Part shown: positions 1 to 64,000 of the stretch, one piece after another
Numbering within the stretch: position 1 is the stretch's first letter
Layout of the letters: each line of letters opens with the position of its first letter
Assembly (NCBI RefSeq): GCF_029338555.1
Contig: NZ_CP119989.1
Span: forward strand, 434,001 to 498,000
Length of the DNA stretch: 64,000 nucleotides
Reading direction: 5' to 3'
Source: Halobaculum marinum
GTDB lineage: Archaea > Halobacteriota > Halobacteria > Halobacteriales > Haloferacaceae
Translations under genes and position numbers: made by a program
Notes under the pieces: model-generated
The model's input: only the letters and a program-made list of their open reading frames with translations
Told to the model about the DNA's origin: nothing
Databases searched by the model: none

Positions 1-49
1 CCGTGTATAGATCACTACCTACTTGTCCCGAGAGTATCCACACACGTGT

Positions 50-640
50 ATGTACATCGGACGCTTCGTCGTGGTCGGACCGAAGGTGGGCGCCTACCGA
101 GTCTCCTCGCGGTCGTTCCCGAACCGACAGGTGACGCGACGCGGCGACGACACGCTGACGGTCGTGCCGACCGCCGAGGCCGAGGAGACGGACAACCCCT
201 ACGTCTCGTACAACTGCGCCCGGACGGCGGGCGAGGGCGTCGTGATCGGCAACGGCTCGCACGTCGACCCGATCGCCGAGAAGTACGAGCGCGGCTACCC
301 GGCACGCGACGCGCTCGTCGAGGCGCTGCACGCGATGGACTACGAGAAGGACGACTACGACACCCCGCGCGTGGCGGGCATCGTCGAGGAGGACGCCGGC
401 TACGTCGGCATCGTGCGCCGCGACGCGCTGCTCGTCCGCGAGGTCGACGAACCCCACCTCGTCGCGACGTACGAGGAGAACGAGCCCCGTCCGTTCGAGT
501 TCGAACCGCGCACGGCGGTCGCGGCGGCACGAACCGTCTACGGCCTCGACTACGAGCACGCGGTGTGTGCGGCGGGCGTCCACGTCGGCGACGCGGGTGT
601 CGGATTCGGCATCCAGAACACGGCCCCGGACGCGGAGTGA
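50..640 (+). CDS. purO: Archaeal IMP cyclohydrolase (PurO)
   Basis: Closes the ring of FAICAR to give IMP, the last step of purine synthesis; cytosolic. The 196-residue product starts [10 protein letters not shown], the characteristic family start, and has the conserved stretch [10 protein letters not shown] near residue 50. Length fits the single-domain archaeal enzyme that replaces the bacterial PurH cyclohydrolase domain. An in-frame TTG at 23 would add nine residues, but ATG at 50 puts the family motif at residue 1, so I prefer it. The upstream promoter is only partly inside the window. A same-strand phosphoesterase begins 60 bp after the stop and may be cotranscribed. Confidence 0.93.
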
Positions 641-700
641 CCAGCGGATCTGCGGTCGGTCGGCGCCGGAGGTAACAGGCCGGAGGGCGTTGCTCCGCCC

Positions 701-1393
701 ATGCGACTCGGCCTCCTCTCTGACGTGCACGGCAACCGGATCGCGCTGGAGGCGGTTCTCGACGACATGCCACCCGTCGACGGTCTCGTGTGTGCGGGCG
801 ACGTGGTCGGCTACGGTCCGTGGCCCGGCGAGTGCGTGGACCTCGTGCGCGAGCACGAGATGGCGACAGTGCAGGGGAACCACGACCGCGCGGTCGCCGG
901 CGGGCCGTACACGAACTTCAACGCGATGGCGAAGGCGGGCGTCGAGTACGCCCGGGAAACGCTCGACGACGAGTCGATTGCGTGGCTCTCGGAACTGCCG
1001 GAGCGACGCACCGTCGCCGACGGGCGCGTCGCCGTCGTCCACGGCCACCCGGACGACCCCGACCGCTACACCTACCCCCACCAGGTGTCGGAGGACCTGC
1101 TTCGGCTGGCAGCCGAGCGACTCGACGTGAACGAGTGGGAACTGGACGCGCTCGTGTTCGGCCACACCCACGTACAGGGCGTGGAGTCGTACCCTCGCGG
1201 CGTCGTCGTCAACCCCGGGAGCGTCGGCCAGCCGCGCGACGGCGACCCGCGAGCGGCGTACGCCGTGCTCGACGTGGAGGCCCGGGAGGTGGACCAGCGA
1301 CGCGTCGAGTACGACGTCGACGCGGTCGCCGACGCGGTGGCCGAGGCGGGGCTCCCCGACCGGATCGGGAGCCGGCTGTTCGAGGGGAAGTGA
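701..1393 (+). CDS. Calcineurin-like metallophosphoesterase (YfcE/MJ0936 type)
   Basis: A 230-residue dinuclear-metal phosphoesterase. All five metal-site blocks are visible in order: SDVHGN (7-12), GDVVGYG (33-39), GNHD (59-62), HGH (114-116) and GHTH (154-157). There is no signal peptide or membrane segment, so it is cytosolic. Family members act as phosphodiesterases or nucleotide phosphatases, and the natural substrate cannot be read from sequence. It follows purO by 60 bp on the same strand, so a nucleotide-related role is possible but unproven. A more distant paralogue of the same superfamily lies at 16688-17374 on the other strand. Confidence 0.88.
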   Translation: MRLGLLSDVHGNRIALEAVLDDMPPVDGLVCAGDVVGYGPWPGECVDLVREHEMATVQGNHDRAVAGGPYTNFNAMAKAGVEYARETLDDESIAWLSELPERRTVADGRVAVVHGHPDDPDRYTYPHQVSEDLLRLAAERLDVNEWELDALVFGHTHVQGVESYPRGVVVNPGSVGQPRDGDPRAAYAVLDVEAREVDQRRVEYDVDAVADAVAEAGLPDRIGSRLFEGK

Positions 1394-1474
1394 CGCACGG
1401 GCGGAGACAGGTGGCCGGAGAGGGTCGTCGCGAACGACGCGCGGGAGCGGCGAACACGGCGGCGAACGCGCGCC

Positions 1475-2740
1475 TCAGGAGGTCGCCCCGCGCGGCGTCA
1501 CGTCGCGCACCGGCCGGACGGCGACCCACAGCACCCCCGCCGCCACCGCCACGGCGACACCGGTCGTCGAGAGGAACGTCAGCGGACCGACCGCGGCGGC
1601 GACCCGCCCCCCGAGGACGTTCGCCGTGCCGGAGACGAGGGTGAGCACCATCGAGACGCCCGACAGCACCGTCGCGCGGCCGGCACCAGTCAGCCGGTCG
1701 TTGATGTACTCGTTGCGGACCGGCCGTGTGATCCGTTGGAGGCCGCGCCGGAGGAACAGCGCCGGGAGCAACAGCACGGGGACGACCGCGAACGCGCCGT
1801 ACGTGACGCCGATCACTGGAACCAGCAGGAGGAGGACACCGCGAGTGCCGAGGCGCTCGCTGATCGGGCCGGCGGCGCTCGCGGCGACCGCCGACACGAG
1901 TTTGAACGCGGCGTAGAGGACGCCCAAGCCGGCGACGGGGACGCCGACGGCTCGCATCGCCGGCTGCTCGAACACCCGCGTCACCGAGAACGCGAGGTTG
2001 AACAGTGCCGCGTAGACGACGATCCACCGGATCGACGGTCGCGTGAGTTGGCTGCGGAGCACGGCGGCCGCCTCGCGGACCCCGAGTGTCGTGTCGGTCG
2101 GACCAGTGGCAGTCGCCGCGGCGCCCGCGTCGGAGCTGTCGGAGGCTGAAGCGTTCCCGCCGGCGGGGGCGGCAGCGTCCGGCGAGTCGCCTCCGTGCGT
2201 CCGTGGGAGTGTGATCAGGACCGGAATCCCCAGCGCTGCCAGCATCGCGTTCGCGAGGAACGGGAGCACCGGGTCGACGGTGTACAACAACCCCGCCGCG
2301 AGCGCCGCACCTCCGGAGACGAGCAGCAGCGTCGAGTCAGCACGACCGGCGAACCGCGAGAACTCGTCGACGGCACCGTCGCGCGCCAGCAGTTCGTACA
2401 GCCACGCGTCCGCCGTCCCCGACTTGAGGGTCCACGCGATCGCCCACGACGCGTAGACGACCGCGAATCCGACCGTCGAGTCCGCGAGCGCGAAGCCGAC
2501 CATCACGGCGACCGTGAGGACGCTCCCGACGCCGAGCGCCGTCCTGCGACCGAGTCGGTCGCCGAGGTAGCCCGTCGGCAGCTCCCAGGCGACCATCGAG
2601 AAGAGGAACGCCGCCTGTACGGCACCGATCTCTGGGAGTCCCAGCCCCTTCGACTCCATGTAGACGACGGAGACGGGGATGTAGAACCCCGACGACAGCG
2701 ACGCCCGATAGGCGTAGTAGCGACGGATCGGCGACACCAT
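1475..2740 (-). CDS. Major facilitator superfamily transporter
   Basis: A 421-residue polytopic membrane protein with about 12 hydrophobic segments, starting MVSPIRRYYAYRA. The loop after the second helix reads GYLGDRLGRRTAL, the MFS motif A (GxLxDRxGRR) seen in drug and sugar exporters. The central cytoplasmic loop (about residues 190-220) is Ala/Ser/Asp-rich low complexity. The substrate cannot be inferred. The gene is the last in a leftward run. The space between its ATG and the DUF2391 gene holds a long hairpin (2775-2820) that could end the upstream transcript or control this gene. Confidence 0.85.
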   Translation of the reverse strand: MVSPIRRYYAYRASLSSGFYIPVSVVYMESKGLGLPEIGAVQAAFLFSMVAWELPTGYLGDRLGRRTALGVGSVLTVAVMVGFALADSTVGFAVVYASWAIAWTLKSGTADAWLYELLARDGAVDEFSRFAGRADSTLLLVSGGAALAAGLLYTVDPVLPFLANAMLAALGIPVLITLPRTHGGDSPDAAAPAGGNASASDSSDAGAAATATGPTDTTLGVREAAAVLRSQLTRPSIRWIVVYAALFNLAFSVTRVFEQPAMRAVGVPVAGLGVLYAAFKLVSAVAASAAGPISERLGTRGVLLLLVPVIGVTYGAFAVVPVLLLPALFLRRGLQRITRPVRNEYINDRLTGAGRATVLSGVSMVLTLVSGTANVLGGRVAAAVGPLTFLSTTGVAVAVAAGVLWVAVRPVRDVTPRGATS

Positions 2741-2774
2741 ATCGGGAGTACACGTATCTGCCGGAAAGCCGTTC

Positions 2775-2820
2775 CCGGAAGGCGGTTTCAGTCGGTCGAG
2801 TTACTGAAACTCGCTTCCGG
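2775..2820 (-). terminator. Long stem-loop between the DUF2391 and MFS genes
   Basis: The arms 2775-2792 and 2803-2820 are complementary over about 17 pairs. The inner core is a perfect 8-bp pair, GTTTCAGT with ACTGAAAC, around a 10-base loop. The outer arms CCGGAAG and CTTCCGG continue the stem after a bulge. It sits 36 bp after the DUF2391 stop and 35 bp before the MFS start, both leftward. No T-run follows on the minus strand, so it may be a processing or attenuation structure, or a protein-binding dyad, rather than a classical archaeal terminator. Confidence 0.5.
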
Positions 2821-2855
2821 AACGGAGGCGGCCGACGACCGGCGACGCCCCCGAC

Positions 2856-3296
2856 TCAGAACACGGAGTCGGCGGTCGCCGCGCCGATGACCGAGAAGAC
2901 GGCGCCGACGCTCATCGCCTTCAGCGTGATGTAGATCTGATCGCGCATCGGCACCGGCGGCTCGACGTGGTTCGGGATGAGCGTCGCGGGCGCGTCGAAC
3001 GACAGCGCGAGGATGGCGACCGAGAGGTACGAGACGGCGATGAGCGAGACGAACCGGAGGGGGATTCCGCCGACCTCCGCCTCGCGGTCGGGGTCGCGGT
3101 CGTCGTCGGCCTTGTAGAGAGCGCCGTAGCCCACGAGGAGCACGATGATCGCCGTCGTCACCGCTTGGTACCACTCCATCCCGACGGCGAGGGCCCACAC
3201 CTCGTCGGTGACCACGAACGGCCCCGCGAGGAGGAACCCGCCGACGACCTGTTGGGCGGTGTCCGCGAGTGCGAACCGCCTGGTTCGTCCGACCAT
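2856..3296 (-). CDS. DUF2391 family integral membrane protein
   Basis: A 146-residue protein with four predicted membrane segments. It starts MVGRTRRFALADTAQQVVGG, which matches my memory of the haloarchaeal DUF2391 (TIGR02587-like) family start. The open frame runs back to 3464, but the extra 56 residues are Arg/Ser-rich and non-hydrophobic, and ATG at 3294-3296 gives the family N-terminus. Function unknown. It stands alone, divergent from lysC, with the MFS gene downstream on the same strand. Confidence 0.8.
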   Translation of the reverse strand: MVGRTRRFALADTAQQVVGGFLLAGPFVVTDEVWALAVGMEWYQAVTTAIIVLLVGYGALYKADDDRDPDREAEVGGIPLRFVSLIAVSYLSVAILALSFDAPATLIPNHVEPPVPMRDQIYITLKAMSVGAVFSVIGAATADSVF

Positions 3297-3518
3297 ACCC
3301 GCCCGTGGACGGGCGTGGATAAAACACCCCGTCACCGAGGGGTGACGCTGGCTGGGACGCGGTCGGGAGGTCGCGTCCAGGGGCGACGTGTCGACGAGCA
3401 CCACCCCGGCGACCATTGCGACAGAGGACAGGGTTAAACAGCGACCCGTGTTATCCGGCGGCATGAATCACGCAGAATCTGACGTTCGTCCAACGGCTGT
3501 ACGCGGGGGGGCGTCGTA

Positions 3519-4700
3519 ATGCGCGTCGTCGCGAAGTTCGGCGGCACCTCCCTCGGGTCGGGCGACCGCGTCGAGCGAGCGGCTGACTCGATCGCCGCCG
3601 CCGTCGAGGAGGGCCACGAGATCGCCGTCGTCGCCAGCGCGATGGGATCGACCACCGACGACCTGCTCGACGAGATCACCTTCGAGGTGGGCGACAAGGA
3701 CCGCGCCCAGATCGTGTCGATGGGCGAGCGCACCTCGGTGCGGATGCTCAAGGCCGCGCTGTCGGCGCGTGGCGTCAACGCCGTCTTCCTCGAACCCGGC
3801 GTCGGCGACTGGCCCGTCATCACCAACGAGGTCGGCGAAGTCGACGTCGAGGCGACGCGCGAGCGGGCGGCCGAACTCGCCGCCCAGATGGACGGCGTCG
3901 TCCCCGTGATCACCGGCTTCCTCGCGCAGACGATCGACGGCGAGGTGACGACGCTCGGACGCGGTGGCTCCGACACGACCGCCGTCATGCTCGGGAAGTA
4001 CATGGACGCCGACGAGGTCGTCATCGTCACCGACGTGGAGGGCGTGATGACGGGCGACCCCCACGTCGTCGAGGGGGCGCGCAACGTCGCGCGCATCACC
4101 GTCGACGAACTGCGCAACCTCTCGTTCCGCGGCGCCGAAGTGATCGCCCCCTCGGCGCTGGTGTACAAAGACGAGGACCTCGACGTGCGCGTCGTCCACT
4201 ACCAGCACGGCGACCTCCTCGGCGGCGGCACCCGCATCGAGGGGAGCTTCGAGAACCTCATCGACATGCGCGAAGACGAGCTGTCGTGCATCACCGTCGC
4301 CGGGCGCGCCATCCGCAACCGCCCGGGCATCCTCGCCGACCTGTCGGAGGCACTCCGTGAGGAGGGAATCAACATCGACGCAGTCGCCTCGGGGATGGAC
4401 TCGGTGACGTTCTACGTCGACACCGACGCCGCCGAGCGTGCCGAGGCGGCGCTCCACGACGAGGTCGTCGTCGGCGACGGGTCGCTCTCGTCGGTGTCCA
4501 CCGAAGGCGGCTACGCCGTCATCCGCGTCATGGGCGGCGAACTCCCGAATCGCCCGGGAGTCGTCTCCGACATCGTCGGCCCCATCGCCGAGGCCGGCAT
4601 CACCGTACAGGACATCATCACTTCCGCCACCTCCGTCGCCATCTTCGTCGCGTGGGACGACCGCGAGGAGGTCCTCCGGATCGTCCAAGACGAGTTCTGA
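3519..4700 (+). CDS. lysC: Aspartate kinase
   Basis: Phosphorylates L-aspartate, the first step to lysine, threonine and methionine. The 393-residue protein has the amino-acid kinase motif KFGGTSLGSG (6-15), the later GRGGSDTTAV nucleotide/aspartate-site motif (about 147-156), and two C-terminal ACT repeats (about 255-393) that normally bind lysine or threonine for feedback inhibition. Length fits monofunctional archaeal aspartokinases; no homoserine dehydrogenase domain is fused. The start at 3519 follows the stop-rich leader closely and places the motif at the usual distance. No partner gene of the pathway is adjacent. Confidence 0.95.
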   Translation: MRVVAKFGGTSLGSGDRVERAADSIAAAVEEGHEIAVVASAMGSTTDDLLDEITFEVGDKDRAQIVSMGERTSVRMLKAALSARGVNAVFLEPGVGDWPVITNEVGEVDVEATRERAAELAAQMDGVVPVITGFLAQTIDGEVTTLGRGGSDTTAVMLGKYMDADEVVIVTDVEGVMTGDPHVVEGARNVARITVDELRNLSFRGAEVIAPSALVYKDEDLDVRVVHYQHGDLLGGGTRIEGSFENLIDMREDELSCITVAGRAIRNRPGILADLSEALREEGINIDAVASGMDSVTFYVDTDAAERAEAALHDEVVVGDGSLSSVSTEGGYAVIRVMGGELPNRPGVVSDIVGPIAEAGITVQDIITSATSVAIFVAWDDREEVLRIVQDEF

Positions 4701-4757
4701 AGCGGCGGGTGCGACTCCCCGCACGGATCGGTAACGCGTTAGGGCGGTCTGGCCCCC

Positions 4758-4964
4758 TCAGTACGCCAGACCGAGGTACGTGAACCCGAGGCCGACGAGC
4801 AGCAGGACGGCGCCGATGACGTACGCGACTCCCCGCTCCCCGGGCACGGGGCCGTCCGCCGTCACGAGGTTCAGGTCGCGCGCACCCCGGAGGAGCGGGT
4901 TTCGGATGACGTACAGCCCCCCGAAAACGAAGAACAGGCCGACGGCGACGGTCGTGAGTGCCAT
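4758..4964 (-). CDS. Small two-helix membrane protein
   Basis: A 68-residue protein from ATG 4962-4964 with two hydrophobic segments (about 5-21 and 47-66) separated by a short polar loop containing RGARDLN. I do not recognise a family. The same frame stays open upstream to a GTG at 5246. That would add a signal-like Ala-rich stretch and an extracytoplasmic region with a Cys pair (GECP and APC), giving a 162-residue secreted or membrane protein. I cannot decide between the two starts from the sequence. It lies convergent to lysC, divergent from the gene at 5302. Confidence 0.6.
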   Translation of the reverse strand: MALTTVAVGLFFVFGGLYVIRNPLLRGARDLNLVTADGPVPGERGVAYVIGAVLLLVGLGFTYLGLAY

Positions 4965-5301
4965 GGTCAGGTCGTCAGCGGCGCACGGCGCGTCCGCCAA
5001 CTGTTCGATCACCGGTTGCGTCCGGTTCGGGAAGGTCTTTTCGCGGTCGGTGGGGCACTCGCCCTCCTCGGCCGTTGCCGTCGCCGGTGTCGGCACTCCC
5101 GGCGCTGGTTGCGGGGGCAGTCGCGTCGCCGCGGCGACCGACAGGCCGACCGCGGTGTCTCTCGCAGCGTGTCTCCCGGTCGGTCTCGACCGGGCGCTCA
5201 CCCGAGCCACGGTCGGACGGGACGCCCGTACCGAGCAGGATCCCACGCTGGTCGGGTCGTCCCCCGGCGGAATTTAAGTTCGAGCGGGCGCTGTCGACAC
5301 C
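4965..5301. other. 337-bp gap: possible N-terminal extension or promoter region
   Basis: No separate gene is visible. The minus strand remains open to GTG 5246 and might encode the start of the small membrane protein at 4758. The right end holds the promoter of the gene at 5302: GGAATTTAAGTTCG (about 5270-5282) gives a TATA-like TTTAAG about 28 bp before the ATG, the spacing expected for a leaderless haloarchaeal transcript. Confidence 0.45.
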
Positions 5302-5895
5302 ATGGACTACACGCTCGCCGTCGGAGACGTCGAAACCACCATCCCCGGCGGGACAGGAGTACTGCTGCTCCACCCGAGCATCGGCGAGACCGACCGAGTC
5401 GACACGGACTTCCTGAAGGCAGACACCGACAACTTCCTCGTCGTCTCCACGCGAACCACCGCCCGCGAGGTCGAGCAGAAGCTCGAACACTACGAGGTCG
5501 ACGAGTCGCGCGCGGAAATCCTCGACACCATCTCCGTCGAGCGTGGCTACTCGCGGCGCAGTTCCGACCACTTCCACTACGTCTCCTCGCCGGACGACCT
5601 CGACGGCGTCGTCGAACAGGTCGAACGATTCCTCGCCTCTCACGCCGGGAAGCGCCGCCTCAGCGTCGACTCGCTCACCGAGTTGGCGTACTACGCGGAC
5701 GTGGACGGGGTGTACGACGCCACCGTCGAGATTCTCGACCTCCTCGACGAACACGAAGCCGTGGGGCTGTTCCACCTCTCACACGAGGTGCACGACCAGT
5801 CGGTGTTGGATCGTTTCCGCTCGCTGTTCGACGTGGTGATCGACCTCGACGACGGCGGCGACGTGTCGGTGACGGTCGACCTCGACGAAGAGTAG
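5302..5895 (+). CDS. Conserved haloarchaeal RecA/KaiC-like protein of unknown function
   Basis: A 197-residue acidic soluble protein. It resembles the DUF835/HTR-like haloarchaeal proteins that keep a RecA-like fold without clear ATP motifs: alternating strands and helices such as GVLLLHPSIG, NFLVVSTRTT and AVGLFHLSHEV, with no Walker A loop where one would be expected. No membrane segment is seen. Function unknown, and a signalling or scaffold role is only inference. The stop is 51 bp from the 3' end of the convergent gene at 5947. Confidence 0.7.
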   Translation: MDYTLAVGDVETTIPGGTGVLLLHPSIGETDRVDTDFLKADTDNFLVVSTRTTAREVEQKLEHYEVDESRAEILDTISVERGYSRRSSDHFHYVSSPDDLDGVVEQVERFLASHAGKRRLSVDSLTELAYYADVDGVYDATVEILDLLDEHEAVGLFHLSHEVHDQSVLDRFRSLFDVVIDLDDGGDVSVTVDLDEE

Positions 5896-5946
5896 CAACG
5901 ATATCGACAGAAGCGGTGTCGGCGGTGGTGACCACCCCGACTGACG

Positions 5947-6735
5947 CTACTCGGCCAGTTTCTCGAACGTCTTCTCCGCCCACCGAACCGCGTAGTCGGC
6001 GCCGTGTTCGCGGTAGGCCGCGGTGTCCAGCGCCGAGAACGGGGCCGGGAGGTCGAGGTCGTGTTTCACGGCGGCGCAGGCGTACTCCGTCGCCGCGGTG
6101 AAGGAGAGGCTCCCCGTCGCAACCTCCGACGAGAGGTGCTCCAGTCGGTCGACGAGTCGGTCGCCGGCGTCGACCCACGCGGCGTGCAGTTGCGGGCGCG
6201 ACTCCTCCCACGAGCGGAACTCCTCGCGCACCCGCAGGCCGACCCACGCGTCGAACAGCGCCGCGGCGAGTTGGTACGTCTCGTTGGGGCCCAACGGCGT
6301 CGCCGCGTCGAGGTCGCGGTACGACGCCTCGAAGAAGCCGAGGAAGTGCTCGGGCACGTCGAGCGACACCTCGACGAACGCCTCCGCGAACAGGAACGCG
6401 AGGAAGTCGTCGGGGGTCCCCTCCGCGCGCTTCTTCGCGATCACCGTCGGCGGGGCGGTCTGGCGGGTCCACACGACCGTCCCGTCGCCGGGCATCCCGA
6501 TGGTGAAGTCCGACCCGGCGTAGCGCCGGAGCTGTGCCGGCGCGTCCTCGGGGAGCCACTCGGGTGGGTACGCCACCGGGTCGAGCGCGTCCACGAGGAG
6601 TCCCAACTCCTCGGCGGCCTCCGGCGGGATGGTCTCGAAGTCCGCGGCGGCGTCGAGCACGAGGCTCTCCGGGGCGTACGCCTCGCGGACGGCTTCGACG
6701 TGGTCGGGCAGGTCCCGACGCTCGAAGCCGGCCAT
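5947..6735 (-). CDS. Conserved haloarchaeal protein, unknown function
   Basis: A 262-residue acidic, probably all-helical cytosolic protein. I recognise no catalytic motif. The Trp-containing stretches (YPPEWLP, VWTRQTAPP, WAEKTFEKL) and even composition suggest a folded globular protein. Its ATG directly abuts the stop of the 34-residue membrane microprotein upstream (6736-6840) on the same strand, so the two are almost certainly cotranscribed. It converges on the gene at 5302. Confidence 0.7.
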   Translation of the reverse strand: MAGFERRDLPDHVEAVREAYAPESLVLDAAADFETIPPEAAEELGLLVDALDPVAYPPEWLPEDAPAQLRRYAGSDFTIGMPGDGTVVWTRQTAPPTVIAKKRAEGTPDDFLAFLFAEAFVEVSLDVPEHFLGFFEASYRDLDAATPLGPNETYQLAAALFDAWVGLRVREEFRSWEESRPQLHAAWVDAGDRLVDRLEHLSSEVATGSLSFTAATEYACAAVKHDLDLPAPFSALDTAAYREHGADYAVRWAEKTFEKLAE

Positions 6736-6840
6736 CTACCCGAACGCGAGAACGAGGATGATCCCGACCGCGAGGACGGTCGAGACACCGACTGTACCGA
6801 GCACGATCTTCGTCGCCTTGCTCATGTTCCGACGTGGCAT
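6736..6840 (-). CDS. Single-span membrane microprotein (34 aa)
   Basis: A 34-residue product, MPRRNMSKATK followed by one continuous hydrophobic helix rich in Val, Leu, Ile and Gly. A second ATG (6823-6825) would give 29 residues. The Lys/Arg-rich head suggests an inside-facing N-terminus. It is too short for default gene finders. Its stop codon immediately precedes the ATG of the gene ending at 5947, and the coordinated spacing with a clean transmembrane composition supports it as real. Function unknown; small membrane proteins like this often bind a larger partner, here perhaps the neighbour. Confidence 0.6.
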   Translation of the reverse strand: MPRRNMSKATKIVLGTVGVSTVLAVGIILVLAFG

Positions 6841-6911
6841 GGCGTGGTGCATAAAGGCTTCAGTACGCGACGGGGGCGGGTCGTGCAGATCCGACCCGAA
6901 CGCCCCTGCAG

Positions 6912-8423
6912 TCAGTCCGCCTCCGCCGACGCTCCGACCCCGGCCTCGCGGGCGACGCGCTTCCACGCGTCGCTGTGGTAGCGCACGAGGTTGACGACCG
7001 CCCGGGCGTACAGGTCGCCGACGATGGCCGCGAACACGGCGAGCAGCCCCAGATCCATGCCTGGGAGCGGCACGACCAGCGGCGCGAGGCCGAGCGTCGC
7101 CGCGAGCGGCCCGGCGAACAGCGTCACCGCGTACCCTGCCGGCAGGGCGAGGACGGCGATGGGGAGACGGACCGCGTACGTGCCGAGGAGCCCGCCGTAC
7201 AGGGGCCACCGCGTGTCGCCGGCGCCCCGCAGGCCGCCGCGCATCGTCCGCGCGACGGCGAAGCCGGCGACACCCAACCCGAACACGCGGATGAAGGTGA
7301 CCGTGAGGTCGAGGTTCTCGGACCCGAACGCCGCCGCCAGCGGGCGGGCGAACACCGCGATGACGGCGCCGATGAGCAGTTGGGTGACGAGCGCGAGTCG
7401 GAGCGTCTGCCAGCCGTACTCGTCGGCCTCCTCGTCGTCGCCGGCGCCGATGGCCTGTCCGACGAGCGTCGAGGCCGCCGTGGAGTAGCCCCACGCCGGC
7501 ATGAGTGCGAGGAGCATCACCCGCCGACCGATGGCGTACGCGGCGACGACGTCGGTGCCGAGCACGCCGAGCACGAACAGGAACGGGAAACGCCCGAACG
7601 TTCTGGAGAGGCGAGTCCCCGCCAGCGGAAGGCTCACCCGGACGAGTTCGCGTGCCACCTCGGTGTCCCACTGCTTGCCCCGCACGGGGAACCGGACGGC
7701 GTAGCGGCCCGACAGCAGCGCCCACGTGAACACGACGCCCGCGAGCGTCGTCGCCGCGACGGTCCCCCACGCGGCGCCGACGACACCGAGTTCGGGGAAC
7801 GGACCGAGGCCGAAGATGAGCGCTGCGTTGAGGCCGACGTTCGTCGGGAGCGTGAGCAGGCGGACGTACATCGGCGTCCGGGTGTCGCCCGACCCCGCGA
7901 GTGCGCGGGCGGCGATCATCGACCAGAAGCGGAACCCGACCGAGTACATGACCACTCGGAGGTAGTCGCCGCCGAGCGCGATCGTTCGCGGGTCGTTCGT
8001 GAGGACGCCGACCAGTTCCTCGCTGTAGAGGTGCGTGAACAGGGTGATCGGGACGGCGAGCGCGAGTGCGATCCACAGCGACTGCTTGATCACGAAGTTC
8101 GCCTCCGCGGGGTCGCCGGCACCCTGGAACCGCGAGACGACGCTGATCGTGCCCGAGGTGAGCGCGAGCGCGAGGCCGAACGGGACGAAGTAGTACTGGA
8201 AGCCGAACTCCAGCGCCGCGATTGCGGCGCCGCCGGCGTACATCCCGACCATCAGGAAGTCGGCGACGCGCAGGAGCGTCCGGAGGCCGCCGGTCACCAT
8301 CACCGGGACCGCCAGGTCGAACGCCTTCTCGCCCTTCTCGCGGTCGACGAGGCCGAGGCTCGCGAGGAGGACGGGGAACGTGAGGAGCGCCGAGCGGGCG
8401 CGCTCGCGCAGCGATGACAGCAT
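6912..8423 (-). CDS. MATE family efflux transporter
   Basis: A 503-residue polytopic membrane protein with about 12 helices in two similar halves, typical of multidrug and toxin extrusion (NorM/DinF-like) antiporters, which use Na+ or H+ to expel cationic compounds. Family-like segments include PVMVTGGLRTLLRVADFLMVG and, in the second half, GWQTLRLALVTQLLIGA. The substrate is unknown. The N-terminus is a charged amphipathic stretch (about 1-30). A second, only distantly similar MATE gene is at 37360-38763. Upstream of this gene is an array of ORB-like dyads shared with the end of oapC. Confidence 0.88.
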   Translation of the reverse strand: MLSSLRERARSALLTFPVLLASLGLVDREKGEKAFDLAVPVMVTGGLRTLLRVADFLMVGMYAGGAAIAALEFGFQYYFVPFGLALALTSGTISVVSRFQGAGDPAEANFVIKQSLWIALALAVPITLFTHLYSEELVGVLTNDPRTIALGGDYLRVVMYSVGFRFWSMIAARALAGSGDTRTPMYVRLLTLPTNVGLNAALIFGLGPFPELGVVGAAWGTVAATTLAGVVFTWALLSGRYAVRFPVRGKQWDTEVARELVRVSLPLAGTRLSRTFGRFPFLFVLGVLGTDVVAAYAIGRRVMLLALMPAWGYSTAASTLVGQAIGAGDDEEADEYGWQTLRLALVTQLLIGAVIAVFARPLAAAFGSENLDLTVTFIRVFGLGVAGFAVARTMRGGLRGAGDTRWPLYGGLLGTYAVRLPIAVLALPAGYAVTLFAGPLAATLGLAPLVVPLPGMDLGLLAVFAAIVGDLYARAVVNLVRYHSDAWKRVAREAGVGASAEAD

Positions 8424-8460
8424 CCGGTTCGGATCGACGGCCGGTGGAAAAAGGCTCTAC

Positions 8461-8643
8461 CGAAACCGGGTGAGTTCCAGTGGAACCGGCGCGGGTGCCT
8501 CGGCCATCGGAACCGGGTCAGTTCGAGTGAAACCGCCTGGCGGAAGACGAGACGGAGACGGAGTCGAACCCGTGGAGGCGAAACTGGCGGGTCGAAGTAG
8601 TGAGACGCACCGTCGGGTGCGACGGTTCGAGTGGAACCGGAGG
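8461..8643 (+). repeat. Three imperfect ORB-like/dyad repeats in the oapC-MATE gap
   Basis: Two 30-mers at 8461-8490 and 8508-8537 match at about 25 of 30 positions, 47 bp apart. A third, shorter copy is at 8624-8643. Their cores are dyads: GTTCCAGTGGAAC (8474-8486) is a perfect 5+3+5 inverted repeat, and GGTTCGAGTGGAACC (8624-8638) a 5+5+5 one. The third is followed by GGAGGGGATG, resembling the G-rich tail of the ORBs at 10.9-11.7 kb. They could be weak Orc1 sites or operators for the MATE gene. Confidence 0.45.
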
Positions 8644-8689
8644 GGATGAGGCGTGCGCCCGAGTGGCCGAGCGTCTGCGCGTCGCCGCG

Positions 8690-9337
8690 TCAGCGGTCGT
8701 CCCAGCCTTCGGGCATCTCGATGACGTAGCGGCCGTCCTCGCGAAGTGAGATGATGTACTCCTCGCGGTCGTACAACTCCATGAGGTTCAGTTCGTACTG
8801 CCCCGGACTGACGATCCGGATCGACTCGAACTGGTCGTTGAGCTTCTGACGGAGCGCGTCGAGGTTGGGGTCTACCGACTCCTCGTCCGCCGACTCGTCG
8901 GGTGCGGGAGCGTCCGCACCCGCGTCGACCTCGTCGGTCGGCGACGTGTCGGACTGCTCCGGCGCCGCGGCGGCGATCTCGTCTTCGGAGACGACCTCCG
9001 AGCGAGCGCTCGCCTGTGCGCCGTCTTCGTTCCCGGTCGAGGCGGGCGTCGACGACCGCTCTGTCGGGGTGGGCTGGTCCGGCGTCGGCGACTGATCCGG
9101 TGCTCCCGCCCTGTCGGCGACCGTTTCGGGTGGAGCGTCTGACCGCGTCGACTCCGGCGTGGCGGTCGACTGCGACGGCGTCGACGGCTGTTCGGCGGCC
9201 CCGGCGCCGCTGGACTGGTCGGTCGACCCCGCGGGTCGGAACTGGAACTTGTTGCCGCCGCAGTCGGGACACCCCGAGAGCATCTCCTTGGAGCCGTCGG
9301 CGAACGTGCGGCCGCAGTTGGTGCACTGGTGCGGCAT
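8690..9337 (-). CDS. oapC: OapC/ArvC zinc-ribbon protein
   Basis: Third gene of the leftward oapA-oapB-oapC cluster. The 215-residue product starts with a four-Cys zinc ribbon, QCTNCGRTF and GCPDCGGNKF (about residues 4-30). It continues with a long Ser/Thr/Pro/Asp/Glu-rich disordered linker (about 35-150) and ends in a compact conserved domain (about 155-215, IRIVSPGQYELNLMELYDRE). These proteins were named origin-associated because they sit beside the haloarchaeal main origin; the same trio is reported, to my knowledge, as ArvABC in Haloferax, driving extracellular vesicle formation. The OapB stop is 3 bp upstream of the OapC ATG, so the genes are in one operon. Confidence 0.88.
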   Translation of the reverse strand: MPHQCTNCGRTFADGSKEMLSGCPDCGGNKFQFRPAGSTDQSSGAGAAEQPSTPSQSTATPESTRSDAPPETVADRAGAPDQSPTPDQPTPTERSSTPASTGNEDGAQASARSEVVSEDEIAAAAPEQSDTSPTDEVDAGADAPAPDESADEESVDPNLDALRQKLNDQFESIRIVSPGQYELNLMELYDREEYIISLREDGRYVIEMPEGWDDR

Positions 9338-9340
9338 CGA

Positions 9341-9742
9341 CTACCTCCGGGAGACGAGCGCGCTGATGAGGTCCTCGTCTTTGTGCAGCGTCTCGATCTG
9401 GTTGGCCGGGCCGATCACGGTCAGCTTGTTCGGCGACTCCTCTTTGCCGAGGAGTCGCCCCATCAGCCCCTGGTTGGGCTGGTGAGTGGAGGGGTACGTC
9501 TCGATCTCGATGCCGGAGAAGTCGTCCGGGCTGATCTCGGTCATCGTGACCTCGATGAGCTTCGACTCCTCCTCCGGCGACAGGCCCGCCTCGAGGACGA
9601 CGATGTCGCCGTCGCGGACGGAGTCGAGGATGAGTCGGATCTTCTCCATGGAGGTGAGCCCCTCCATGCGGGCGCCGCTGATCAAGTCGAGCCTGACGCC
9701 GTCGCCGGAGTCACCGTCGTCCGGGGTGGTGGCTTCTGGCAT
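9341..9742 (-). CDS. oapB: OapB/ArvB (DUF2073) protein
   Basis: A 133-residue soluble protein of the DUF2073 family, the middle gene of the origin-associated operon. Conserved-looking segments are MEGLTSMEKIRLILDSVRDG and GDIVVLEAGLSPEEES. The ATG overlaps the OapA stop by one base (TAATG at 9740-9744), indicating translational coupling. It has no nucleotide-binding motif and is thought to work with the OapA GTPase. The role in replication is only guilt by location, whereas the role in vesicle formation is the reported one in Haloferax. Confidence 0.88.
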   Translation of the reverse strand: MPEATTPDDGDSGDGVRLDLISGARMEGLTSMEKIRLILDSVRDGDIVVLEAGLSPEEESKLIEVTMTEISPDDFSGIEIETYPSTHQPNQGLMGRLLGKEESPNKLTVIGPANQIETLHKDEDLISALVSRR

Positions 9743-10383
9743 TATCCGAAGTACTCCGCGATCTTCTCGTACACTTCCTCCATGTTGTCCCCCTCCAGCG
9801 CCGACAGCGGCACCGTCTCGTGTTGCGGGAACGCGTCGGAGATGCGCTTCACGTCGGAGTCGTCGAGGTCGACCTTGTTCGCGAAGATGAGCACCGGGAG
9901 GTCCTGGCTCTCGATGATCCCGATGAGCATCGTGTTTACCTGCGTGAACGGGTCCGTACTGGAGTCGAGCACGTAGATGACGCCGTCGACGTCCTCGCGG
10001 AGCCAGTGCATCGCCTCGGCGACGCCCTCGGTCGCCTCGCGCGACCGCTTGACGGCGTCGTCTTTCTCCATGTCGTGGTCGAGGAACTCCTTGTAGTCGA
10101 CCTTCGTCGTCACGCCGGGCGTGTCGACGATGTCGATGGTGACGGTCTTCCCGTTCCGTTCGATGGTTACGTTCTCCTTTCTACGCGCGCGACGCGTCTC
10201 GTGCGGGATGTGACTCTCCGGCCCCACCGCGTCGCCGGTCCAGTCGCGGGCGATTCGGTTCGCCAGCGTCGTCTTCCCGGCGTTCGGCGGTCCGTAGATC
10301 CCGATTCGTTTGGGTTCGTCGTCGGCGAAGAGCCGATCGGTGACCCGTGTGATGCTGTCCCTGAGATTGGTGAGCAGACCCAT
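9742..10383 (-). CDS. oapA: OapA/ArvA Era-like small GTPase
   Basis: A 213-residue TRAFAC-class GTPase: G1 GPPNAGKT (31-38), G3 DTPG (87-90) and G4 NKVD (169-172) are all intact. The start at 10381-10383 (MGLLTNLRDSITRV) gives an amphipathic N-terminal helix, a plausible membrane-contact element. An upstream in-frame start at 10446 would add 21 uncharacteristic residues and run into the origin promoter region. It is the first gene of oapABC. In Haloferax the orthologue (ArvA) is reported to drive extracellular vesicle budding; the name Oap comes from its position next to oriC. Confidence 0.92.
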   Translation of the reverse strand: MGLLTNLRDSITRVTDRLFADDEPKRIGIYGPPNAGKTTLANRIARDWTGDAVGPESHIPHETRRARRKENVTIERNGKTVTIDIVDTPGVTTKVDYKEFLDHDMEKDDAVKRSREATEGVAEAMHWLREDVDGVIYVLDSSTDPFTQVNTMLIGIIESQDLPVLIFANKVDLDDSDVKRISDAFPQHETVPLSALEGDNMEEVYEKIAEYFG

Positions 10384-10601
10384 CCTGGCCTCCGTGCTCC
10401 TCCGTCCCGTGTGGAGGGCGTTATCGCTCCAAACCAGTGACGCCACTTAAGCACTACGTCAGACGGGTTACGTCATGCCTTCTCCGCGTATCGCACGGCG
10501 TACTCCGGCGTCGAAGCGACAGACCGGCACCCGGTGTCGGAGTAGGTCGACTCTCGAGTGAACCGGTTGACACCGAACGGGCTTCGCAGGCGTTCGAGGC
10601 A

Positions 10602-10624
10602 GTTCGACCGGAAGCGGGGGGCGG
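10602..10624 (+). repeat. Degenerate ORB-like element
   Basis: GTTCGACCGGAAGCGGGGGG followed by CGG has the layout of the strong ORBs (GTTCCA, a middle GAA, then a G-run) but several mismatches. It lies about 330 bp left of the left strong ORB, on the oapA side, in non-coding DNA. Confidence 0.4.
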
Positions 10625-10957
10625 AGCGCGGTCCGCGAACGCTCGCGGTACCGGAGAGTGCGGACGAGTCGAATCGACGACCCCACGATCCGTGCGGGAC
10701 GTCTTCCCACCGATTCCGCTCTCGACGCTCGACCATCGAAGGACGAGGCTCAACCAGCACAATACAGGCGGCGACACGAGCAACGTCGATGCGTCGGGCG
10801 ATTAGCATCGTGCTAGCGACGGACGGTTGCACGACGCGTGCGGAGAGACGGGTGAACTGTCGAGCAGAATGGGTCGTGGCTCGACCGTCTTCACGGTCAC
10901 CGTTCGGGCACCACCTGTCGCTGGAGTGACCGTTCTCGGGCCGTTACCCCCACCCCC

Positions 10958-10980
10958 ACCCCTCCGTTTCGACTGGAACC
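10958..10980 (-). repeat. Origin recognition box, left of the unwinding element
   Basis: On the minus strand this reads GGTTCCAGTCGAAACGGAGG then GGT, and continues into a GGGGGTGGGGGT tract (to about 10946). It is inverted relative to the ORB at 11141-11162, so the GTTCCA ends of both face the AT-rich element and the G-tracts point outward. Cdc6/Orc1 initiators bind such boxes. Confidence 0.85.
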
Positions 10981-11034
10981 GGGCGTGAGGGTGGGGGTGG
11001 GGCCGCGGCTCGGCGTTCCCTCCTCTTTCCACAC

Positions 11035-11100
11035 CACCTAAAATAACGCTATTTGCTAGCGGTGCGGATATTGTTGGCTAGCATGTGTGATAAAGGTGCC
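11035..11100. other. Duplex unwinding element (AT-rich core of the origin)
   Basis: The segment 11041-11100 is 33 A/T in 60 bases, against roughly one third A/T around it. It starts CTAAAATAACGCTATTTG and holds two GCTAGC hexamers at 11055-11060 and 11077-11082, 22 bp apart (two helical turns). The inverted ORBs lie 55 bp to the left and 41 bp to the right. This composition and placement match the unwinding element of known haloarchaeal origins. Confidence 0.82.
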
Positions 11101-11140
11101 GAGGTCTAGACGCACCCTCCCCCACCCCCTCTCTCGTCGT

Positions 11141-11162
11141 GTTCCACCAGAAACGAAGGGGT
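11141..11162 (+). repeat. Origin recognition box, right of the unwinding element
   Basis: Reads GTTCCACCAGAAACGAAGGG then GT, followed directly by GGGGGGGT. A C-rich tract (ACCCTCCCCCACCCCC, 11113-11128) precedes it. The left ORB has the same neighbours in mirror order, making the whole 10946-11170 block a large imperfect inverted repeat around the unwinding element. Confidence 0.87.
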
Positions 11163-11607
11163 GGGGGGGTCCGGGAACCACCCCCCGACGGCGGAACTCC
11201 CCCGTCGCTCACCGCCCCGACGACCTCCCCGGCTTCTAGTCGAAACCGGTTACGTAGCCGGCGGAGACACGCGACCGGTCACACCGAAACCGGGACGCTG
11301 AGCTGGTCTCCGGTGACTGGCAGCCAGCGACTGCCGGCCGGCGACTGACCGCGGCGCTGGTTCCGACCACCTCCTCGACGCTGGGATCGGTCACGTCGAC
11401 AGTTCGTCGCGACGACGGCACCTCCGCCGCAGATCTCGGCGGCCGCTTTCGGTACCCATCTCCCGCAGACCCGATCGAACAGTAACGCTTTTGCGTAGGC
11501 TGTCCAACGGTTTCGATTGCATCATCTGGACGCCGTCCGTCGCCGACGCGACCACCAACCCCCACGGAAGACGGGAGAGACGCCGGGATACGGCGGGTGA
11601 ACGGCAC

Positions 11608-11630
11608 GGTTCCAGTCGAAACGAAGGGGT
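11608..11630 (+). repeat. Origin recognition box abutting the orc1 start codon
   Basis: GGTTCCAGTCGAAACGAAGG then GGT ends 10 bp before the orc1 ATG at 11641. It is the cleanest copy in the window. In a short-leader haloarchaeal gene this covers the transcription start, so Orc1 binding here would be expected to repress its own gene. Confidence 0.85.
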
Positions 11631-11640
11631 ACACAAATCG

Positions 11641-13410
11641 ATGACACGGGACGAGACAACCACCGACGGCGCGGACGACGACGGACCCGACACCGTAGGC
11701 GACGGGTCTACGCAGGGCGAGGAACGGACCGAGGCGAGAGAGTCGGACGTCGATCCAGACACGACTGCCGACACCGACCCCGACGCCGAGGACGTCCCCG
11801 CAGACGACGTTCCCGCCGACGATGTCCCCACCGACGACATCCCCGCCGACGACACTTCTACCGACCCCGAGGCTGACGACGACACCGGTTCGACCGACCC
11901 GACCGACCCGACCGACACGGACGCGCCGAACGTCGACGGCAACGCCTTCCAGTTCGGGTCGGGGTCCCGCTCGCGCGCCGACGTCGACCTCGACGTCGAC
12001 GAGGTGCTGGCCGACGACGACGGCGCCAGCACCGGCCTGTTCGACGACCTCCTCTCGGGAGAACCGATCTTCGAGAACAAGGAGGTGCTGCGCCCGTCCT
12101 ACACGCCACACGAACTCCCCCACCGGTCCGACCAGATCAACAAGATGGCGACCATCCTCGTGTCCGCCCTGCGCGGGGAGACGCCGTCGAACATCCTCAT
12201 CTACGGGAAGACGGGGACGGGGAAGACGGCGTCCGCGAAGTTCGTCTCCCAGGAACTGGAGTCGACGAGCCAGAAGTACGACGTGCCCTGCGAGGTCGAG
12301 TACATCAACTGCGAGGTGACGGACACGCAGTATCGCGTGCTCGCGCAACTCGCGAACAAGTTCATCGAGAAGAACGAGGCGGTCATCGACGGGAAACTCG
12401 ACGACCTCCGCGAACTCCGGTCGGCGGCGACCGACCACCCCGACGCACTCGCCGACTCGGAGTTCGACTCCGTCGACGCCGTCGACGAGCGCATCGCCGA
12501 ACTCGAGGCCGACCGCGACGACATCGAGGAGGTGCCGATGACCGGGTGGCCGACCGACCGCGTGTACACGACGTTCTTCGACGCCGTCGACTACCACGAG
12601 CGCGTGGTCGTCATCATGCTCGACGAGATCGACAAACTCGTCGAGAAGTCCGGCGACGACACGCTGTACAACCTCTCGCGGATGAACTCGGAGTTGAACA
12701 ACTCCCGGATCTCCATCATGGGGATCTCGAACGACCTGAAGTTCACCGACTTCCTCGACCCCCGCGTCAAGTCGAGCCTCGGCGAAGAGGAGATCGTGTT
12801 CCCACCGTACGACGCGAACCAACTCCGGGACATCCTCCAGCACCGCTCGGACATCGCGTTCAAGGGCGACGCGCTCACAGAGGACGTGATCCCGCTGTGT
12901 GCGGCGTTCGCAGCCCAGGAGCACGGCGACGCCCGCCGCGCGCTCGACCTGCTTCGCACTGCGGGCGAACTCGCCGAGCGCTCGCAGGCTGACCTGGTCG
13001 AGGAGGCACACGTCCGGCAAGCACAGGACAAAATCGAGTTGGACCGCGTCGTCGAGGTCGTCCGCACGCTCCCGACGCAGAGTAAGATCGTCCTGTTCTC
13101 GATCATCCTCCTGGAGCAGAACGGCGTCCACAACGTCAACACCGGCGAGGTGTTCAACATCTACAAGCGCCTCTGTGAGGAGATCGACGCCGACGTACTC
13201 ACCCAGCGCCGCGTCACCGACCTCATCTCCGAGTTGGACATGCTCGGCATCGTCAACGCCGTCGTCGTCTCGAAGGGTCGCTACGGGCGGACGAAGGAGA
13301 TCAGCCTCTCGGTCCCCGTCGAGGAGACCGAGGCTGTCCTCCTCTCGGACTCCCGCCTCGGCGACATCGAGGACGTCCAGCCGTTCGTCCAGGCCCGCTT
13401 CGACAACTGA
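11641..13410 (+). CDS. orc1: Orc1/Cdc6 replication initiator
   Basis: The AAA+ initiator that binds ORBs and loads MCM. The 589-residue protein has an unusually long acidic N-terminus (about 1-145) including four copies of (V/I)P(A/T)DD. After it come an AAA+ domain with Walker A GKTGTGKT (189-196) and Walker B LDEID (327-331), and a C-terminal winged helix (about 500-589). ATG 11641 is chosen because it follows the ORB by 10 bp. The open frame extends to 11491, but that segment contains the ORB and non-coding-like sequence. It is divergent from oapABC across the origin, and autoregulation through the adjacent ORB is likely. Confidence 0.95.
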   Translation: MTRDETTTDGADDDGPDTVGDGSTQGEERTEARESDVDPDTTADTDPDAEDVPADDVPADDVPTDDIPADDTSTDPEADDDTGSTDPTDPTDTDAPNVDGNAFQFGSGSRSRADVDLDVDEVLADDDGASTGLFDDLLSGEPIFENKEVLRPSYTPHELPHRSDQINKMATILVSALRGETPSNILIYGKTGTGKTASAKFVSQELESTSQKYDVPCEVEYINCEVTDTQYRVLAQLANKFIEKNEAVIDGKLDDLRELRSAATDHPDALADSEFDSVDAVDERIAELEADRDDIEEVPMTGWPTDRVYTTFFDAVDYHERVVVIMLDEIDKLVEKSGDDTLYNLSRMNSELNNSRISIMGISNDLKFTDFLDPRVKSSLGEEEIVFPPYDANQLRDILQHRSDIAFKGDALTEDVIPLCAAFAAQEHGDARRALDLLRTAGELAERSQADLVEEAHVRQAQDKIELDRVVEVVRTLPTQSKIVLFSIILLEQNGVHNVNTGEVFNIYKRLCEEIDADVLTQRRVTDLISELDMLGIVNAVVVSKGRYGRTKEISLSVPVEETEAVLLSDSRLGDIEDVQPFVQARFDN

Positions 13411-13427
13411 CCGAGGCGCTCCACCCC

Positions 13428-13450
13428 ACCCCTTCGTTTCGACTCCGACA
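13428..13450 (-). repeat. ORB downstream of orc1, left member of a divergent pair
   Basis: Minus strand TGTCGGAGTCGAAACGAAGG then GGT, followed by GGGTGG. It begins 17 bp after the orc1 stop codon. With the copy at 13486-13506 it forms a divergent pair, the same polarity as the pair around the unwinding element. Confidence 0.7.
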
Positions 13451-13467
13451 CCCCGACTCCCGCTGTC

Positions 13468-13479
13468 TTCGCTAGCGAA
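13468..13479. repeat. 12-bp palindrome TTCGCTAGCGAA between two ORBs
   Basis: A perfect 12-bp palindrome centred between the two ORBs downstream of orc1. It contains GCTAGC, the same hexamer found twice in the unwinding element. CTAG is scarce in the rest of this window, so its reuse here suggests a bound site rather than chance. Confidence 0.6.
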
Positions 13480-13485
13480 TCATGC

Positions 13486-13506
13486 GTTCCAGTCGAAACG
13501 ATGCCC
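13486..13506 (+). repeat. ORB downstream of orc1, right member of a divergent pair
   Basis: GTTCCAGTCGAAACGA is identical to the 16-base core of the ORB at orc1, but continues TGCCC, so the G-tract is missing. It lies 20 bp beyond the 3' end of the signal peptidase gene, which converges on orc1. Confidence 0.7.
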
Positions 13507-13526
13507 TTGGACCGCCGGTGTCCGAC

Positions 13527-14273
13527 CTATCGGACGCCCACGACGGGAGTCGGTGTCGGGTCCGAAGCCGCGTCGGTGGTCGTCGTCGCAGCCGAGTCGG
13601 TACCGCTCACCACGCCGACCGGCGGATTCGACTGTGCTAACACTGCCTCAGAGAAGACGAGGCGGACGTAGCCGAGGTACGGGACGCGGACGCGCGCGAC
13701 GCCGCGGACCCACTCGGTTTTCACGACGGGCGCGATGCCGCTGACCTGGTCGTACTGGGAGTTGGCGTCACCCTTCGTGATGAACCCGTCGTAGGGGGCG
13801 GGACACGAGGGGACACGGTCACACGAGTTCGCCGGGAGGTAGTCGGTGTTCGCGCGGTCGACCCAGTTCTCCCCCTGCTCCACGTGCAACCGTGCGCGGT
13901 GGATGATCGGCGGGCCACCCTCCCCGGGCGGTCGGTAGACGACGACCGACCCCGCCATCCCGAACGTCGAGTACCCCGTCTCGCTCCCCGTCTCGTAAGT
14001 GACGACGCCGGTGTCGCCGTAGGCGGCGTCGGGGGCGAAGCGGTCCGGTTCGGTGATGAACACGAGGTCGCCCCGCTCCATGTGCGGCTCCATGCTCCCG
14101 GACTCGACGGCGACCATCGGCGGCCAGACGCCGGCGATAGCGAACAGCAGCAGGCCGACGAACGCGACCGCCAGCGCCGAGGAGAGCACCTCGCGAACGA
14201 ACAGCAGCGCACCGCTGTCCGCGTGGAGGAACCGAGACAGCGGGTCGTCGGGCGACCGCCCGTCGTCGCTCAT
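13527..14273 (-). CDS. sec11: Archaeal signal peptidase I (Sec11 type)
   Basis: Cleaves Sec signal peptides at the outer membrane face. The 248-residue protein has a transmembrane helix (about 28-50), the catalytic Ser in ESGSMEP (Ser60), the IIHRA motif with the general-base His (His125), and the conserved GDAN (168-171). The C-terminal segment YLGYVRLVFSEAV may be a second, weak membrane contact, followed by a Thr/Ala/Pro-rich tail. ATG 14271-14273 is preferred over an upstream start at 14372 that adds a non-hydrophobic extension. A sec11 gene between orc1 and polD1 is, as I recall, the order at the main origin of Haloferax. Confidence 0.9.
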   Translation of the reverse strand: MSDDGRSPDDPLSRFLHADSGALLFVREVLSSALAVAFVGLLLFAIAGVWPPMVAVESGSMEPHMERGDLVFITEPDRFAPDAAYGDTGVVTYETGSETGYSTFGMAGSVVVYRPPGEGGPPIIHRARLHVEQGENWVDRANTDYLPANSCDRVPSCPAPYDGFITKGDANSQYDQVSGIAPVVKTEWVRGVARVRVPYLGYVRLVFSEAVLAQSNPPVGVVSGTDSAATTTTDAASDPTPTPVVGVR

Positions 14274-14479
14274 TACCCCAAGCAACCCGGTGGCCGGTGT
14301 TGAACCTTCTGTTACCCGTCCACACACTTCGTCAGGCGGCTCCGGCGACGAATTTCTCTCGGCCCCGACCACCGCTTCGCTCCGTTCCGACGACCCAGTT
14401 GGCCTGCCTCGACGACCCCTTCGCCATCCGCCGACGACCGTCCGCTACCCTTTTGCCCGGCGCCGGCGGACCTCGGTCC

Positions 14480-16069
14480 GTGCCGCTGGAGTCCTCCTCG
14501 CGCGTCGTGCAAGCCCTCACCCGCCGTGGGTTCAACGCCGAGCGGGAGGCAGTCACCCTCATCGCCGAGTCCGAGGCGCCCGAACTCGCACTGGAGGCGG
14601 CCATCGAGGCCGCCCCGGACGACGCGCTCGTCCTCAGCGTCGCGCACGTCCGCGAGGCGCTCGACGCCGGCCCCGTCGCCGACCCCGCGGCGGTGGATGA
14701 CGCACCCAGCACCGACCAGTCTGCGACCGATACAGCCGCCGCAACGACCACAGACGACACCGCAGACCCCTCCGGTTCGACTGGAGTCGCCGACGCGAAC
14801 TCACCCCACACGGGTGGGAACGCTCCACACGAAACGGGGGGGTCCACCGTCGGGAGCCGCTCGCCGCCCACACCGGTCGTCGCCAACGACATGACCGGCC
14901 AGTCGACCGGGACGGGCGCGTACGACGAGTTCGTCGGCGTGTTCCGCGACCGCTACGAGCGACTCGCCGGCCAACTCCGCGGGCGCGTGAACCACCGCCC
15001 CGCCGACTCCATCGAGTCGATGGGCGGCGGCGCCGACGTGGAGATGATCGGCCTCGTCAACGACATCCGCTCGACGGCCTCCGGCCACTGGCTGATCGAG
15101 TTGGAGGACACGACGGGGACGTTCCCGTGTCTGGTGATGAAAGACCGCGACATCGCGGACCTCGTCAACGAACTCCTCATGGACGAGTGTATCGCCGTCT
15201 CGGGGACCCTCGCCGACGACGCGGGCATCGTGTTCGTCGACGCCATCCACTTCCCGGACGTCCCCCGCACCCACCGCCCGAACACCGCCGACCGCCACGT
15301 GCAGGCGGCGCTCATCTCCGACGTGCACGTCGGCTCCCAGGAGTTCCTCGGGGACGCGTGGTCGCGTTTCGCCGACTGGCTCCACACCGAGGAGGCCGAG
15401 CACGTCGAGCACCTCCTCATCGCGGGCGACATGGTCGAGGGGGTCGGCGTCTACCCGAACCAGGACGAGGAGCTGACGATCATCGACATCTACGAGCAGT
15501 ACGAGACGTTCGCGGAGCACCTCAAGGAGGTGCCCGGCGACATGGAGATCGTCATGATCCCCGGCAACCACGACGCCGTCCGCCTCGCCGAACCCCAACC
15601 CGGCTTCGACGAGGAACTCCGGGAGATCATGAACGCCCACGACCCCCAGATCGTGAGCAACCCCGCGATGGTCGACGTCGAGGGCGTGAACATCCTCATG
15701 TACCACGGCGTCTCGCTGGACGAGGTGATCGCGGAGTTGCCCGCCGAGAAGGCCAGCTACGACGAGCCACACAAGGCGATGTACCAACTCCTGAAGAAGC
15801 GCCACGTCGCCCCGCAGTTCGGGGGTCGCACCCGTGTGGCGCCCGAGGAGCGCGACTACCTCGTCATCGACGACGTGCCCGACGTGTTCCACACCGGCCA
15901 CGTCCACAAGCTCGGGTGGGGGAAGTACCACAACGTCCTCGCGGTCAACTCCGGCTGCTGGCAGGCCCAGACGGACTTCCAGAAGTCCGTCAACATCGAC
16001 CCCGACGCCGGCTTCGCGCCCATCCTCGACCTCGACACCCTGGAGATGACCGTCCGGAAGTTCGCCTGA
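14480..16069 (+). CDS. polD1: DNA polymerase D (II) small subunit, DP1
   Basis: The exonuclease subunit of euryarchaeal PolD, partner of DP2 (not in this window). It has 529 residues from GTG 14480, which gives the family start PLESSSRVVQALTRRGFNAE. In order: an N-terminal helical domain (1-70), a Thr/Ala/Pro-rich linker (about 70-145), an OB fold (about 188-245, IGLVNDIRST), and a calcineurin-like 3'-5' exonuclease domain with DVHVGS (about 280), AGDMVEG, GNHD (about 362) and GHVHKLGWG (about 472). The linker DNA carries an inverted pair of ORB-like sequences (14766-14843). An upstream in-frame start at 14297 would cross the promoter. Confidence 0.95.
   Translation: MPLESSSRVVQALTRRGFNAEREAVTLIAESEAPELALEAAIEAAPDDALVLSVAHVREALDAGPVADPAAVDDAPSTDQSATDTAAATTTDDTADPSGSTGVADANSPHTGGNAPHETGGSTVGSRSPPTPVVANDMTGQSTGTGAYDEFVGVFRDRYERLAGQLRGRVNHRPADSIESMGGGADVEMIGLVNDIRSTASGHWLIELEDTTGTFPCLVMKDRDIADLVNELLMDECIAVSGTLADDAGIVFVDAIHFPDVPRTHRPNTADRHVQAALISDVHVGSQEFLGDAWSRFADWLHTEEAEHVEHLLIAGDMVEGVGVYPNQDEELTIIDIYEQYETFAEHLKEVPGDMEIVMIPGNHDAVRLAEPQPGFDEELREIMNAHDPQIVSNPAMVDVEGVNILMYHGVSLDEVIAELPAEKASYDEPHKAMYQLLKKRHVAPQFGGRTRVAPEERDYLVIDDVPDVFHTGHVHKLGWGKYHNVLAVNSGCWQAQTDFQKSVNIDPDAGFAPILDLDTLEMTVRKFA
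14766..14788 (-). repeat. ORB-like element inside the polD1 linker, left member
   Basis: Minus strand GACTCCAGTCGAACCGGAGG then GGT agrees with the orc1-proximal ORB at 19 of 23 positions, including the TCCAGTCGAA core and the G-tract. It falls in codons for the disordered linker of DP1, where protein constraint is weak. Confidence 0.55.
14822..14843 (+). repeat. ORB-like element inside the polD1 linker, right member
   Basis: GCTCCACACGAAACGGGGGG then GT keeps the TCCA, GAAACG and G-tract blocks of the ORB at 11141-11162. With 14766-14788 it forms a divergent pair 33 bp apart, centred on a small dyad CACCC/GGGTG (14802-14816). Confidence 0.5.
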
Positions 16070-16111
16070 GGCGGCCCCGCGGCTGAAGCTACTTGTCCAC
16101 GGAGCGCCTCC

Positions 16112-16130
16112 GTTCCACACGAAGCGATGG
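16112..16130 (+). repeat. Weak ORB-like element at the lipoprotein gene start
   Basis: GTTCCACACGAAGCGATGG keeps the GTTCCA and GAA-CGA blocks but has no G-tract. It overlaps the ATG of the lipoprotein gene at 16127. Confidence 0.3.
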
Positions 16131-16660
16131 CCTCGCGCTCCACCCGTCGGTCGTATCTCGCGGCACTCACGTCGGCCACCTGCTGGTCCGTCGTGCTCGC
16201 TGGGTGCACCGGTTCGGGTCCGGCGTTTGACGGCGACACGACGACCGGAGCGCGCGGGGATGCGACCACGTCGTCGGCGCCGACGACCACCGTAGACGAG
16301 CCACTCGACCTCCGCGAGGCGAACGTCACCGCCGTCACCGTCGACTGCGACGGTCGGGACTGTCGGTTCGACGTAACGCTGTACCACGACGATGACGGCG
16401 AAGCCGGCTACGCGAACTGGTGGCAGGTGGAGACCCGCGACGGCGAACGCCTCGGGCGTCGCGACCTGCTCCACGCTCACGGCACCCGCGAGTTCACTCG
16501 TTCGGCGACGGTCACGGTCCCGGAGGGCGTCACCGAGGTCGTCGTCCGCGGGCACGACCAGACGCACGGCTACGGCGGACAGGCGATGCTCGTGAACGTC
16601 GAGACGGGGGAGACGACGGCAGTGCGACAGGGTCCGGAACCGCGGTCGTTCGCGGAGTGA
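16127..16660 (+). CDS. Secreted lipoprotein, unknown function
   Basis: A 177-residue protein with a twin-arginine-like N-terminus (STRRSYLAAL) and a lipobox LAGC (24-27), so probably Tat-exported and lipid-anchored at Cys27. A Thr-rich linker (to about residue 58) leads to a beta-rich domain with two close Cys (DCDGRDC), Trp-containing YANWWQV and a HGTREFTRSATVTVP segment, suggesting an Ig-like sandwich. Function unknown. It follows polD1 by 57 bp on the same strand but is probably independently transcribed. Confidence 0.75.
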   Translation: MASRSTRRSYLAALTSATCWSVVLAGCTGSGPAFDGDTTTGARGDATTSSAPTTTVDEPLDLREANVTAVTVDCDGRDCRFDVTLYHDDDGEAGYANWWQVETRDGERLGRRDLLHAHGTREFTRSATVTVPEGVTEVVVRGHDQTHGYGGQAMLVNVETGETTAVRQGPEPRSFAE

Positions 16661-16687
16661 CGGACCTGAGTGGACCGGGGACGGGCC

Positions 16688-17374
16688 CTACTCGTCCAAC
16701 TCGTGCACCGTCACGTCGACGTCGCCGTCGTCCAACTCGAGCGTCATCATCGTCGTCCGCGGCCCGGGGTAGGAACCGGTCACGGTTCCCGGGTTCAGGA
16801 CCGTGACGCCGCGGTGGGTGTCCTCGACGACGCGGTGGCTGTGGCCGCCGACGCCGACCACCGTCTGATCCGGGTCCGGGGCGCTGTCGGCGGCGGCCGC
16901 GACGGCGTCGATGTCGGCGGCGTCGACATCAGCCGGGACCGGGGTACACGCACGTTCCAGTTCCGGGGTGACCCCCTCGGCCGCGACGACTCGGGCCGTC
17001 GTGGTCACCGCCTCCAGCCAGTCGTGGCCGTCGGCGACGACGCCCGAAGCGGCCATCCAGTCGTCGTGATCCGGATCGGGACCGATCGCCGGGTCGCGTG
17101 TCGCGGGGTTCACGGCCCCGTGGACCGCGACGACGGTCACATCCTCCGCCTCGATGGCGGCGACGGTGGGGAGGCCGATGTCGGTCGGGTCGATGTTGCC
17201 GCGGACGCCGGTCAACTCACCCGCGAGGTCGCGGAACTCCGCGAGCACGCCCGCCGTCTCGACGTCGCCGACGTGGAGGGTGTGGTCGGCGGCGGCGATG
17301 CGTTCGCGGAAGGGGTCGGGGATCTCGTCGGCGCGTTCCGGGATGTGCGAGTCGGAGACGATCGCGAGGTCCAT
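16688..17374 (-). CDS. Metallophosphoesterase (YfcE-like)
   Basis: A 228-residue cytosolic phosphodiesterase-type protein: SDSHIPER near residue 7 (metal motif 1), HVGDVETAG (motif 2), GNID replacing the usual GNHD (motif 3), VHGAV and GHSHR (motifs 4 and 5). The GNHD histidine change to Ile is notable but also occurs in some YfcE relatives. ATG 17372-17374 is used; the frame extends to 17455 with unlikely residues. It converges on the lipoprotein gene and is divergent from the Old Yellow Enzyme gene. It is only distantly similar to the phosphoesterase at 701. Confidence 0.82.
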   Translation of the reverse strand: MDLAIVSDSHIPERADEIPDPFRERIAAADHTLHVGDVETAGVLAEFRDLAGELTGVRGNIDPTDIGLPTVAAIEAEDVTVVAVHGAVNPATRDPAIGPDPDHDDWMAASGVVADGHDWLEAVTTTARVVAAEGVTPELERACTPVPADVDAADIDAVAAAADSAPDPDQTVVGVGGHSHRVVEDTHRGVTVLNPGTVTGSYPGPRTTMMTLELDDGDVDVTVHELDE

Positions 17375-17500
17375 GCCTCGACCTGTCGACCGCCCGACGT
17401 AGTTCTGCCGCCCGACCGTCGTGTGGTAGCACACGTGTTGTGTGCCGACCGGCACACGTCCGCCCGCTCCTTATTCCCGTCACCCCGGTACGGTGCGGCG

Positions 17501-18613
17501 ATGAGCGACGACCCACTCTTCGAGGCGTTCGAGTTGAACGGCACCACACTGGACAACCGCGTCGGCCTCGCGCCGATGACGCGCACGAGCGCCACCGACG
17601 AGGGCCACGCCACCGAGCGGATGGCTCGCTACTACGCCTCGTTCGCCCGCGGCGGCTTCTCGTTCCTCGTCACCGAGGGCACCCACCCAGACACCACCCA
17701 CAGTCAGGGGTACGACAACCAGCCCGGCCTCGCCACCGACGAGCAGGCGGCCGCGTGGGAGCAGGTGGTCGACGCCGTCCACGACGAGGGGAGCGCCATC
17801 GTCGCGCAGTTGATGCACGCCGGCGCACAGGCGCAGGGGAACCGCTACGGCTACGATTCGGTCGCGCCGTCGGCCTACCAGCCGCCGGGTGAGCAGTCCG
17901 AACTGTACGGCGGTTCGGGGCCGTTCCCGGAGGCCGACGAACTGGACGCCGACGGCCTCGACGAAGTTCGCGAGGCGTTCGTCGCCGCCGCCGAGCGCGC
18001 GGTCGACGCCGGCTTCGACGGCATCGAGGTGCACGCCGCCAACGGCTACCTCCTCCACGAGTTCGTCGACCCGACAGTGAACGACCGCGACGACGAGTAC
18101 GGCGGCTCCCCCGAGAACCGTGCGCGGTTCCCCGCGGAGGTCACCGAAGCCATCGACGAGGCGACGCCTGCGGAGTTCGTGGTCGGCGTCCGCGCCTCGC
18201 AGGGCGCCGTCGTCGACGAGGAGCGCGTCTGGCCCGACGGCGAGGCGACTGCCGAGGCGCTGTTCACGGCACTCGCCGACGCCGGCGCCGACTACGTCCA
18301 CGTGACCGGCGGCGACGCGACGGCGCCGGAGGTGCCCGACACCGACCGCACGCTCGCGGAGTTGGCCGTCGAGTACGCCGGCGACGACGCCGCGGTGATC
18401 GCAAACGGGAGCCTCGGCGACCCCGAGAACGCCCGCGCGGCGCTGGCCGACGGTGCCGACCTCATCACGCTGGGGACCGGTGCGCTCGCCAACCACGACT
18501 GGCCGACCCGCGTCGCCGCAGGGGAGGAACTCGACGACCTCGACCCGAGCGTCGTGTTCGCTCCCGACGCCTCGCTCAGCGACCCTGAAGTGCCCGCCCC
18601 GAGCGACGACTGA
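17501..18613 (+). CDS. NADH:flavin oxidoreductase, Old Yellow Enzyme family
   Basis: A 370-residue FMN-dependent ene-reductase TIM barrel. The family signature HAANGYLLHEFVDPTVNDRD with the following EYGGS is present (about residues 180-205), as is LAPMTRTSA at the first strand. There is no C-terminal iron-sulfur/FAD extension, so it is the short OYE form, reducing activated C=C bonds or detoxifying electrophiles. The substrate is unknown. ATG 17501 follows a TATA-like CTTATTC about 30 bp upstream, fitting a leaderless transcript. Confidence 0.88.
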   Translation: MSDDPLFEAFELNGTTLDNRVGLAPMTRTSATDEGHATERMARYYASFARGGFSFLVTEGTHPDTTHSQGYDNQPGLATDEQAAAWEQVVDAVHDEGSAIVAQLMHAGAQAQGNRYGYDSVAPSAYQPPGEQSELYGGSGPFPEADELDADGLDEVREAFVAAAERAVDAGFDGIEVHAANGYLLHEFVDPTVNDRDDEYGGSPENRARFPAEVTEAIDEATPAEFVVGVRASQGAVVDEERVWPDGEATAEALFTALADAGADYVHVTGGDATAPEVPDTDRTLAELAVEYAGDDAAVIANGSLGDPENARAALADGADLITLGTGALANHDWPTRVAAGEELDDLDPSVVFAPDASLSDPEVPAPSDD

Positions 18614-18631
18614 GCCCGCGCGGTCGCCCCG

Positions 18632-19060
18632 CTACGCCTCCTCGACCCGGTAGCGCGTCGTCAGTTTCCCCTCGAACCGCGGTCCGGGACCGACCTCGTC
18701 GAAGCCGGCGTTCTCGGCGGCACGACGAAGCTCTTCCTCCCCTTCGATGACGAGCAGTTCGACCGCGAACGTCTCGGTCGCCGCGAAGCGAAGCGGCTCC
18801 GCGAGCAGTCGCTCGGCGGCCTCGCGGGTGCCGCCGAACTGCGTGACGTGGACGGTGTCGCCGCGGACGTCGAAACTGACGAACCCCAGTAGGTCGGTCG
18901 GGTCGGCGTCGAGGTCCTCGTTCGGGTCGGTCGCGGACTCCTTCTCGACGGCGACGCGGACCGTTCGGTCGTGGACGATGCCGCGCATCGCGTCGGCCGG
19001 GGCGTCCGCGATGGCCGCGAGCGCCTCGGCGTCCGCCTCCACCGCGTCCCGGACGTGCAT
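18632..19060 (-). CDS. GNAT-like N-acetyltransferase
   Basis: A 142-residue protein starting MHVRDAVEADAEALAAIADA, the typical first strand-helix of GNAT acetyltransferases, with a later strand FAVELLVIEG and a C-terminal FDEVGPGPRFEGKLTTRY resembling the last GNAT strands. The acetyl-CoA pyrophosphate loop (RxxGxG/A) is not clear, so activity is uncertain. It converges on the OYE gene with an 18-bp gap and is divergent from the methyltransferase gene. Confidence 0.65.
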   Translation of the reverse strand: MHVRDAVEADAEALAAIADAPADAMRGIVHDRTVRVAVEKESATDPNEDLDADPTDLLGFVSFDVRGDTVHVTQFGGTREAAERLLAEPLRFAATETFAVELLVIEGEEELRRAAENAGFDEVGPGPRFEGKLTTRYRVEEA

Positions 19061-19160
19061 ACCCCTGCTTCGCCCGCATCTGTCCTAAAGCCTCACCCCG
19101 AATCTGGCGGTCCGACCGGACACCGGGAGGCTATTTGCCGCCCGCCGCCGACCGCCGGAC

Positions 19161-19853
19161 ATGAGCGTACGCGACGAGTTCGACGCGTGGGCGGCCGACG
19201 GCCGCGACAAGGGGATGGAGGAGCGCCACTGGCACACTGCCAAGCACGTGCTCGCACGGATGCCCGTCGAGGACGGCGACACCGTGCTCGACTTGGGGAC
19301 CGGCAGCGGCTACGCCCTGCGCGCACTCGCAGACACGACGGGGATGAGCCGTGGGTACGGGCTCGACGGCGCCCCCGAGATGGCTCGCAACGCCCGCGAG
19401 TACACCCTCGACGCCGAACCCGACGCCGACCTCGGCTTCGTCGTCGGCGACTTCGGCCACCTCCCGTTCGCGACGGACTCGCTGGACCACGCGTTCACGA
19501 TGGAGGCGTTCTACTACAGCCACGACCCCCACCAGACGCTCGAAGAGGTCGCGCGCGTCCTCAAGCCGGGTGGGACGTTCTACTGTGCGGTCAACTACTA
19601 CGAGGAGAACCTCCACAGCCACGCGTGGCAGGACAACATCTCCGTGGACATGACGCGGTGGGACGCCGACGAGTACCGCGCGGCGTTCCGCGAGGCGGGC
19701 CTCCACGTCGCCGAGCAGGACAACGTCGCCGACCGCGAGGTCGACATCCCCCCGGCCGACGAGTTCCCGACCGACTCGTGGGAGACGCGCGAGGCGATGG
19801 TGGAGCGCTACCGCGAGTTGGGGACGCTCCTGACGGTCGGTGTCGCGCCCTGA
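19161..19853 (+). CDS. Class I SAM-dependent methyltransferase
   Basis: A 230-residue cytosolic methyltransferase: motif I VLDLGTGSGYA (43-53), an acidic loop after strand 2 (GLDGAPEM), motif II-like GDFGHLPFA, and the small-molecule type post-core LKPGGTFYCAVNYY. The UbiE/Methyltransf_11 subfamily is closest. The substrate cannot be inferred. A TATA-like GCTATTTGCC lies about 30 bp upstream of the ATG. Confidence 0.85.
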   Translation: MSVRDEFDAWAADGRDKGMEERHWHTAKHVLARMPVEDGDTVLDLGTGSGYALRALADTTGMSRGYGLDGAPEMARNAREYTLDAEPDADLGFVVGDFGHLPFATDSLDHAFTMEAFYYSHDPHQTLEEVARVLKPGGTFYCAVNYYEENLHSHAWQDNISVDMTRWDADEYRAAFREAGLHVAEQDNVADREVDIPPADEFPTDSWETREAMVERYRELGTLLTVGVAP

Positions 19854-19924
19854 CGCGGTCGACACGTGCGAACGCCGTGAGTCAAACGCCGTGAGTCAGA
19901 AGGAGTGCTGGGACGCCGTCCGCC

Positions 19925-20452
19925 TCAGATGAGGAAGCGGAGCAGGCGGTTCTCTTCGAGGTCGAACCGCTCTGCCAGCAGGGCGTCGACACCGAACACG
20001 CGGCCGGCGGCGAACACGGCGACGGTCACGAACGCGGCCAGGCCGAGCAGGTCACCGTTGACGTAGCCGTGCGCCCAGTCGGCGTTCCCGAGGTAGAACA
20101 GCACCATCAGGAGGCCGCCGAAGAACGCGGCCAGGCGGACGAGCGCGCCGACGATGAGGCCCAGGCCGATGAGCGCTTCACCCACGGGGATGGCGAAGTC
20201 GGTGACGGCCAGCAGCCACGGGGTGTTCGCGACGAACACGAACAGGCCGTGTATCGGGCCGTTGGCGGTCGCGTTCGCGAGCCACCCCGCCGCGGTGAAC
20301 GGTTCGGCGGCGAGCAGTTTGGTGGCACCCGCGTGGAGGAACCACCAGCCGGTGATCAGGCGAAGCGCGACGAGCCAGTAGGCGGCCGCGTCGCCGACGC
20401 GGTACGTTCCGAGGTCGAATCGAGTCGTCGTGCCGGTGGTTGTTGTCGTCAT
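19925..20452 (-). CDS. DoxX family membrane protein
   Basis: A 175-residue protein with four membrane segments and the DoxX/DoxD signature region LRLITGWWFLHAGATKL (about 29-45). DoxD is a subunit of thiosulfate:quinone oxidoreductase in some archaea, but most haloarchaeal homologues are uncharacterised. A TATATA at 20541-20546 on the leader side suggests a promoter with an unusually long 5' leader of about 60 bases. The gene lies downstream of, and parallel to, thiQ but after a 152-bp gap. Confidence 0.82.
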   Translation of the reverse strand: MTTTTTGTTTRFDLGTYRVGDAAAYWLVALRLITGWWFLHAGATKLLAAEPFTAAGWLANATANGPIHGLFVFVANTPWLLAVTDFAIPVGEALIGLGLIVGALVRLAAFFGGLLMVLFYLGNADWAHGYVNGDLLGLAAFVTVAVFAAGRVFGVDALLAERFDLEENRLLRFLI

Positions 20453-20604
20453 CGGGTGTCTCTCCTACGATTGAGCAGACGACCCCCTCCCTCAGGAACC
20501 CGACTGGTGGCTCTCTCTCCCGGAGACCCACCTAACCAGCTATATACCAGATCGTCGCCCCGTGTTCACGAGGCGCACGCCGACTCGGCGCGCCGGACCG
20601 ACGG

Positions 20605-21819
20605 TCAGCGACGCTCCACGACGCGCACGTCGTCAGGAGCGACCCCCAACGTGACTCGCTCGCCAGGGTCGAACGCACGCTCGCCGCCCGTTCGAGCGGT
20701 GACCGCGACGCCGTTCCAGTCGCAATGGAGGCGTGTCGCGTCGCCGAGGAACTCCGTGCTCTCGACGGTCGCGACGACCGCGACGTGCCCATCGCCGACA
20801 CTGCGGTCGCCGCGCCGGACCCGGATCCGCTCGGGGCGCACGCAGACGACCAGTCGGTCGCCCGGCCGCGCGTCGCCCACGGCTTCCACTGGAAGCGGCA
20901 GTGTACCGTCGTCGCTCGAGTCGACACGGAGCGTCGGGCGGTCGAGGTCCGCCACCGTCACGCCGTCAGGTCGGGTTGCGGTGCCGCTGACCGATTCGGA
21001 CACTTGGTCGGTCCCGTCGGTGACGACGCCGTCGAAGACGTTGTTGTCGCCGAGGAACTCCGCGACGAAGCGGGTCTCGGGCGCGTCGTACAGTTCTCGG
21101 GGCGGGCCAACCTGCTCGATGCGCCCGTCGTTGACGACGGCGACCCGGTCGGACACCGCCAGCGCCTCCTCCTGGTCGTGGGTGACGTACACCGTCGTCA
21201 GGCCCAGTTCGCGCTGGATGTCGCGCACTTGCACCCGCAGACGCTCGCGGAGTCGGGCGTCCAGCGCCGACATCGGTTCGTCGAGCAACAGCAGGCGCGG
21301 TTCTGGCGCCAACGCCCGCGCCAGTGCGACGCGCTGCTGTTGCCCGCCGGAGAGGGTGTCGGGGTCGCGGTCGGCGAACCCCGGAAGGTCGACCAACTCC
21401 AGCAGTTCCGCCACGCGCTCGTCCCGCGTCGTGCCCGCGGGAGGCTCCGAGAAGCGGAGGCCGTAGGCGACGTTCTCGCCGACGCTCATGTGGGGGAACA
21501 GCGCGTAGCTCTGGAACACGACGCCAACCCCCCTCGCTTCGGGTGGAACTCCCGCCATCGACGCGCCACCGATGGCGACTGTGCCGTCGGTCGGCGCCTC
21601 GAACCCGGCGAGACAGCGGAGCGTGGTGGTCTTCCCACAGCCCGAGGGCCCCACGAGCGTGAAGAACTCGCCGTCGGCGACGCGGAGGTCGACGCCGTCG
21701 AGCGCCGTCGTGGCGCCGTACTCGACGCGGAGGTTCTCCACTCGAACCCCTCCCCCTTCGGCGTCGGCGGGGGTCGCCTCGCCGTCCCCGTCGCCCACGC
21801 GGTCACCCACGGAACTCAC
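20605..21819 (-). CDS. thiQ: ABC transporter ATPase, thiamine-type (ThiQ)
   Basis: A 404-residue ATPase that powers the ThiP permease. Walker A GPSGCGKTT (57-65), signature LSGGQ (156-160) and Walker B LLLLDEP (176-182) are intact. The C-terminal 150 residues form a TOBE/MOP-type regulatory domain, longer than in bacterial ThiQ (about 230 residues) and like the CysA/PotA/FbpC group. The GTG start at 21819 overlaps the thiP stop by 17 bp; another GTG at 21810 would shorten the overlap to 8 bp. Last gene of thiB-thiP-thiQ. Iron or spermidine as substrate cannot be excluded from the ATPase alone. Confidence 0.85.
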   Translation of the reverse strand: MSSVGDRVGDGDGEATPADAEGGGVRVENLRVEYGATTALDGVDLRVADGEFFTLVGPSGCGKTTTLRCLAGFEAPTDGTVAIGGASMAGVPPEARGVGVVFQSYALFPHMSVGENVAYGLRFSEPPAGTTRDERVAELLELVDLPGFADRDPDTLSGGQQQRVALARALAPEPRLLLLDEPMSALDARLRERLRVQVRDIQRELGLTTVYVTHDQEEALAVSDRVAVVNDGRIEQVGPPRELYDAPETRFVAEFLGDNNVFDGVVTDGTDQVSESVSGTATRPDGVTVADLDRPTLRVDSSDDGTLPLPVEAVGDARPGDRLVVCVRPERIRVRRGDRSVGDGHVAVVATVESTEFLGDATRLHCDWNGVAVTARTGGERAFDPGERVTLGVAPDDVRVVERR

Positions 21820-23521
21820 CTCCGACGCGTTCGACGACGACGAACGCCGCGGCCGTCACCGCCAGCAGGACGGTGCCCATCGCGGTCGCGGGGCCGAGCC
21901 GACGACCGATGAAGCGCTCGACGGCGACCGGCATCGTGTAGCTGCCGCCACCCTCCGCGAGGATGACCGTGGAGTCGAACTCCCCGATGGAGATGGCGAC
22001 GGCGAAGGCGGCGCCGGCGACGACGCCCGGCCACACAAGCGGCAGTTCCACGTCGAGGATGGTCCGCGCCCGCGAGGCGCCGAGCGCCCGCGCGGACTCG
22101 ACGAGCGCGCGGTCGAGTCTGTCGAGTGGGGGTGCCACGGTTCGCACGACGAACGGGTAGGCGGCGACTGCGTGGGCCGCGACGATGGCGACCGCGCCGG
22201 TGACGGTGAAGCGGTAGCCGAACGCCTCGAACCCGAACACGAGGCCGCGCAAGAGTCCCAGTCCGACGACGATGCCGGACACCGCCAGCGGCGCCATCGA
22301 CAGCGCGTCGACGGCCCACCGCCCGCGGAACCGGCGGGTCGTGAGCACCCCCATCGCGACGCCCATCGGGAGCGCGACGACGAGCGTCGCCGCCGCGAAC
22401 ACGAGCGAGTTGACGATGGCGGGGAACGGCTTCACCTGGAACTCGGCGCCCGTTGCCTGTCGCTCCAGCAGGAAGCGGTAGGCGTCGAGCGTCAGTCGCC
22501 CGTCAACGCTCACGCTGGCGTAGATCATACTCGCGAGCGGCGCGAGGAACACCAGGGCGACGACGACGCCGTAGCCCGCGACCGCGAGTCGCCGACCCAC
22601 CCGCTCGCGCGTCCACGAGTCGGGGACCAGCGGTCGACGGGCGAGCGTCCGCACCCCGCGTCGCTGGGCCGCCTGTCGCCGCTCGTACCGGAGGTACAGC
22701 GCCATCAACGACAGCGACACACCCGTCTCCAGCACCGCCAGCGACGCCGCCCGGCCGTACTCCAGTTGCCGCCGCGCCGAGTAGATGAACACCTCGATGG
22801 TCGCGAACTGCGACCCGCCCAGCGCCAGTGGGATGGCGAAGGAGGCGAACGTGAACACGAACGTCAGCGCCGCGCCCGTGAGCACGGCGGGAAGCAGTTG
22901 CGGGAGCACCACGTCGCGGAACGCCCGGCGGCGCGAGGCCCCCAGCGAGCGGGCCGTCTCGACGGCGCCGGCGTCGACGGACTCCCACGCCGCGGTCACG
23001 ACCCGCGTCACGAGCGGCGCGTTGTAGAAGGCGTGTGCGACGAGGATGGCGCCGAGTGACGGGAGCAGGTCGACCGGGGGGAGACCCAGCGCCGACAGCA
23101 CGGCGTTGAGACTCCCGCTCGCGCCGAAGGTGGCGTAGAAGCCGGCGGCGACGAGCACCGACGGGAGGACGAACGGCACCATCGTCACCGAGCGCAGCGT
23201 CTGCCGGCCGCGAAACTCGAAGCGCGCCAGGATCCACGCGCCCGGCAGTCCCAAGAGGACGCTCAGGACGGTCGAGAGCGCGGCCTGGTAGGCGGTGAAC
23301 CCGAGCACGCGCCCGACGTAGAACTGGTCGCCGAGCACCGACAGGAGGGGGCCGAACGTGAGTCGCCCGTCCTCCACCACCGCGTCGACGAACACCGTCG
23401 CCACGGGGTAGTAGAACAGCACCGCGAGCAGGAGGGCCGTGACCAGCGCCAGCAGGGGGAGCGTGAGGCGTTCGAGCGTCGCGCGCGGACGGGCCGACGC
23501 GGCGGCTCGGGCCTCGCTCAC
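21803..23521 (-). CDS. thiP: ABC transporter permease, thiamine-type (ThiP)
   Basis: A 572-residue double permease with about 12 membrane helices and two EAA loops (ETARSLGASRRRAFRDVVLP in the first half, VESARALGASRARTILDVEL in the second), so one polypeptide supplies both transmembrane halves as in ThiP/FbpB. I choose GTG 23519-23521, which gives a 4-bp GTGA overlap with the thiB stop, over ATG 23557, which would overlap by 40 bp. Cotranscribed with thiB and thiQ. Confidence 0.86.
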   Translation of the reverse strand: MSEARAAASARPRATLERLTLPLLALVTALLLAVLFYYPVATVFVDAVVEDGRLTFGPLLSVLGDQFYVGRVLGFTAYQAALSTVLSVLLGLPGAWILARFEFRGRQTLRSVTMVPFVLPSVLVAAGFYATFGASGSLNAVLSALGLPPVDLLPSLGAILVAHAFYNAPLVTRVVTAAWESVDAGAVETARSLGASRRRAFRDVVLPQLLPAVLTGAALTFVFTFASFAIPLALGGSQFATIEVFIYSARRQLEYGRAASLAVLETGVSLSLMALYLRYERRQAAQRRGVRTLARRPLVPDSWTRERVGRRLAVAGYGVVVALVFLAPLASMIYASVSVDGRLTLDAYRFLLERQATGAEFQVKPFPAIVNSLVFAAATLVVALPMGVAMGVLTTRRFRGRWAVDALSMAPLAVSGIVVGLGLLRGLVFGFEAFGYRFTVTGAVAIVAAHAVAAYPFVVRTVAPPLDRLDRALVESARALGASRARTILDVELPLVWPGVVAGAAFAVAISIGEFDSTVILAEGGGSYTMPVAVERFIGRRLGPATAMGTVLLAVTAAAFVVVERVGGEFRG

Positions 23522-24696
23522 CCGCCGGCGAAGCGCCGCGCCCACTGATCCGTCCATGTGCTGAGATTCGCTTCGAGTTCGTCGTACGTGAAGGTGACCG
23601 GTTCGGCGGGTTCCTTGGCGTACTGCGCGTAGTCCTCGGGGAGCGGCGCGTCAGTGATCGCCGGGAACGCGACGTTGCGCTGGGCGATGCCCGCCTGAAT
23701 CTCGGGCCGGAGCACGAACTCCATGAACCGTCGGGCGAGCCGCGGGGCGTCGCTGGAGGCGAAGCGGGCCATCCCCTCGGGGTTGGCGTACCCCTGGTCG
23801 TTCAGGAAGCGGATCTGGTGTTTCTGGAGGTCCTGTCCCTCGGCGGCGGCGTACACCTGGTCGGTGGAGTAGGAGACGACCATCGGCGCCTCCTCGTTGA
23901 GGTACGCCGAGTAGGAGTCGGACCAACTCCCGAGGACGGTGACGCCGTTGTCCTGGAGGCGACTCCAGTAGTCGAGGAAGCCGTCCTCGCCGAAGGCGTC
24001 GACGGTGTGGAGCATGAACGCCTCCCCCGTCGTCGAGGTGGTCGGGTTCTGCGCGATGAGGTCGCTCGCGTAGTCGCCGGTCGCCAACTCCTCGAACGTC
24101 TCGGGTGCGGCGAACTCGCCGTCGTCCATCGTCGCGTTCCACACCAGCGACACGTACCCCGTGTCGAACGGGACGGCGCGGTTCTGCGGGTCGAACCGGA
24201 GCCCCTCCTTCACGCGGTCGCTCCCCGCCACGTCGCCCGCCTCGGCGAACAGCGACCCCGTGAACTGCCCCTCGCCCTGCTTGGAGTCGGCGTCGATGAG
24301 TTGGCCGGTGTCGAGACCGACGTACACGTCCGCCTCGAAGTCGACGCCCTGCACCGCGCGCTCGATGTAGTAGTTGAGTTCCGAGTCGGGCGTCTGGTAC
24401 ACCAAGGTCGCGTCGTACTCGGCCTCGAACTCCTCTTTCAGCCACGCGCCGGGGCTGGTGGAGGGGGCGTTCACGAACGGCGGGTACGTCGCCACGACGA
24501 GCGTGTCCGCCATCGACTCCGTCGGCGCGCCCGTCGTCGTGCCGGACGTCGTCACCTCGTCGTCGCTCGTCCCGATGGACGGCTCACTCGTCGCGTCGTC
24601 GACCGGTTCGGCCGCACAGCCCGCCAGTCCGGCGACGCCCGCGGCGCCCGCGACCCGGAGGAACTGCCGTCTGGTTCGCCCGTTTGTGTCTGTCAT
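23518..24696 (-). CDS. thiB: Thiamine-type ABC transporter substrate-binding lipoprotein (ThiB)
   Basis: A 392-residue solute-binding protein with a twin-arginine signal (TRRQFLRVAG) and lipobox LAGC (24-27). The mature part matches the ThiB/TbpA pattern: VPFDTGYVSLVWN, QNPTTSTTGEAFMLHTVDAFG, GSWSDSYSAYLNEEAPMVVS and the late YANPEG...FMEFVLRP. Thiamine (or its phosphate) is the best guess; no TPP riboswitch (CUGAGA or its partner motif) is visible in the 98-bp leader gap. ATG 24694-24696 is preferred because it sets the Tat signal at the N-terminus. First gene of the operon, divergent from the AI-2E permease gene. Confidence 0.85.
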   Translation of the reverse strand: MTDTNGRTRRQFLRVAGAAGVAGLAGCAAEPVDDATSEPSIGTSDDEVTTSGTTTGAPTESMADTLVVATYPPFVNAPSTSPGAWLKEEFEAEYDATLVYQTPDSELNYYIERAVQGVDFEADVYVGLDTGQLIDADSKQGEGQFTGSLFAEAGDVAGSDRVKEGLRFDPQNRAVPFDTGYVSLVWNATMDDGEFAAPETFEELATGDYASDLIAQNPTTSTTGEAFMLHTVDAFGEDGFLDYWSRLQDNGVTVLGSWSDSYSAYLNEEAPMVVSYSTDQVYAAAEGQDLQKHQIRFLNDQGYANPEGMARFASSDAPRLARRFMEFVLRPEIQAGIAQRNVAFPAITDAPLPEDYAQYAKEPAEPVTFTYDELEANLSTWTDQWARRFAGG

Positions 24697-24794
24697 TACT
24701 TGGTGGTCACACCCGGGTATAGTTAACGGCGGCGGTCGCCGGTGGCTATCTGACACGGTAAATCGTTTTGTACCAGTAGCCGCCGTATACGGGC

Positions 24795-26054
24795 ATGCAA
24801 CCGAGCCGGCGGACCGCACTCGCGGCGTTGCTCGCCGGCCTCCTCGTCGTCACGGCGGCCGTGTTGGAGAGCGTGCTCTCGACGGTCGTGTTCGCGATCA
24901 CGGTCGCGTACGTGTTGTACCCACTGCGGCAGTGGATCAGCGCACGCGGCTACCCGGACCGCGTCGCCGCAGGCACGGCGACCGTCGCGGGCTTCCTCGG
25001 CGTCGTCGCGCTGGCGGCGCCGCTGTCGTACGTCCTCTACCGGCGGCGGCGCGACCTGCTCGACTTCTTCGCGACGATCCCTGCAGAGATCGTGATCGAC
25101 CTCGGCTCGATGGTGTACGTCGTCGAGACCGACGCGGTGTTCGTCACCGCGCAGACGACGCTGCGGGCGCTCGCCATCTCGCTGGCGGGTGCCGCGCCGG
25201 TGATCGCGTTGAAACTCGTCGTGTTCGGGATCCTCGTGTACGGCCTGCTGTTGAAGCCGCGGGCGCCGCGCGTGGCGCTGCTGCGACTGTGCCCGGGCGA
25301 GTACCACGACGTCCTACTGGCGCTCCACCGCCGGACGGCCTCGACGCTGCGTGCGATCTACGTGCTCCAGGGGGCGACCGCGGTCGGCACGTTCGTCGTC
25401 GCACTCGCCACCTTCGCGGCGCTGGGCTACCAGTCGCCGTTCGCGCTCGCGGTCGTCGCGGGCGTCCTCCAGTTCGTCCCGGTGCTCGGCCCGAGCGTCG
25501 TCGTCGTCGTGCTGGCGGTCGTTGACCTCGTCGCCGGCGACACCTTCCGGGCGATGATCGTCTTCGTCGTCGGCCTGATCCTCATCGGCTTCGTCCCGGA
25601 CGCGGTGATCAGGCCGCGCCTCGCCGGCGGCGCGACCGACCTCCCCGTCTCGGTGTACTTCGTCGGCTTCGTCGGCGGCCTGCTCACGCTCGGGGCCATC
25701 GGCTTCGTCGTCGGGCCGCTCGTCGTCGCGCTGCTCGCGGAGACAGTGAGCCTCCTCTCACAGAACGGCGTCACCACCCAACAGCAGTTGCTCGGCTCGG
25801 TCTCCACCGCGACTCGGGGGTCGCGGTCCGGCGGCGGCGACGGTGCCGGCGGGTTCCCGAGCGGTGGCGACGCCGACCACGTCGTCGACGGCGGAGCCTC
25901 GGCGGGCGGTGCGGGTGACGGGGGTGACGGGGGTGGCGCGGGTGATTCGGCCGAGACGGGCGACGACGACGGCGCCGGCACCGACGGCGACGAAGACGAC
26001 GGTGACGCGGGTGGCGGCGCCGGGTCGGGGACGGCGGACGACCCTACTCGCTGA
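24795..26054 (+). CDS. AI-2E family transporter (PerM-like)
   Basis: A 419-residue membrane protein with seven or eight helices and the family's long central loop; GFVPDAVIRPRLAGG (about 270-285) corresponds to the conserved D-x-x-x-x-P region. Members transport autoinducer-2 or ions or remain unassigned. The C-terminal 80 residues (about 335-419) are an extreme Gly/Asp/Ala-rich low-complexity tail, probably cytoplasmic and disordered. The 3' end overlaps the convergent rhodanese gene by 11 bp. It is divergent from thiB, with only 98 bp between the starts. Confidence 0.82.
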   Translation: MQPSRRTALAALLAGLLVVTAAVLESVLSTVVFAITVAYVLYPLRQWISARGYPDRVAAGTATVAGFLGVVALAAPLSYVLYRRRRDLLDFFATIPAEIVIDLGSMVYVVETDAVFVTAQTTLRALAISLAGAAPVIALKLVVFGILVYGLLLKPRAPRVALLRLCPGEYHDVLLALHRRTASTLRAIYVLQGATAVGTFVVALATFAALGYQSPFALAVVAGVLQFVPVLGPSVVVVVLAVVDLVAGDTFRAMIVFVVGLILIGFVPDAVIRPRLAGGATDLPVSVYFVGFVGGLLTLGAIGFVVGPLVVALLAETVSLLSQNGVTTQQQLLGSVSTATRGSRSGGGDGAGGFPSGGDADHVVDGGASAGGAGDGGDGGGAGDSAETGDDDGAGTDGDEDDGDAGGGAGSGTADDPTR

Positions 26055-26826
26055 CGGTCGCCCCGTCGCGTGCCTCCCACTCGGTGAGGCTCCCCTCGTA
26101 GAACAGCACGTCCTCGTAGCCGAGGTGTCGGAGCACGAGGTACGTGTGGCTGATCCGACGCGCGGTGTTGCAGTACAACAGCACCTCCCGGTCGGGGGTG
26201 ATCCCCGCGTCCGCGAGGATCGACGCAACCTCCTCGCGGGGTTTCAGCCCGCGGGTGTCGGCGTCGACCAGTTCCAGCCAGTCCACCTGGACCGCGCCGG
26301 GGAGGTGGCCCGCGGCGTATTCCTCGGGGTCGCGCGTGTCGACGATCACGGTGTCACTGTGGAGCCGCTCTTCGACGCCGGCGAAGTCCACGAGTGGCGA
26401 GCGCCGCGGCTCGCCCGGTTCGTACGTCGTCGGCTCGGTGTCGGGCGCGCCGCGCTCGGTCGGGCGCTCGCGACTCCACGCGCTGTAGTCGCCGTCGAGC
26501 ACGTGCAGCTTCGCGGGGTCGTGCCCGTACAACTCGGCGGTGACGAGGAAGCGCGCGGCGAACACGCCGTGTTCGTCGTCGTAGGCGACGAGTTCGTCGT
26601 CGGTGCCGACGCCCGCGGTCGACAGCAGGTCGCGCCAGCGGTCGACGCCGGGGAGCATCCCCTCGTCGCCCGCGTCCGAGCGGAACTCGTCGAACGGCAC
26701 CGAGACGGCGCCCGGGAGGTGGCCAATGCCGTCGTACTCCCACGCGTCGCGGACGTCGACGACGCGGACGTCGGAGTCGTCGAGGCGCTCGGCCACCCAC
26801 CCGGCCGAGACGAACGTGTCGCTCAT
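26044..26826 (-). CDS. Rhodanese-type sulfurtransferase (two domains)
   Basis: A 260-residue thiosulfate or mercaptopyruvate sulfurtransferase with two rhodanese domains (about 1-125 and 145-260). The C-terminal active-site loop begins at Cys219 (YCNTARRISH). The N-terminal domain has AYDDEHG instead of a Cys loop and is structural, as usual. ATG 26824-26826. It is divergent from a second sulfurtransferase gene (27079); the 252 bp between them hold a 16-bp direct repeat. It overlaps the AI-2E gene by 11 bp at the 3' end. Confidence 0.9.
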   Translation of the reverse strand: MSDTFVSAGWVAERLDDSDVRVVDVRDAWEYDGIGHLPGAVSVPFDEFRSDAGDEGMLPGVDRWRDLLSTAGVGTDDELVAYDDEHGVFAARFLVTAELYGHDPAKLHVLDGDYSAWSRERPTERGAPDTEPTTYEPGEPRRSPLVDFAGVEERLHSDTVIVDTRDPEEYAAGHLPGAVQVDWLELVDADTRGLKPREEVASILADAGITPDREVLLYCNTARRISHTYLVLRHLGYEDVLFYEGSLTEWEARDGATVSE

Positions 26827-26894
26827 ACCTCCGGTTCGAGGGGAGCGGGGAAAAGCCCGGTCGAGCCGGCGAGGACGGCGGCGCGTCCGCGAAC

Positions 26895-26910
26895 GTGGCA
26901 ACATGATCCG
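26895..26910 (+). repeat. 16-bp direct repeat, copy 1 (between sulfurtransferase genes)
   Basis: GTGGCAACATGATCCG, identical to 26990-27005. Copy 1 ends 68 bp upstream of the leftward rhodanese ATG. Probable regulator-binding site. Confidence 0.55.
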
Positions 26911-26989
26911 GATCCGGGCCGTCGGTGCCTCGCCCCCTCGCCGACGTGTCGCCGCCGGGAGAGCCGCGGCGCTCGGGCGACCCAAACCG

Positions 26990-27005
26990 GTGGCAACATG
27001 ATCCG
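26990..27005 (+). repeat. 16-bp direct repeat, copy 2 (between sulfurtransferase genes)
   Basis: GTGGCAACATGATCCG, identical to copy 1, 95 bp apart. Copy 2 ends 73 bp upstream of the rightward sulfurtransferase ATG at 27079. The TATA-like GTTATACGG of that gene lies at about 27045-27053. Confidence 0.55.
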
Positions 27006-27078
27006 CTTCGGGGGACGAACGGCCGGCTCTGCCGCGGCTGGCGGAGTTATACGGCGAGCGCACGTACAGTCTTCCGCA

Positions 27079-27948
27079 ATGACAGACTACGCGAAGGACG
27101 TGCTCGTCGACGCCGACTGGGTGGAAGCCCACCTCGACGAGTTCCAGTCCGACGACCCGGCGTACCGACTGGTCGAAGTCGACGTGGACACCGAGGCGTA
27201 CGACTCCGGCCACGCGCCCGGCGCCATCGGCTTCAACTGGGAGACCGACCTCCAGGACCAGACGCAGCGCGACGTGCTCACGAAGGCGGACTTCGAAGCG
27301 CTCAACGCCGAGCACGGCATCGCGAACGACTCGACGGTCGTCCTCTACGGCGACAACTCGAACTGGTTCGCGGCGTACACCTACTGGCAGTACAAGTACT
27401 ACGGCCACGACGACGTGAAACTGCTCGACGGCGGTCGCGAGTACTGGATCGAGAACGACTACCCGACCACCGAGGAGGAGCCCTCGTTCCCCGCGACCGA
27501 GTACACGGCGTCCGACCCCGACGAGTCCATCCGCGCGTACCGCGGCGACGTCGAGGACGCCATCGACGCGGGCGTCCCGCTCGTCGACGTGCGCTCGCCC
27601 GAGGAGTACAGCGGCGAGATTCTCGCCCCGCCGGGCCTGCAGGAGACCGCCCAGCGCGGCGGCCACATCCCCGGCGCCCGCAACATCTCGTGGGCATCGG
27701 TCACCAACGACGACGGGACGTTCAAGACGAAAGACGAGCTCGAAGACCTCTACAGCGACGTGCTCGCGGCGGGCGACGACGAGATCGTCGCCTACTGCCG
27801 CATCGGCGAGCGCTCCTCGGTCGCGTGGTTCGCGCTCCACGAACTCGTCGGCGCCGACCAGACCGTCAACTACGACGGCTCGTGGACCGAGTGGGGCAAC
27901 CTCGTCCGCGCGCCGATCGTGAAGGGGAGCGAACCCGGCGGCGAGTAA
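27079..27948 (+). CDS. Thiosulfate sulfurtransferase
   Basis: A 289-residue two-domain rhodanese. The C-terminal active loop is CRIGERSS from Cys240, the classic CRxGxR(T/S) of thiosulfate sulfurtransferases. The N-terminal loop YGDNSNW lacks Cys. The protein is strongly acidic and cytosolic. ATG 27079 lies about 30 bp after a TATA-like motif. Divergent partner of the sulfurtransferase at 26044; both probably handle sulfane sulfur or cyanide. Downstream, the gene faces the duplicated SpoIIM 3' end. Confidence 0.92.
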   Translation: MTDYAKDVLVDADWVEAHLDEFQSDDPAYRLVEVDVDTEAYDSGHAPGAIGFNWETDLQDQTQRDVLTKADFEALNAEHGIANDSTVVLYGDNSNWFAAYTYWQYKYYGHDDVKLLDGGREYWIENDYPTTEEEPSFPATEYTASDPDESIRAYRGDVEDAIDAGVPLVDVRSPEEYSGEILAPPGLQETAQRGGHIPGARNISWASVTNDDGTFKTKDELEDLYSDVLAAGDDEIVAYCRIGERSSVAWFALHELVGADQTVNYDGSWTEWGNLVRAPIVKGSEPGGE

Positions 27949-28023
27949 GGCGAGTCAGCGCGGGGCGAGGACTCGACCGGTGCCGGACCGACCACGCCGA
28001 GACTCCCGGTTTTCGACCTCGTT

Positions 28024-28152
28024 ACCCGCCCAGCACGGCCGCCGCGATCCGCGGCGTGAGGAACGCCTCGATGGCCGCCGCGACGACCAGCAAGAGTCCG
28101 ATCCCGACGAGCACCCACGCCGCCCGCTCCAGTTCGCCGGCGACCGTCTCGG
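28024..28152 (-). repeat. 129-bp direct repeat, left copy (candidate attachment site)
   Basis: Matches 30985-31113 with six mismatches in 129 bases and no gaps; the similarity stops abruptly on both sides. Both copies have the same orientation and correspond to the 3' end of the SpoIIM-like gene. They bound a lower-GC segment, as expected if an element inserted at the gene end and restored it. Confidence 0.75.
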
Positions 28153-28189
28153 GATTTGCTCGTCGTCTCGGTCTGGATAGGTGACTTCT

Positions 28190-28208
28190 CGAGCGGTGGT
28201 ACCGCTCG
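28190..28208. repeat. Hairpin CGAGCGGT/ACCGCTCG at the island's left edge
   Basis: A perfect 8-bp stem with a 3-base loop. A second stem, CTGCGTC/GACGCAG (28240-28255), follows 32 bp later and is succeeded by TCTTTC. They lie between the truncated SpoIIM copy and the island's first gene. They may be terminators for the leftward or rightward transcript. Confidence 0.45.
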
Positions 28209-28432
28209 GCTCTCGTGTCGTCGACGGGATGTGAACTACCTGCGTCGTGACGCAGTCTTTCACACCTGACTTCCTCGAATCGGCCGAGAGTAGGAGTACC
28301 GCGGTCGCTACTCCAGAGCGATTCGATGGGCGACTCTACCGTGTGACTCTCCGACAAATATGTAACACTCATTTAACTATCAAAGCTCAAATCCACGGAA
28401 CACTTTTGATAATTGACCCTCTCGCTTCGCCA

Positions 28433-29878
28433 ATGAGTCAAATTAGTCGTAGAACGGCGCTACAAGCTACCGGTGCCCTTCTTTTTTCGGCGGCTGTACA
28501 TCCTACGCTGGCGACGGCGGACGGCCACTCACACACCGACTGGACGTCGTTTGGCGGAAACGGTGGAAACACGGGCTACAATCCAGAAGCTCGTGTACCA
28601 AAGCAGAACGTCGGCGCACGCTGGCGATACGATATGCTACCTGGGTTCCCGTCGGGCCCAGCAGTCGTTGATGGAACGGTATATTTCACTTCTGCACAGG
28701 GAGAGGTGTTCGCTGTTGAGGTGGCGACTGGCGAACGGAAGTGGCGGACCAGCCTTGATGAGCCGCTGGGTGATATCCCCGATGACATACCGACACCGTG
28801 TGTCGCCTCTGGGTCAGTCTTTGTCGGATCAAAAAACGGGAAGCTCTACTCCCTCAACGCCGTGACAGGCAACAGAAACTGGAGCATCTCCACCAGTAGT
28901 GAAATTACCACACCGGTTGGCGAATCGAACGGTCGGGTGTATTTCATAGACGACGGAGTCAACGCAGTTGATGCCGAATCCGGTGATGAACTGTGGCGCT
29001 TCGACGACGAGTTCTTTTTCGAATCTGGGCTTGGAATCGTCGATGGGACGGTCTATGCTGGGAGTAGCGGGGGAACCATGTACGCCCTAGACGGGGCTGA
29101 CGGTTCTGTCGTCTGGACTACTGATCTCGGCGGCGAAGTTCGGGCCCCACCAGCAGTCACCGACGAGGCGGTCTACGTGGGTACTGAAAACGGGAACTTC
29201 TTCGCGCTCTCCCGTGCAGACGGCGCTCCCGAATGGACGACCGAACTGAACCAGGACGTCATCACGTCGCCCGCAGTGTCAGACGAGCGGGTGTTTATCG
29301 GGGGGGAAGGCCAGTCCGACTTCTATGCGCTCGACCGTGCGAGCGGGTCGGTCGAGTGGACAGCCTTCATCTCTGAAGAGGAAGCGAGTGTGCGAGCGTC
29401 ACCGGCCGTAGCTGATGGGGTGGTGTTCATTACGCACGGTGACCTGCGGGCGATAGACGCCGAGACGGGTGAAGACCTCTGGCGATATCCGCGTGGTGAT
29501 TTTATCAGCTCACCGCCCGCCATCGTGGATGGTGTAATTGTCGTCGGTAATTGGGATCACAGCTTGTACGCTATCTCCAGCGATACATTCGAACCGAAGA
29601 CACCCACTGCTACTGATACAGAGACGGTTACTGCGACCGAGACAGAGACTGCGGTCTCAGACGAGACCAGTACGTCCACGAACCAAAACGATATGCAAAC
29701 AGAACAGACTCCAATCGAAGCAACTGGGACCACGACGGAGGAGCCAGTCAACCGTGGATTCATCACGAACGGTGAGGAGGGACAACTCGACGCACTGAGC
29801 GACCCCTACGTACTGACGATCGGTGGGTTCGCGCTCTCCGTCGCTGGCGTCCTTCACTCAATGATCGGAGGTCAGTAA
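28433..29878 (+). CDS. Tat-exported PQQ-type beta-propeller protein with C-terminal membrane anchor
   Basis: A 481-residue protein. The start MSQISRRTALQATG is a twin-arginine signal (28433 chosen; an upstream frame to 28247 would bury it). Residues about 40-400 form eight blades of the PQQ/PQQ-like repeat, each ending Gly-x-x-x-Trp (for example VATGERKW, ADGSVVWTT, ETGEDLW). A Thr/Glu/Ser-rich linker follows, then a hydrophobic helix (about 458-478) that would hold it to the membrane. No PQQ cofactor motif is visible. It is probably a surface scaffold or sensor. The start of the neighbouring PH-domain gene is two bases after the stop. Confidence 0.82.
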   Translation: MSQISRRTALQATGALLFSAAVHPTLATADGHSHTDWTSFGGNGGNTGYNPEARVPKQNVGARWRYDMLPGFPSGPAVVDGTVYFTSAQGEVFAVEVATGERKWRTSLDEPLGDIPDDIPTPCVASGSVFVGSKNGKLYSLNAVTGNRNWSISTSSEITTPVGESNGRVYFIDDGVNAVDAESGDELWRFDDEFFFESGLGIVDGTVYAGSSGGTMYALDGADGSVVWTTDLGGEVRAPPAVTDEAVYVGTENGNFFALSRADGAPEWTTELNQDVITSPAVSDERVFIGGEGQSDFYALDRASGSVEWTAFISEEEASVRASPAVADGVVFITHGDLRAIDAETGEDLWRYPRGDFISSPPAIVDGVIVVGNWDHSLYAISSDTFEPKTPTATDTETVTATETETAVSDETSTSTNQNDMQTEQTPIEATGTTTEEPVNRGFITNGEEGQLDALSDPYVLTIGGFALSVAGVLHSMIGGQ

Positions 29879-29879
29879 A

Positions 29880-30518
29880 ATGGCCCGAGGGAAACCAGCT
29901 GTCTGGAGTACGATCCTCGGCTTACCGTTCATCGTCGCTGGAGTCTACGTCTATGTGGGTGGACTTGAGGTGCCGCCGCTTGTTGGCCTTCCGTTCGCCG
30001 TATTTGGAGGCTTCATCGTCGTCATGGGGTTCTATATCCACTTCGTAGCAGCACCAGAGTCGCCGACGATGCGGGACGATGAGCACATCGTCGACAAGCG
30101 TCATCCGACACAACGAGTTGCGTTGGTGAAGATCTGCCTCGGTCTTCCACTGCTCGCGGCGACCGTGTACCTCATGTTCTTCTCGCAAGTCCCATACGTC
30201 TACCCGACAGTGACCCTGCTCGTCGGCCTGTATTTCTTCTCCAAAGGCCTGGAGGTGTACTGGTCGAACAGCCTCACCACTTACTACCTGACCAATCGAC
30301 GGATGATTCGTGAGTACCGTCTTATCTCTCTCATTCGTCAGGAACTACCGCTGGATAAAGTGCGCGGCGTCGAGGAACGCAAATCAGTGACCGAGGCGCT
30401 CGTCGGCCTTGGAAATGTGAAGGTGGCAAGCGGTGGGGGAGGCGGCTCGCTTAAGATCGTCATGCGAAACATGGAGCAGTCGACGAAGTTCGCCGATCAG
30501 ATCCGCGAGTACGTCTAG
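29880..30518 (+). CDS. PH-domain (bPH2/YdbS-like) membrane protein
   Basis: A 212-residue protein with two pairs of membrane helices (about 9-60 and 84-120) and a C-terminal bacterial-type PH domain (about 125-212). The strand NSLTTYYLTNRRMIREYRLI and the tail ELPLDKVRGVEERKSVTEAL are the YdbS/DUF304 pattern, and a Gly-rich turn (GGGGGS) lies in the barrel. ATG 29880 follows the propeller stop by one base, so the two are translationally coupled. A joint surface-complex function is inferred. Confidence 0.78.
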   Translation: MARGKPAVWSTILGLPFIVAGVYVYVGGLEVPPLVGLPFAVFGGFIVVMGFYIHFVAAPESPTMRDDEHIVDKRHPTQRVALVKICLGLPLLAATVYLMFFSQVPYVYPTVTLLVGLYFFSKGLEVYWSNSLTTYYLTNRRMIREYRLISLIRQELPLDKVRGVEERKSVTEALVGLGNVKVASGGGGGSLKIVMRNMEQSTKFADQIREYV

Positions 30519-30646
30519 CGGTAGAGGAATACGTCGCGGAACTCGTCGACTATCGAGCCAACTACGAACGAACACTTTCGCGTCTGACTCGAATCGTTGT
30601 CTTCGGTCCGTTACCAGCCGCATTACTACTCGAACGCCGCAGTGCT

Positions 30647-30901
30647 GTGTACACGATGCCTTCGCTCGCGTCGCTGTACGCCCTTTCAGTCCGTTACTCG
30701 GTTCTTTGCCTGTTATTTGTCACGTTGAATCTCGGGCTCATCATCGTCGATACTGGTCGTCACCCGCGAACGGTCACCTCTCTCCACCAACTCTGGGTTG
30801 GTGCTACCGAATCTTCGATTGTCACGTACGGAATCTTTCTCGTCGCAGCGCCCGCTCTCGTTCTTCTGTTGGATTGGGTTATCGACGAACAAACTGTCTG
30901 A
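30647..30901 (+). pseudogene. Two-helix membrane-protein fragment without a normal start
   Basis: From GTG 30647 it encodes 84 residues with two hydrophobic helices. The same frame stays open back at least to 30461 and reads as plausible protein (a soluble helix, then VVFGPLPAALLLE as a first membrane span), but contains no ATG, GTG or TTG. So the gene has lost its start or its N-terminal part, or the real product is only the 84 residues. It lies between the PH-domain gene and the right 129-bp repeat. Confidence 0.45.
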
Positions 30902-30914
30902 ACGGACATGCGCG

Positions 30915-30934
30915 AGCGCCGCAGTCGCGGCGCT
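30915..30934. terminator. Hairpin at the right end of the island
   Basis: AGCGCCGC and GCGGCGCT form a perfect 8-bp stem around AGTC, 13 bp after the membrane-protein fragment stop. A second hairpin, AGCGCCG/CGGCGCT (30965-30983) with loop AGTTT, ends at the stop codon of the SpoIIM-like gene. Together they could end transcripts from both sides. Confidence 0.5.
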
Positions 30935-30982
30935 ACCACGAGCTGCTGCTGCCGATGAGTTCACAGCGCCGAGTTTCGGCGC

Positions 30983-32602
30983 TCACCCGCCCAGCACCGC
31001 CGCTGCGATCCGCGGCGTGAGGAACGCCTCGATGGCTGACGCGACGACCAGCAAGATCCCGATCCCGACGAGCACCCACGCCGCCCGCTCCAGTTCGCCG
31101 GCGACCGTCTCGGCGTCCGCCCGTCCCCGGACCGCTCGCCAGCCGACGCCCCCGAGGTGGAGGCCCAGTCCGCCTGCGACGGCGATGACCGGCAGTTCGA
31201 GCACGCCATGTGGGGCGACGAGCGCGAGGAACGCCGTCCGGTCGAACACGCCGGCGAGCGCGCCGACGAGCACGCCGTTGAACACCAACCCCGAGACGGC
31301 GGGGAGGCCGAACGCGACGCCGCCGTAGGCGAGGCCGACGCTCACGAGCCAGTTGTTCGCCGCGATGGTGACGAACGGGCCGACCGCGACGGCGCCGAAC
31401 ACGCCGGCCACGTCGGTGGGGCCGGCGGCGGCCAGACCGTACGGCGCGGTGAGTGCGTACCCCGCTGCGATCCCTCCGGTGAGGAGACCGAGCGCCGCCA
31501 TGACCGACAGCGGGTGGCTCCGCAGGAAGCCGCGTAACTCAGCCCACCCGAGCGCGAGGCCACGCCGGAGTCGGTCCGCGACCCCGGGTCGGTCGTCGTC
31601 GGTCGCGTCGGTCGCAGCTGCTCCGTCCGCGTCGTCGACGCCGGCGTACAGCGCGGTCGCCCCCGCGTCGAGGAACGGCGCGACGAGCAGCGGGAGCACG
31701 ATGCCGCCGAGACTGCCGGCGCCGGCGGCGTTGGCGACGCCGACGCCGACCGCGACGGCGACGTACGCGCCGACCGCGACGAGCGCGAACCCGACCGACT
31801 GGCCCGGCTGACGGCGGACGAACCCGAGGCTCGCCCGGATCGACCCCCACGCGCCGCGGTCGTCGACCACGGCGGCGGACTCGGCGAACACGAGCAGGAA
31901 CGCCGCGACGAGCACGACCACGACGCCGAGACCGGTCAACGCGACGACCAGCAGAACCGCGAGGGCGGCCGCCGCCGAGGCGTCCTGCTGGGCCAGCACG
32001 ACGGGCGAGACGGCGAGGTTCAGGCCGACGAACAGCGGTAGTCCAAGCGCGACGAGCGTGACGACGCTCCGCACGAGCGCGATGCCGAGGAACGTCCGCC
32101 ACCGGCCCGCCGCGCGGACGCCCGAGACGAGGGGTCGGCGACCGTCAAGGCCGGCCCAGACGGTGCCGTACGTCACCGCCGCCGCGACCGCTCGCGCGAG
32201 GTAGCCGACGACGAAGGCACCGACGACGCCGAGGCCGACCGCCGCGACGACCGTCGGCGTGACGGCGTTGGCGACGGCGTCGCCGAAGGCGTCCACCGCG
32301 GGGTCGGGGACGCCCTGTCCACCGCCCGCCCCGCCGAGGCCACCCGCCCCCGTCGCGTCGGTCTCGCGGACCGCCTCCTGGAGTTCGACGCCGGCGCGGA
32401 CGAGTCGTTCGAGTCGTCCGGTGACGGCCAGCGACCCGACGGCGACGGCGAGGCCGACGAGCACCGGGACGCGTGCGGCGCCCGTGAGGCCGACGGCGAG
32501 CAGGTACGCGGGGAGGACGACGGCGGGACGGTCGCGGAGGAGTCGACCCGCGGCGCTCAGCGCGCCGGAGACCGACCGCGACCCGTCGGAGGGACGTGAC
32601 AT
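30983..32602 (-). CDS. SpoIIM (DUF95)-type multi-pass membrane protein
   Basis: A 539-residue integral membrane protein. The N-terminal 330 residues have about six helices of a DUF4013/DUF7847-like kind. The C-terminal part (about 345-539) is the SpoIIM/DUF95 domain: SHPLSVMAALGLLTGGIAAG, the conserved APHGVLELPVI near residue 465, and a final AAWVLVGIGILLVVAS helix. The function of SpoIIM homologues in archaea is unknown; a membrane-remodelling role is inference. ATG 32600-32602. Its last 129 bp are duplicated at 28024-28152. The start is 81 bp from the divergent gene at 32684. Confidence 0.82.
   Translation of the reverse strand: MSRPSDGSRSVSGALSAAGRLLRDRPAVVLPAYLLAVGLTGAARVPVLVGLAVAVGSLAVTGRLERLVRAGVELQEAVRETDATGAGGLGGAGGGQGVPDPAVDAFGDAVANAVTPTVVAAVGLGVVGAFVVGYLARAVAAAVTYGTVWAGLDGRRPLVSGVRAAGRWRTFLGIALVRSVVTLVALGLPLFVGLNLAVSPVVLAQQDASAAAALAVLLVVALTGLGVVVVLVAAFLLVFAESAAVVDDRGAWGSIRASLGFVRRQPGQSVGFALVAVGAYVAVAVGVGVANAAGAGSLGGIVLPLLVAPFLDAGATALYAGVDDADGAAATDATDDDRPGVADRLRRGLALGWAELRGFLRSHPLSVMAALGLLTGGIAAGYALTAPYGLAAAGPTDVAGVFGAVAVGPFVTIAANNWLVSVGLAYGGVAFGLPAVSGLVFNGVLVGALAGVFDRTAFLALVAPHGVLELPVIAVAGGLGLHLGGVGWRAVRGRADAETVAGELERAAWVLVGIGILLVVASAIEAFLTPRIAAAVLGG
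30985..31113 (-). repeat. 129-bp direct repeat, right copy (native 3' end of the SpoIIM-like gene)
   Basis: Same orientation and 6/129 mismatches with 28024-28152; most mismatches fall at third codon positions or are conservative. This copy belongs to the intact gene, so it should be the ancestral site or its regenerated form. Confidence 0.75.
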
Positions 32603-32683
32603 AGCACTGACCACCGAGGGGTGTGAGGTAAGGGTGTCGCCGGCGTCGCGGGATTGAAGCGCCACACCGCTGTACGTCTGGGT

Positions 32684-33313
32684 ATGGACGCAGCCACCTT
32701 CTCCGACGAGTTCCGCGACGACAACGAGACGCCGCTGTCGCGACTCGGCTCCTCGAAGTCGCTGTACGCGCTCACCGGCGGCGAGATGGACGCCGACGCC
32801 GTCCGCGCGGCGGTCGCCGCGGAGTTCGCCCTCGCGGGCCGGACGTTCGAGGCGTGGAGCGCCGGGGAGGCCAACGGCGACGCGGCGGCGCTGTTCGGCG
32901 ACGTGGCCGAGGACGCCCGTGGCCACCGTGACGTGGCTGACGCGGGCGTCGACCCCGAGGCCGACGACGTGCACGACTACCCCGAGTACGACCTGCTGGA
33001 CGACCTCGACGAGACGGTCGAACGCGCAGGCGGCCTGTACGCCCGACTCGTCGTCACCCACACCCGCGCCGAGCAGACGGTCGGCTTCTTCGTCGGCGAC
33101 GCCGACCCCGCCTCCTCGAACGACTTCCGCGGCGTCCGCGACGACCTCTCCGAACGTCTCGACGACGCGCTCGACCTGCTCGCGACCGTCTGCGACGGCG
33201 ACGACGACTGGACGGCGGCCCGCGAGGCGGCCGACGCGGTGGTCGAGGCGGCGTACGACGACTACGTCACGACGCTGGAGTCGATGGGCGTCAAGCCGAA
33301 GAACGTCTGCTGA
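32684..33313 (+). CDS. Ferritin-like helical protein, haloarchaeal conserved
   Basis: A 209-residue strongly acidic all-helical protein. The start TPLSRLGSSKSLYALTGGEM and the invariant-looking C-terminus TLESMGVKPKNVC match haloarchaeal proteins often labelled transcription antitermination protein, although nothing in the sequence supports that label. His/Glu spacing (HRDVADAG, YPEYDLLDDLDE) is reminiscent of rubrerythrin-like helices, but a full di-iron set is not evident. ATG 32684 follows a short leader. Confidence 0.7.
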   Translation: MDAATFSDEFRDDNETPLSRLGSSKSLYALTGGEMDADAVRAAVAAEFALAGRTFEAWSAGEANGDAAALFGDVAEDARGHRDVADAGVDPEADDVHDYPEYDLLDDLDETVERAGGLYARLVVTHTRAEQTVGFFVGDADPASSNDFRGVRDDLSERLDDALDLLATVCDGDDDWTAAREAADAVVEAAYDDYVTTLESMGVKPKNVC

Positions 33314-33340
33314 GGCCACGACGCCGCCCCCGACGGGCGG

Positions 33341-34489
33341 TCAAAACAGCGGGTCCAGCCCCTCGGTGTCCCACACGCCCGCCGAGAGGTTGGCACGCTC
33401 GGCGATGGCGGCGACGTTGCGTTGCGCCTCGACGGCGGCGGCACGGAGTTCTCGCAGGCGCGGCGCCTCGGTCACTCCGCCGAGCAGCACGAGCGCCGCA
33501 AGGTGGTCGGTGTCGCGCAGGGGGTAGTCGCCGTCGCGAACCTCGGGCGTCCCGGTCGCCTCCTCCAACCACGCGCGGCCGTCTTCGACCCCCTTGCGCG
33601 AGAGCGTCTCCGGTGGCCCGCTCACGACCACGAGTGCCCGCTCCACGTCGCGGAGTTCACACGGCAGAGTGAGGTTTCCGAGCGCCGCCCGCCGGACGGT
33701 CGCGGTCACGCGCGTCGTCGACTCCAGCGCGTCCTCCGAGACGGGCTTGAATCCGCCGAACAACCCTCGCTTGCGGTCGAGCGGCGTCGACGCGTAGCCG
33801 ATTGAGGCCACGCCGCCGCTTCGCCCGAGCGTGTTGATGATCTCGCTGGCGTCGACGACCTTCTCCGGCGTCGGATCGGTCGCCTCTCCCGCCGAACACA
33901 GCACGCCGATCCGGCGGGCGATCGTCTCGTTGACGCGGCTGTAGCCGCCAGCCAGACTCTCGCCCGTCTCGCGGTGGGCGCCGTTGTCGAACAACAGGGT
34001 GGCGTCGGCGTGGTCGACGACGGTCTTGAGCGACCGCGCGGCGTTGAGCGTGTAGATGCCCCCCTCGTCGCGGGCGGGGAGCACGCCCAGCGCGAAGACG
34101 GGTTCCTCGTAGATCCGCCGGATCTCGCTGGCGATCACGGGTGCGCCGCCAGACCCGGTGCCGCCGCCGAGTCCCGCGACGACGAGGAACGCGTCCACGT
34201 CGCTCGTCGGGATCGCGTCGACGGCGTCGCGCACCTCGCCGATGTCGTCGCGCGCGAGTTCGGCGCCGAGTTCGTTGTCGGCGCCGGCGCCGTGGCCCTT
34301 CACGCGGTCGCCGCCGATCAGCACGCGGTTACCGGGCGGCACCTCGCGCAGTCCGAGGAGGTCCGCGCGGGCGGTGTTGACGGCGACGGCGTCGACGACG
34401 AAGTCGACCTCGCTGTCGCGTTCGTACCGGAGGAGCGCGTCAGCGATCTTTCCGCCAGCCTGTCCGACGGCGACGACGGCGATTCTCAT
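33341..34489 (-). CDS. cetZ: CetZ tubulin/FtsZ superfamily protein
   Basis: A 382-residue cytoskeletal GTPase. The tubulin signature GGGTGSG is at 108-114, with the N-terminal glycine-rich GQAGGKIAD (9-17) and a later VNETIARRIG. The haloarchaeal CetZ family governs cell shape and motility, whereas FtsZ1/2 drive division. The archaeal acidic surface is evident. Haloarchaea usually carry several CetZ paralogues; this one is not assignable to CetZ1 or CetZ2. Divergent from no close gene; the small DUF gene at 34538 is upstream on the same strand. Confidence 0.9.
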   Translation of the reverse strand: MRIAVVAVGQAGGKIADALLRYERDSEVDFVVDAVAVNTARADLLGLREVPPGNRVLIGGDRVKGHGAGADNELGAELARDDIGEVRDAVDAIPTSDVDAFLVVAGLGGGTGSGGAPVIASEIRRIYEEPVFALGVLPARDEGGIYTLNAARSLKTVVDHADATLLFDNGAHRETGESLAGGYSRVNETIARRIGVLCSAGEATDPTPEKVVDASEIINTLGRSGGVASIGYASTPLDRKRGLFGGFKPVSEDALESTTRVTATVRRAALGNLTLPCELRDVERALVVVSGPPETLSRKGVEDGRAWLEEATGTPEVRDGDYPLRDTDHLAALVLLGGVTEAPRLRELRAAAVEAQRNVAAIAERANLSAGVWDTEGLDPLF

Positions 34490-34537
34490 GGCCGAGGATG
34501 GGACCCACTCGACATAAATCGGGGTACCAGTCGGCCC

Positions 34538-34807
34538 TCAGACGCCGGGGACGCCCTCGCGGTACTCGCTGATGCACTCGACGGCGGCCTCGGCGTGGTC
34601 GGCCGCCTCCGTGCCGGCGTCGCTCGCGGCGTCGCGGATCGTGTGGATGCGCTTGGCCATCCAGCCGTGGTCGGGGCCGGCGTCGGCCTCGGCCGCGTTC
34701 GCCAGCGCGTCGGCGACGCGCTCGAACCGCGCTGCTGTGTCGCCGTCGGTCGCGTCGGCGGCCCGTCGGAGGTGCTCGCTCGCGTCCGTCAGCAGTTGTC
34801 GTGTCAT
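34538..34807 (-). CDS. Small conserved haloarchaeal helical protein
   Basis: An 89-residue very acidic Ala-rich protein starting MTRQLLTDASEHLRRAADAT, with helical repeats and HGWMAKRIHTIRDAA. It belongs to a haloarchaeal family of about 90 residues that I recognise only as uncharacterised. ATG 34805-34807. It lies 48 bp upstream of cetZ on the same strand, so the two may be cotranscribed. Confidence 0.7.
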   Translation of the reverse strand: MTRQLLTDASEHLRRAADATDGDTAARFERVADALANAAEADAGPDHGWMAKRIHTIRDAASDAGTEAADHAEAAVECISEYREGVPGV

Positions 34808-35118
34808 ACCGTGTGGTTCTCTACTTCGGGAGGTAGGCGTTTCGGCGTTCGCGAACGTCGCCGCCGTCGGTGACGCGTCGACCCCCTCCGAGACGAGGAG
34901 TGCGTCCCCTTCGAGGGGCGGCTCGGCTCTCGTGGTCTCGTTCGTTTGCCTCGCTAAGAACGTCTGTCTGGCCGCGCAGGTCCTGGGCGGCTCGGGCGGC
35001 GTGGTCTCCCTTCGGTCGACCACGCACACCTCGCCGCCGTCCTTCGCGGTCTCTCTCGCTCACTCCGTTCGCTCGTTCGACCGCGCTCGTCAAGTGCTTC
35101 CCACCCCACACACCGTCA
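34808..35118. other. 311-bp gap upstream of uvrB
   Basis: No gene is supported on either strand. Sequence composition is GC-rich with many TCG/CGC runs and no AT-rich promoter; the TATA box of uvrB is not obvious. Short inverted pieces such as CTCGCTCACTCC occur but nothing stands out. Confidence 0.4.
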
Positions 35119-37203
35119 ATGAGCGAATCCGAGGGACCGCTCTCGCCAGACCGTCCCGAGGCCGAGAAGCCCCTGCGCGTGGACGCCCCGTTCGACCCCG
35201 CGGGCGACCAACCCGAGGCCATCCGCCAACTCGTCGACGGCTACGAGTCGGGGATGACCGAACAGACCCTCCTCGGCGTCACGGGCTCCGGCAAGACGAA
35301 CACCGTCTCGTGGGTCGTCGAGGAGTTGGACACGCCGACGCTCGTCATCGCCCACAACAAGACGCTCGCCGCGCAGTTGTACGAGGAGTTCCGCAACCTG
35401 TTCCCCGACAACGCGGTCGAGTACTTCGTCTCCTACTACAACTACTACCAGCCCGAGGCGTACGTCGAGCAGACGGACACCTACATCGACAAGGAGATGT
35501 CCATCAACGACGAGATCGACCGCCTGCGCCACTCTGCGACGCGGTCGCTGCTTACCCGCGACGACGTCATCGTCGTCGCCTCGGTGTCGGCCATCTACGG
35601 CCTCGGTGACCCGAACAACTACCGCGGGATGGCGCTGGAGGTAGAGGTCGGCCAAGAGATCGGTCGCGACGAGTTGTTGAAGAAGCTGGTCGACCTGAAC
35701 TACGAGCGCAACGACGTCGACTTCCAGCAGGGGACGTTCCGCGTGCGCGGCGACACCGTCGAGGTGTTCCCGATGTACGGCCGCCACGCCGTCCGGATCG
35801 AGCTGTGGGGCGACGAAGTCGACCGCATGCGCAAGGTCGACGTGGTGAACGGCGAGGTCGTCAGCGAGGAGCCGGCCGCGCTCATCCACCCGGCGGAGCA
35901 CTACTCGCTCCCCGAGGAGCAGATCGATCAGGCCGTCTCGGAGATTGAGGAGCTGATGGAGCAACGCGTCGCGTACTTCGAGCGGCAGGGCGACCTCGTC
36001 GCCGCCCAGCGCATCGAGGAGCGCACCACCTTCGACATCGAGATGCTCCAGGAGACGGGCTACTGCTCGGGCATCGAGAACTACTCCGTCCACCTGTCGG
36101 ACCGCGAGTCCGGCGACGCGCCGTACACGCTGCTCGACTACTTCCCCGACGACTTCCTGACGGTGATCGACGAGTCCCACCAGACGCTCCCGCAGATCAA
36201 AGGGCAGTTCGAGGGCGACAAGTCGCGGAAGGACTCGCTGGTCGGCAACGGCTTCCGCCTGCCCACCGCCTACGACAACCGCCCGCTCACGTTCGAGGAG
36301 TTCGAGGAGAAGACCGACCGCCGGCTGTACGTCTCCGCCACCCCCGCCGACTACGAGCGCGAGCGCTCCGAACAGATCGTCGAGCAGATCGTTCGTCCCA
36401 CCCACCTCGTCGACCCCGAGGTCACCGTCGAACCCGCACAGGGGCAGGTGGACGACCTGATGGACCGCATCGACGACCGTATCGAGCGCGGCGAGCGCAC
36501 CCTCGTCACCACCTTGACGAAGCGGATGGCCGAGGACCTCACCGAGTACCTCGAAGAGGCCGGCGTGGAGGTGGCGTACATGCACGACGAGACGGACACG
36601 CTGGAGCGCCACGAGATCATTCGCTCGCTGCGGCTCGGCGAAATCGACGTGCTCGTCGGCATCAACCTCCTGCGCGAGGGGCTCGACATCCCCGAGGTGA
36701 GCCTCGTCGCCATCCTTGACGCCGACCAGGAGGGGTTCCTCCGCTCGGAGACGACGCTCGTGCAGACGATGGGCCGGGCGGCCCGCAACGTCGAGGGCGA
36801 GGTGATCCTGTACGCCGACAAGACGACGAACGCGATGGAGTCGGCCATCGAGGAGACCCAGCGCCGCCGCGAGATCCAGCGCGAGTTCAACGAAGAGCAC
36901 GGCTACGAGCCACAGACCATCGAGAAGGAGATTGGCGAGACGAACCTCCCCGGGTCGAAGACCGACACCTCTGGCCTCGCCGGCACCGACGTGGCCGACG
37001 AGGAGGAGGCCCAGGCCCGGATCCAGGCGCTGGAAGAGCGCATGGAGGAGGCCGCGAGCAACTTGGAGTTCGAGTTGGCCGCGGACATCCGTGACCGTAT
37101 GCAGGACCTCCGTCGGGAGTTCGACGTCGACCCGGAGGCGGTCGGTATCGAACCGCCCGCCGAGGACACCGAAGGGATCGACCCCGGCGACGACGCGTTC
37201 TGA
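35119..37203 (+). CDS. uvrB: UvrABC excision nuclease subunit UvrB
   Basis: The damage-verifying helicase of nucleotide excision repair. The 694-residue protein has Walker A GVTGSGKT (53-60), the damage-probing hairpin [26 protein letters not shown] (motif II region), helicase motif [10 protein letters not shown], and a C-terminal UVR/UvrC-interaction domain (about 634-669, [15 protein letters not shown]). Length matches bacterial UvrB; haloarchaea acquired UvrABC from bacteria. ATG 35119. The partners uvrA and uvrC are not in the window. Confidence 0.96.
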
Positions 37204-37296
37204 GCGAGGCCGACCGCAGGGAGGCCTTCGACGAACGACGGCGCGCTCGCGGGCCCGCGGCCCAAGAACAAAGCGAGGCCGACCGACGGGAGGCCA
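37203..37296 (+). repeat. Direct repeat GCGAGGCCGACCG after uvrB
   Basis: The string GCGAGGCCGACCG followed by (C or AC) GGGAGGCC occurs just after the uvrB stop (37204-37227) and again at 37274-37296, about 70 bp apart. Unknown function; may simply be compositional. Confidence 0.3.
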
Positions 37297-37359
37297 CGGA
37301 GAGCGGTGGCGAGGTCCGGTGGGCCGAACAGTCCACGAACGACGCGCCCCCGACCTCGG

Positions 37360-38763
37360 TCAGTCCGCCGACGCCGCCTCGCCCGCGGACTCGGCGGCGC
37401 GCTCGTGGAGGCCGTCGCCCGTCGAGTAGTGGAAGTAGCCGACCAACCCGACGGCGGCGACCACGTTCGAGATGGTCACCGCCCAGAACGGCCCGAGGGC
37501 ACCCCACCCGAGGACGAACGCGCCGACGGCGGCGACGGGCACCCGGACCGCCCAGTACTGCAGCATCGTCGCGTACATGCTCACGTCCGTCCGCCCGGCG
37601 CCGTTGAAGCCCGCCTCGACCGTCCAGATGGTGCCGAGCGCCCAGTAGCCGAACGCGAGGATCTGGAGGTACGCCACCGACAGCGCGAGCGCCTGCCCCT
37701 CGATGCCGGGGACGAACAGCGTCGCGACCGCCGTCGGGAACAGGTACTGGACGATCCCGATCGCACCGAGGCCGACCGCACCGACGCCGACGCCCAGCCA
37801 CGTCGCCCGCGTCGCCCGGGCGGGCTTGTCCGCACCGAGGTTCTGGCCGACGAGCGTCGTTCCCGCCGAGCCGATGGCGGCGGCGGGGACGAACACCACC
37901 GTGGCGACCCGGGCGCCGATCGTATACGCCGTCAGCGCCGCCGCGCCGCCGGTGACCGAGACGATGGCGACGACGACGAGGCGGGCCACTTGGCGGGCGA
38001 CCCCCTGCCCGACCTTCGGGGCGCCGACGCCGACGAGTTCGCGGAACTCCGCGATGTCGAGGGAGACGGCGTCGAGGTGGAACGTGAACCCACGGTCGGC
38101 CCACACTGCGGCGGCGACCATGACGACCGCACCGACGCCGAAGCCGATGGCCGTCGCGTACGCGGCGCCGGCGATGCCGAACCCGGGGATCGGGCCGTAG
38201 CCGAAGATGAGCACGGGGTCGAGCCCGATGCTGATCGCGATGGAGAGGAGGTTGACGAACAGCGGGGTGCGCGAGTCGCCCGCGCCGATGAAACCGTACT
38301 CGAACACGTCGCTGACGGTCGATATCGTGTAGGCGCCGGCCATCGCCGCGAGGTACGTCGCCGCCAGCCCGACGACCTCTCGACCGGGGTCGAACAGGCC
38401 GGCGAGTGGTCGACCGAAGGCGGTCGTGACCGCGACCATGACCAGCATGACCGCCACGCCGGCGACCAGCGCGTGGAACACCGCGCGGCTGGCGCCCCGT
38501 TCGTCGTCGTTGCCGACGCGCTGGGAGACGAGGACGTGCTCGCCGGTGAACACGCCACCCACGAGGGCCATCATCAGCCCGATGAGCGGTGCGACGAGCC
38601 CGACGGCGGCGACGGCCTCCCCGCTGAGTCGGCCGAGCCAGAGCACGTCGACGATGCTCTGGGCGGTCACGGCGAGCTGCTGGGCGACGATCGGCAGCGA
38701 CAGGAACGCGAGGGCACGCCCCAGCGGCCCGTCCGTGATCTCCTCGGACGACACGTCAAGCAT
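37360..38763 (-). CDS. MATE family efflux transporter
   Basis: A 467-residue polytopic membrane protein with about 12 helices in two halves, the NorM/DinF type. Segments such as SIVDVLWLGRLSGEAVAAVG (helix 1-2) and the second-half VARLVVVAIVSVTGGAAAL are family-like. The C-terminal tail (about 450-467) is acidic and Ala-rich. Its 5' side faces lipA across an AT-rich promoter segment (38764-38858: ATATGAATTTATCATC and GATTAAATC). The substrate is unknown. Confidence 0.87.
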   Translation of the reverse strand: MLDVSSEEITDGPLGRALAFLSLPIVAQQLAVTAQSIVDVLWLGRLSGEAVAAVGLVAPLIGLMMALVGGVFTGEHVLVSQRVGNDDERGASRAVFHALVAGVAVMLVMVAVTTAFGRPLAGLFDPGREVVGLAATYLAAMAGAYTISTVSDVFEYGFIGAGDSRTPLFVNLLSIAISIGLDPVLIFGYGPIPGFGIAGAAYATAIGFGVGAVVMVAAAVWADRGFTFHLDAVSLDIAEFRELVGVGAPKVGQGVARQVARLVVVAIVSVTGGAAALTAYTIGARVATVVFVPAAAIGSAGTTLVGQNLGADKPARATRATWLGVGVGAVGLGAIGIVQYLFPTAVATLFVPGIEGQALALSVAYLQILAFGYWALGTIWTVEAGFNGAGRTDVSMYATMLQYWAVRVPVAAVGAFVLGWGALGPFWAVTISNVVAAVGLVGYFHYSTGDGLHERAAESAGEAASAD

Positions 38764-38858
38764 CCTGATATGAATTTATCATCTAAATCGTTGATTAAAT
38801 CTCTATCGGTTCCAACGGTACCCGAGACGGTCGCAGTCGGCAGGTCCGCGGGAGCGAC
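38764..38858. promoter_or_regulatory. AT-rich divergent promoter between the MATE gene and lipA
   Basis: Clearly less GC-rich than its surroundings. It carries TATA-like blocks for the leftward MATE gene (minus strand GATTTAATC and TTTAGATG within 40 bp of the ATG). The lipA promoter is probably the GTTTTTGCC at 38871-38879, 22-30 bp before its ATG. Confidence 0.5.
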
Positions 38859-38900
38859 GTGGGACCGCACGTTTTTGCCCCCCGCGCCGAAGGGAGAGGT

Positions 38901-39833
38901 ATGAGTAGTCGGCGGCGGAAGCCGGACTGGCTGAAGATGCGCCCGCCGTCCGGTCGGCGCTTCACGGAGATCAAGTCGACCCTCCGGGACCACGACCTCC
39001 ACACCGTCTGTGAGGAGGCGAACTGCCCCAACCTCGGGGAGTGTTGGTCCGGGCGCGACGGCCCCGGGACGGCGACGTTCATGCTCATGGGCGACCGCTG
39101 CTCGCGCGGGTGCAACTTCTGTGACGTGGAGACCGGCGGCATGGAGCCGCTGGACCCCGACGAACCCGCCAACGTCGCCGAGGCGGTGACGGAGATCGGA
39201 CTGGAGTACGTCGTGCTCACCTCAGTCGACCGCGACGACCTCGCCGACGGCGGGTCGCGCCACTTCGCCGAGACGATCCGCGAGATCAAACGCCGCGACC
39301 CGGAGACGCTCGTCGAGGTGCTGATCCCTGACTTCGGGGGCGACCCCGACGCCGTCGACCGCATCGTCGACGCCGGGCCGGACGTCATCGCCCACAACAT
39401 CGAGACGGTCGAGCGCCTCCAGTGGCCCGTGCGCGACCGCCGCGCGAACTACGAACAGACGCTCGACGTGCTCGAACGCGTGCACGAGGAGTCGGACATC
39501 CACACGAAGACGAGCGTCATGCTCGGTCTCGGCGAGTACGACCACGAGGTGTACCGCACCCTGCGGGACCTCCGCAACGTCGGCGTCGACATCGTCACGC
39601 TCGGCCAGTACCTCCAGCCGTCGCGCTCGCACCTCGACGTGTTCGAGTACGTCCACCCGGACGCGTTCGACACGTGGGAGCGGGTCGCCGAGGAGGAGTT
39701 GGGCTTCCTCTACTGCGCCTCCGGCCCGATGGTCCGCTCGTCGTACAAGGCGGGCGAGTTCTTCGTCGAGGCGCTCCTCCGCGAGGGCGCGAGCGTCGAG
39801 GAGGCACGGGCGGCCGCCAACGCCGCAGACTGA
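38901..39833 (+). CDS. lipA: Lipoyl synthase
   Basis: Radical-SAM enzyme inserting two sulfurs into octanoyl-protein to make lipoate. The 310-residue protein has both iron-sulfur sites: auxiliary Cys37, Cys42 and Cys48 (CEEANCPNLGEC) and the SAM cluster Cys67, Cys71 and Cys74 (CSRGCNFC). It also carries a Gly-rich segment (DPDEPANVAEAV), and length fits bacterial LipA. ATG 38901 follows a short purine-rich leader. Placed directly upstream of the pyruvate dehydrogenase genes, whose E2 subunit needs lipoate, which supports its role. Confidence 0.95.
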   Translation: MSSRRRKPDWLKMRPPSGRRFTEIKSTLRDHDLHTVCEEANCPNLGECWSGRDGPGTATFMLMGDRCSRGCNFCDVETGGMEPLDPDEPANVAEAVTEIGLEYVVLTSVDRDDLADGGSRHFAETIREIKRRDPETLVEVLIPDFGGDPDAVDRIVDAGPDVIAHNIETVERLQWPVRDRRANYEQTLDVLERVHEESDIHTKTSVMLGLGEYDHEVYRTLRDLRNVGVDIVTLGQYLQPSRSHLDVFEYVHPDAFDTWERVAEEELGFLYCASGPMVRSSYKAGEFFVEALLREGASVEEARAAANAAD

Positions 39834-39857
39834 CCGCCGCCGCGGCGCCTACATCAA

Positions 39858-39959
39858 CGATTGTCAAGAATACGTGCGGCTTTCTGTCCGTTCACCGATC
39901 AATCTGCCTCACGCGACCCGTTGATTGGATGAATTTGTAGTTCGGAGGGGTGACAATCG
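39858..39959. promoter_or_regulatory. Widely spaced 9-bp inverted repeat upstream of pdhA
   Basis: CGATTGTCA (39858-39866) and TGACAATCG (39951-39959) are exact inverted copies separated by 84 bp. They bracket the lipA-pdhA gap and could allow DNA looping by a dimeric regulator. Confidence 0.4.
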
Positions 39960-39963
39960 ACGC

Positions 39964-40010
39964 CTTGGCAGTTCTTGGCAGTATTTCTGTGCACAGTAAA
40001 CTATTTACGA
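39964..40010 (+). promoter_or_regulatory. pdh operon promoter with tandem 9-mers, palindrome and TATA-like box
   Basis: CTTGGCAGT occurs twice at 39964-39972 and 39974-39982 (10-bp period, one helical turn). Next is a perfect palindrome CTGTGCACAG (39987-39996), then a TATA-like CTATTTACGA (40001-40010), 52 bp before the pdhA GTG. This order (activator sites, dyad, TATA) suggests regulated transcription; the regulator is unknown. Confidence 0.5.
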
Positions 40011-40061
40011 AAACACTATCACGCGGGGCGAACAGCACTCTGGTATGCGAAGGTGGGTACT

Positions 40062-41177
40062 GTGAGTACGCTCGAACCCGACCCCCGCGACGGGATGGTG
40101 CAGGTCCTCGACGAGGAGGGCGGCGTCGTCGGCGACGTCCCAGACCTCTCGGACGAGGAGTTCGTCGCGATGTACCGCCACATGAAACTCGCCCGCCACT
40201 TCGACGAGCGGGCGGTGTCCCTCCAGCGACAGGGGCGGATGGGGACGTACCCGCCGCTGTCCGGACAGGAGGGTGCACAGGTCGGCTCGGCGTTCGCACT
40301 CGCCGAGGACGACTGGCTGATCCCCTCCTACCGCGAACACGGCGCCGCGCTGGTGCGCGGCCTGCCGCTTCGCGACACCCTGCTGTACTGGATGGGCGAC
40401 GAGCGCGGGAGCCTCATCCCCGAGGACGCGAACGTGTTCACCCCGGCGGTCCCCATCGCCAGCCAGGTGCCCCACGCGACGGGGATGGCGTGGGCGGACA
40501 AACTGAAGAACGGCGGCGAGACCGACAAGGCGTTCATCTGCTACTTCGGCGACGGCGCGACCTCGGAGGGCGACTTCCACGAGGGGCTGAACTTCGCGGG
40601 CGTGTTCGACACGCCGACCGTCTTCTTCTGTAACAACAACCAGTGGGCCATCTCGGTGCCGCGCGAGCGCCAGACCGCCAGCGAGACGCTGGCGCAGAAG
40701 GCGGTCGCCTACGGCTTCGAGGGCGTCCAGGTCGACGGCATGGACCCGCTGGCCGTCTACAAGGCGACGACCGAGGCGCTGGAGAAGGCGAAGAACCCCG
40801 GCGAGGGCGAACTCCGCCCGACGCTGATCGAGGCGGTCCAGTACCGCTTCGGCGCACACACGACCGCCGACGACCCGACCGTCTACCGCGAGGACGAGGA
40901 GGTCGAGGAGTGGAAGCGCAAAGACCCGATCCCACGCTTGGAGAAGTTCCTCCGCAACCAGGGCATCCTCGACGACGACCGCGTCGAGACCATCGAGGAG
41001 TCCGTCCGCGAGGAGGTGGCCGAGGCCATCGACGCCGCGGAGTCGACGGTGCGGCCCGACCCCTCGACGATGTTCGACCACGTGTTCGCCGAGAAGACGC
41101 CGGAGATCCAGCGGCAGGCCGAGGAGTTCGCGCGACTGCGCGAGGAGTACGGCGACGAGGCGTTCTTAGAGGAGTGA
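40062..41177 (+). CDS. pdhA: Pyruvate (2-oxoacid) dehydrogenase E1 alpha
   Basis: Alpha chain of the ThDP-dependent E1 component of the 2-oxoacid dehydrogenase complex. It has 371 residues from GTG 40062; the frame continues upstream to 39975, but that stretch covers the TATA region. The ThDP motif begins GDGATSEGDF and ends FFCNNN (about 160-193), and SVPRERQT is typical. In haloarchaea these complexes may act on pyruvate or branched-chain oxoacids, and the genes alone cannot say which. It overlaps nothing; pdhB follows after 4 bp. Confidence 0.92.
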   Translation: MSTLEPDPRDGMVQVLDEEGGVVGDVPDLSDEEFVAMYRHMKLARHFDERAVSLQRQGRMGTYPPLSGQEGAQVGSAFALAEDDWLIPSYREHGAALVRGLPLRDTLLYWMGDERGSLIPEDANVFTPAVPIASQVPHATGMAWADKLKNGGETDKAFICYFGDGATSEGDFHEGLNFAGVFDTPTVFFCNNNQWAISVPRERQTASETLAQKAVAYGFEGVQVDGMDPLAVYKATTEALEKAKNPGEGELRPTLIEAVQYRFGAHTTADDPTVYREDEEVEEWKRKDPIPRLEKFLRNQGILDDDRVETIEESVREEVAEAIDAAESTVRPDPSTMFDHVFAEKTPEIQRQAEEFARLREEYGDEAFLEE

Positions 41178-41181
41178 TACC

Positions 41182-42186
41182 ATGAGCAGTCAACAACAAG
41201 ACCAAGCCACGCAGAACCTGACGCTCGTACAGTCGGTGCGCGACGCGCTCGCCACCGAGATGGACCTCGACGACGACGTGCTCGTCATGGGCGAGGACGT
41301 CGGCAAGAACGGCGGCGTGTTCCGGGCCACCGAGGGCCTGTACGACGAGTTCGGCGAACACCGCGTCGTCGACACGCCGCTGGCCGAGTCCGGCATCATC
41401 GGCACCGCCGTCGGGATGGCCGCGATGGGGCTCAAGCCCGTCCCCGAGATTCAGTTCTCCGGGTTCGCCTACCCTGGCTTCGACCAGATCGTGAGCCACA
41501 TGGCCCGCCTGCGCACCCGTTCGCGCAGTCGCTACACGCTCCCGATGGTGCTCCGAATGCCGTACGGCGGCGGCATCCGCGCGCCCGAGCACCACTCCGA
41601 GTCGAAGGAGGCGTTCTACGCTCACGAGGCCGGCCTGAAGGTCGTCATCCCGAGCACCCCGTACGACACGAAGGGGCTGCTCATCTCGGCCATCCGCGAC
41701 CCGGACCCGGTCGTGTTCATGGAGCCGAAGCTCATCTACCGCGCGTTCCGCGGCGAGGTGCCCGAGGGCGACTACGAGGTCCCAATCGGCGAGGCCGTCA
41801 CCCGCCGCGAGGGGTCGGACATCTCCGTGTTCACCTACGGCGCGATGACGCGCCCGAGCCTCGAAGCCGCCGAGGAGTTGGCCGAGGAGGGCATCGACGC
41901 GGAGGTCGTCGACCTGCGCACCGTCTCGCCGCTGGATCGCGAGTCCATCGTCGAGTCGTTCAAGAAGACCGGTCGCGCGTGCGTCGTCCACGAGGCGCCC
42001 AAGACGGGTGGCCTCGCGGGTGAGATCACCGCGACCCTCCAAGAGGAGGCGCTGCTGTACCAGGAGGCGCCGGTCAAGCGCGTCACGGGCTACGACGTGC
42101 CGTACCCGCTGTACGCGATGGAGGACTACTACATGCCGAACGCGGCGCGAGTCGCCGACGGTATCAAAGAGGCGGTCGAGTTCTGA
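41182..42186 (+). CDS. pdhB: Pyruvate (2-oxoacid) dehydrogenase E1 beta
   Basis: A 334-residue beta chain of E1, containing the conserved DVLVMGEDVGKNGGVFRAT near residue 33 and the family stretch ADGIKEAVEF at the C-terminus. It pairs with the alpha chain encoded 4 bp upstream to form the heterotetramer. pdhC begins 3 bp after its stop, so the three genes form one operon. Confidence 0.94.
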   Translation: MSSQQQDQATQNLTLVQSVRDALATEMDLDDDVLVMGEDVGKNGGVFRATEGLYDEFGEHRVVDTPLAESGIIGTAVGMAAMGLKPVPEIQFSGFAYPGFDQIVSHMARLRTRSRSRYTLPMVLRMPYGGGIRAPEHHSESKEAFYAHEAGLKVVIPSTPYDTKGLLISAIRDPDPVVFMEPKLIYRAFRGEVPEGDYEVPIGEAVTRREGSDISVFTYGAMTRPSLEAAEELAEEGIDAEVVDLRTVSPLDRESIVESFKKTGRACVVHEAPKTGGLAGEITATLQEEALLYQEAPVKRVTGYDVPYPLYAMEDYYMPNAARVADGIKEAVEF

Positions 42187-42188
42187 CC

Positions 42189-43742
42189 ATGGCTGAGAAG
42201 GAGTTCAAACTCCCCGACGTCGGCGAGGGCGTCGCCGAAGGGGAACTCGTCAACTGGCTGGTCGGACCCGGCGACACGGTCACCGAGGACCAGCCGGTCG
42301 CGGAGGTCGAGACAGACAAGGCGCTCGTCGAGGTGCCCTCGCCGTACAACGGGACGGTGAAGGAACTGCACGCCGAGGAGGGCCAGATGGTGCCCGTCGG
42401 CGACGTGATCATCACGTACAACGTCGACGGCGACGACGGGGACGAGGCGGCGACGGAGTCGCCAGCCGAGACGGAGTCGGCCCCCGAATCGGAGTCGGAA
42501 CCCGAGGCAGAAGCCGAGGCGGAGACGCCCGAGGAGGCGCCCGCCCCGTCGAGCGGTCGCGTGTTCGCGCCGCCGTCGGCACGCCGCCTCGCCCGCGAAC
42601 TCGGCGTCGACATCGGCGCCGTCGAGGGGAGCGGCCCCGGCGGTCGCGTCACCGAGGGTGACGTGCGCGCCCACGCCGAGTCGGGCGCTGACGACGGAGA
42701 CGCCGAGGAGTCGACCGGACCCAAGCAGGTGGACGTCGGTTCGAAGAAGTCGGCCGTCTCGAAGAAGGGCGAGTCCGCCGCCGCCGGTGCGGCCCCCTCG
42801 TCCGTCGAGGCCGCCGGTCGCGACCGGACTCTCGCCGTCCCGGCGACTCGGAAGGCCGCCCAAGACGCGGGCGTCGACCTGAACGACGTGCCGACCGACG
42901 AGACCCGCGACGGCGAGGCGTTCGTCTCGACCGAACAGGTCCAGCAGTACGCGCAGGCCGTGAAAGAGGCGAAGGCCGCCGAGGCCGAGGGTACCGGCGC
43001 GCCCACGCCCGCCGCCGCGGCGGGCAACGGCGCCGCCGCCTCGCGCGAACCGGAGTCGGTGCCGTACCGCGGCGTCCGTCGGACCATCGGTGACCAGATG
43101 TCGCGCTCGAAGTACACGGCGCCGCACGTCACCCACCACGACACCGCCGTCGTCGACGAGTTGGTCGACACGCGCGCCGAACTGAAGGCCCACGCCGAGG
43201 AGCGCGACGTGAAGCTCAGCTACATGCCGTTCGTGATGAAGGCGCTCGTGGCCGGGTTGAAGGAGTTCCCCACGCTCAACTCCGAACTCCGCGAAGAGGA
43301 GGAAGAGATCCTCCTGAAGAAGGAGTACAACCTCGGCATCGCGGTCGCCACCGACGCGGGCCTGATGGTCCCGGTCGTGAAGAACGTCGACGAGAAGTCC
43401 ATCCTCGAACTCGCCAACGAGGTGAACGACCTCGCGACCCGCGCCCGCGACCGCAAGGTCACGCGCGAGGAGATGCAGGGCGGCACGTTCACGATCACCA
43501 ACTTCGGCGCCATCGGCGGCGAGTACGCCACGCCGATCATCAACTACCCCGAGACGGCGATCATGGGGCTGGGCGCCATCGACGAGCGTCCGGTCGCCGA
43601 GGACGGCGAAGTGCGCGCGGCGAGCACGCTCCCGCTGTCGCTGTCGATCGACCACCGCGTCATCGACGGCGCCGAGGCCGGTCAGTTCACCAACTACGTG
43701 ATGGAGCGGCTGGAGAACCCGTCGCTGCTGCTGTTGGACTGA
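42189..43742 (+). CDS. pdhC: Dihydrolipoamide acyltransferase E2, with two E3-binding-like domains
   Basis: A 517-residue core of the complex. In order: a single lipoyl domain (1-78, lipoyl Lys44 in ETDKALVEV), an acidic Glu/Ser linker, and an E3-binding domain (about 124-163, RVFAPPSARRLARE and GSGPGGRVTEGDV). Then a charged linker, a second E3-binding-like segment (about 213-256, TLAVPATRKAAQDAGVD, lacking GxGPxGR), and the catalytic trimer domain with DHRVIDG (about 488-494). No lpd (E3) gene follows, unlike the usual haloarchaeal order. Last gene of pdhABC. Confidence 0.93.
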   Translation: MAEKEFKLPDVGEGVAEGELVNWLVGPGDTVTEDQPVAEVETDKALVEVPSPYNGTVKELHAEEGQMVPVGDVIITYNVDGDDGDEAATESPAETESAPESESEPEAEAEAETPEEAPAPSSGRVFAPPSARRLARELGVDIGAVEGSGPGGRVTEGDVRAHAESGADDGDAEESTGPKQVDVGSKKSAVSKKGESAAAGAAPSSVEAAGRDRTLAVPATRKAAQDAGVDLNDVPTDETRDGEAFVSTEQVQQYAQAVKEAKAAEAEGTGAPTPAAAAGNGAAASREPESVPYRGVRRTIGDQMSRSKYTAPHVTHHDTAVVDELVDTRAELKAHAEERDVKLSYMPFVMKALVAGLKEFPTLNSELREEEEEILLKKEYNLGIAVATDAGLMVPVVKNVDEKSILELANEVNDLATRARDRKVTREEMQGGTFTITNFGAIGGEYATPIINYPETAIMGLGAIDERPVAEDGEVRAASTLPLSLSIDHRVIDGAEAGQFTNYVMERLENPSLLLLD

Positions 43743-43800
43743 CCCGGCACGAGCCCACTCGTTGCCAAGGTACTTGCGCGAGCGCGGACTAACTAAGGTA

Positions 43801-43815
43801 TGTGTTTTTTCACAG
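43801..43815 (+). terminator. T-tract after pdhC
   Basis: TGTGTTTTTTCACAG has six T flanked by the self-complementary TGTG/CACA and lies 59 bp after the pdhC stop. Archaeal terminators are oligo-T tracts, so this is a plausible end for the pdh operon. Confidence 0.5.
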
Positions 43816-43870
43816 CTAACGAGTCTCGGTTCGTTCTCCCGGGACGGGCAGTATCAGCTCCGGGTGCGCC

Positions 43871-44782
43871 GTGAATCCGAGCCGCGTCGACTCCATCGTC
43901 GACCTGACGTACGGGCTGTTGATCGCGCTCTCGGTCGGCCTGATCGTCGTCGCCGGGACCGGCGTCGGGCTGGCCTTCGGCTTCGGCGTCCTGATCTCGT
44001 ACGTCCTCCACGTCGTCTGGAAGATGGCTCGGTTCGACCCGAACTGGATGTCGACCGCCGTCAAAGAGACCGTCGACGAGACGGTCGGGGAGACGGTGGA
44101 GAAGACGGTCGAGGAGACAGTAGACGAGACGGTCGGCGAGACAGTGGAGAAGACTGTCGAGGAGACCGTCGACGAGACTGTCGAGAAGACGGTCGGGGAG
44201 ACAGTGGAGAAGACCGTCGGGGAGACAGTGGAGAAGACGGTCGAAGAGACGGTAGACGAGAAGGTCGGAGAGACTGTCGAAAAGACCGTGGGTGAGACGG
44301 TAGAGAAGACGGTCGAAGAGACAGTAGACGAGAAGGTCGGAGAGACCGTAGAGAAGACGGTTGGTGAGACAGTGGAGAAGACGGTCGAAGAGACGGTAGA
44401 CGAGAAGGTGGGCGAGACCGTGGAGAAGACCGTCGGGGAGACGGTAGAGAAGACGGTCGAGGAGACGGTAGACGAGAAGGTCGGAGAGACCGTAGAGAAG
44501 ACCGTCGGGGACACAGTGGAGAAGACGGTCGAGGAAACGGTCGAGGAGACGGTAGACGAGAAGGTCGGCGAGACCGTGGAGAAGACCGTCGGTGAGACCG
44601 TGGAGAAGACCGTCGGTGAGACAGTGGAGAAGACGGTCGAGGAGACGGTGGACGAGACGGTCGAGAAGACGTTGGAAGAGCGGCTGGCAGCCGAGGAAGA
44701 CGAGGAAGACGAAGAAGACCACGAAGACGAGGAAGCCGAGGCAGACGACGAGCACGACGCGGACGAGGACGACGACCGATGA
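43871..44782 (+). CDS. Membrane-anchored protein with long Val-x-x-Thr tetrapeptide repeat
   Basis: A 303-residue protein from GTG 43871. Residues about 12-50 form two membrane helices (LTYGLLIALSVGLIVVAG, GVGLAFGFGVLISYVLHVVW). Residues about 60-267 are about fifty tetrads of the form (E/K)(T/K)V(E/G/D), grouped into a 24-residue higher-order unit (VGETVEKT repeated, then VEETVDEK) occurring about five times. The tail (about 274-303) is all Asp/Glu/His/Ala. Hydrophobic residues every fourth position predict a long amphipathic helix or rod reaching from the membrane. The stop overlaps the next gene by ATGA. I recognise no family. Confidence 0.7.
   Translation: MNPSRVDSIVDLTYGLLIALSVGLIVVAGTGVGLAFGFGVLISYVLHVVWKMARFDPNWMSTAVKETVDETVGETVEKTVEETVDETVGETVEKTVEETVDETVEKTVGETVEKTVGETVEKTVEETVDEKVGETVEKTVGETVEKTVEETVDEKVGETVEKTVGETVEKTVEETVDEKVGETVEKTVGETVEKTVEETVDEKVGETVEKTVGDTVEKTVEETVEETVDEKVGETVEKTVGETVEKTVGETVEKTVEETVDETVEKTLEERLAAEEDEEDEEDHEDEEAEADDEHDADEDDDR
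44059..44673 (+). repeat. 12-bp tandem repeat (about 50 units) inside the coding region
   Basis: Units are variants of GAGACGGTCGAG and AAGACCGTCGGG. Neighbouring units differ at synonymous third bases (GTC, GTA, GTG), while the encoded Val-x-x-Thr pattern is kept. This suggests selection on the protein repeat, not simply recent slippage. Confidence 0.9.
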
Positions 44783-45957
44783 TCAGCGTCCTCCTCGTCG
44801 CCGGCGTCCTCGTGTCGATGTTCGTCGCTTACAACATCGGCGGGTCGACCACCGGGCCGGCGTTCGGGCCGGCCGTCGGCGCCGACGCCATCTCGAAACC
44901 CGTCGCCGCGGCGCTGATGGGCGTGTGCTTCTTCGTCGGCGCGTGGACGCTCGGCCGCAACGTCGTGACGAAACTCGGGACCGAACTCGTCACCGACACG
45001 GGCGTGTTCACGCTCGAAGCCTCCATCGCGGTGCTGTTCTTCATCGGCGTCGCGCTCTTAGTCGGCAACGTGTTCGGCGTGCCGGCCTCGACGTCGATGA
45101 CCGCCGTGGGTGCGATCGCCGGGCTCGGGCTGGCTGGCGGCGTGTTGGACCTCGCCGTGATGGGTGAGATCGTCATCTGGTGGGTCGTCTCGCCAATCGT
45201 CGGCTTCTGGGTGTCGCTGATCATCGGCCGGTACTTCTACGCCCGGCTGAACGGGATGGTCGCGATGGAGCGCAGTTCGGGGCCGCTGTTCGACGTCGAC
45301 CGGTCGGGCATCGTCCCCATTCCACGAGTCCACCGGACGACCAACCGCCGGGAACTGGGCGGGACGGTCACCGTCGTCGCCATCGGCTGTCTGATGGCGT
45401 TCTCCTCGGGCACCTCGAACATCGCCAACGCCGTCGCACCGCTGGTCGGCAGCGGTGCGCTGGCGATGAACCCGGCCATCGTCTTCGGCGGCGTCGCCGT
45501 CACCGTCGGGGCGTTCACGATCGCTCGGCGGACCTTGGAGACGATGGGCAGCGACATCACCGAGCTCCCCCTCACCGCGGCGATCGTCGTCGCGTCGGTC
45601 TCCTCGACGCTGGTCGTGTTCCTGTCGGCGCTCGGCATCCCCGCGAGCTTCGTCATCATCGCGACGATGTCGATCGTCGGGTTGGGCTGGGGGCGAGCCA
45701 CCCGACCGATGACCGTCCGCGACGTGGCCGCCGGCGACGGTGGCGCGCCGGTCTCGGTCGACGCACTGGCGGCCGACGAAGAAGGTGAGGACCTGCCGCC
45801 CATCGGCACGGAGGACGCCGACGACATCCCCGAGCCGGGGTCGCTGTTCAATCCGGTCACGACCGCCCGGGTCGTGCTGATGCAGAACGTCGTCCCGGCT
45901 ATCGCGACGGTCGGCTCTTACCTCACGTTCCGTTTCGTGCCGCTGTTCGGGCTCTGA
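44779..45957 (+). CDS. pit: PiT-family inorganic phosphate transporter
   Basis: A 392-residue membrane protein with about 10 helices and two signature repeats: YNIGGSTTGPAFGPAVG (residues 15-31) and FSSGTSNIANAVAPLVG (about 213-229), the haloarchaeal variants of the PiT GANDVANA motif. It imports phosphate with Na+ or H+. The ATG at 44779 overlaps the repeat-protein stop by 4 bp, so the two are translationally coupled. Many haloarchaeal pit genes are paired with a PhoU or DUF47 gene; here the partner is the repeat protein. Confidence 0.88.
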   Translation: MISVLLVAGVLVSMFVAYNIGGSTTGPAFGPAVGADAISKPVAAALMGVCFFVGAWTLGRNVVTKLGTELVTDTGVFTLEASIAVLFFIGVALLVGNVFGVPASTSMTAVGAIAGLGLAGGVLDLAVMGEIVIWWVVSPIVGFWVSLIIGRYFYARLNGMVAMERSSGPLFDVDRSGIVPIPRVHRTTNRRELGGTVTVVAIGCLMAFSSGTSNIANAVAPLVGSGALAMNPAIVFGGVAVTVGAFTIARRTLETMGSDITELPLTAAIVVASVSSTLVVFLSALGIPASFVIIATMSIVGLGWGRATRPMTVRDVAAGDGGAPVSVDALAADEEGEDLPPIGTEDADDIPEPGSLFNPVTTARVVLMQNVVPAIATVGSYLTFRFVPLFGL

Positions 45958-45996
45958 CCCGGCCTGCTGCGGTCGGCGCAGACGCCTTGGATCGGA

Positions 45997-46830
45997 CTAC
46001 GACTCGTGGACGTGCCCGCACTCGGGGCACTTGACCTCCTCGCCGCGCACCTCCGCGCTGGCCTCGCGCACGTCGCGCATCACCGACGAGATCTTGTCCT
46101 CGGCGGCCAACTCCTCCTCGACGGCGAGGTCCGCGCCCTCAACCTCCAGGAGGAACTTCGCGACCTCCGTCGACTCGTACATCACGTCGTCCAGGTCCTC
46201 GGCGGTGAAGAACCCCGACATCGCGCCGTAGAGGAACGTCGCGCCCGCCTTGCGCACCTTCTCCTCGAACGCCGCGCGCGCCTGGTTCACCGCCTGCGGG
46301 GTGTAGGTGTCCGTCATGAACGGGACGAGCCGCGGGAGGTTCTCACCGATCTTCGTCATCTCGACGCCCGTCTCCGTGCGGAAGTCCGCACACAGCCGCG
46401 CGATAGCCCACTCGCGCGCCGTCACGTACGTGCGGTCGCGCAGGAACTCGTTGACGCGGTCGTACTCCGCCCGCTCCATCTTCTGGAAGCGGTCGTACTT
46501 CTGCACGTCCGCCGGGACGTCCTCGGCTGCCCCCGGTACGTCCGCGCCGACGTCAGGCCCAGGCACCGACCCGTCGGCGTCTGCGGCGTCGTCTTCGTCG
46601 GTGTCGGGGGCACCGGCCTCGGCGGCACTAGCGTCCGTAGCAGCGTCGTCGACAGCGGCGTCGGCAGCGTCCTCCTCGCCGTGCTCGGTCGCCTCGACGC
46701 CCTCGGCGTCGTCGCTCGCCGCGTCCACGGCGGTGGTGTCGGTCCCGGCGTCCGCGCGCTCCTCGCCGGACTCGCCCCCCGCCGCGTCGACGAGTTCTTC
46801 GCCGCCGTCGGTCGCCGCGTCGTCGCTCAT
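45997..46830 (-). CDS. DUF5806 family protein
   Basis: A 277-residue protein. The N-terminal 105 residues are an Asp/Ala/Glu-rich disordered region. From about residue 109 a conserved domain starts YDRFQKMERAEYDRVNEFLR and contains YVTAREWAIARLCADFRTET and YTPQAVNQARAAFEEKVRKA, which I recognise as DUF5806. It ends with the Cys pair CPECGHV, a half zinc ribbon. Function unknown. ATG 46828-46830; the gene converges on pit. Confidence 0.82.
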   Translation of the reverse strand: MSDDAATDGGEELVDAAGGESGEERADAGTDTTAVDAASDDAEGVEATEHGEEDAADAAVDDAATDASAAEAGAPDTDEDDAADADGSVPGPDVGADVPGAAEDVPADVQKYDRFQKMERAEYDRVNEFLRDRTYVTAREWAIARLCADFRTETGVEMTKIGENLPRLVPFMTDTYTPQAVNQARAAFEEKVRKAGATFLYGAMSGFFTAEDLDDVMYESTEVAKFLLEVEGADLAVEEELAAEDKISSVMRDVREASAEVRGEEVKCPECGHVHES

Positions 46831-46954
46831 GCGCGCCCGTAGCCGAGCGACCGCTAAAAACCCGTCCCCGTCGTCGGACGCGCGGCGGACGCGCCCGCGC
46901 CGTCGAGGTGTCGGCGGCGGCACGCTTTTGTCCGGGCCTGCCGACCGTCGGCGC

Positions 46955-47323
46955 ATGAAGGTACTGCTGGGCATCGGCGGGAGCGACGACTCCCTTCGGG
47001 CGCTGGAGGACACCGTCGAGCGGGCCCGGGTCGCCGGCGACGACCTCACGGTCGCGGTCGTCGAGAACCCTCGCTCCGATCGGACTCCGGACGAGGTGGA
47101 ATCGCGCGTCCGCGACGTGCTGTCGGGCGCCGGACTCGACGCCGACATCAGGCGGGTCGACGGCGACGCGGGCAGCCAGATCGTCGCTATCGCAGAGGAC
47201 GAGAGCTTCGACATGATCGCCCTCGGCGGCGGCGAGACCAGCCCGATGGGCAAGATCAACCTCGGCAGCATCGCCCAGTTCGTCCTCTTGAACTCCCACG
47301 TCTCGGTGAAGTTGGTCAGATGA
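46955..47323 (+). CDS. Universal stress protein (UspA-like)
   Basis: A 122-residue USP: MKVLLGIGGSDDSLRALE (first strand and helix), later FDMIALGGGETSPMGKINLGS with the ATP-type GxxG(9x)G(S/T) motif, then the last strand. The ATP motif is retained. It overlaps the acetyltransferase start by 4 bp (ATGA), so the two are co-translated. A TTTTG box lies about 30 bp upstream of the ATG. Confidence 0.85.
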   Translation: MKVLLGIGGSDDSLRALEDTVERARVAGDDLTVAVVENPRSDRTPDEVESRVRDVLSGAGLDADIRRVDGDAGSQIVAIAEDESFDMIALGGGETSPMGKINLGSIAQFVLLNSHVSVKLVR

Positions 47324-47880
47324 GCGGCGACCGCATCTACCCGGACGAACGCGCCGGCCCGTTCGCGCCGCCCCCACTCACCTTCGAGGACCGCGAGGGG
47401 CGCGACATCGAGGTCCGCCCGTACCCGCCCAGCGCCGAGGGCGAGGAGGGCGAAGCCGAGTTCGAGGCGCTCGTGCGGATGTACACCGACTTCGACCCCG
47501 CCGACCGCGCACAGGGGATCCCACCGAGTCGCGAGGCCGACGTGCGCTCGTGGCTGGAGACGATCCTCGGGGGCGATGGGTTCAACGTCATCGCGTGGGA
47601 CGGCGACGCGGTCGCCGGCCACGCGACGCTCGTCCAGGACGGCGACGCCTACGAACTCGCCATCTTCGTCCTGCAGGCGTACCAGGGCGCGGGCATCGGC
47701 ACGCACCTCATCAAGGCGCTGTTGGGCCACGGCGCCGCCAACGGCGTCGAGAAGGTGTGGCTCACCGTCGAGCGGTGGAACCGCGCGGCGGTCGGCCTGT
47801 ACAAGAAGGTCGGGTTCGAGACGAGCGACGCAGAGTCGTTCGAGTTGGAGATGACCGCGCGGTTGGCGGACCCCGAGTAG
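47320..47880 (+). CDS. GNAT family N-acetyltransferase
   Basis: A 186-residue GNAT protein: RPYPPSAEGEEGEAEFEALVRMY (N-terminal strand and helix), and the acetyl-CoA loop in QAYQGAGIGTHLIKALLG (about 118-135), matching Q/R-x-x-G-x-G. C-terminal NRAAVGLYKKVGFETS is typical. The substrate is unknown. Translationally coupled to the universal stress protein, suggesting regulated acetylation under stress (inference). Confidence 0.87.
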   Translation: MSGDRIYPDERAGPFAPPPLTFEDREGRDIEVRPYPPSAEGEEGEAEFEALVRMYTDFDPADRAQGIPPSREADVRSWLETILGGDGFNVIAWDGDAVAGHATLVQDGDAYELAIFVLQAYQGAGIGTHLIKALLGHGAANGVEKVWLTVERWNRAAVGLYKKVGFETSDAESFELEMTARLADPE

Positions 47881-47917
47881 GGGTCCCGTCCCACCAGTCT
47901 CAGTCTCGTCTCGGGGC

Positions 47918-48364
47918 TCAGACCGACAAGACCGGCTGACTCGCGTACAGCAACACGTACTCCGCCGCCTTCTCCAGGACTTCGCCGGGTTCGCCCGTGA
48001 GCGGTTCGCGGGGGATGACGATGAAGTCGGCGTCGACGTCCTCGGCGGTGTCGAGGACGACCGACCCTGGGTGGGTCGTCTTGCGCTTCGTCGAGAAGCC
48101 GTAGGCGATGGAGGTGGAGACCGGGACGCCCTCGGCCTCGGCGATCTCTCGGACCGTGTCGGTGAACGCCTCGGTGTCCTCGGCGACTTCGGACTCGTCG
48201 ACGGCGGCCTCCTCGATGGCGCGGACGACCTCCTCGCCGAGCACGTACACCGCGTGGACGGCGGCGTCGTAGCGCTCGGCGACGGCGACGGCGTACTCGA
48301 CCGCCTCCAGTGACTCGTCGCTCCCGTCTACGGGGACCAGCACGCGTTCGACGGTCAGGCTCAT
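47918..48364 (-). CDS. Universal stress protein
   Basis: A 148-residue USP starting VERVLVPVDGSDESLEAVEYAVAVA, with a central helix region (AVYVLGEEVVRAIEE) and DADFIVIPREPLTG. The ATP-loop motif is degenerate (PREPLTGEPG), so it may not bind ATP. It converges on the acetyltransferase gene, 37 bp apart. Confidence 0.85.
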   Translation of the reverse strand: MSLTVERVLVPVDGSDESLEAVEYAVAVAERYDAAVHAVYVLGEEVVRAIEEAAVDESEVAEDTEAFTDTVREIAEAEGVPVSTSIAYGFSTKRKTTHPGSVVLDTAEDVDADFIVIPREPLTGEPGEVLEKAAEYVLLYASQPVLSV

Positions 48365-48477
48365 ACGCGTGCCTCCGTCGGAGGGCGTGAAAGGTGTTCC
48401 CCTCGCGAGAGCCTCGCGCTCGCCCCGCCATCGCACGGTTCCCGGCCGTCTCCGCTCGCTCCGAGCCCGGATCTGCT

Positions 48478-48500
48478 ACCCCCCTGCTTCCGGTGGAACC
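48478..48500 (-). repeat. Solitary ORB-like element 37 kb from the origin
   Basis: Minus strand GGTTCCACCGGAAGCAGGGG then GGT agrees with the ORB at 11141-11162 at 17 of 22 positions, including GTTCCACC, the central GAA, and the G-tract. It lies in the 259-bp gap downstream of pheT and upstream of the universal stress gene. Confidence 0.35.
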
Positions 48501-48623
48501 CCGACTTCGTACTTAGGAGTATCGGGGGTCTCGTCGCCACAGCGCCACGATCTGGCGTCGGCGACCGCGGCGGCACCGTCGCCGCCGGTCGCGCCGAGAG
48601 CGGGCACCCGCCGTGGGGCCGCC

Positions 48624-50429
48624 CTACGCCAGCGCCGACAGCGAGAACTCGAAGGCGGCCACGGGCACCTCCATGTCGCGGTCGACCAGCACCGCGGGGT
48701 GGAGTTCGCCGACGACGCCGACGGACTCGCCGTCGACGACGACCTCGGCGACCCGACCGTCGAGGAAGCTCGGGTGCTCGCTCGCGGGCGTCTCCACGTC
48801 GGCGTCGAAGTCGTCACAGACGGCCTGCAGGCGCGCTTTCGCGTCCTCGTACGTCGCGTCCGTCCGCGCGAGCACGCCCGCCACGCGGTAGTCCTCGGCG
48901 ACGCGGGTGTTCACGTCGTCGTCGCGGTGGGCGACGAAGCCGACCTCCGCGAGGTCCTGCGGGTACGTCCGGTGGGTGTTGTTCTCCAGCACCTGCACCA
49001 GCGAGGGGAGCGCCCACGTCCGCAGTTGGGTGTAGTCCTCGCTGTACGGGCTGGTGATCACGGCGGCCGGCTCCGCCCCGAGCGGCGCGTCCGCCAGGTC
49101 GGCGCCGGGGTCGCGCTCGTCGAGGCGCATCCGGTCGTAGTTCTCCGTCCCCGAGGTCATGTGGAAGTTGAGCATGTCCTCGAAGCCGAGGCCGATGAGG
49201 CTCGTGCGCACCGCCCGTTCCAGCCGCGAGCGCTCGTGGCGCCCGCCGATGGTGCCGATGTCGGGGTACGTCGGCTCCAACTCGTTGAAGCCGTACGCGC
49301 GCCCCACGTCGTCGACCAGATCCAGCGGGTGGAGCACGTCGACGCGGTACGGCGGCACCGTCACGTCGTACACCGTCTCCTCCTCGCCGAGCGAGTAGGC
49401 GGCGTCCATCCCCGAGCGTTCGAACAGGTCGACGACCTCCTCGCGCTCCAACTCCACGCCCAGCATCGTCTCGATGCGGTCGTGGCTGACGGACTTCTCG
49501 TCGGTGTCGAGGTCCGGGCGGAGCAGTTCGGGCCCGTACTCGTCGGGGTACGTCGCGCCGTCCTGGTAGTCCACCTGCACCTCCTCGACCGTCCCGCCGC
49601 GCGCGGAGAGGGCGTAGCAGATGATGACGCACATCTTGTCGATGGTCCACTGGTCGGTGCCGGTCAACTCGATGAACAGGTCCCGGGAGCCGGTGTCGAC
49701 CTCCGTGCGCGAGCCGTTGATGACCGGCGGGAACGAGAACAGCCCCAACTCGTCGTAGATGGCGGGGTAGCGCTCCAGGTCCTCGACCAGGTCCGCGTAC
49801 TTGTCGCCGGTGGGGTGGTCCGTGAGCACCTGCGCGGGCGTCATCTCCGCGTTCGAGTCCAGCGGAACGAACCGGTCGCCGTCGGGTTCGACGCCGCGGT
49901 AGGTGACGGTCTTCTCGGTCGCGCCCAGATCCGAGGAGGCGGCGTTGATGGTGCCCGACGGCTCGGACTCCTCGGTGAGTGCCTGCCCCTTCAGCATCGT
50001 GAGGTCGTGGACACCGATGGCGCCCTTGGCGCGGCCGCGCCCCATCGTCGCGTGGAGCTTCTCCTGCAGTTGGATGAGCGAGTCGAGCCCCGACTCGTCG
50101 AGGTTCACCCCGCGCACGACGGCGCCGGTGACGAACGGGCGCTCGTCGGGCACCGACGGGTCGACCTCGATGGTCCAGTCGGCGTCGTTCGTCTTCGGGA
50201 CGTACACGCCGCGGTCGGCGCCGTACTGGTAGCGCAGCGAGCGCGCGACCCCCTCGACCGACAGGCGGTCGAGCCGGTCCGGTCCGAACTCGAACTGGAG
50301 GAGGCCGTCGTCGGTGTCGCCCTCGTACTCCAGCCCGAGCGCGAACAGGTCCTCCTTGAACTCGTCGTCCGTCTTGTCCTCGCCGGTCAGTCCGCGTAGC
50401 TCGTCCGTGTCGATGTCGACGACTGGCAT
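48624..50429 (-). CDS. pheT: Phenylalanyl-tRNA synthetase beta subunit
   Basis: A 601-residue beta chain of the class II heterotetramer. It is the archaeal/eukaryotic type: it starts MPVVDIDTDELRGLTG (no B1 tRNA-binding domain), has the B3/B4 region (about 110-250) and a B5-like part (RPDLDTDEKSVSHDRIETML, about 285-310), and ends in a domain related to the catalytic core. The length matches archaeal PheT (about 550-600). ATG overlaps the pheS stop by one base (TGATG), and the two are cotranscribed in the order pheS-pheT. Confidence 0.94.
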   Translation of the reverse strand: MPVVDIDTDELRGLTGEDKTDDEFKEDLFALGLEYEGDTDDGLLQFEFGPDRLDRLSVEGVARSLRYQYGADRGVYVPKTNDADWTIEVDPSVPDERPFVTGAVVRGVNLDESGLDSLIQLQEKLHATMGRGRAKGAIGVHDLTMLKGQALTEESEPSGTINAASSDLGATEKTVTYRGVEPDGDRFVPLDSNAEMTPAQVLTDHPTGDKYADLVEDLERYPAIYDELGLFSFPPVINGSRTEVDTGSRDLFIELTGTDQWTIDKMCVIICYALSARGGTVEEVQVDYQDGATYPDEYGPELLRPDLDTDEKSVSHDRIETMLGVELEREEVVDLFERSGMDAAYSLGEEETVYDVTVPPYRVDVLHPLDLVDDVGRAYGFNELEPTYPDIGTIGGRHERSRLERAVRTSLIGLGFEDMLNFHMTSGTENYDRMRLDERDPGADLADAPLGAEPAAVITSPYSEDYTQLRTWALPSLVQVLENNTHRTYPQDLAEVGFVAHRDDDVNTRVAEDYRVAGVLARTDATYEDAKARLQAVCDDFDADVETPASEHPSFLDGRVAEVVVDGESVGVVGELHPAVLVDRDMEVPVAAFEFSLSALA

Positions 50430-51925
50430 CAGTAGGTCACCTCCGCGTTCCGCAGGAACTCAAGGTCGGCCAGCGTGCCGTGCAGGTCGCGGATGTCCTC
50501 CGCGCCGGTCGTGAGCATGGCGAGGCGCTCTAAGGCGAGCCCCCACGCCATCACGTCGCACTCGATGCCCAGCGGTTCGAGCACCTCGTCGCGGAACATC
50601 CCCGAGTTGCCGATCTCGATCTCTTCGCCCGTCTCGGGGTGCTCGCCGAACAGCTCGAAGCTCGGCTCCGTGTAGGGGTTGTAGTGCGGCTTGAACCGGA
50701 TCTCCTCGATGCCGAACTGGCGGTAGAACTCCTCGAACGTCCCCATCAGGTCGCGCACCGACAGGTCCTCGGCCATCACCCACCCTTCGATCTGGTAGAA
50801 CTCCAGCAGGTGGGTCGCGTCGAGCGTGTCGTTGCGGTACGCCTTCTGCACGGAGAAGTAGCGCTGTGGCGGCTCTAAGTCGGCGTCGGCGTACCCCGAG
50901 AGGTAGCGCATCGACAGCGACGTGGTGTGGCCGCGCAGGGCGATGGCGCGCGCGAAGTCCTCCGACCACGGCGAGTGGTAGCCGTCGCCGTCCTCGCCGA
51001 CGCCCTCACGGTGGGCGTGTTCGACGCGGTCGACCAGTCCCTCGGGGATGTCGGCCACCGGCGGCACGTCCAGCGCGAAGCGGTCCCAGTGGGTGCGCGC
51101 CGGGTGGTCCTGCGGCATGAACAGGCAGTCGTTGATCCAGAAGTCGGCGTCGGCGTGCGGGCCGTCCATCTCCTGGAACCCCATCCCCACGAGCACGTCC
51201 TTGACGCGCTCGGCGGCGCTGCGGAGCACGTGTTCGCGGCCACCCTCGACGGCGGGCGCGTCGGCCTCGACGTTGTACTCGGTGAACTCGACGTCTTCCC
51301 ACTCCCCGCTCGTCAGCAGTTCGGGGGTGAGGCGGTCGACGGTCTCGGCGGCCTCGACACCCTCCATCAGGGCGGTGACGCCCTCGTCGGTGAGCGTGAC
51401 CGAGCGGACGGTCGTCTCGTCCAGTTCCACCAGCCCGCGGCTCTCCAGTCGGTCGAGCAGGTCTGCGTCGTCGACGGCCTCGCCGGCGGCGAGCGCGTCG
51501 AGTGCGGCGGCCTCCTCGTCGGCGTCGGGGTCGGCGTCCTCGCTGGCGCTGACCTCGCCGGAGTCGACGACGCCGTACCCCTTGCGGGCGTAGTTGGCGA
51601 GCGCGATGTCGACCTCGGGGCCCTCAAGCCCGCTGGCGCCGATTGCCTCGCCCATCCCGACTTCGCCGCCGGCGTCGCGGGCGGCACGGAACAGGCGGAC
51701 CTCGGGGAGCCCAGCCTCGCGGTACGTCTCGCCTTCGTCGGTGAGCGTCGCCGACTCCTCGACGCGCTCGTCGACGGCGACGAGGCCCTCGTCGCGGAGG
51801 TCGAAGGCCGCCCGGGTGACCGCCTCGGGCTTCAGGTCCGTCTCCTCGGCGAGCTGTTCGATCGGCTTCGCATCGGTCGCGCTGGCGGCCTCCAGCAACG
51901 CGACCTGCGCCTGTGGGAGTCGCAT
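50429..51925 (-). CDS. pheS: Phenylalanyl-tRNA synthetase alpha subunit
   Basis: A 498-residue catalytic alpha chain. The N-terminal about 200 residues are winged-helix DNA-binding-like modules (LPQAQVALLEAA start). The class II core follows: motif 2-like FRPHYNP (KPHYNPYTEPSFELFGEH, about 395-412), motif 3 GLALERLAML (about 467-476). It forms an alpha-beta heterotetramer with PheT. Confidence 0.95.
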   Translation of the reverse strand: MRLPQAQVALLEAASATDAKPIEQLAEETDLKPEAVTRAAFDLRDEGLVAVDERVEESATLTDEGETYREAGLPEVRLFRAARDAGGEVGMGEAIGASGLEGPEVDIALANYARKGYGVVDSGEVSASEDADPDADEEAAALDALAAGEAVDDADLLDRLESRGLVELDETTVRSVTLTDEGVTALMEGVEAAETVDRLTPELLTSGEWEDVEFTEYNVEADAPAVEGGREHVLRSAAERVKDVLVGMGFQEMDGPHADADFWINDCLFMPQDHPARTHWDRFALDVPPVADIPEGLVDRVEHAHREGVGEDGDGYHSPWSEDFARAIALRGHTTSLSMRYLSGYADADLEPPQRYFSVQKAYRNDTLDATHLLEFYQIEGWVMAEDLSVRDLMGTFEEFYRQFGIEEIRFKPHYNPYTEPSFELFGEHPETGEEIEIGNSGMFRDEVLEPLGIECDVMAWGLALERLAMLTTGAEDIRDLHGTLADLEFLRNAEVTY

Positions 51926-52071
51926 TCGATTGTGTGCGTGTCCGTCCGGTCGGTGGTTAGTCGTGTCGTTCCGGCTCGCGGCGGCGCGACCCGTGCCCCC
52001 GCGGCGACGCGTGCGACCTGCTCGCTCCCGGCCCGGTGGTGTTTATCCCCTCACCGTGCGATACTGTTCGT

Positions 52072-52551
52072 ATGGCTACATCCTCCTCCGAGACCCTCAA
52101 ACACGCCGCTATCGGGGCGGTCGTCTCGCTCGTGACGTTCTTCCTGCCGTTCTCGCCGGTGATCGGCGGGGGCGTCGCCGGCTACCTCCACGGCTCCGAC
52201 CGGACGGCGGGGGCGAAGGTCGGCGGGCTCTCGGGCCTGCTCGCGGCGATTCCCGGCGCGGTGCTGGCGACGCTGATCGCGTCGATCTTCGTCATCGTCG
52301 GCCCGGGGCAGCGTTCGGGGCTGCTCGTCGCGTTCGGCGTGTTCTTCGTCGCGCTGCTGATCGCGGCGTTGTACGGCGGTGCTCTCGGCGCCGTCGGCGG
52401 CTTTGTGGGCGCGTACCTCCACGAGGAGTTCGCCGACCCCGACCGCGTCGACCCCGCGGAACTCCGCACGGACGACGACCGCGACGACCGCGACATCCAC
52501 TCGGAGTTGACCGAGTTCGACGAGTCAGTCGACGACACCGCCCGCGCCTGA
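52072..52551 (+). CDS. DUF5518 family membrane protein
   Basis: A 159-residue protein with three or four membrane helices (SLVTFFLPFSPVIGGGVAGY, GLLAAIPGAVLATLIASIF, GVFFVALLIAALYGGALGAV) and an acidic cytoplasmic tail. The Gly-rich GGGVAGYLHG is, from memory, typical of DUF5518 haloarchaeal proteins. ATG 52072, preceded by a TATA-like TTTATCC about 30 bp upstream. Function unknown. Confidence 0.75.
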   Translation: MATSSSETLKHAAIGAVVSLVTFFLPFSPVIGGGVAGYLHGSDRTAGAKVGGLSGLLAAIPGAVLATLIASIFVIVGPGQRSGLLVAFGVFFVALLIAALYGGALGAVGGFVGAYLHEEFADPDRVDPAELRTDDDRDDRDIHSELTEFDESVDDTARA

Positions 52552-52581
52552 CCGCCGCACTCGCCTCCCAGGGTCCCCGCG

Positions 52582-53733
52582 TTACGCCACGTTCTGCTCC
52601 ACCAGTAGCTCCCCGTCAGCGAACCGCTCGCGCGACAGCGGCGACACGTCGACCGACGACGACGCGCCGTCGAGCACCAACTCCGCGACCGCCGTCCCCG
52701 TCGCCGGCGCGTGTTGGAAGCCGTGGCCGGAGAACCCCGCCGCGGTGACGACGCCCGGGACCGACTCCTCGACGATGGCGTGGTGGTCGGGCGTCACCGC
52801 GTACAGTCCGGCCCACCCGCCCGCGAGGAGGCTGTCGGGGCCGAAGTAGTCGGCGAGTTCGCCGACGCGCTCGACGGCCTCGACCGCCCAGTCGGTGTCG
52901 GGCTTCTCGGAGAAGCGGTCGGGGTCGGTCACGACCGGGTCCGCCTCGGCGAAGTGGCCGCCGACGAGCGCGCGCCCGTCGCGCTCGGGGCGGAAGTGCG
53001 CGGTCGTGTCGGCGTCGATGACGAGCGGGTCGGACTCGGGGACGGGCCGTTCCGGTTCGATCACCGCCGTCTGGCGACGGTGGGCGACGATCGGCAGGTC
53101 GTAGCCGGCGCTGTCGGCGAGGTGTGGCGCCCACGCCCCCGCCGCGTTGACTGCGGCGTCGACCGTCAGGACTTCCCCGTCCGCGAGCGCGACCCGGACG
53201 CCGGACTCGCGCGGGTCGAGGCTCGCCACGGGCGTGTTCGTCCGAATCTCGACCCCCGCCTTGCGGGCCGCGGCGGCGTACCCCTGCAGCGCGAGGTGCG
53301 GGTCCGAGAAACTGTCCGTCGGGCAGTACGTCGCGGCGACGAACCTCTCGGGCTGGAGGCCGGGGCACACGGCTGTCATCTCCGCGGGGTCGACGAGCCG
53401 GCTGTCGACGCCGTACTCCTGCTGCATGGCGACCTGGTCGGCGAACGCGTCGGCGGTGGCCTGCTCGCGCGTGCAAAACAGGTAGCCAGTCCGGCGACGG
53501 TCGATGTCGACGCCGAAGCGCTCGGCGAACGCGTCCCAGACGGCGATGGAGGCGACCGACAACTCGACGTTGATCCGGGTGGAGAACTGCCCGCGGATGC
53601 CGCCGAGTGCGCGGTCGGTGCTGCCGGCGCCGAGACTGCCCCGTTCGAGGAGCGTCACATCGGCGCCCCGCGTCGCGAGTTCGTACGCGCTCGCGACGCC
53701 GACGATTCCTCCCCCGACCACGACGACGTTCAT
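52582..53733 (-). CDS. FAD-dependent amino-acid oxidoreductase (DAO family)
   Basis: A 383-residue flavoprotein: Rossmann motif VVGGGIVGVASAYELATRGADV (GxGxxG, residues about 4-11), substrate-side segment, and C-terminal GFSGHGFQHAPATGTAVAEL, the conserved FAD-binding end of the glycine/sarcosine/D-amino acid oxidase family. The exact substrate (sarcosine, glycine or a D-amino acid) cannot be told. ATG 53731-53733. Divergent from the ornithine cyclodeaminase-type gene, 91 bp between the starts, so the two may form an amino-acid catabolic unit. Confidence 0.87.
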   Translation of the reverse strand: MNVVVVGGGIVGVASAYELATRGADVTLLERGSLGAGSTDRALGGIRGQFSTRINVELSVASIAVWDAFAERFGVDIDRRRTGYLFCTREQATADAFADQVAMQQEYGVDSRLVDPAEMTAVCPGLQPERFVAATYCPTDSFSDPHLALQGYAAAARKAGVEIRTNTPVASLDPRESGVRVALADGEVLTVDAAVNAAGAWAPHLADSAGYDLPIVAHRRQTAVIEPERPVPESDPLVIDADTTAHFRPERDGRALVGGHFAEADPVVTDPDRFSEKPDTDWAVEAVERVGELADYFGPDSLLAGGWAGLYAVTPDHHAIVEESVPGVVTAAGFSGHGFQHAPATGTAVAELVLDGASSSVDVSPLSRERFADGELLVEQNVA

Positions 53734-53824
53734 GTCTCGTGGTGTGTGAACGTGGGCAATGGGTGTTGCGGCGATCCACCCCGGGCGCCGCATGACACAA
53801 GTCGGTCGCCCTCGACCACCGCCC

Positions 53825-54811
53825 ATGCACATCTTCGACGACGACGCGGTCGCAGACCTCCTCTCACTCGACGACCTCCTCCCCGTGATCGAGACGGCGT
53901 TCGTGAAGCAGGGACGCGGCGAGGTCGAGCGCCCCGAGCGCCCCCACTTCCCGGTCGGCGAGGGACTCGACGGCCGCGAGGACCCGCCGGGGACCGGCTT
54001 GGCGATGCCCGCGTACGTTCACGGCGACCCGGCGTACGCGACGAAACTCGCGTCGGTGTTCCCCGGCAACGCCGAGACGGCCCGCCCGACGGTGCAGGCG
54101 CAGGTGGTGCTCACCGACGCGGCGAACGGGGCGCCGCTGGCGCTGTTCGCCGGCGAGCGCATCACCAACGCCCGAACGGGCTGTATCGGTGGCCTCGCGG
54201 CTCGACACCTCGCCGCCGGGTCGGGCCCAGTCGACCTGGCGGTGATCGGCGCGGGCCAACAGGCGCGCTGGCAGACCCGCGCGATCGCGGCGGCTCGCGG
54301 CGTCGCCCGCGTTCGCGTCTTCTCGCCGACCCCCGACTCGCGCGAGGAGTGTGCCGCGGACCTCCGCGAGGAGGGGCTCGACGCCGAGGCGGTCGCGTCC
54401 GCGTCGGCGGCCGTCGGCGACGCCGACGTGGTCGTCACCGCGACGACGAGCGAGGCGCCGGTGCTCGACGGCGAGACGCTGGCGGACGGCGCGCTCGTCG
54501 TCGCCGTCGGTGCCTACGAGGCACGGATGTGCGAACTGGACGCGGCCACCTTCGACCGCGCCGCGCGGGTGTTCGCCGACGTGCCCGAGGAAGTCGCGGG
54601 GATCGGCGACATCGTCGACAACGGCGTCGACCCCGAGCGACTCACGCCGCTGTCGGCGGTGTTCGAGGGCGACGCCGGGCGCGGCGACGACGAGGAGGTG
54701 GTCGTCGTCGACAGCGTCGGCTCGGCGGTGTTGGACACGGCGACCGCGAATCACCTGTGGCGCGCCGCGGAGGCGGGTACCGCCGACGCCGGAGTCGAAA
54801 TCGGCTTCTGA
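53825..54811 (+). CDS. Ornithine cyclodeaminase/mu-crystallin family protein
   Basis: A 328-residue NAD(P)-dependent enzyme. The Rossmann motif VIGAGQQARWQTRAIA (about 139-154) is in the family position, preceded by GERITNARTGCIGG. The C-terminus has the acidic VVVVDSVGSAVLDTATANHL. Members include ornithine cyclodeaminase, alanine dehydrogenase (archaeal) and ketimine reductase; alanine dehydrogenase is plausible in a haloarchaeon. Divergent from the FAD-dependent oxidoreductase. Confidence 0.87.
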   Translation: MHIFDDDAVADLLSLDDLLPVIETAFVKQGRGEVERPERPHFPVGEGLDGREDPPGTGLAMPAYVHGDPAYATKLASVFPGNAETARPTVQAQVVLTDAANGAPLALFAGERITNARTGCIGGLAARHLAAGSGPVDLAVIGAGQQARWQTRAIAAARGVARVRVFSPTPDSREECAADLREEGLDAEAVASASAAVGDADVVVTATTSEAPVLDGETLADGALVVAVGAYEARMCELDAATFDRAARVFADVPEEVAGIGDIVDNGVDPERLTPLSAVFEGDAGRGDDEEVVVVDSVGSAVLDTATANHLWRAAEAGTADAGVEIGF

Positions 54812-54877
54812 GCCGGTCGTGCGCGGGTGCCGCCCGGCGGCTCCTCGCCTCTCTGGCGGCGACCCACCTCGCGGCGA

Positions 54878-55027
54878 CTACTCGTCGGACCGCTGCAGTG
54901 AGCTGATCGTCAGCCCGTAGGCGGCACCACAGTCGTCACAGACGGCGACGGTGTTGACTTCGACGTCGCCGCCCCGCGTGAAGTCGGACACCTCCTCGCC
55001 GCATGCGCACTCGAACGCGTACTCCAT
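54878..55027 (-). CDS. Small zinc-ribbon protein (49 aa)
   Basis: A 49-residue product starting MEYAFECACGEEVSDF, then CDDCGAAYGL. CxC plus CxxC make a compact zinc finger of the kind common in haloarchaeal microproteins. It is entirely coding with no stop and a purine-rich start region. It is too short for default gene finders. It converges on the cyclodeaminase gene (66 bp) and lies upstream of the endA 3' end on the same strand. Confidence 0.6.
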   Translation of the reverse strand: MEYAFECACGEEVSDFTRGGDVEVNTVAVCDDCGAAYGLTISSLQRSDE

Positions 55028-55098
55028 CTTACACGTGACTCACTGGTCGTATCAATACATCTTTCGGTCGAACGACGAGTGAGACGCCGGCGCCCCGC

Positions 55099-56154
55099 TC
55101 AGGGCGTGAGCCGTTCGACAGTGAGGTACGCGACCGACTCGGCTCCTGCGAGCGCGAACACCATCGACTTGCGGACGCCGCCGGCGAGGCGCACGTCGAG
55201 GGCGAGGTCCCGCGGGTGGAACCGGTGCTCGGGGGTGACGACGCGAACCAGCCGTTCGGAGTGGGGCAGTTCGGCGACGGACTCGACGGCGTCGTACGTG
55301 CGGAAGTCGGCGCCGAACTTGTAGCCGGTCTTCGGGACGACGCCGGCGTCGCGCAACTCGCGGTAGACGGTGAGTCGGCGGTCGAAGCGGTCGCCCTCGA
55401 CCTCGCGCCCGCGTTCGACGACCGCCGCGGCGTCGAGGTCGACGGCCCCGCGCTCGGCGAGGTCGGCGGCCTCCAGCAGCGACAACTGGAGCGCGTCCAC
55501 GTCGGCGTCGTCGCGGCCCGAGACCGGCTGGCCGTAGAACGCCGACTCGTACAGAGCGGCGGGCGGGCTCCAGCAGACGACGCGGTCGTCGAGCAGGTCC
55601 GCGTCGAGGCCGGTCGGGAGGTCGTAGGCGGTCTGCCCGTCGAAGCCGCCGCCGGCGGAACAGCCGAAGTACGACACCTCGCTCTCCTCGTCGACGACGG
55701 CGAGCGTCACGCCCGCCAGCGCCGTCGCCGCCAACTCCTCGCGCTCGCCGACGACGCGCACGCGGTGGGCGACGGGGCCGCCGGGCTTCTCGCCGCGCTC
55801 GAACACGAGGATGTCGGCGCCGTCCTCGGTGTCGTCGCGGTCGTCGCCGGCGCCGTCGCTCCCGGGCCACCCCTCCCGCGCGGGTGCGAGGTAGAACCCC
55901 CGCTCGCGGAGGTCGGTGTACACGAGGAAGCGCGCGGCGAAGCCGGGTTCGCTCGCGACACTGTCGCGGAAGAACGCCCGGAAGTCCATCCCGGACACCG
56001 ACTCCAGGTCGCCGCGGTACAGGAGGTGCGCCGCCTCGACGCGCGCGAGGGTCACGTCCGCGCCGTCGGCCCGACCGTACCCCCGGGCGTCGTAGAAGCG
56101 CTGACGGGCGTCGCCGTGCGCGCGGACGACGTCGCCGTCGAGTGTCGCGTTCAT
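55099..56154 (-). CDS. endA: tRNA-splicing endonuclease EndA
   Basis: Cuts bulge-helix-bulge introns from pre-tRNA and pre-rRNA. The 351-residue protein is the duplicated, two-repeat form, which works as a homodimer: N-terminal inactive repeat (1-170) and C-terminal catalytic repeat. The catalytic Tyr is in KFGADFRTYDA, His in PHSERLVRVV and Lys in VRKSMVFALA. The start at 56154 precedes the TLDGDVVRAHG start typical of haloarchaeal EndA. No introns were looked for in this window. Upstream is one copy of the interspersed element. Confidence 0.93.
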   Translation of the reverse strand: MNATLDGDVVRAHGDARQRFYDARGYGRADGADVTLARVEAAHLLYRGDLESVSGMDFRAFFRDSVASEPGFAARFLVYTDLRERGFYLAPAREGWPGSDGAGDDRDDTEDGADILVFERGEKPGGPVAHRVRVVGEREELAATALAGVTLAVVDEESEVSYFGCSAGGGFDGQTAYDLPTGLDADLLDDRVVCWSPPAALYESAFYGQPVSGRDDADVDALQLSLLEAADLAERGAVDLDAAAVVERGREVEGDRFDRRLTVYRELRDAGVVPKTGYKFGADFRTYDAVESVAELPHSERLVRVVTPEHRFHPRDLALDVRLAGGVRKSMVFALAGAESVAYLTVERLTP

Positions 56155-56502
56155 ACTGTGTGTCGGGGTTCGGTTCGGGTATAGGGGCTGTGGTCCTGTG
56201 ATTCGCTGTCCACTGCGTTGGTGTCGAGACGACCGTCGCGAACCGCCTGACGACGACCGCGAAAGCCCCCGGGCGGCTCGCGGTCGAGTCCTCGCTGCGC
56301 TCCTCGGCTCGTTCCCTCCGGTCACTCGCCTGCGGTGCTTGCGTCGGAGTCTCCCGCGAGCCGCCCGGCCCCTTTCAGTCCCACCCGGCGGTTCCCTGGC
56401 CGAGTGTTGCCGGCGGCTGGTCGGCGCCGACGCTCTCGGGACACCGCTCACACGAGGCCGCGGCGGGTGTCCGGCGGCAGTCGTCGTCGTCGCCGGCGGA
56501 GG
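56155..56502. other. 348-bp gap with interspersed element copy A
   Basis: No gene. It contains element A (56256-56386) and, left of it, the endA promoter area GGTATAGGGG (56176-56185), a TATA-like site about 25-30 bp upstream of the endA ATG. Confidence 0.5.
56256..56386 (-). repeat. Interspersed stem-loop element, copy A
   Basis: On the minus strand it begins GGGTGGGACTGAAAGGGGCC (56386-56367) and ends GGGGGCTTTCGCGGT. Between them GGGCGGCTCGCGG (56271-56283) and CCGCGAGCCGCCC (56354-56366) form a 13-bp perfect stem, and the interior is variable. Shares both outer motifs with copy B at 60884-60998, but its stem sequence is different. Confidence 0.7.
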
Positions 56503-57279
56503 TCACGGCCCCCGTTCCGGGTCGGCGGGCCGGTCGCGTTCGCACGTCCCGTCCAGACAGCGCACCCCAGTCGCCGTCTCGAAGCGTGGGAGGCCGCAGG
56601 CACACTCGCCGGCGAACACGCCCGCCGGGACCGAGAACGCCGTCTCGCAGTCGGGGTAACCGTCGCAGCCGAGGAACGCCCGCCCGCGGTGCTCTCTGAC
56701 GCGCAGGTCGCGCCCGCAGTCCGGGCAGTCGAAGCGGCGGTCCAGCACCTCGCGGACGGCGTCCGTCAGCGAGTCGCACGCGTAGTCGACGCACAGGTCG
56801 AGCGACTCGCCGCGCTCGACGGTCATCGTCGGGAGGCCGCAGTCGTCGCAGGTGGCGTCGTCGTGGACCGTCGCGCCCGACGGCAGACCGTACGAGTCGC
56901 CGCAGCCGAGACACACCACGTCGCCGCCGGTGCGCACGAGCGCCGCCCCGCAGTCGGGAGCGGGACACTCGCCGACCGGGACCCCGGCGTCGCTGACGGG
57001 GAACTCCACGACCTGGCCGTCGTCGTGCGAGCGGACCGAGAGGGTGCGCCCGGCGTCGTGGGCGGTGACGGCGAAGCCGTCGCCGTCCGCCTCGACGGTC
57101 AACGAGTCCGCGCGGGTGAGCCACGCGACCGGTTGGTAGCCCGACCGGTCGTGGACGAGCAGCGTGCGGTCGGGTTTGGCGAGGGCGACGACCCGGCCGC
57201 GCTGGGTCCGCTCGTCGCCGGTGGTCGTCTCGAAACGCGTCGTGCAGTCGCCCGCGAGGAGGGTACAGGTCGCTGGCAT
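56503..57279 (-). CDS. Zinc-ribbon protein with NucS-like and topoisomerase-type zinc fingers
   Basis: A 258-residue protein. The N-terminal about 110 residues look like the DUF91/NucS N-terminal beta domain (TRFETTTGDERTQRGR, LLVHDRSGYQPVAWL). The rest is three or four Cys-rich modules: CPAPDCGA and CLGCGDS (about 107-130), CDDCG with later CDSLTD, CPDCGRDLRVREHRGRAFLG with CDGYPDC (the topoisomerase C4 pattern, about 187-225), and CACGLPRF. The intact endonuclease domain of NucS is absent. A nucleic-acid-binding role is likely; the substrate is unknown. Confidence 0.75.
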   Translation of the reverse strand: MPATCTLLAGDCTTRFETTTGDERTQRGRVVALAKPDRTLLVHDRSGYQPVAWLTRADSLTVEADGDGFAVTAHDAGRTLSVRSHDDGQVVEFPVSDAGVPVGECPAPDCGAALVRTGGDVVCLGCGDSYGLPSGATVHDDATCDDCGLPTMTVERGESLDLCVDYACDSLTDAVREVLDRRFDCPDCGRDLRVREHRGRAFLGCDGYPDCETAFSVPAGVFAGECACGLPRFETATGVRCLDGTCERDRPADPERGP

Positions 57280-57357
57280 GGGGTGGGTGGTGCCGGTCTC
57301 CTACTTGGAGTCTCGCGTGGCCGGAACGCCCATCCCGCCGGGGGGAAATCGTCCGGT

Positions 57358-58197
57358 ATGTCCGAGTCATCCGGCGGCGACGACGCCTCCTCCAGCGGCA
57401 CCGACGCGCCCGAGGGCGCCACGGGCGCCGACACCACCGACGACCCCGGCGACAGCCCCGACTCCGCGCCCGGCACCGAACAGGCCGGCGCCAGCGGGGC
57501 CGCGCCCGTCGTCGTCTGCTTCGACATGGACGGCGTCCTCGTCGACTCCGAGGACTACTGGCACGCCGCCGAGCGCGAGGAGATCCTCCCGAGCGTCCTC
57601 GCGGGCGACCACCCCGCACTCGACGAGGTGACGGGGATGTACTACGGCGAAATCTACGACTACCTGGACGCCGAGTACGACACCACGGTCGACAAACGCG
57701 AGTTCATGCGGCTGTACGACGAGACGGCGACGACCATCTACGGCGAGCGGGTCGCCCTGCTCGACGGCGCCCGAGAGTTCGTCGCCACCCTCCGCGCGGA
57801 GGGGGTGCCGGTCGCGCTCGTCTCCTCGTCGCCGCGCGACTGGATCGACGTGGTGCTGGAGCGCTTCGGTCTCGCGTTCGACCTGGTCGCGCCCGCCGAG
57901 GAGTTCGACGGCCCCGGCAAGCCCGACCCCGGCCTGTTCGAGTCGGCAATCGCGGACCTGGGCGGCGTGCCCGAACGCACGGTCGTCGTCGAGGACTCCG
58001 AGAACGGCGTGCTCGCGGCGGCGCGCTCGGGTGCGTACACCATCGCCGTCCGCGACGAGCACAACGCCGACACCGACCTCTCGGCGGCCGACGAGGTGGT
58101 CGACCGGAGCAACCCCGACGCGCTGTACGACGCCGTGCGTCAGTCGACGCGGACGATGCGCGAGTCCGTCTCGGGGAGCAACGGGAGTTCGGGGTAG
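57358..58197 (+). CDS. HAD-superfamily phosphatase
   Basis: A 279-residue hydrolase. The first 50 residues are Ser/Asp/Gly-rich and disordered; then motif I CFDMDGVLVDS (54-64), cap region, motif II LVSSSPRD, motif III/IV VVEDSENG (about 217-224). It belongs to the beta-phosphoglucomutase/GPH-like group. The substrate is unknown. The 3' end overlaps the opposing hel308 3' end by 58 bp. ATG 57358. It is divergent from the zinc-ribbon gene. Confidence 0.85.
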   Translation: MSESSGGDDASSSGTDAPEGATGADTTDDPGDSPDSAPGTEQAGASGAAPVVVCFDMDGVLVDSEDYWHAAEREEILPSVLAGDHPALDEVTGMYYGEIYDYLDAEYDTTVDKREFMRLYDETATTIYGERVALLDGAREFVATLRAEGVPVALVSSSPRDWIDVVLERFGLAFDLVAPAEEFDGPGKPDPGLFESAIADLGGVPERTVVVEDSENGVLAAARSGAYTIAVRDEHNADTDLSAADEVVDRSNPDALYDAVRQSTRTMRESVSGSNGSSG

Positions 58198-60482
58198 ACG
58201 ACCTCCACCTCGTAGCGCATCTCGTCTTCGCCGGGCGCGCCGAACACGCCGACCGGCACCGTCGTCTCGTCGCTGAGGTACAGCGTCTTCTGGGTCATCT
58301 CCACGCCGTTGGCGGTCACGCGGAGCCCCGCGCGGGCGCTCCCGCCGACGTTGCGCACCGTCACCTCCAGCATCTCGTTCTCGGCGGTGCCGATGCGCTC
58401 GGGGAACTCGCCCCACTCGACGACGGCGTTCGGGAGGTCCTCCGCCTGTCGGACCACCCGCTCGGCGACGCCCTCCGAGAGCCCTGCCCGCGTCAGGCGG
58501 TCGACGCCAGCCGACACCACGTCGGCGGGGGTGGTGAGGCCGCCAGACGAGAGGCTCTCCGCGCGCCCCGACCCGACGCCCTCGATGGCGGTGAGGCCGA
58601 CCGCCTCGCGTTTGACGCCGTGTTCGACGCGGGCCTCGACGCGGCGCACGAGGTTGGCGGCGCGCGGGCCGGCGAAGGCGTCGGCGAACTCCCGCATCGC
58701 CGCGAGCAGGCGCAGGGCGTTCTGCTTGATGATCCACGCGTCCGAGCGCAGGTCAGACGGCGTCGACCCGCGGACGGCGGCGTGGAGGATCGCGAGCACC
58801 TTCCGGTTGCCGCCCTCCAGACTCGTGTCGATCCCGTCGAGCACGCGGTCGACGGCGTCCGACTCCGCCGAGCGCGCGGAGGCGGAGTCGAACTCGGCGG
58901 CCGCCGCGACCGTGTGGAGGACGCCGTTCTCGTCGATGGACTGGCGCTCGCCCAATTGCGCGAACCGCTCGGCCGTCTCCATGCGCAGGTAGTACTTCGA
59001 GGCGAGGCGCCCGAGCGTCGTCGCCTCGATGCCGAGGCGGTCGTCGGTCTCGACGAACCCGCGGTCCACCAGCGAGTTCAGCGTCTCGCGCACGCGGTCG
59101 CGGACGCCCTCGAAGTCGTACTGCTCGGGCTTGGTGCCGGCGCGCACGTAGTAGAACGTCGTCTCCAGCCAGTCCATCACGTCGTCGAGGCCGGAGATGG
59201 TGCCGAGCGCGATCTCGGCGTTGAGGTGGGAGTCGATGTCCTCGGCGAGTCGCGACTCGATCTCTTTGCCCTCCCGGAGCAGCTTCCGGTACTTGTCGGC
59301 GTCCGAGCGGTCGCAGACGACCCAGCCGTACCCCACGTCGTCGTACCCCGGGCGGCCCGCCCGGCCGAGCATCTGGAGCACGTCCAGCGGGCTGATGTCG
59401 ACCTCGCCCTCCAGCGGGTCGTGGTGTTTCGTGTCGCGGATGACGACACAGCGGGCGGGGAGGTTCACGCCCCACGCGAGCGTCGAGGTGGAGAAGAGGA
59501 GTTGGATCTTCCCCTCCTTGAACCACTGCTCGACGCGGTCTTTGTCGTTCTTCGAGAGGCCGGCGTGGTGGAACGCGACGCCGTCGACGACGGAGTGGCG
59601 GAGCGTGTCGTTGTCCAACTCCTTGGCGGCGTTGTGGAAGTCGTAGTCGCCGCGGGCGCCCATCTCCAGGTCGCGCTCGCCGATCTCGTCGCGCGCCTTC
59701 TTGGCGGCCATCACGGTGTCCTGGCGAGAGGTGACGAACACGAGCGCCTGCCCCTCCTCGCGGATGTGTGGCTCTGCGAGGTCGAGCGCGCGGTAGAGGC
59801 GACGGTACTTGTCGGCGAAGGAGTTGTCGCCGTGGGTGTACGTCTTCACGCCGGTCTCCAAGTCGACGGGGCGGTACTCGTCGCCGAACTCGAAGGTCGT
59901 CTCCGGCGGCGCGTCGAGCCACTCGGCCACGTCGTCGACGTTCGGCATCGTCGCGGAGAGGGCGACGACGCGCGGGTCGCAGATGCGGCGCAGGCGCGAG
60001 ACGGTGACTTCGAGGACGGCGCCGCGTTTGTCGGAGTCGAGCAGGTGGACCTCGTCGATGACACAGCAGTCGACGTCGTTGATGAAGTCGTAGCGGGCGG
60101 ACTCGTGTTTCCGCGTCGCGGAGTCGGTCTTCTCGGGCGTCATCACGAGGATGTCGGCGCGCTCGGCGCGGCGGGGGTTGAGGTCGCGCTCGCCGGTGAC
60201 GACGTACACGGAGTAGCCCATGTCCTCGAAGCGCTCCCACTCGGCCTCCTTCTCGTTCGTCAGGGCGCGGAGGGGCGCGATGAACAGGGCGGTGCCGTCC
60301 TCCCGAAGCGTCTCACAGATCGCCAGTTCCGCGAGCGCGGTCTTGCCGGAGGCGGTGGGGGCGGCCGCGACGACGTTCTCGTCGCGGTCGAGGATGGCGG
60401 GCAGCGCCTCCCGTTGCATGCGGTTGAACTCCTCGAACCCGAACGCGTCGGCGAACTCCGGCACGGCGTCTGCGACTTTCAT
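58140..60482 (-). CDS. hel308: ATP-dependent DNA helicase Hel308
   Basis: A Ski2-like superfamily-2 helicase that acts at stalled replication forks. The 780-residue protein has Walker A APTASGKT (41-48), the DEVH box (143-146), ALSATMPNVD (motif III) and the C-terminal motif VI QMLGRAGRPGYD. Then winged-helix, ratchet and helix-hairpin-helix domains follow (IEGVGSGRAESL). A C-terminal about 80-residue beta-rich extension (EFPERIGTAENEMLEVTVRN onward) is present, as I recall from other haloarchaeal Hel308. The 3' end overlaps the HAD gene by 58 bp. Confidence 0.94.
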   Translation of the reverse strand: MKVADAVPEFADAFGFEEFNRMQREALPAILDRDENVVAAAPTASGKTALAELAICETLREDGTALFIAPLRALTNEKEAEWERFEDMGYSVYVVTGERDLNPRRAERADILVMTPEKTDSATRKHESARYDFINDVDCCVIDEVHLLDSDKRGAVLEVTVSRLRRICDPRVVALSATMPNVDDVAEWLDAPPETTFEFGDEYRPVDLETGVKTYTHGDNSFADKYRRLYRALDLAEPHIREEGQALVFVTSRQDTVMAAKKARDEIGERDLEMGARGDYDFHNAAKELDNDTLRHSVVDGVAFHHAGLSKNDKDRVEQWFKEGKIQLLFSTSTLAWGVNLPARCVVIRDTKHHDPLEGEVDISPLDVLQMLGRAGRPGYDDVGYGWVVCDRSDADKYRKLLREGKEIESRLAEDIDSHLNAEIALGTISGLDDVMDWLETTFYYVRAGTKPEQYDFEGVRDRVRETLNSLVDRGFVETDDRLGIEATTLGRLASKYYLRMETAERFAQLGERQSIDENGVLHTVAAAAEFDSASARSAESDAVDRVLDGIDTSLEGGNRKVLAILHAAVRGSTPSDLRSDAWIIKQNALRLLAAMREFADAFAGPRAANLVRRVEARVEHGVKREAVGLTAIEGVGSGRAESLSSGGLTTPADVVSAGVDRLTRAGLSEGVAERVVRQAEDLPNAVVEWGEFPERIGTAENEMLEVTVRNVGGSARAGLRVTANGVEMTQKTLYLSDETTVPVGVFGAPGEDEMRYEVEVVYPELPLLPETDSRIVRVD

Positions 60483-60488
60483 GAGAGT

Positions 60489-60518
60489 GGGGTAGGGGTG
60501 GGGATGGGGGTGGTGGGT
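60489..60518 (+). repeat. G-tract (possible G-quadruplex) upstream of hel308
   Basis: Five G-runs, GGGG at 60489, 60495 and 60500, GGGGG at 60506 and GGG at about 60514, separated by one to three bases, start 7 bp upstream of the hel308 ATG. On the transcript they would be C-rich, so any quadruplex forms in the template DNA. Confidence 0.45.
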
Positions 60519-60883
60519 GTCCGGTGGCGCGGTCCGTCGGTCCCGTTGTCGGGTCGGCCGGGACCGCGCCGGCGACTAGGAGTAGGTCGGGGCGCTTCCG
60601 CGGATGAACCTTTCCCTCCGCGTCGATCGGTTCGTGTTGGTATCGGAGTGTTCCTGTTGCCGACGAGTGGGGTGGACAGCGTCTACGGACCGATGGCACA
60701 CGAAAGTCCCGCCCACACCACCGCAGCCACGGCCTCCCCAGCCGACTCACTCCCTCGCTTCGCTCGGTCGTTTCGTCCCTCGCGCGCTTCCGCGCCCGGC
60801 GGAGCGGGCGCGGCGCGCGCCACCGCGGCCGCAGTTCGTCCACACCGTGCGGAGGGCTGCGACGCTCGGCCCGACCATCCGCA

Positions 60884-60998
60884 GGGTGGGACTGAAAGGG
60901 GCCGCGGCTGTGCGGTCGGGGGCCTCGCTGCGCGCGCTCGCTCCGCTCGCGTGCTTGCTTCGGCCGCCGTCCCGCACAGCCGCGGGGGCTTTCGCGGT
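60884..60998 (+). repeat. Interspersed stem-loop element, copy B
   Basis: Begins GGGTGGGACTGAAAGGGGCC and ends CGGGGGCTTTCGCGGT. Between them CCGCGGCTGTGCGG (60902-60915) and CCGCACAGCCGCGG (60972-60985) form a perfect 14-bp stem. The loop is 56 bases with GCTCGCTCCGCTCGC inside. Same layout as copy A but a different stem sequence. Confidence 0.7.
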
Positions 60999-61057
60999 TA
61001 GTCTCTACGAAGTCGTCGGCGCCAGGAAAACACAGAAATCGCCGACAACGACCCGAC

Positions 61058-62158
61058 TTATTCGCTAAAGCCGTCTTCCCAGCGGAACGTCCCGTTTCGC
61101 TGGACGACCTCACCGTCCACGAGCATCCGCGAGTCCTCGGACATGTCCGTGATCATGTCGACGTGGACCGCGGAGTCGTTACCCGACTCGCCCTCGGGGA
61201 GGCACGAGTCGTACGCGCGCCCCACCGCGAGGTGGACCGTGTCGCCCATCTTCTCGTCGAACAGGATGGAGTCGGTGAAGCGGTCGATGCCGCGGTTCAT
61301 CCCGATCCCCAGTTCGCCCAGTCGCCGGGCACCCTCGTCGGTGTCGAGCACGTCCGCGATGGCGTCCTCCCCCTGTGCCGCCGAGAAGTCGACGACCTCG
61401 CCGCCCTCGAACGTGAGCGACACGTCCTGCACGCGCTGGGCGTCGATGGTCATCGGCACGTCGAAGAACACCTCGCCCTCGGTCGCGTGCGGTGCGGTGA
61501 ACACCTCGCCGGAGGGGAGGTTGTGGGAGTCGTACGCCACCGACGCCGCGGAGTTGACCGCCGTCCGGCCCTCGATGGACATCGTGAGGTCGGTGCGCTC
61601 CTTCTCGATGCGGACCTCGCTGCCCGCGTCGAGGATCTCCTTCATGTTCGCCATCTCGTCGGCGAGCGCCTCCCAGTCGCGGAGCACGGCGTCGTACACG
61701 AAGTCCTGGTACTCCTCGTACGCCATCCCTGCTTGCTGGGCCAGCGAGCGCGTCGGGTGGACCGTCGACACCCAGTCGGTGTCCATCCGCGCCTCGCGGG
61801 TCGCCGTGGTCGCCTTCCGCGCGGCCATTCGGCGCTCACCGTCGACGTCGGCGAGGGCGGCCGTGTTGCGCCCGCCGCCGACGCGGAGGTACACGTCCGC
61901 GGCCTCTAGCATCGCCAGTTTCGGCTCGCTGTGGGCGAACTCGCGGTCGTCGTCGCCAGCGCGGAGGAACGCACGGCCCACCTCGCTCGAGCCGTACGTC
62001 GTGAGGAGGGTCGCGTCGCGTTTCCCCAACTCCTCGGCCACCGCGACCGCCAAGTCGTGGGCGCCCTCCGCGACGTCCAGCACCACCTGGTCGCCCGCCT
62101 CGACGCGGGCGCTCCAGTCGACGAGTACCTCGGCGTGCTCGCGCACTCTGTCGTCCAT
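61058..62158 (-). CDS. M29-family aminopeptidase
   Basis: A 366-residue dinuclear metalloaminopeptidase (AmpS/thermophilic aminopeptidase II family), releasing N-terminal amino acids. The start MDDRVREHAEVLVDWSARVEAG and the C-terminal EVFTAPHATEGEVFFD and GIGMNRGIDRFTDSILFDEK (metal-binding Glu/His residues) match M29. ATG 62156-62158. Cytosolic. It is divergent from gndA with about 140 bp between the starts, and its 3' end is followed by element B. Confidence 0.87.
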   Translation of the reverse strand: MDDRVREHAEVLVDWSARVEAGDQVVLDVAEGAHDLAVAVAEELGKRDATLLTTYGSSEVGRAFLRAGDDDREFAHSEPKLAMLEAADVYLRVGGGRNTAALADVDGERRMAARKATTATREARMDTDWVSTVHPTRSLAQQAGMAYEEYQDFVYDAVLRDWEALADEMANMKEILDAGSEVRIEKERTDLTMSIEGRTAVNSAASVAYDSHNLPSGEVFTAPHATEGEVFFDVPMTIDAQRVQDVSLTFEGGEVVDFSAAQGEDAIADVLDTDEGARRLGELGIGMNRGIDRFTDSILFDEKMGDTVHLAVGRAYDSCLPEGESGNDSAVHVDMITDMSEDSRMLVDGEVVQRNGTFRWEDGFSE

Positions 62159-62296
62159 ACCGGGCGTCCGACTGCGGGGCGCGTAAGTGCGGCGCTTCCC
62201 CGTCCGCGTCGCCGGAATCCGGCCACCGACTGTCCCCGCCGTGGAGCCGACACCGCACACCGCAACGCATACGCCCCGCGTGGCCGACCCGCCGGT

Positions 62297-63220
62297 ATGA
62301 GCATCCAACTCGGCGTGATCGGACTCGGTCGGATGGGGCAGATCGTCGTCGACCGCGTCCTCGACGCCGGCCACGACGTGGTCGCGTTCGACCTCTCGGC
62401 GGAGGCGACCGCCGCCGCCGCGGAGGCCGGTGCCGAACCGGCCGACTCCGTCGCGGACCTGTACGAACGACTGGACGCGGGTGCCGACGAGGGCGACGAT
62501 GGCGTCCGCATCTGGCTGATGGTGCCCGCGGGCGACGCCGTCGACGCCACGCTCGACGACCTCGAACCGCACCTCACGAGCGACGACGTCGTCGTCGACG
62601 GCGGGAACTCCTACTTCGAGGACTCCGTGCGCCGCGCGGAGGCGACCGACGCCGCCTACCTCGACTGCGGCACCTCCGGCGGGCCCGCCGGCGCAGACCT
62701 GGGCTTCTCGCTGATGGTCGGCGGTCCCGAGTGGGCCTACGAGGAGTTGACGCCGGTGTTCGACGCCGTCGCGACCGGCCCCGCGGGCCACGACCGGATG
62801 GGTGAGGCCGGGTCGGGTCACTACGTGAAGATGGTCCACAACGGCGTGGAGTACGCGCTGATGCAGGCGTACGGCGAGGGGTTCGAACTGCTCCACGAGG
62901 GGCGCTACGACCTCGACCTGGAGGCGGTCGCGCGGACGTGGAACAACGGCGCGGTGATCCGCTCGTGGCTGCTGGAACTGTGTGAGGAGGCGTTCCGCGA
63001 GGAGGGGAACGACCTCGGCGACGTGGCCGACCGCGTCGAGGGCGGGTCGACGGGCACGTGGACGGTGCAGGAGGCGCTCGAACAGGAGGTGCCCGTGCCG
63101 CTCATCTACCAGGCGCTCGCCGAGCGGTTCGACTCGCGCCGGGAGCGGTTCGGCCGTCGCCTCGCGAGTCGCCTGCGGTACGGCTTCGGGCGCCACGAAG
63201 TGCCCCGCAAAGACGAGTAG
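62297..63220 (+). CDS. gndA: 6-phosphogluconate dehydrogenase, decarboxylating
   Basis: Oxidises 6-phosphogluconate to ribulose-5-phosphate, the haloarchaeal NAD+-type enzyme of the oxidative pentose-phosphate route. The 307-residue protein has NAD motif GLGRMG (9-14), the family signature around LDCGTSGGPAG (about 120-130), and YVKMVHNGVEY (about 177-187) for the substrate. It is the short (YqeC/GndA) form rather than the 470-residue Gnd. ATG 62297; the frame upstream to 61931 is antisense to the aminopeptidase and not used. Confidence 0.94.
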   Translation: MSIQLGVIGLGRMGQIVVDRVLDAGHDVVAFDLSAEATAAAAEAGAEPADSVADLYERLDAGADEGDDGVRIWLMVPAGDAVDATLDDLEPHLTSDDVVVDGGNSYFEDSVRRAEATDAAYLDCGTSGGPAGADLGFSLMVGGPEWAYEELTPVFDAVATGPAGHDRMGEAGSGHYVKMVHNGVEYALMQAYGEGFELLHEGRYDLDLEAVARTWNNGAVIRSWLLELCEEAFREEGNDLGDVADRVEGGSTGTWTVQEALEQEVPVPLIYQALAERFDSRRERFGRRLASRLRYGFGRHEVPRKDE

Positions 63221-63280
63221 CCGACCGCGCGAGCAGCCGACATCCGCCACGGCTATTGACCCGGCCTCGGAGCGGTTCGT

Positions 63281-63844
63281 ATGGTCCCTCCATCGACACG
63301 ACGACTGATCGCCGTCGCCCTCGTCGCCCTCGCGGTCGGTGCGGTCCTCGGCCCCTCGGTGAACGCGCTCCCCGGCTTCTCGGATCGCACCGGTCCGACC
63401 GACATCGCCGTCACAGAGTTCGAGCGACTCGACGCTGGCTGTGCGTCGGCGGTCGCGACGTACTCACGTGGCTCGGTGAGCGGCGACACGTTCACGAAGG
63501 TCACGTTCATCGAGACGGCCAGCACGGGCGCGAACCTCTCGGTGTGGACCGAACGGACCTCGCCCGATGGGGCCGACCTGAGCACCTTCCGTGTCCACGT
63601 CGAGTCACACGACGCCGGCCCCGCGAACACGACGTGCGAGACGGGCGTCCTCTATCGGATCTCCGTCGAGACGAGCGGCGGCGCGCCCGCGGGGTTCCTC
63701 GCCGACGACCACGGAACGCAGATTCAGTGGATGGAGAACGGCGCGTTCACCGTCTGTTCTGTGAGCGCGACCGGCGGCCTCGACACCCGGTGTCCCGGTG
63801 ATCGAGACCATCCACGGGTGTGGGCGAACGCGACCGCGAACTGA
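63281..63844 (+). CDS. Secreted protein of unknown function
   Basis: A 187-residue protein with an N-terminal Arg pair and hydrophobic signal (RRLIAVALVALAVGAVLGP) ending near residue 25. The mature part is beta-rich with three or four Cys (DAGCASAV, NTTCETGVL, FTVCSVSA, DTRCPGD), likely an extracellular disulfide-bonded sandwich. Function unknown. The stop lies 92 bp before the next start. Confidence 0.7.
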   Translation: MVPPSTRRLIAVALVALAVGAVLGPSVNALPGFSDRTGPTDIAVTEFERLDAGCASAVATYSRGSVSGDTFTKVTFIETASTGANLSVWTERTSPDGADLSTFRVHVESHDAGPANTTCETGVLYRISVETSGGAPAGFLADDHGTQIQWMENGAFTVCSVSATGGLDTRCPGDRDHPRVWANATAN

Positions 63845-63935
63845 CGGGCTGTTCCCCGTCCCGTCGTCGGATCGACGTTCCCGGCGTCGCTCGATAATCA
63901 CAACCCTTGTTACCCCCCGCTCCATAGCCGCGAGC

Positions 63936-64000
63936 ATGGTAGACCCCGTGGCAATCGGGTTCGGCGCGGGCCTCGTGTTGGTCTTCGTCGCCCTGCACTT
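63936..64000 (+). CDS. Partial membrane protein, cut by the window end
   Basis: Starting at ATG 63936 the frame reads MVDPVAIGFGAGLVLVFVAL and continues off the window end. One transmembrane helix is visible. The product cannot be identified. Confidence 0.4.
   Translation, partial: MVDPVAIGFGAGLVLVFVALH

Follow-up and report, generated by a model that had tools for sequence, protein, structure and literature searches.

A tetrad-repeat membrane protein as a probable partner of one haloarchaeal clade of Pit transporters

Comparison across haloarchaeal genomes makes it very probable that a membrane protein carrying dozens of consecutive four-residue repeats, here called the rod protein, is a dedicated partner of one haloarchaeal Pit (PHO4-family) clade. 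Its gene lies in a 64,000-nucleotide stretch of Halobaculum marinum DNA (hereafter the window), where the interval 43871-45957 consists of two overlapping genes, the rod gene and then the gene for a PHO4/Pit transporter (Table 1). The fuller reading that we favor, at a probability of roughly 0.55, is that the rod protein would be a dedicated Pit accessory subunit, docked through its membrane hairpin and extending a helical rod that clusters, stabilizes or tunes the transporter.

Table 1. Features of the rod gene and the adjoining pit gene, in positions of the window
Feature	Position	Strand	Basis
Rod protein, 303 aa, GTG start: two-TM hairpin, V-x-x-T/K tetrads, acidic tail	43871..44782	+	ORF list; homologues share its start and layout
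Membrane hairpin and juxtamembrane motif WKMARFDPxWM, residues 1-63	43871..44059	+	Conservation, AF2
Tetrad array, residues 64-271, net charge -47	44060..44683	+	
72-bp (24-aa) higher-order tandem repeat, 7.1 copies, particular to the rod gene	44151..44670	+	TRF
Acidic tail, residues 272-303	44684..44779	+	
ATGA, 4-bp overlap of the rod-gene stop (TGA) and the pit start (ATG)	44779..44782	+	
Pit/PHO4-family transporter, 392 aa	44779..45957	+	PF01384, E 7.4e-40

The GTG start of the rod gene is supported because homologues keep an MNPxRVD N-terminus, and the hairpin that follows has 17 invariant columns in an alignment of 13 diverse members. An earlier reading of this DNA, made from the letters alone (the sequence-only reading), had described an array of Val-x-x-Thr or Val-x-x-Lys units placed after two membrane helices and closed by an acidic tail, and a 4-bp overlap of its stop with the pit start; both descriptions are borne out. 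Residues 64-275 form 53 tetrads, 51 of them Val-led in one unbroken run, with VEKT (17), VGET (14), VEET (9), VDEK (5) and VDET (4) as the recurrent types and singletons plus two Leu-led tetrads at the array end as the remainder; the tail holds 23 D/E and a single K/R in 32 residues. A run of 51 valines at every fourth position cannot arise from composition by itself: the best run in 20,000 composition shuffles was 10.

The gene downstream passes the PF01384 cut-off comfortably (137.4 bits against 33.7); it also scores 156 bits with a sulfate-permease model whose cut-off is 400. It is a predicted PHO4-family transporter, with phosphate as a candidate substrate. The sequence-only reading proposed that the rod protein may replace the PhoU/DUF47 regulator with which pit genes are often paired, as a helical rod or lever on the transporter, or may sense the membrane. 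PF01865 (DUF47/PhoU_div) is absent from the Pfam matches of the rod protein, a search of its own genome gave no match to this family and only 7 of 60 relatives have one, which makes a rod protein in the place of DUF47 beside pit a reasonable reading. The conserved pairing with pit and the lack of DUF47 here favor the proposal, whereas an array length that varies freely across species tells partly against it; a rigid rod, a lever or a membrane sensor would be speculative roles.

The rod protein belongs to an undescribed, haloarchaea-specific family. Searches with its 68-residue N-terminus found homologues in 38 of the 60 relatives (one of which, in genome G058, turned out to belong to a sister subfamily, B, discussed below) and a family gene in 174 of 293 genomes of the order; outside haloarchaea, a phylum-wide sample gave just three marginal matches. 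No Pfam family matched over the hairpin, no Pfam or NCBIfam model names the protein, plasmid records label the gene "hypothetical protein" where they annotate it, and our literature search turned up nothing published on this family, nor on haloarchaeal accessory proteins of Pit. Matches to CdrL, DUF445, Nexin and apolipoprotein models were set aside as compositional; they differ from member to member. The CdrL_M match (PF24252) covers only 32 of 77 model positions, inside the repeat, and does not make the rod protein a CdrL member; this genome has a better, full-length CdrL_M match elsewhere (C1:2793048).

Members of subfamily A, to which the rod protein belongs, range from 97 to 466 aa and carry up to 56 strictly spaced tetrads. 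Among 91 distinct members, 2849 of 3068 core hydrophobic spacings (93%) are exactly 4, and the four tetrad columns hold V (96%), E/G/D, E/K and T/K/Q; glycine makes up 24% of one column, and valine about a quarter of all array residues. Long members close with an acidic tail. In short ones the tetrads pass straight into a heptad-like coil, followed by a conserved RVDRRPRxDEVEE motif at the end. The longest member (L066, G026:C1:38000-45000) has its last third out of frame, where VEDTVEK gives way to LSKIPSK, a change that may be a frameshift or indel or an assembly error.

How tightly is the family tied to pit? A pit gene lies within 1.5 kb at 75 of 93 distinct family loci, a set partly chosen by similarity to the window, so that close relatives are over-represented; in the fairer sample of the 60 relatives, pit adjoins the rod gene in 26 of 37 gene-bearing genomes. 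At the 75 loci, pit is downstream on the same strand in 56 cases, divergent in 13, convergent in 4 and upstream in 2, and the genes overlap by 1-8 nt at 41 of the 93 loci, all among the 56 downstream same-strand cases. The 18 loci without pit within 1.5 kb include some with short flanks or contigs. In a tree of 93 pits from the 60 genomes, 26 of the 27 rows adjacent to the gene fall into one clade of 43 rows (support 100/99), in which only three rows come from genomes without a rod gene; the second pit of this genome falls outside it. Across all 293 genomes, a best E-value under 1e-130 served as the proxy for membership of this clade: gene and clade occur together in 164, the gene alone in 10, the clade alone in 14 and neither in 105 (odds ratio 123, Fisher p 4e-51, for genomes that are not phylogenetically independent). 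Ten genera are mixed in this respect, and nine of them contain no genome with gene or clade alone; the genus of the window itself includes one species without either.

Operon co-transfer inflates this count or explains part of it. The genomes in which the gene is unlinked to pit escape that objection, as all of them have the clade (11 of 11, against 3 of 23 genomes without the gene; p 1.3e-6). The sequence-only reading had pointed to V-x-x-T tetrads beside pit in other haloarchaea as the place to look and had held that a pair not conserved together would speak against it; instead, the pairing proved to be conserved, specific to one Pit clade and recurrent in the sister subfamily.

Several neighborhoods deserve mention in their own right. 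In Natrialbaceae (loci L142-L157), the family gene often sits between two pits of different type, and one of these loci, L143, carries two copies of it. Unlinked family genes at L074, L144 and L076 lie near nucleoside-phosphorylase-like genes, which we recognized by eye; such enzymes use phosphate.

Subfamily B was reached through weak profile matches and has a hairpin of its own (LRGRQTQFYIELLYG...GYLLRIWEKMSIYERILEE). Its tetrads carry E, Q or R where those of subfamily A have T, and they are spaced less regularly, with 4 as the exact spacing in 554 of 707 cases. The comparison of the A and B hairpins (hhalign probability 96.4%, E 1.3e-9) supports shared descent. Subfamily B adjoins pit in 21 of 30 loci, in 20 of them with pit upstream on the same strand. 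In a quick tree some of the adjacent pits fall inside the large clade and others in a lineage on a very long branch, both lineages being PHO4 matches. Two subfamilies, opposite gene orders and two Pit lineages are together the best independent evidence for a function with Pit. At locus L235 (G046:C1:130500-136500), genes identified by eye as TrkA-like and TrkH-like stand where pit would be expected and run divergently from a subfamily B gene, which hints at an association with transporters beyond Pit.

AlphaFold2 predicts the hairpin of the rod protein fairly, as helices 3-28 and 30-55 at pLDDT about 80, and the array as all-helix, for the most part at pLDDT about 41-66 (pTM 0.26); a shorter homologue gave a similar, weaker picture. 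Helix in the array is predicted at low confidence only. The abundance of valine, threonine and glycine, residues that favor helix little, counts against a helical array. Nevertheless, we consider a mostly alpha-helical array probable, because the tetrads of short members pass into heptads, the residues of subfamily B favor helix and the charges follow an i/i+4 pattern, with E-K pairs enriched 1.2-fold and K-K pairs depleted to 0.28 in the family arrays. Subfamily A proteins have on average 1.1 K+R before TM1, 0.07 in the loop and 2.2 after TM2, and their array is predicted to be cytoplasmic; the loop of subfamily B is charged, so its topology is less clear.

The period itself is unusual for a coiled coil, as the sequence-only reading noted: core spacings range from 3.33 to about 3.9, with a record of 3.8 (PMC4786415), and 4.0, the spacing of nearly all family arrays, lies outside this accessible range. 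The formal radius of curvature falls from 111 Å for heptads and 77 Å at 3.8 (19/5) to 18 Å at 4.0, which makes a continuous ordinary rope unlikely. The candidate folds are then a single helix bearing a winding ladder, helices that touch where they cross, a helix of altered geometry, or disorder.

On the reading we favor, the hairpin and the WKMARFDPxWM motif would dock on Pit within the membrane with both ends cytoplasmic, and the array would form a mostly alpha-helical rod in the cytoplasm. Its valines would line up as an i to i+4 ladder with right-handed winding, which may let several rod copies associate. The subunit could then cluster, stabilize or tune Pit, in the position held elsewhere by DUF47/PhoU-like proteins. 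That it acts by oligomerizing or regulating, rather than merely stabilizing, we advance tentatively, at somewhat less than even odds. The rival that survives best, though in our view rather unlikely, is an assembly or stability factor whose hairpin helps to fold or protect Pit, with no regulation and an array that is only a spacer. It would suit the strong conservation of the hairpin and juxtamembrane region, the probable translational coupling at the 41 loci with overlapping genes and an unconstrained array length; however, a spacer would not need such strict spacing or such constancy of valine.

How the array is maintained bears on a further alternative. Residues are kept while codons vary, as had been claimed from the letters: in the Val column pS is 0.63 and pN 0.04, and pN/pS in the array is 0.22-0.37 overall and 0.22 at offset 24, which shows purifying selection. 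Codon choice in the array (44060-44683) departs from that in five neighboring genes, with GTA at 10 of 51 Val (against 1 of 224) and ACA at 8 of 46 Thr (against 2 of 147); in the pooled family arrays ACA reaches 10.3%, against 2.8% in control codons. The data do not support selection for synonymous diversity as a means of avoiding DNA repeats, as repeat k-mers exceed synonymous shuffles in most family genes (0.32 vs 0.16), which points instead to ongoing duplication. Self-identity of the rod array peaks at offset 24, which confirms for this gene the 24-residue higher-order repeat noticed earlier. Among homologues, however, the peak falls at various offsets (4, 8, 12, 16, 20, 24 and more), and the 24-residue unit is therefore a lineage-specific duplication unit, not a structural one for the family; the same variation rules out a beta-solenoid-like coil built on it. 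The free variation in repeat number that the earlier reading would have counted against itself is seen across species, in the range of member lengths and in Natrialba asiatica (175 aa), aegyptia (179 aa) and taiwanensis (171 aa), which are one tetrad apart. Long antisense open reading frames run over the array on the minus strand (43793-44755 and 43816-44514), and an antisense frame matches the rod protein at 45% identity; a 12-bp repeat with a near-palindromic GACGGTC core explains both, so these frames are not genes.

Such turnover would suit a disordered acidic brush whose tetrads persist because slippage or unequal exchange copies 12-bp units, and so would the excess of repeat k-mers, the species-specific length of the higher-order repeat, the low pLDDT and the richness in G, V and T. 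We nevertheless think this unlikely: the Val column hardly changes in residue, subfamily B keeps a hydrophobic residue every four positions though its other columns are quite different, and the tetrads join the heptad-like coil directly. A helical assembly whose period is truly 4.0 is doubtful to the same degree. In it, valine ladders that run straight or wind tightly to the right would lock several helices together, outside the range known for coiled coils; the array would then be a length-variable cytoplasmic module and the protein a new class of transporter subunit.

Might the gene merely travel with pit? The protein could be an independent scaffold for the membrane or for stress, carried in one mobile cassette with pit but functionally unconnected to it; this would account for the members unlinked to pit and for the subfamily B gene divergent from a TrkA-like gene. 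Even where the gene is unlinked, however, it occurs together with the Pit clade, and the two subfamilies are ordered oppositely relative to pit and involve two Pit lineages, which leaves this reading quite improbable. Least credible by far is an extracellular glycosylated fibril like TLP-4 (PDB 9ikm, TASX repeats, presumably from the freshwater glycofibril work), whose repeat is a true tetrad and which matched weakly in the PDB (E 0.065). The charge pattern favors a position inside the cell for the subfamily A array, and Thr is often K/Q/E in A and E/R/Q in B.

Most haloarchaea with this Pit clade carry an undescribed partner that is unnamed in Pfam and NCBIfam, and Pit-type uptake regulation in haloarchaea has probably been studied without one of its parts. 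The array family also supplies about 90 natural sequences of near-perfect period four, on which the upper limit of coiled-coil periodicity (PMC4786415) could be tested.

Finally, we would set the rod protein beside known systems. Like DUF47/PhoU_div (PF01865), it is encoded by a small gene paired, often with overlap, with that of a PHO4-family transporter, and like it is probably a mainly helical partner on the cytoplasmic side; unlike it, the rod protein lacks a PF01865 match and consists of a membrane hairpin and a tetrad array rather than a soluble helical bundle. Set against single alpha-helices of the ER/K type, which have densely alternating E and K/R with i/i+4 pairs and few hydrophobics, the family arrays give a mixed picture: E-K pairs are enriched, but a quarter of the residues are valine and one column is rich in glycine. 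The CdrL middle region, DUF445 and apolipoprotein-like Pfam models resemble it in charged helical composition, but they match no more than portions of the array, differently from one member to the next, and none of them matches the hairpin. Glycofibrils with linear tetrapeptide repeats have been reported from freshwater, according to a title cited in PMC12967142; TLP-4 shares the exact tetrapeptide repeat, whereas the rod tetrads use different residues in a predicted cytoplasmic array. Closest in geometry are the right-handed coiled coils (hendecads, 11/3; 15/4; YadA, 19/5), which likewise place a hydrophobic residue near each turn at a spacing above 3.63, and some family members end in heptads; the rod array, however, holds a strict 4.0 over up to 56 tetrads, beyond the range described for coiled coils (PMC4786415).
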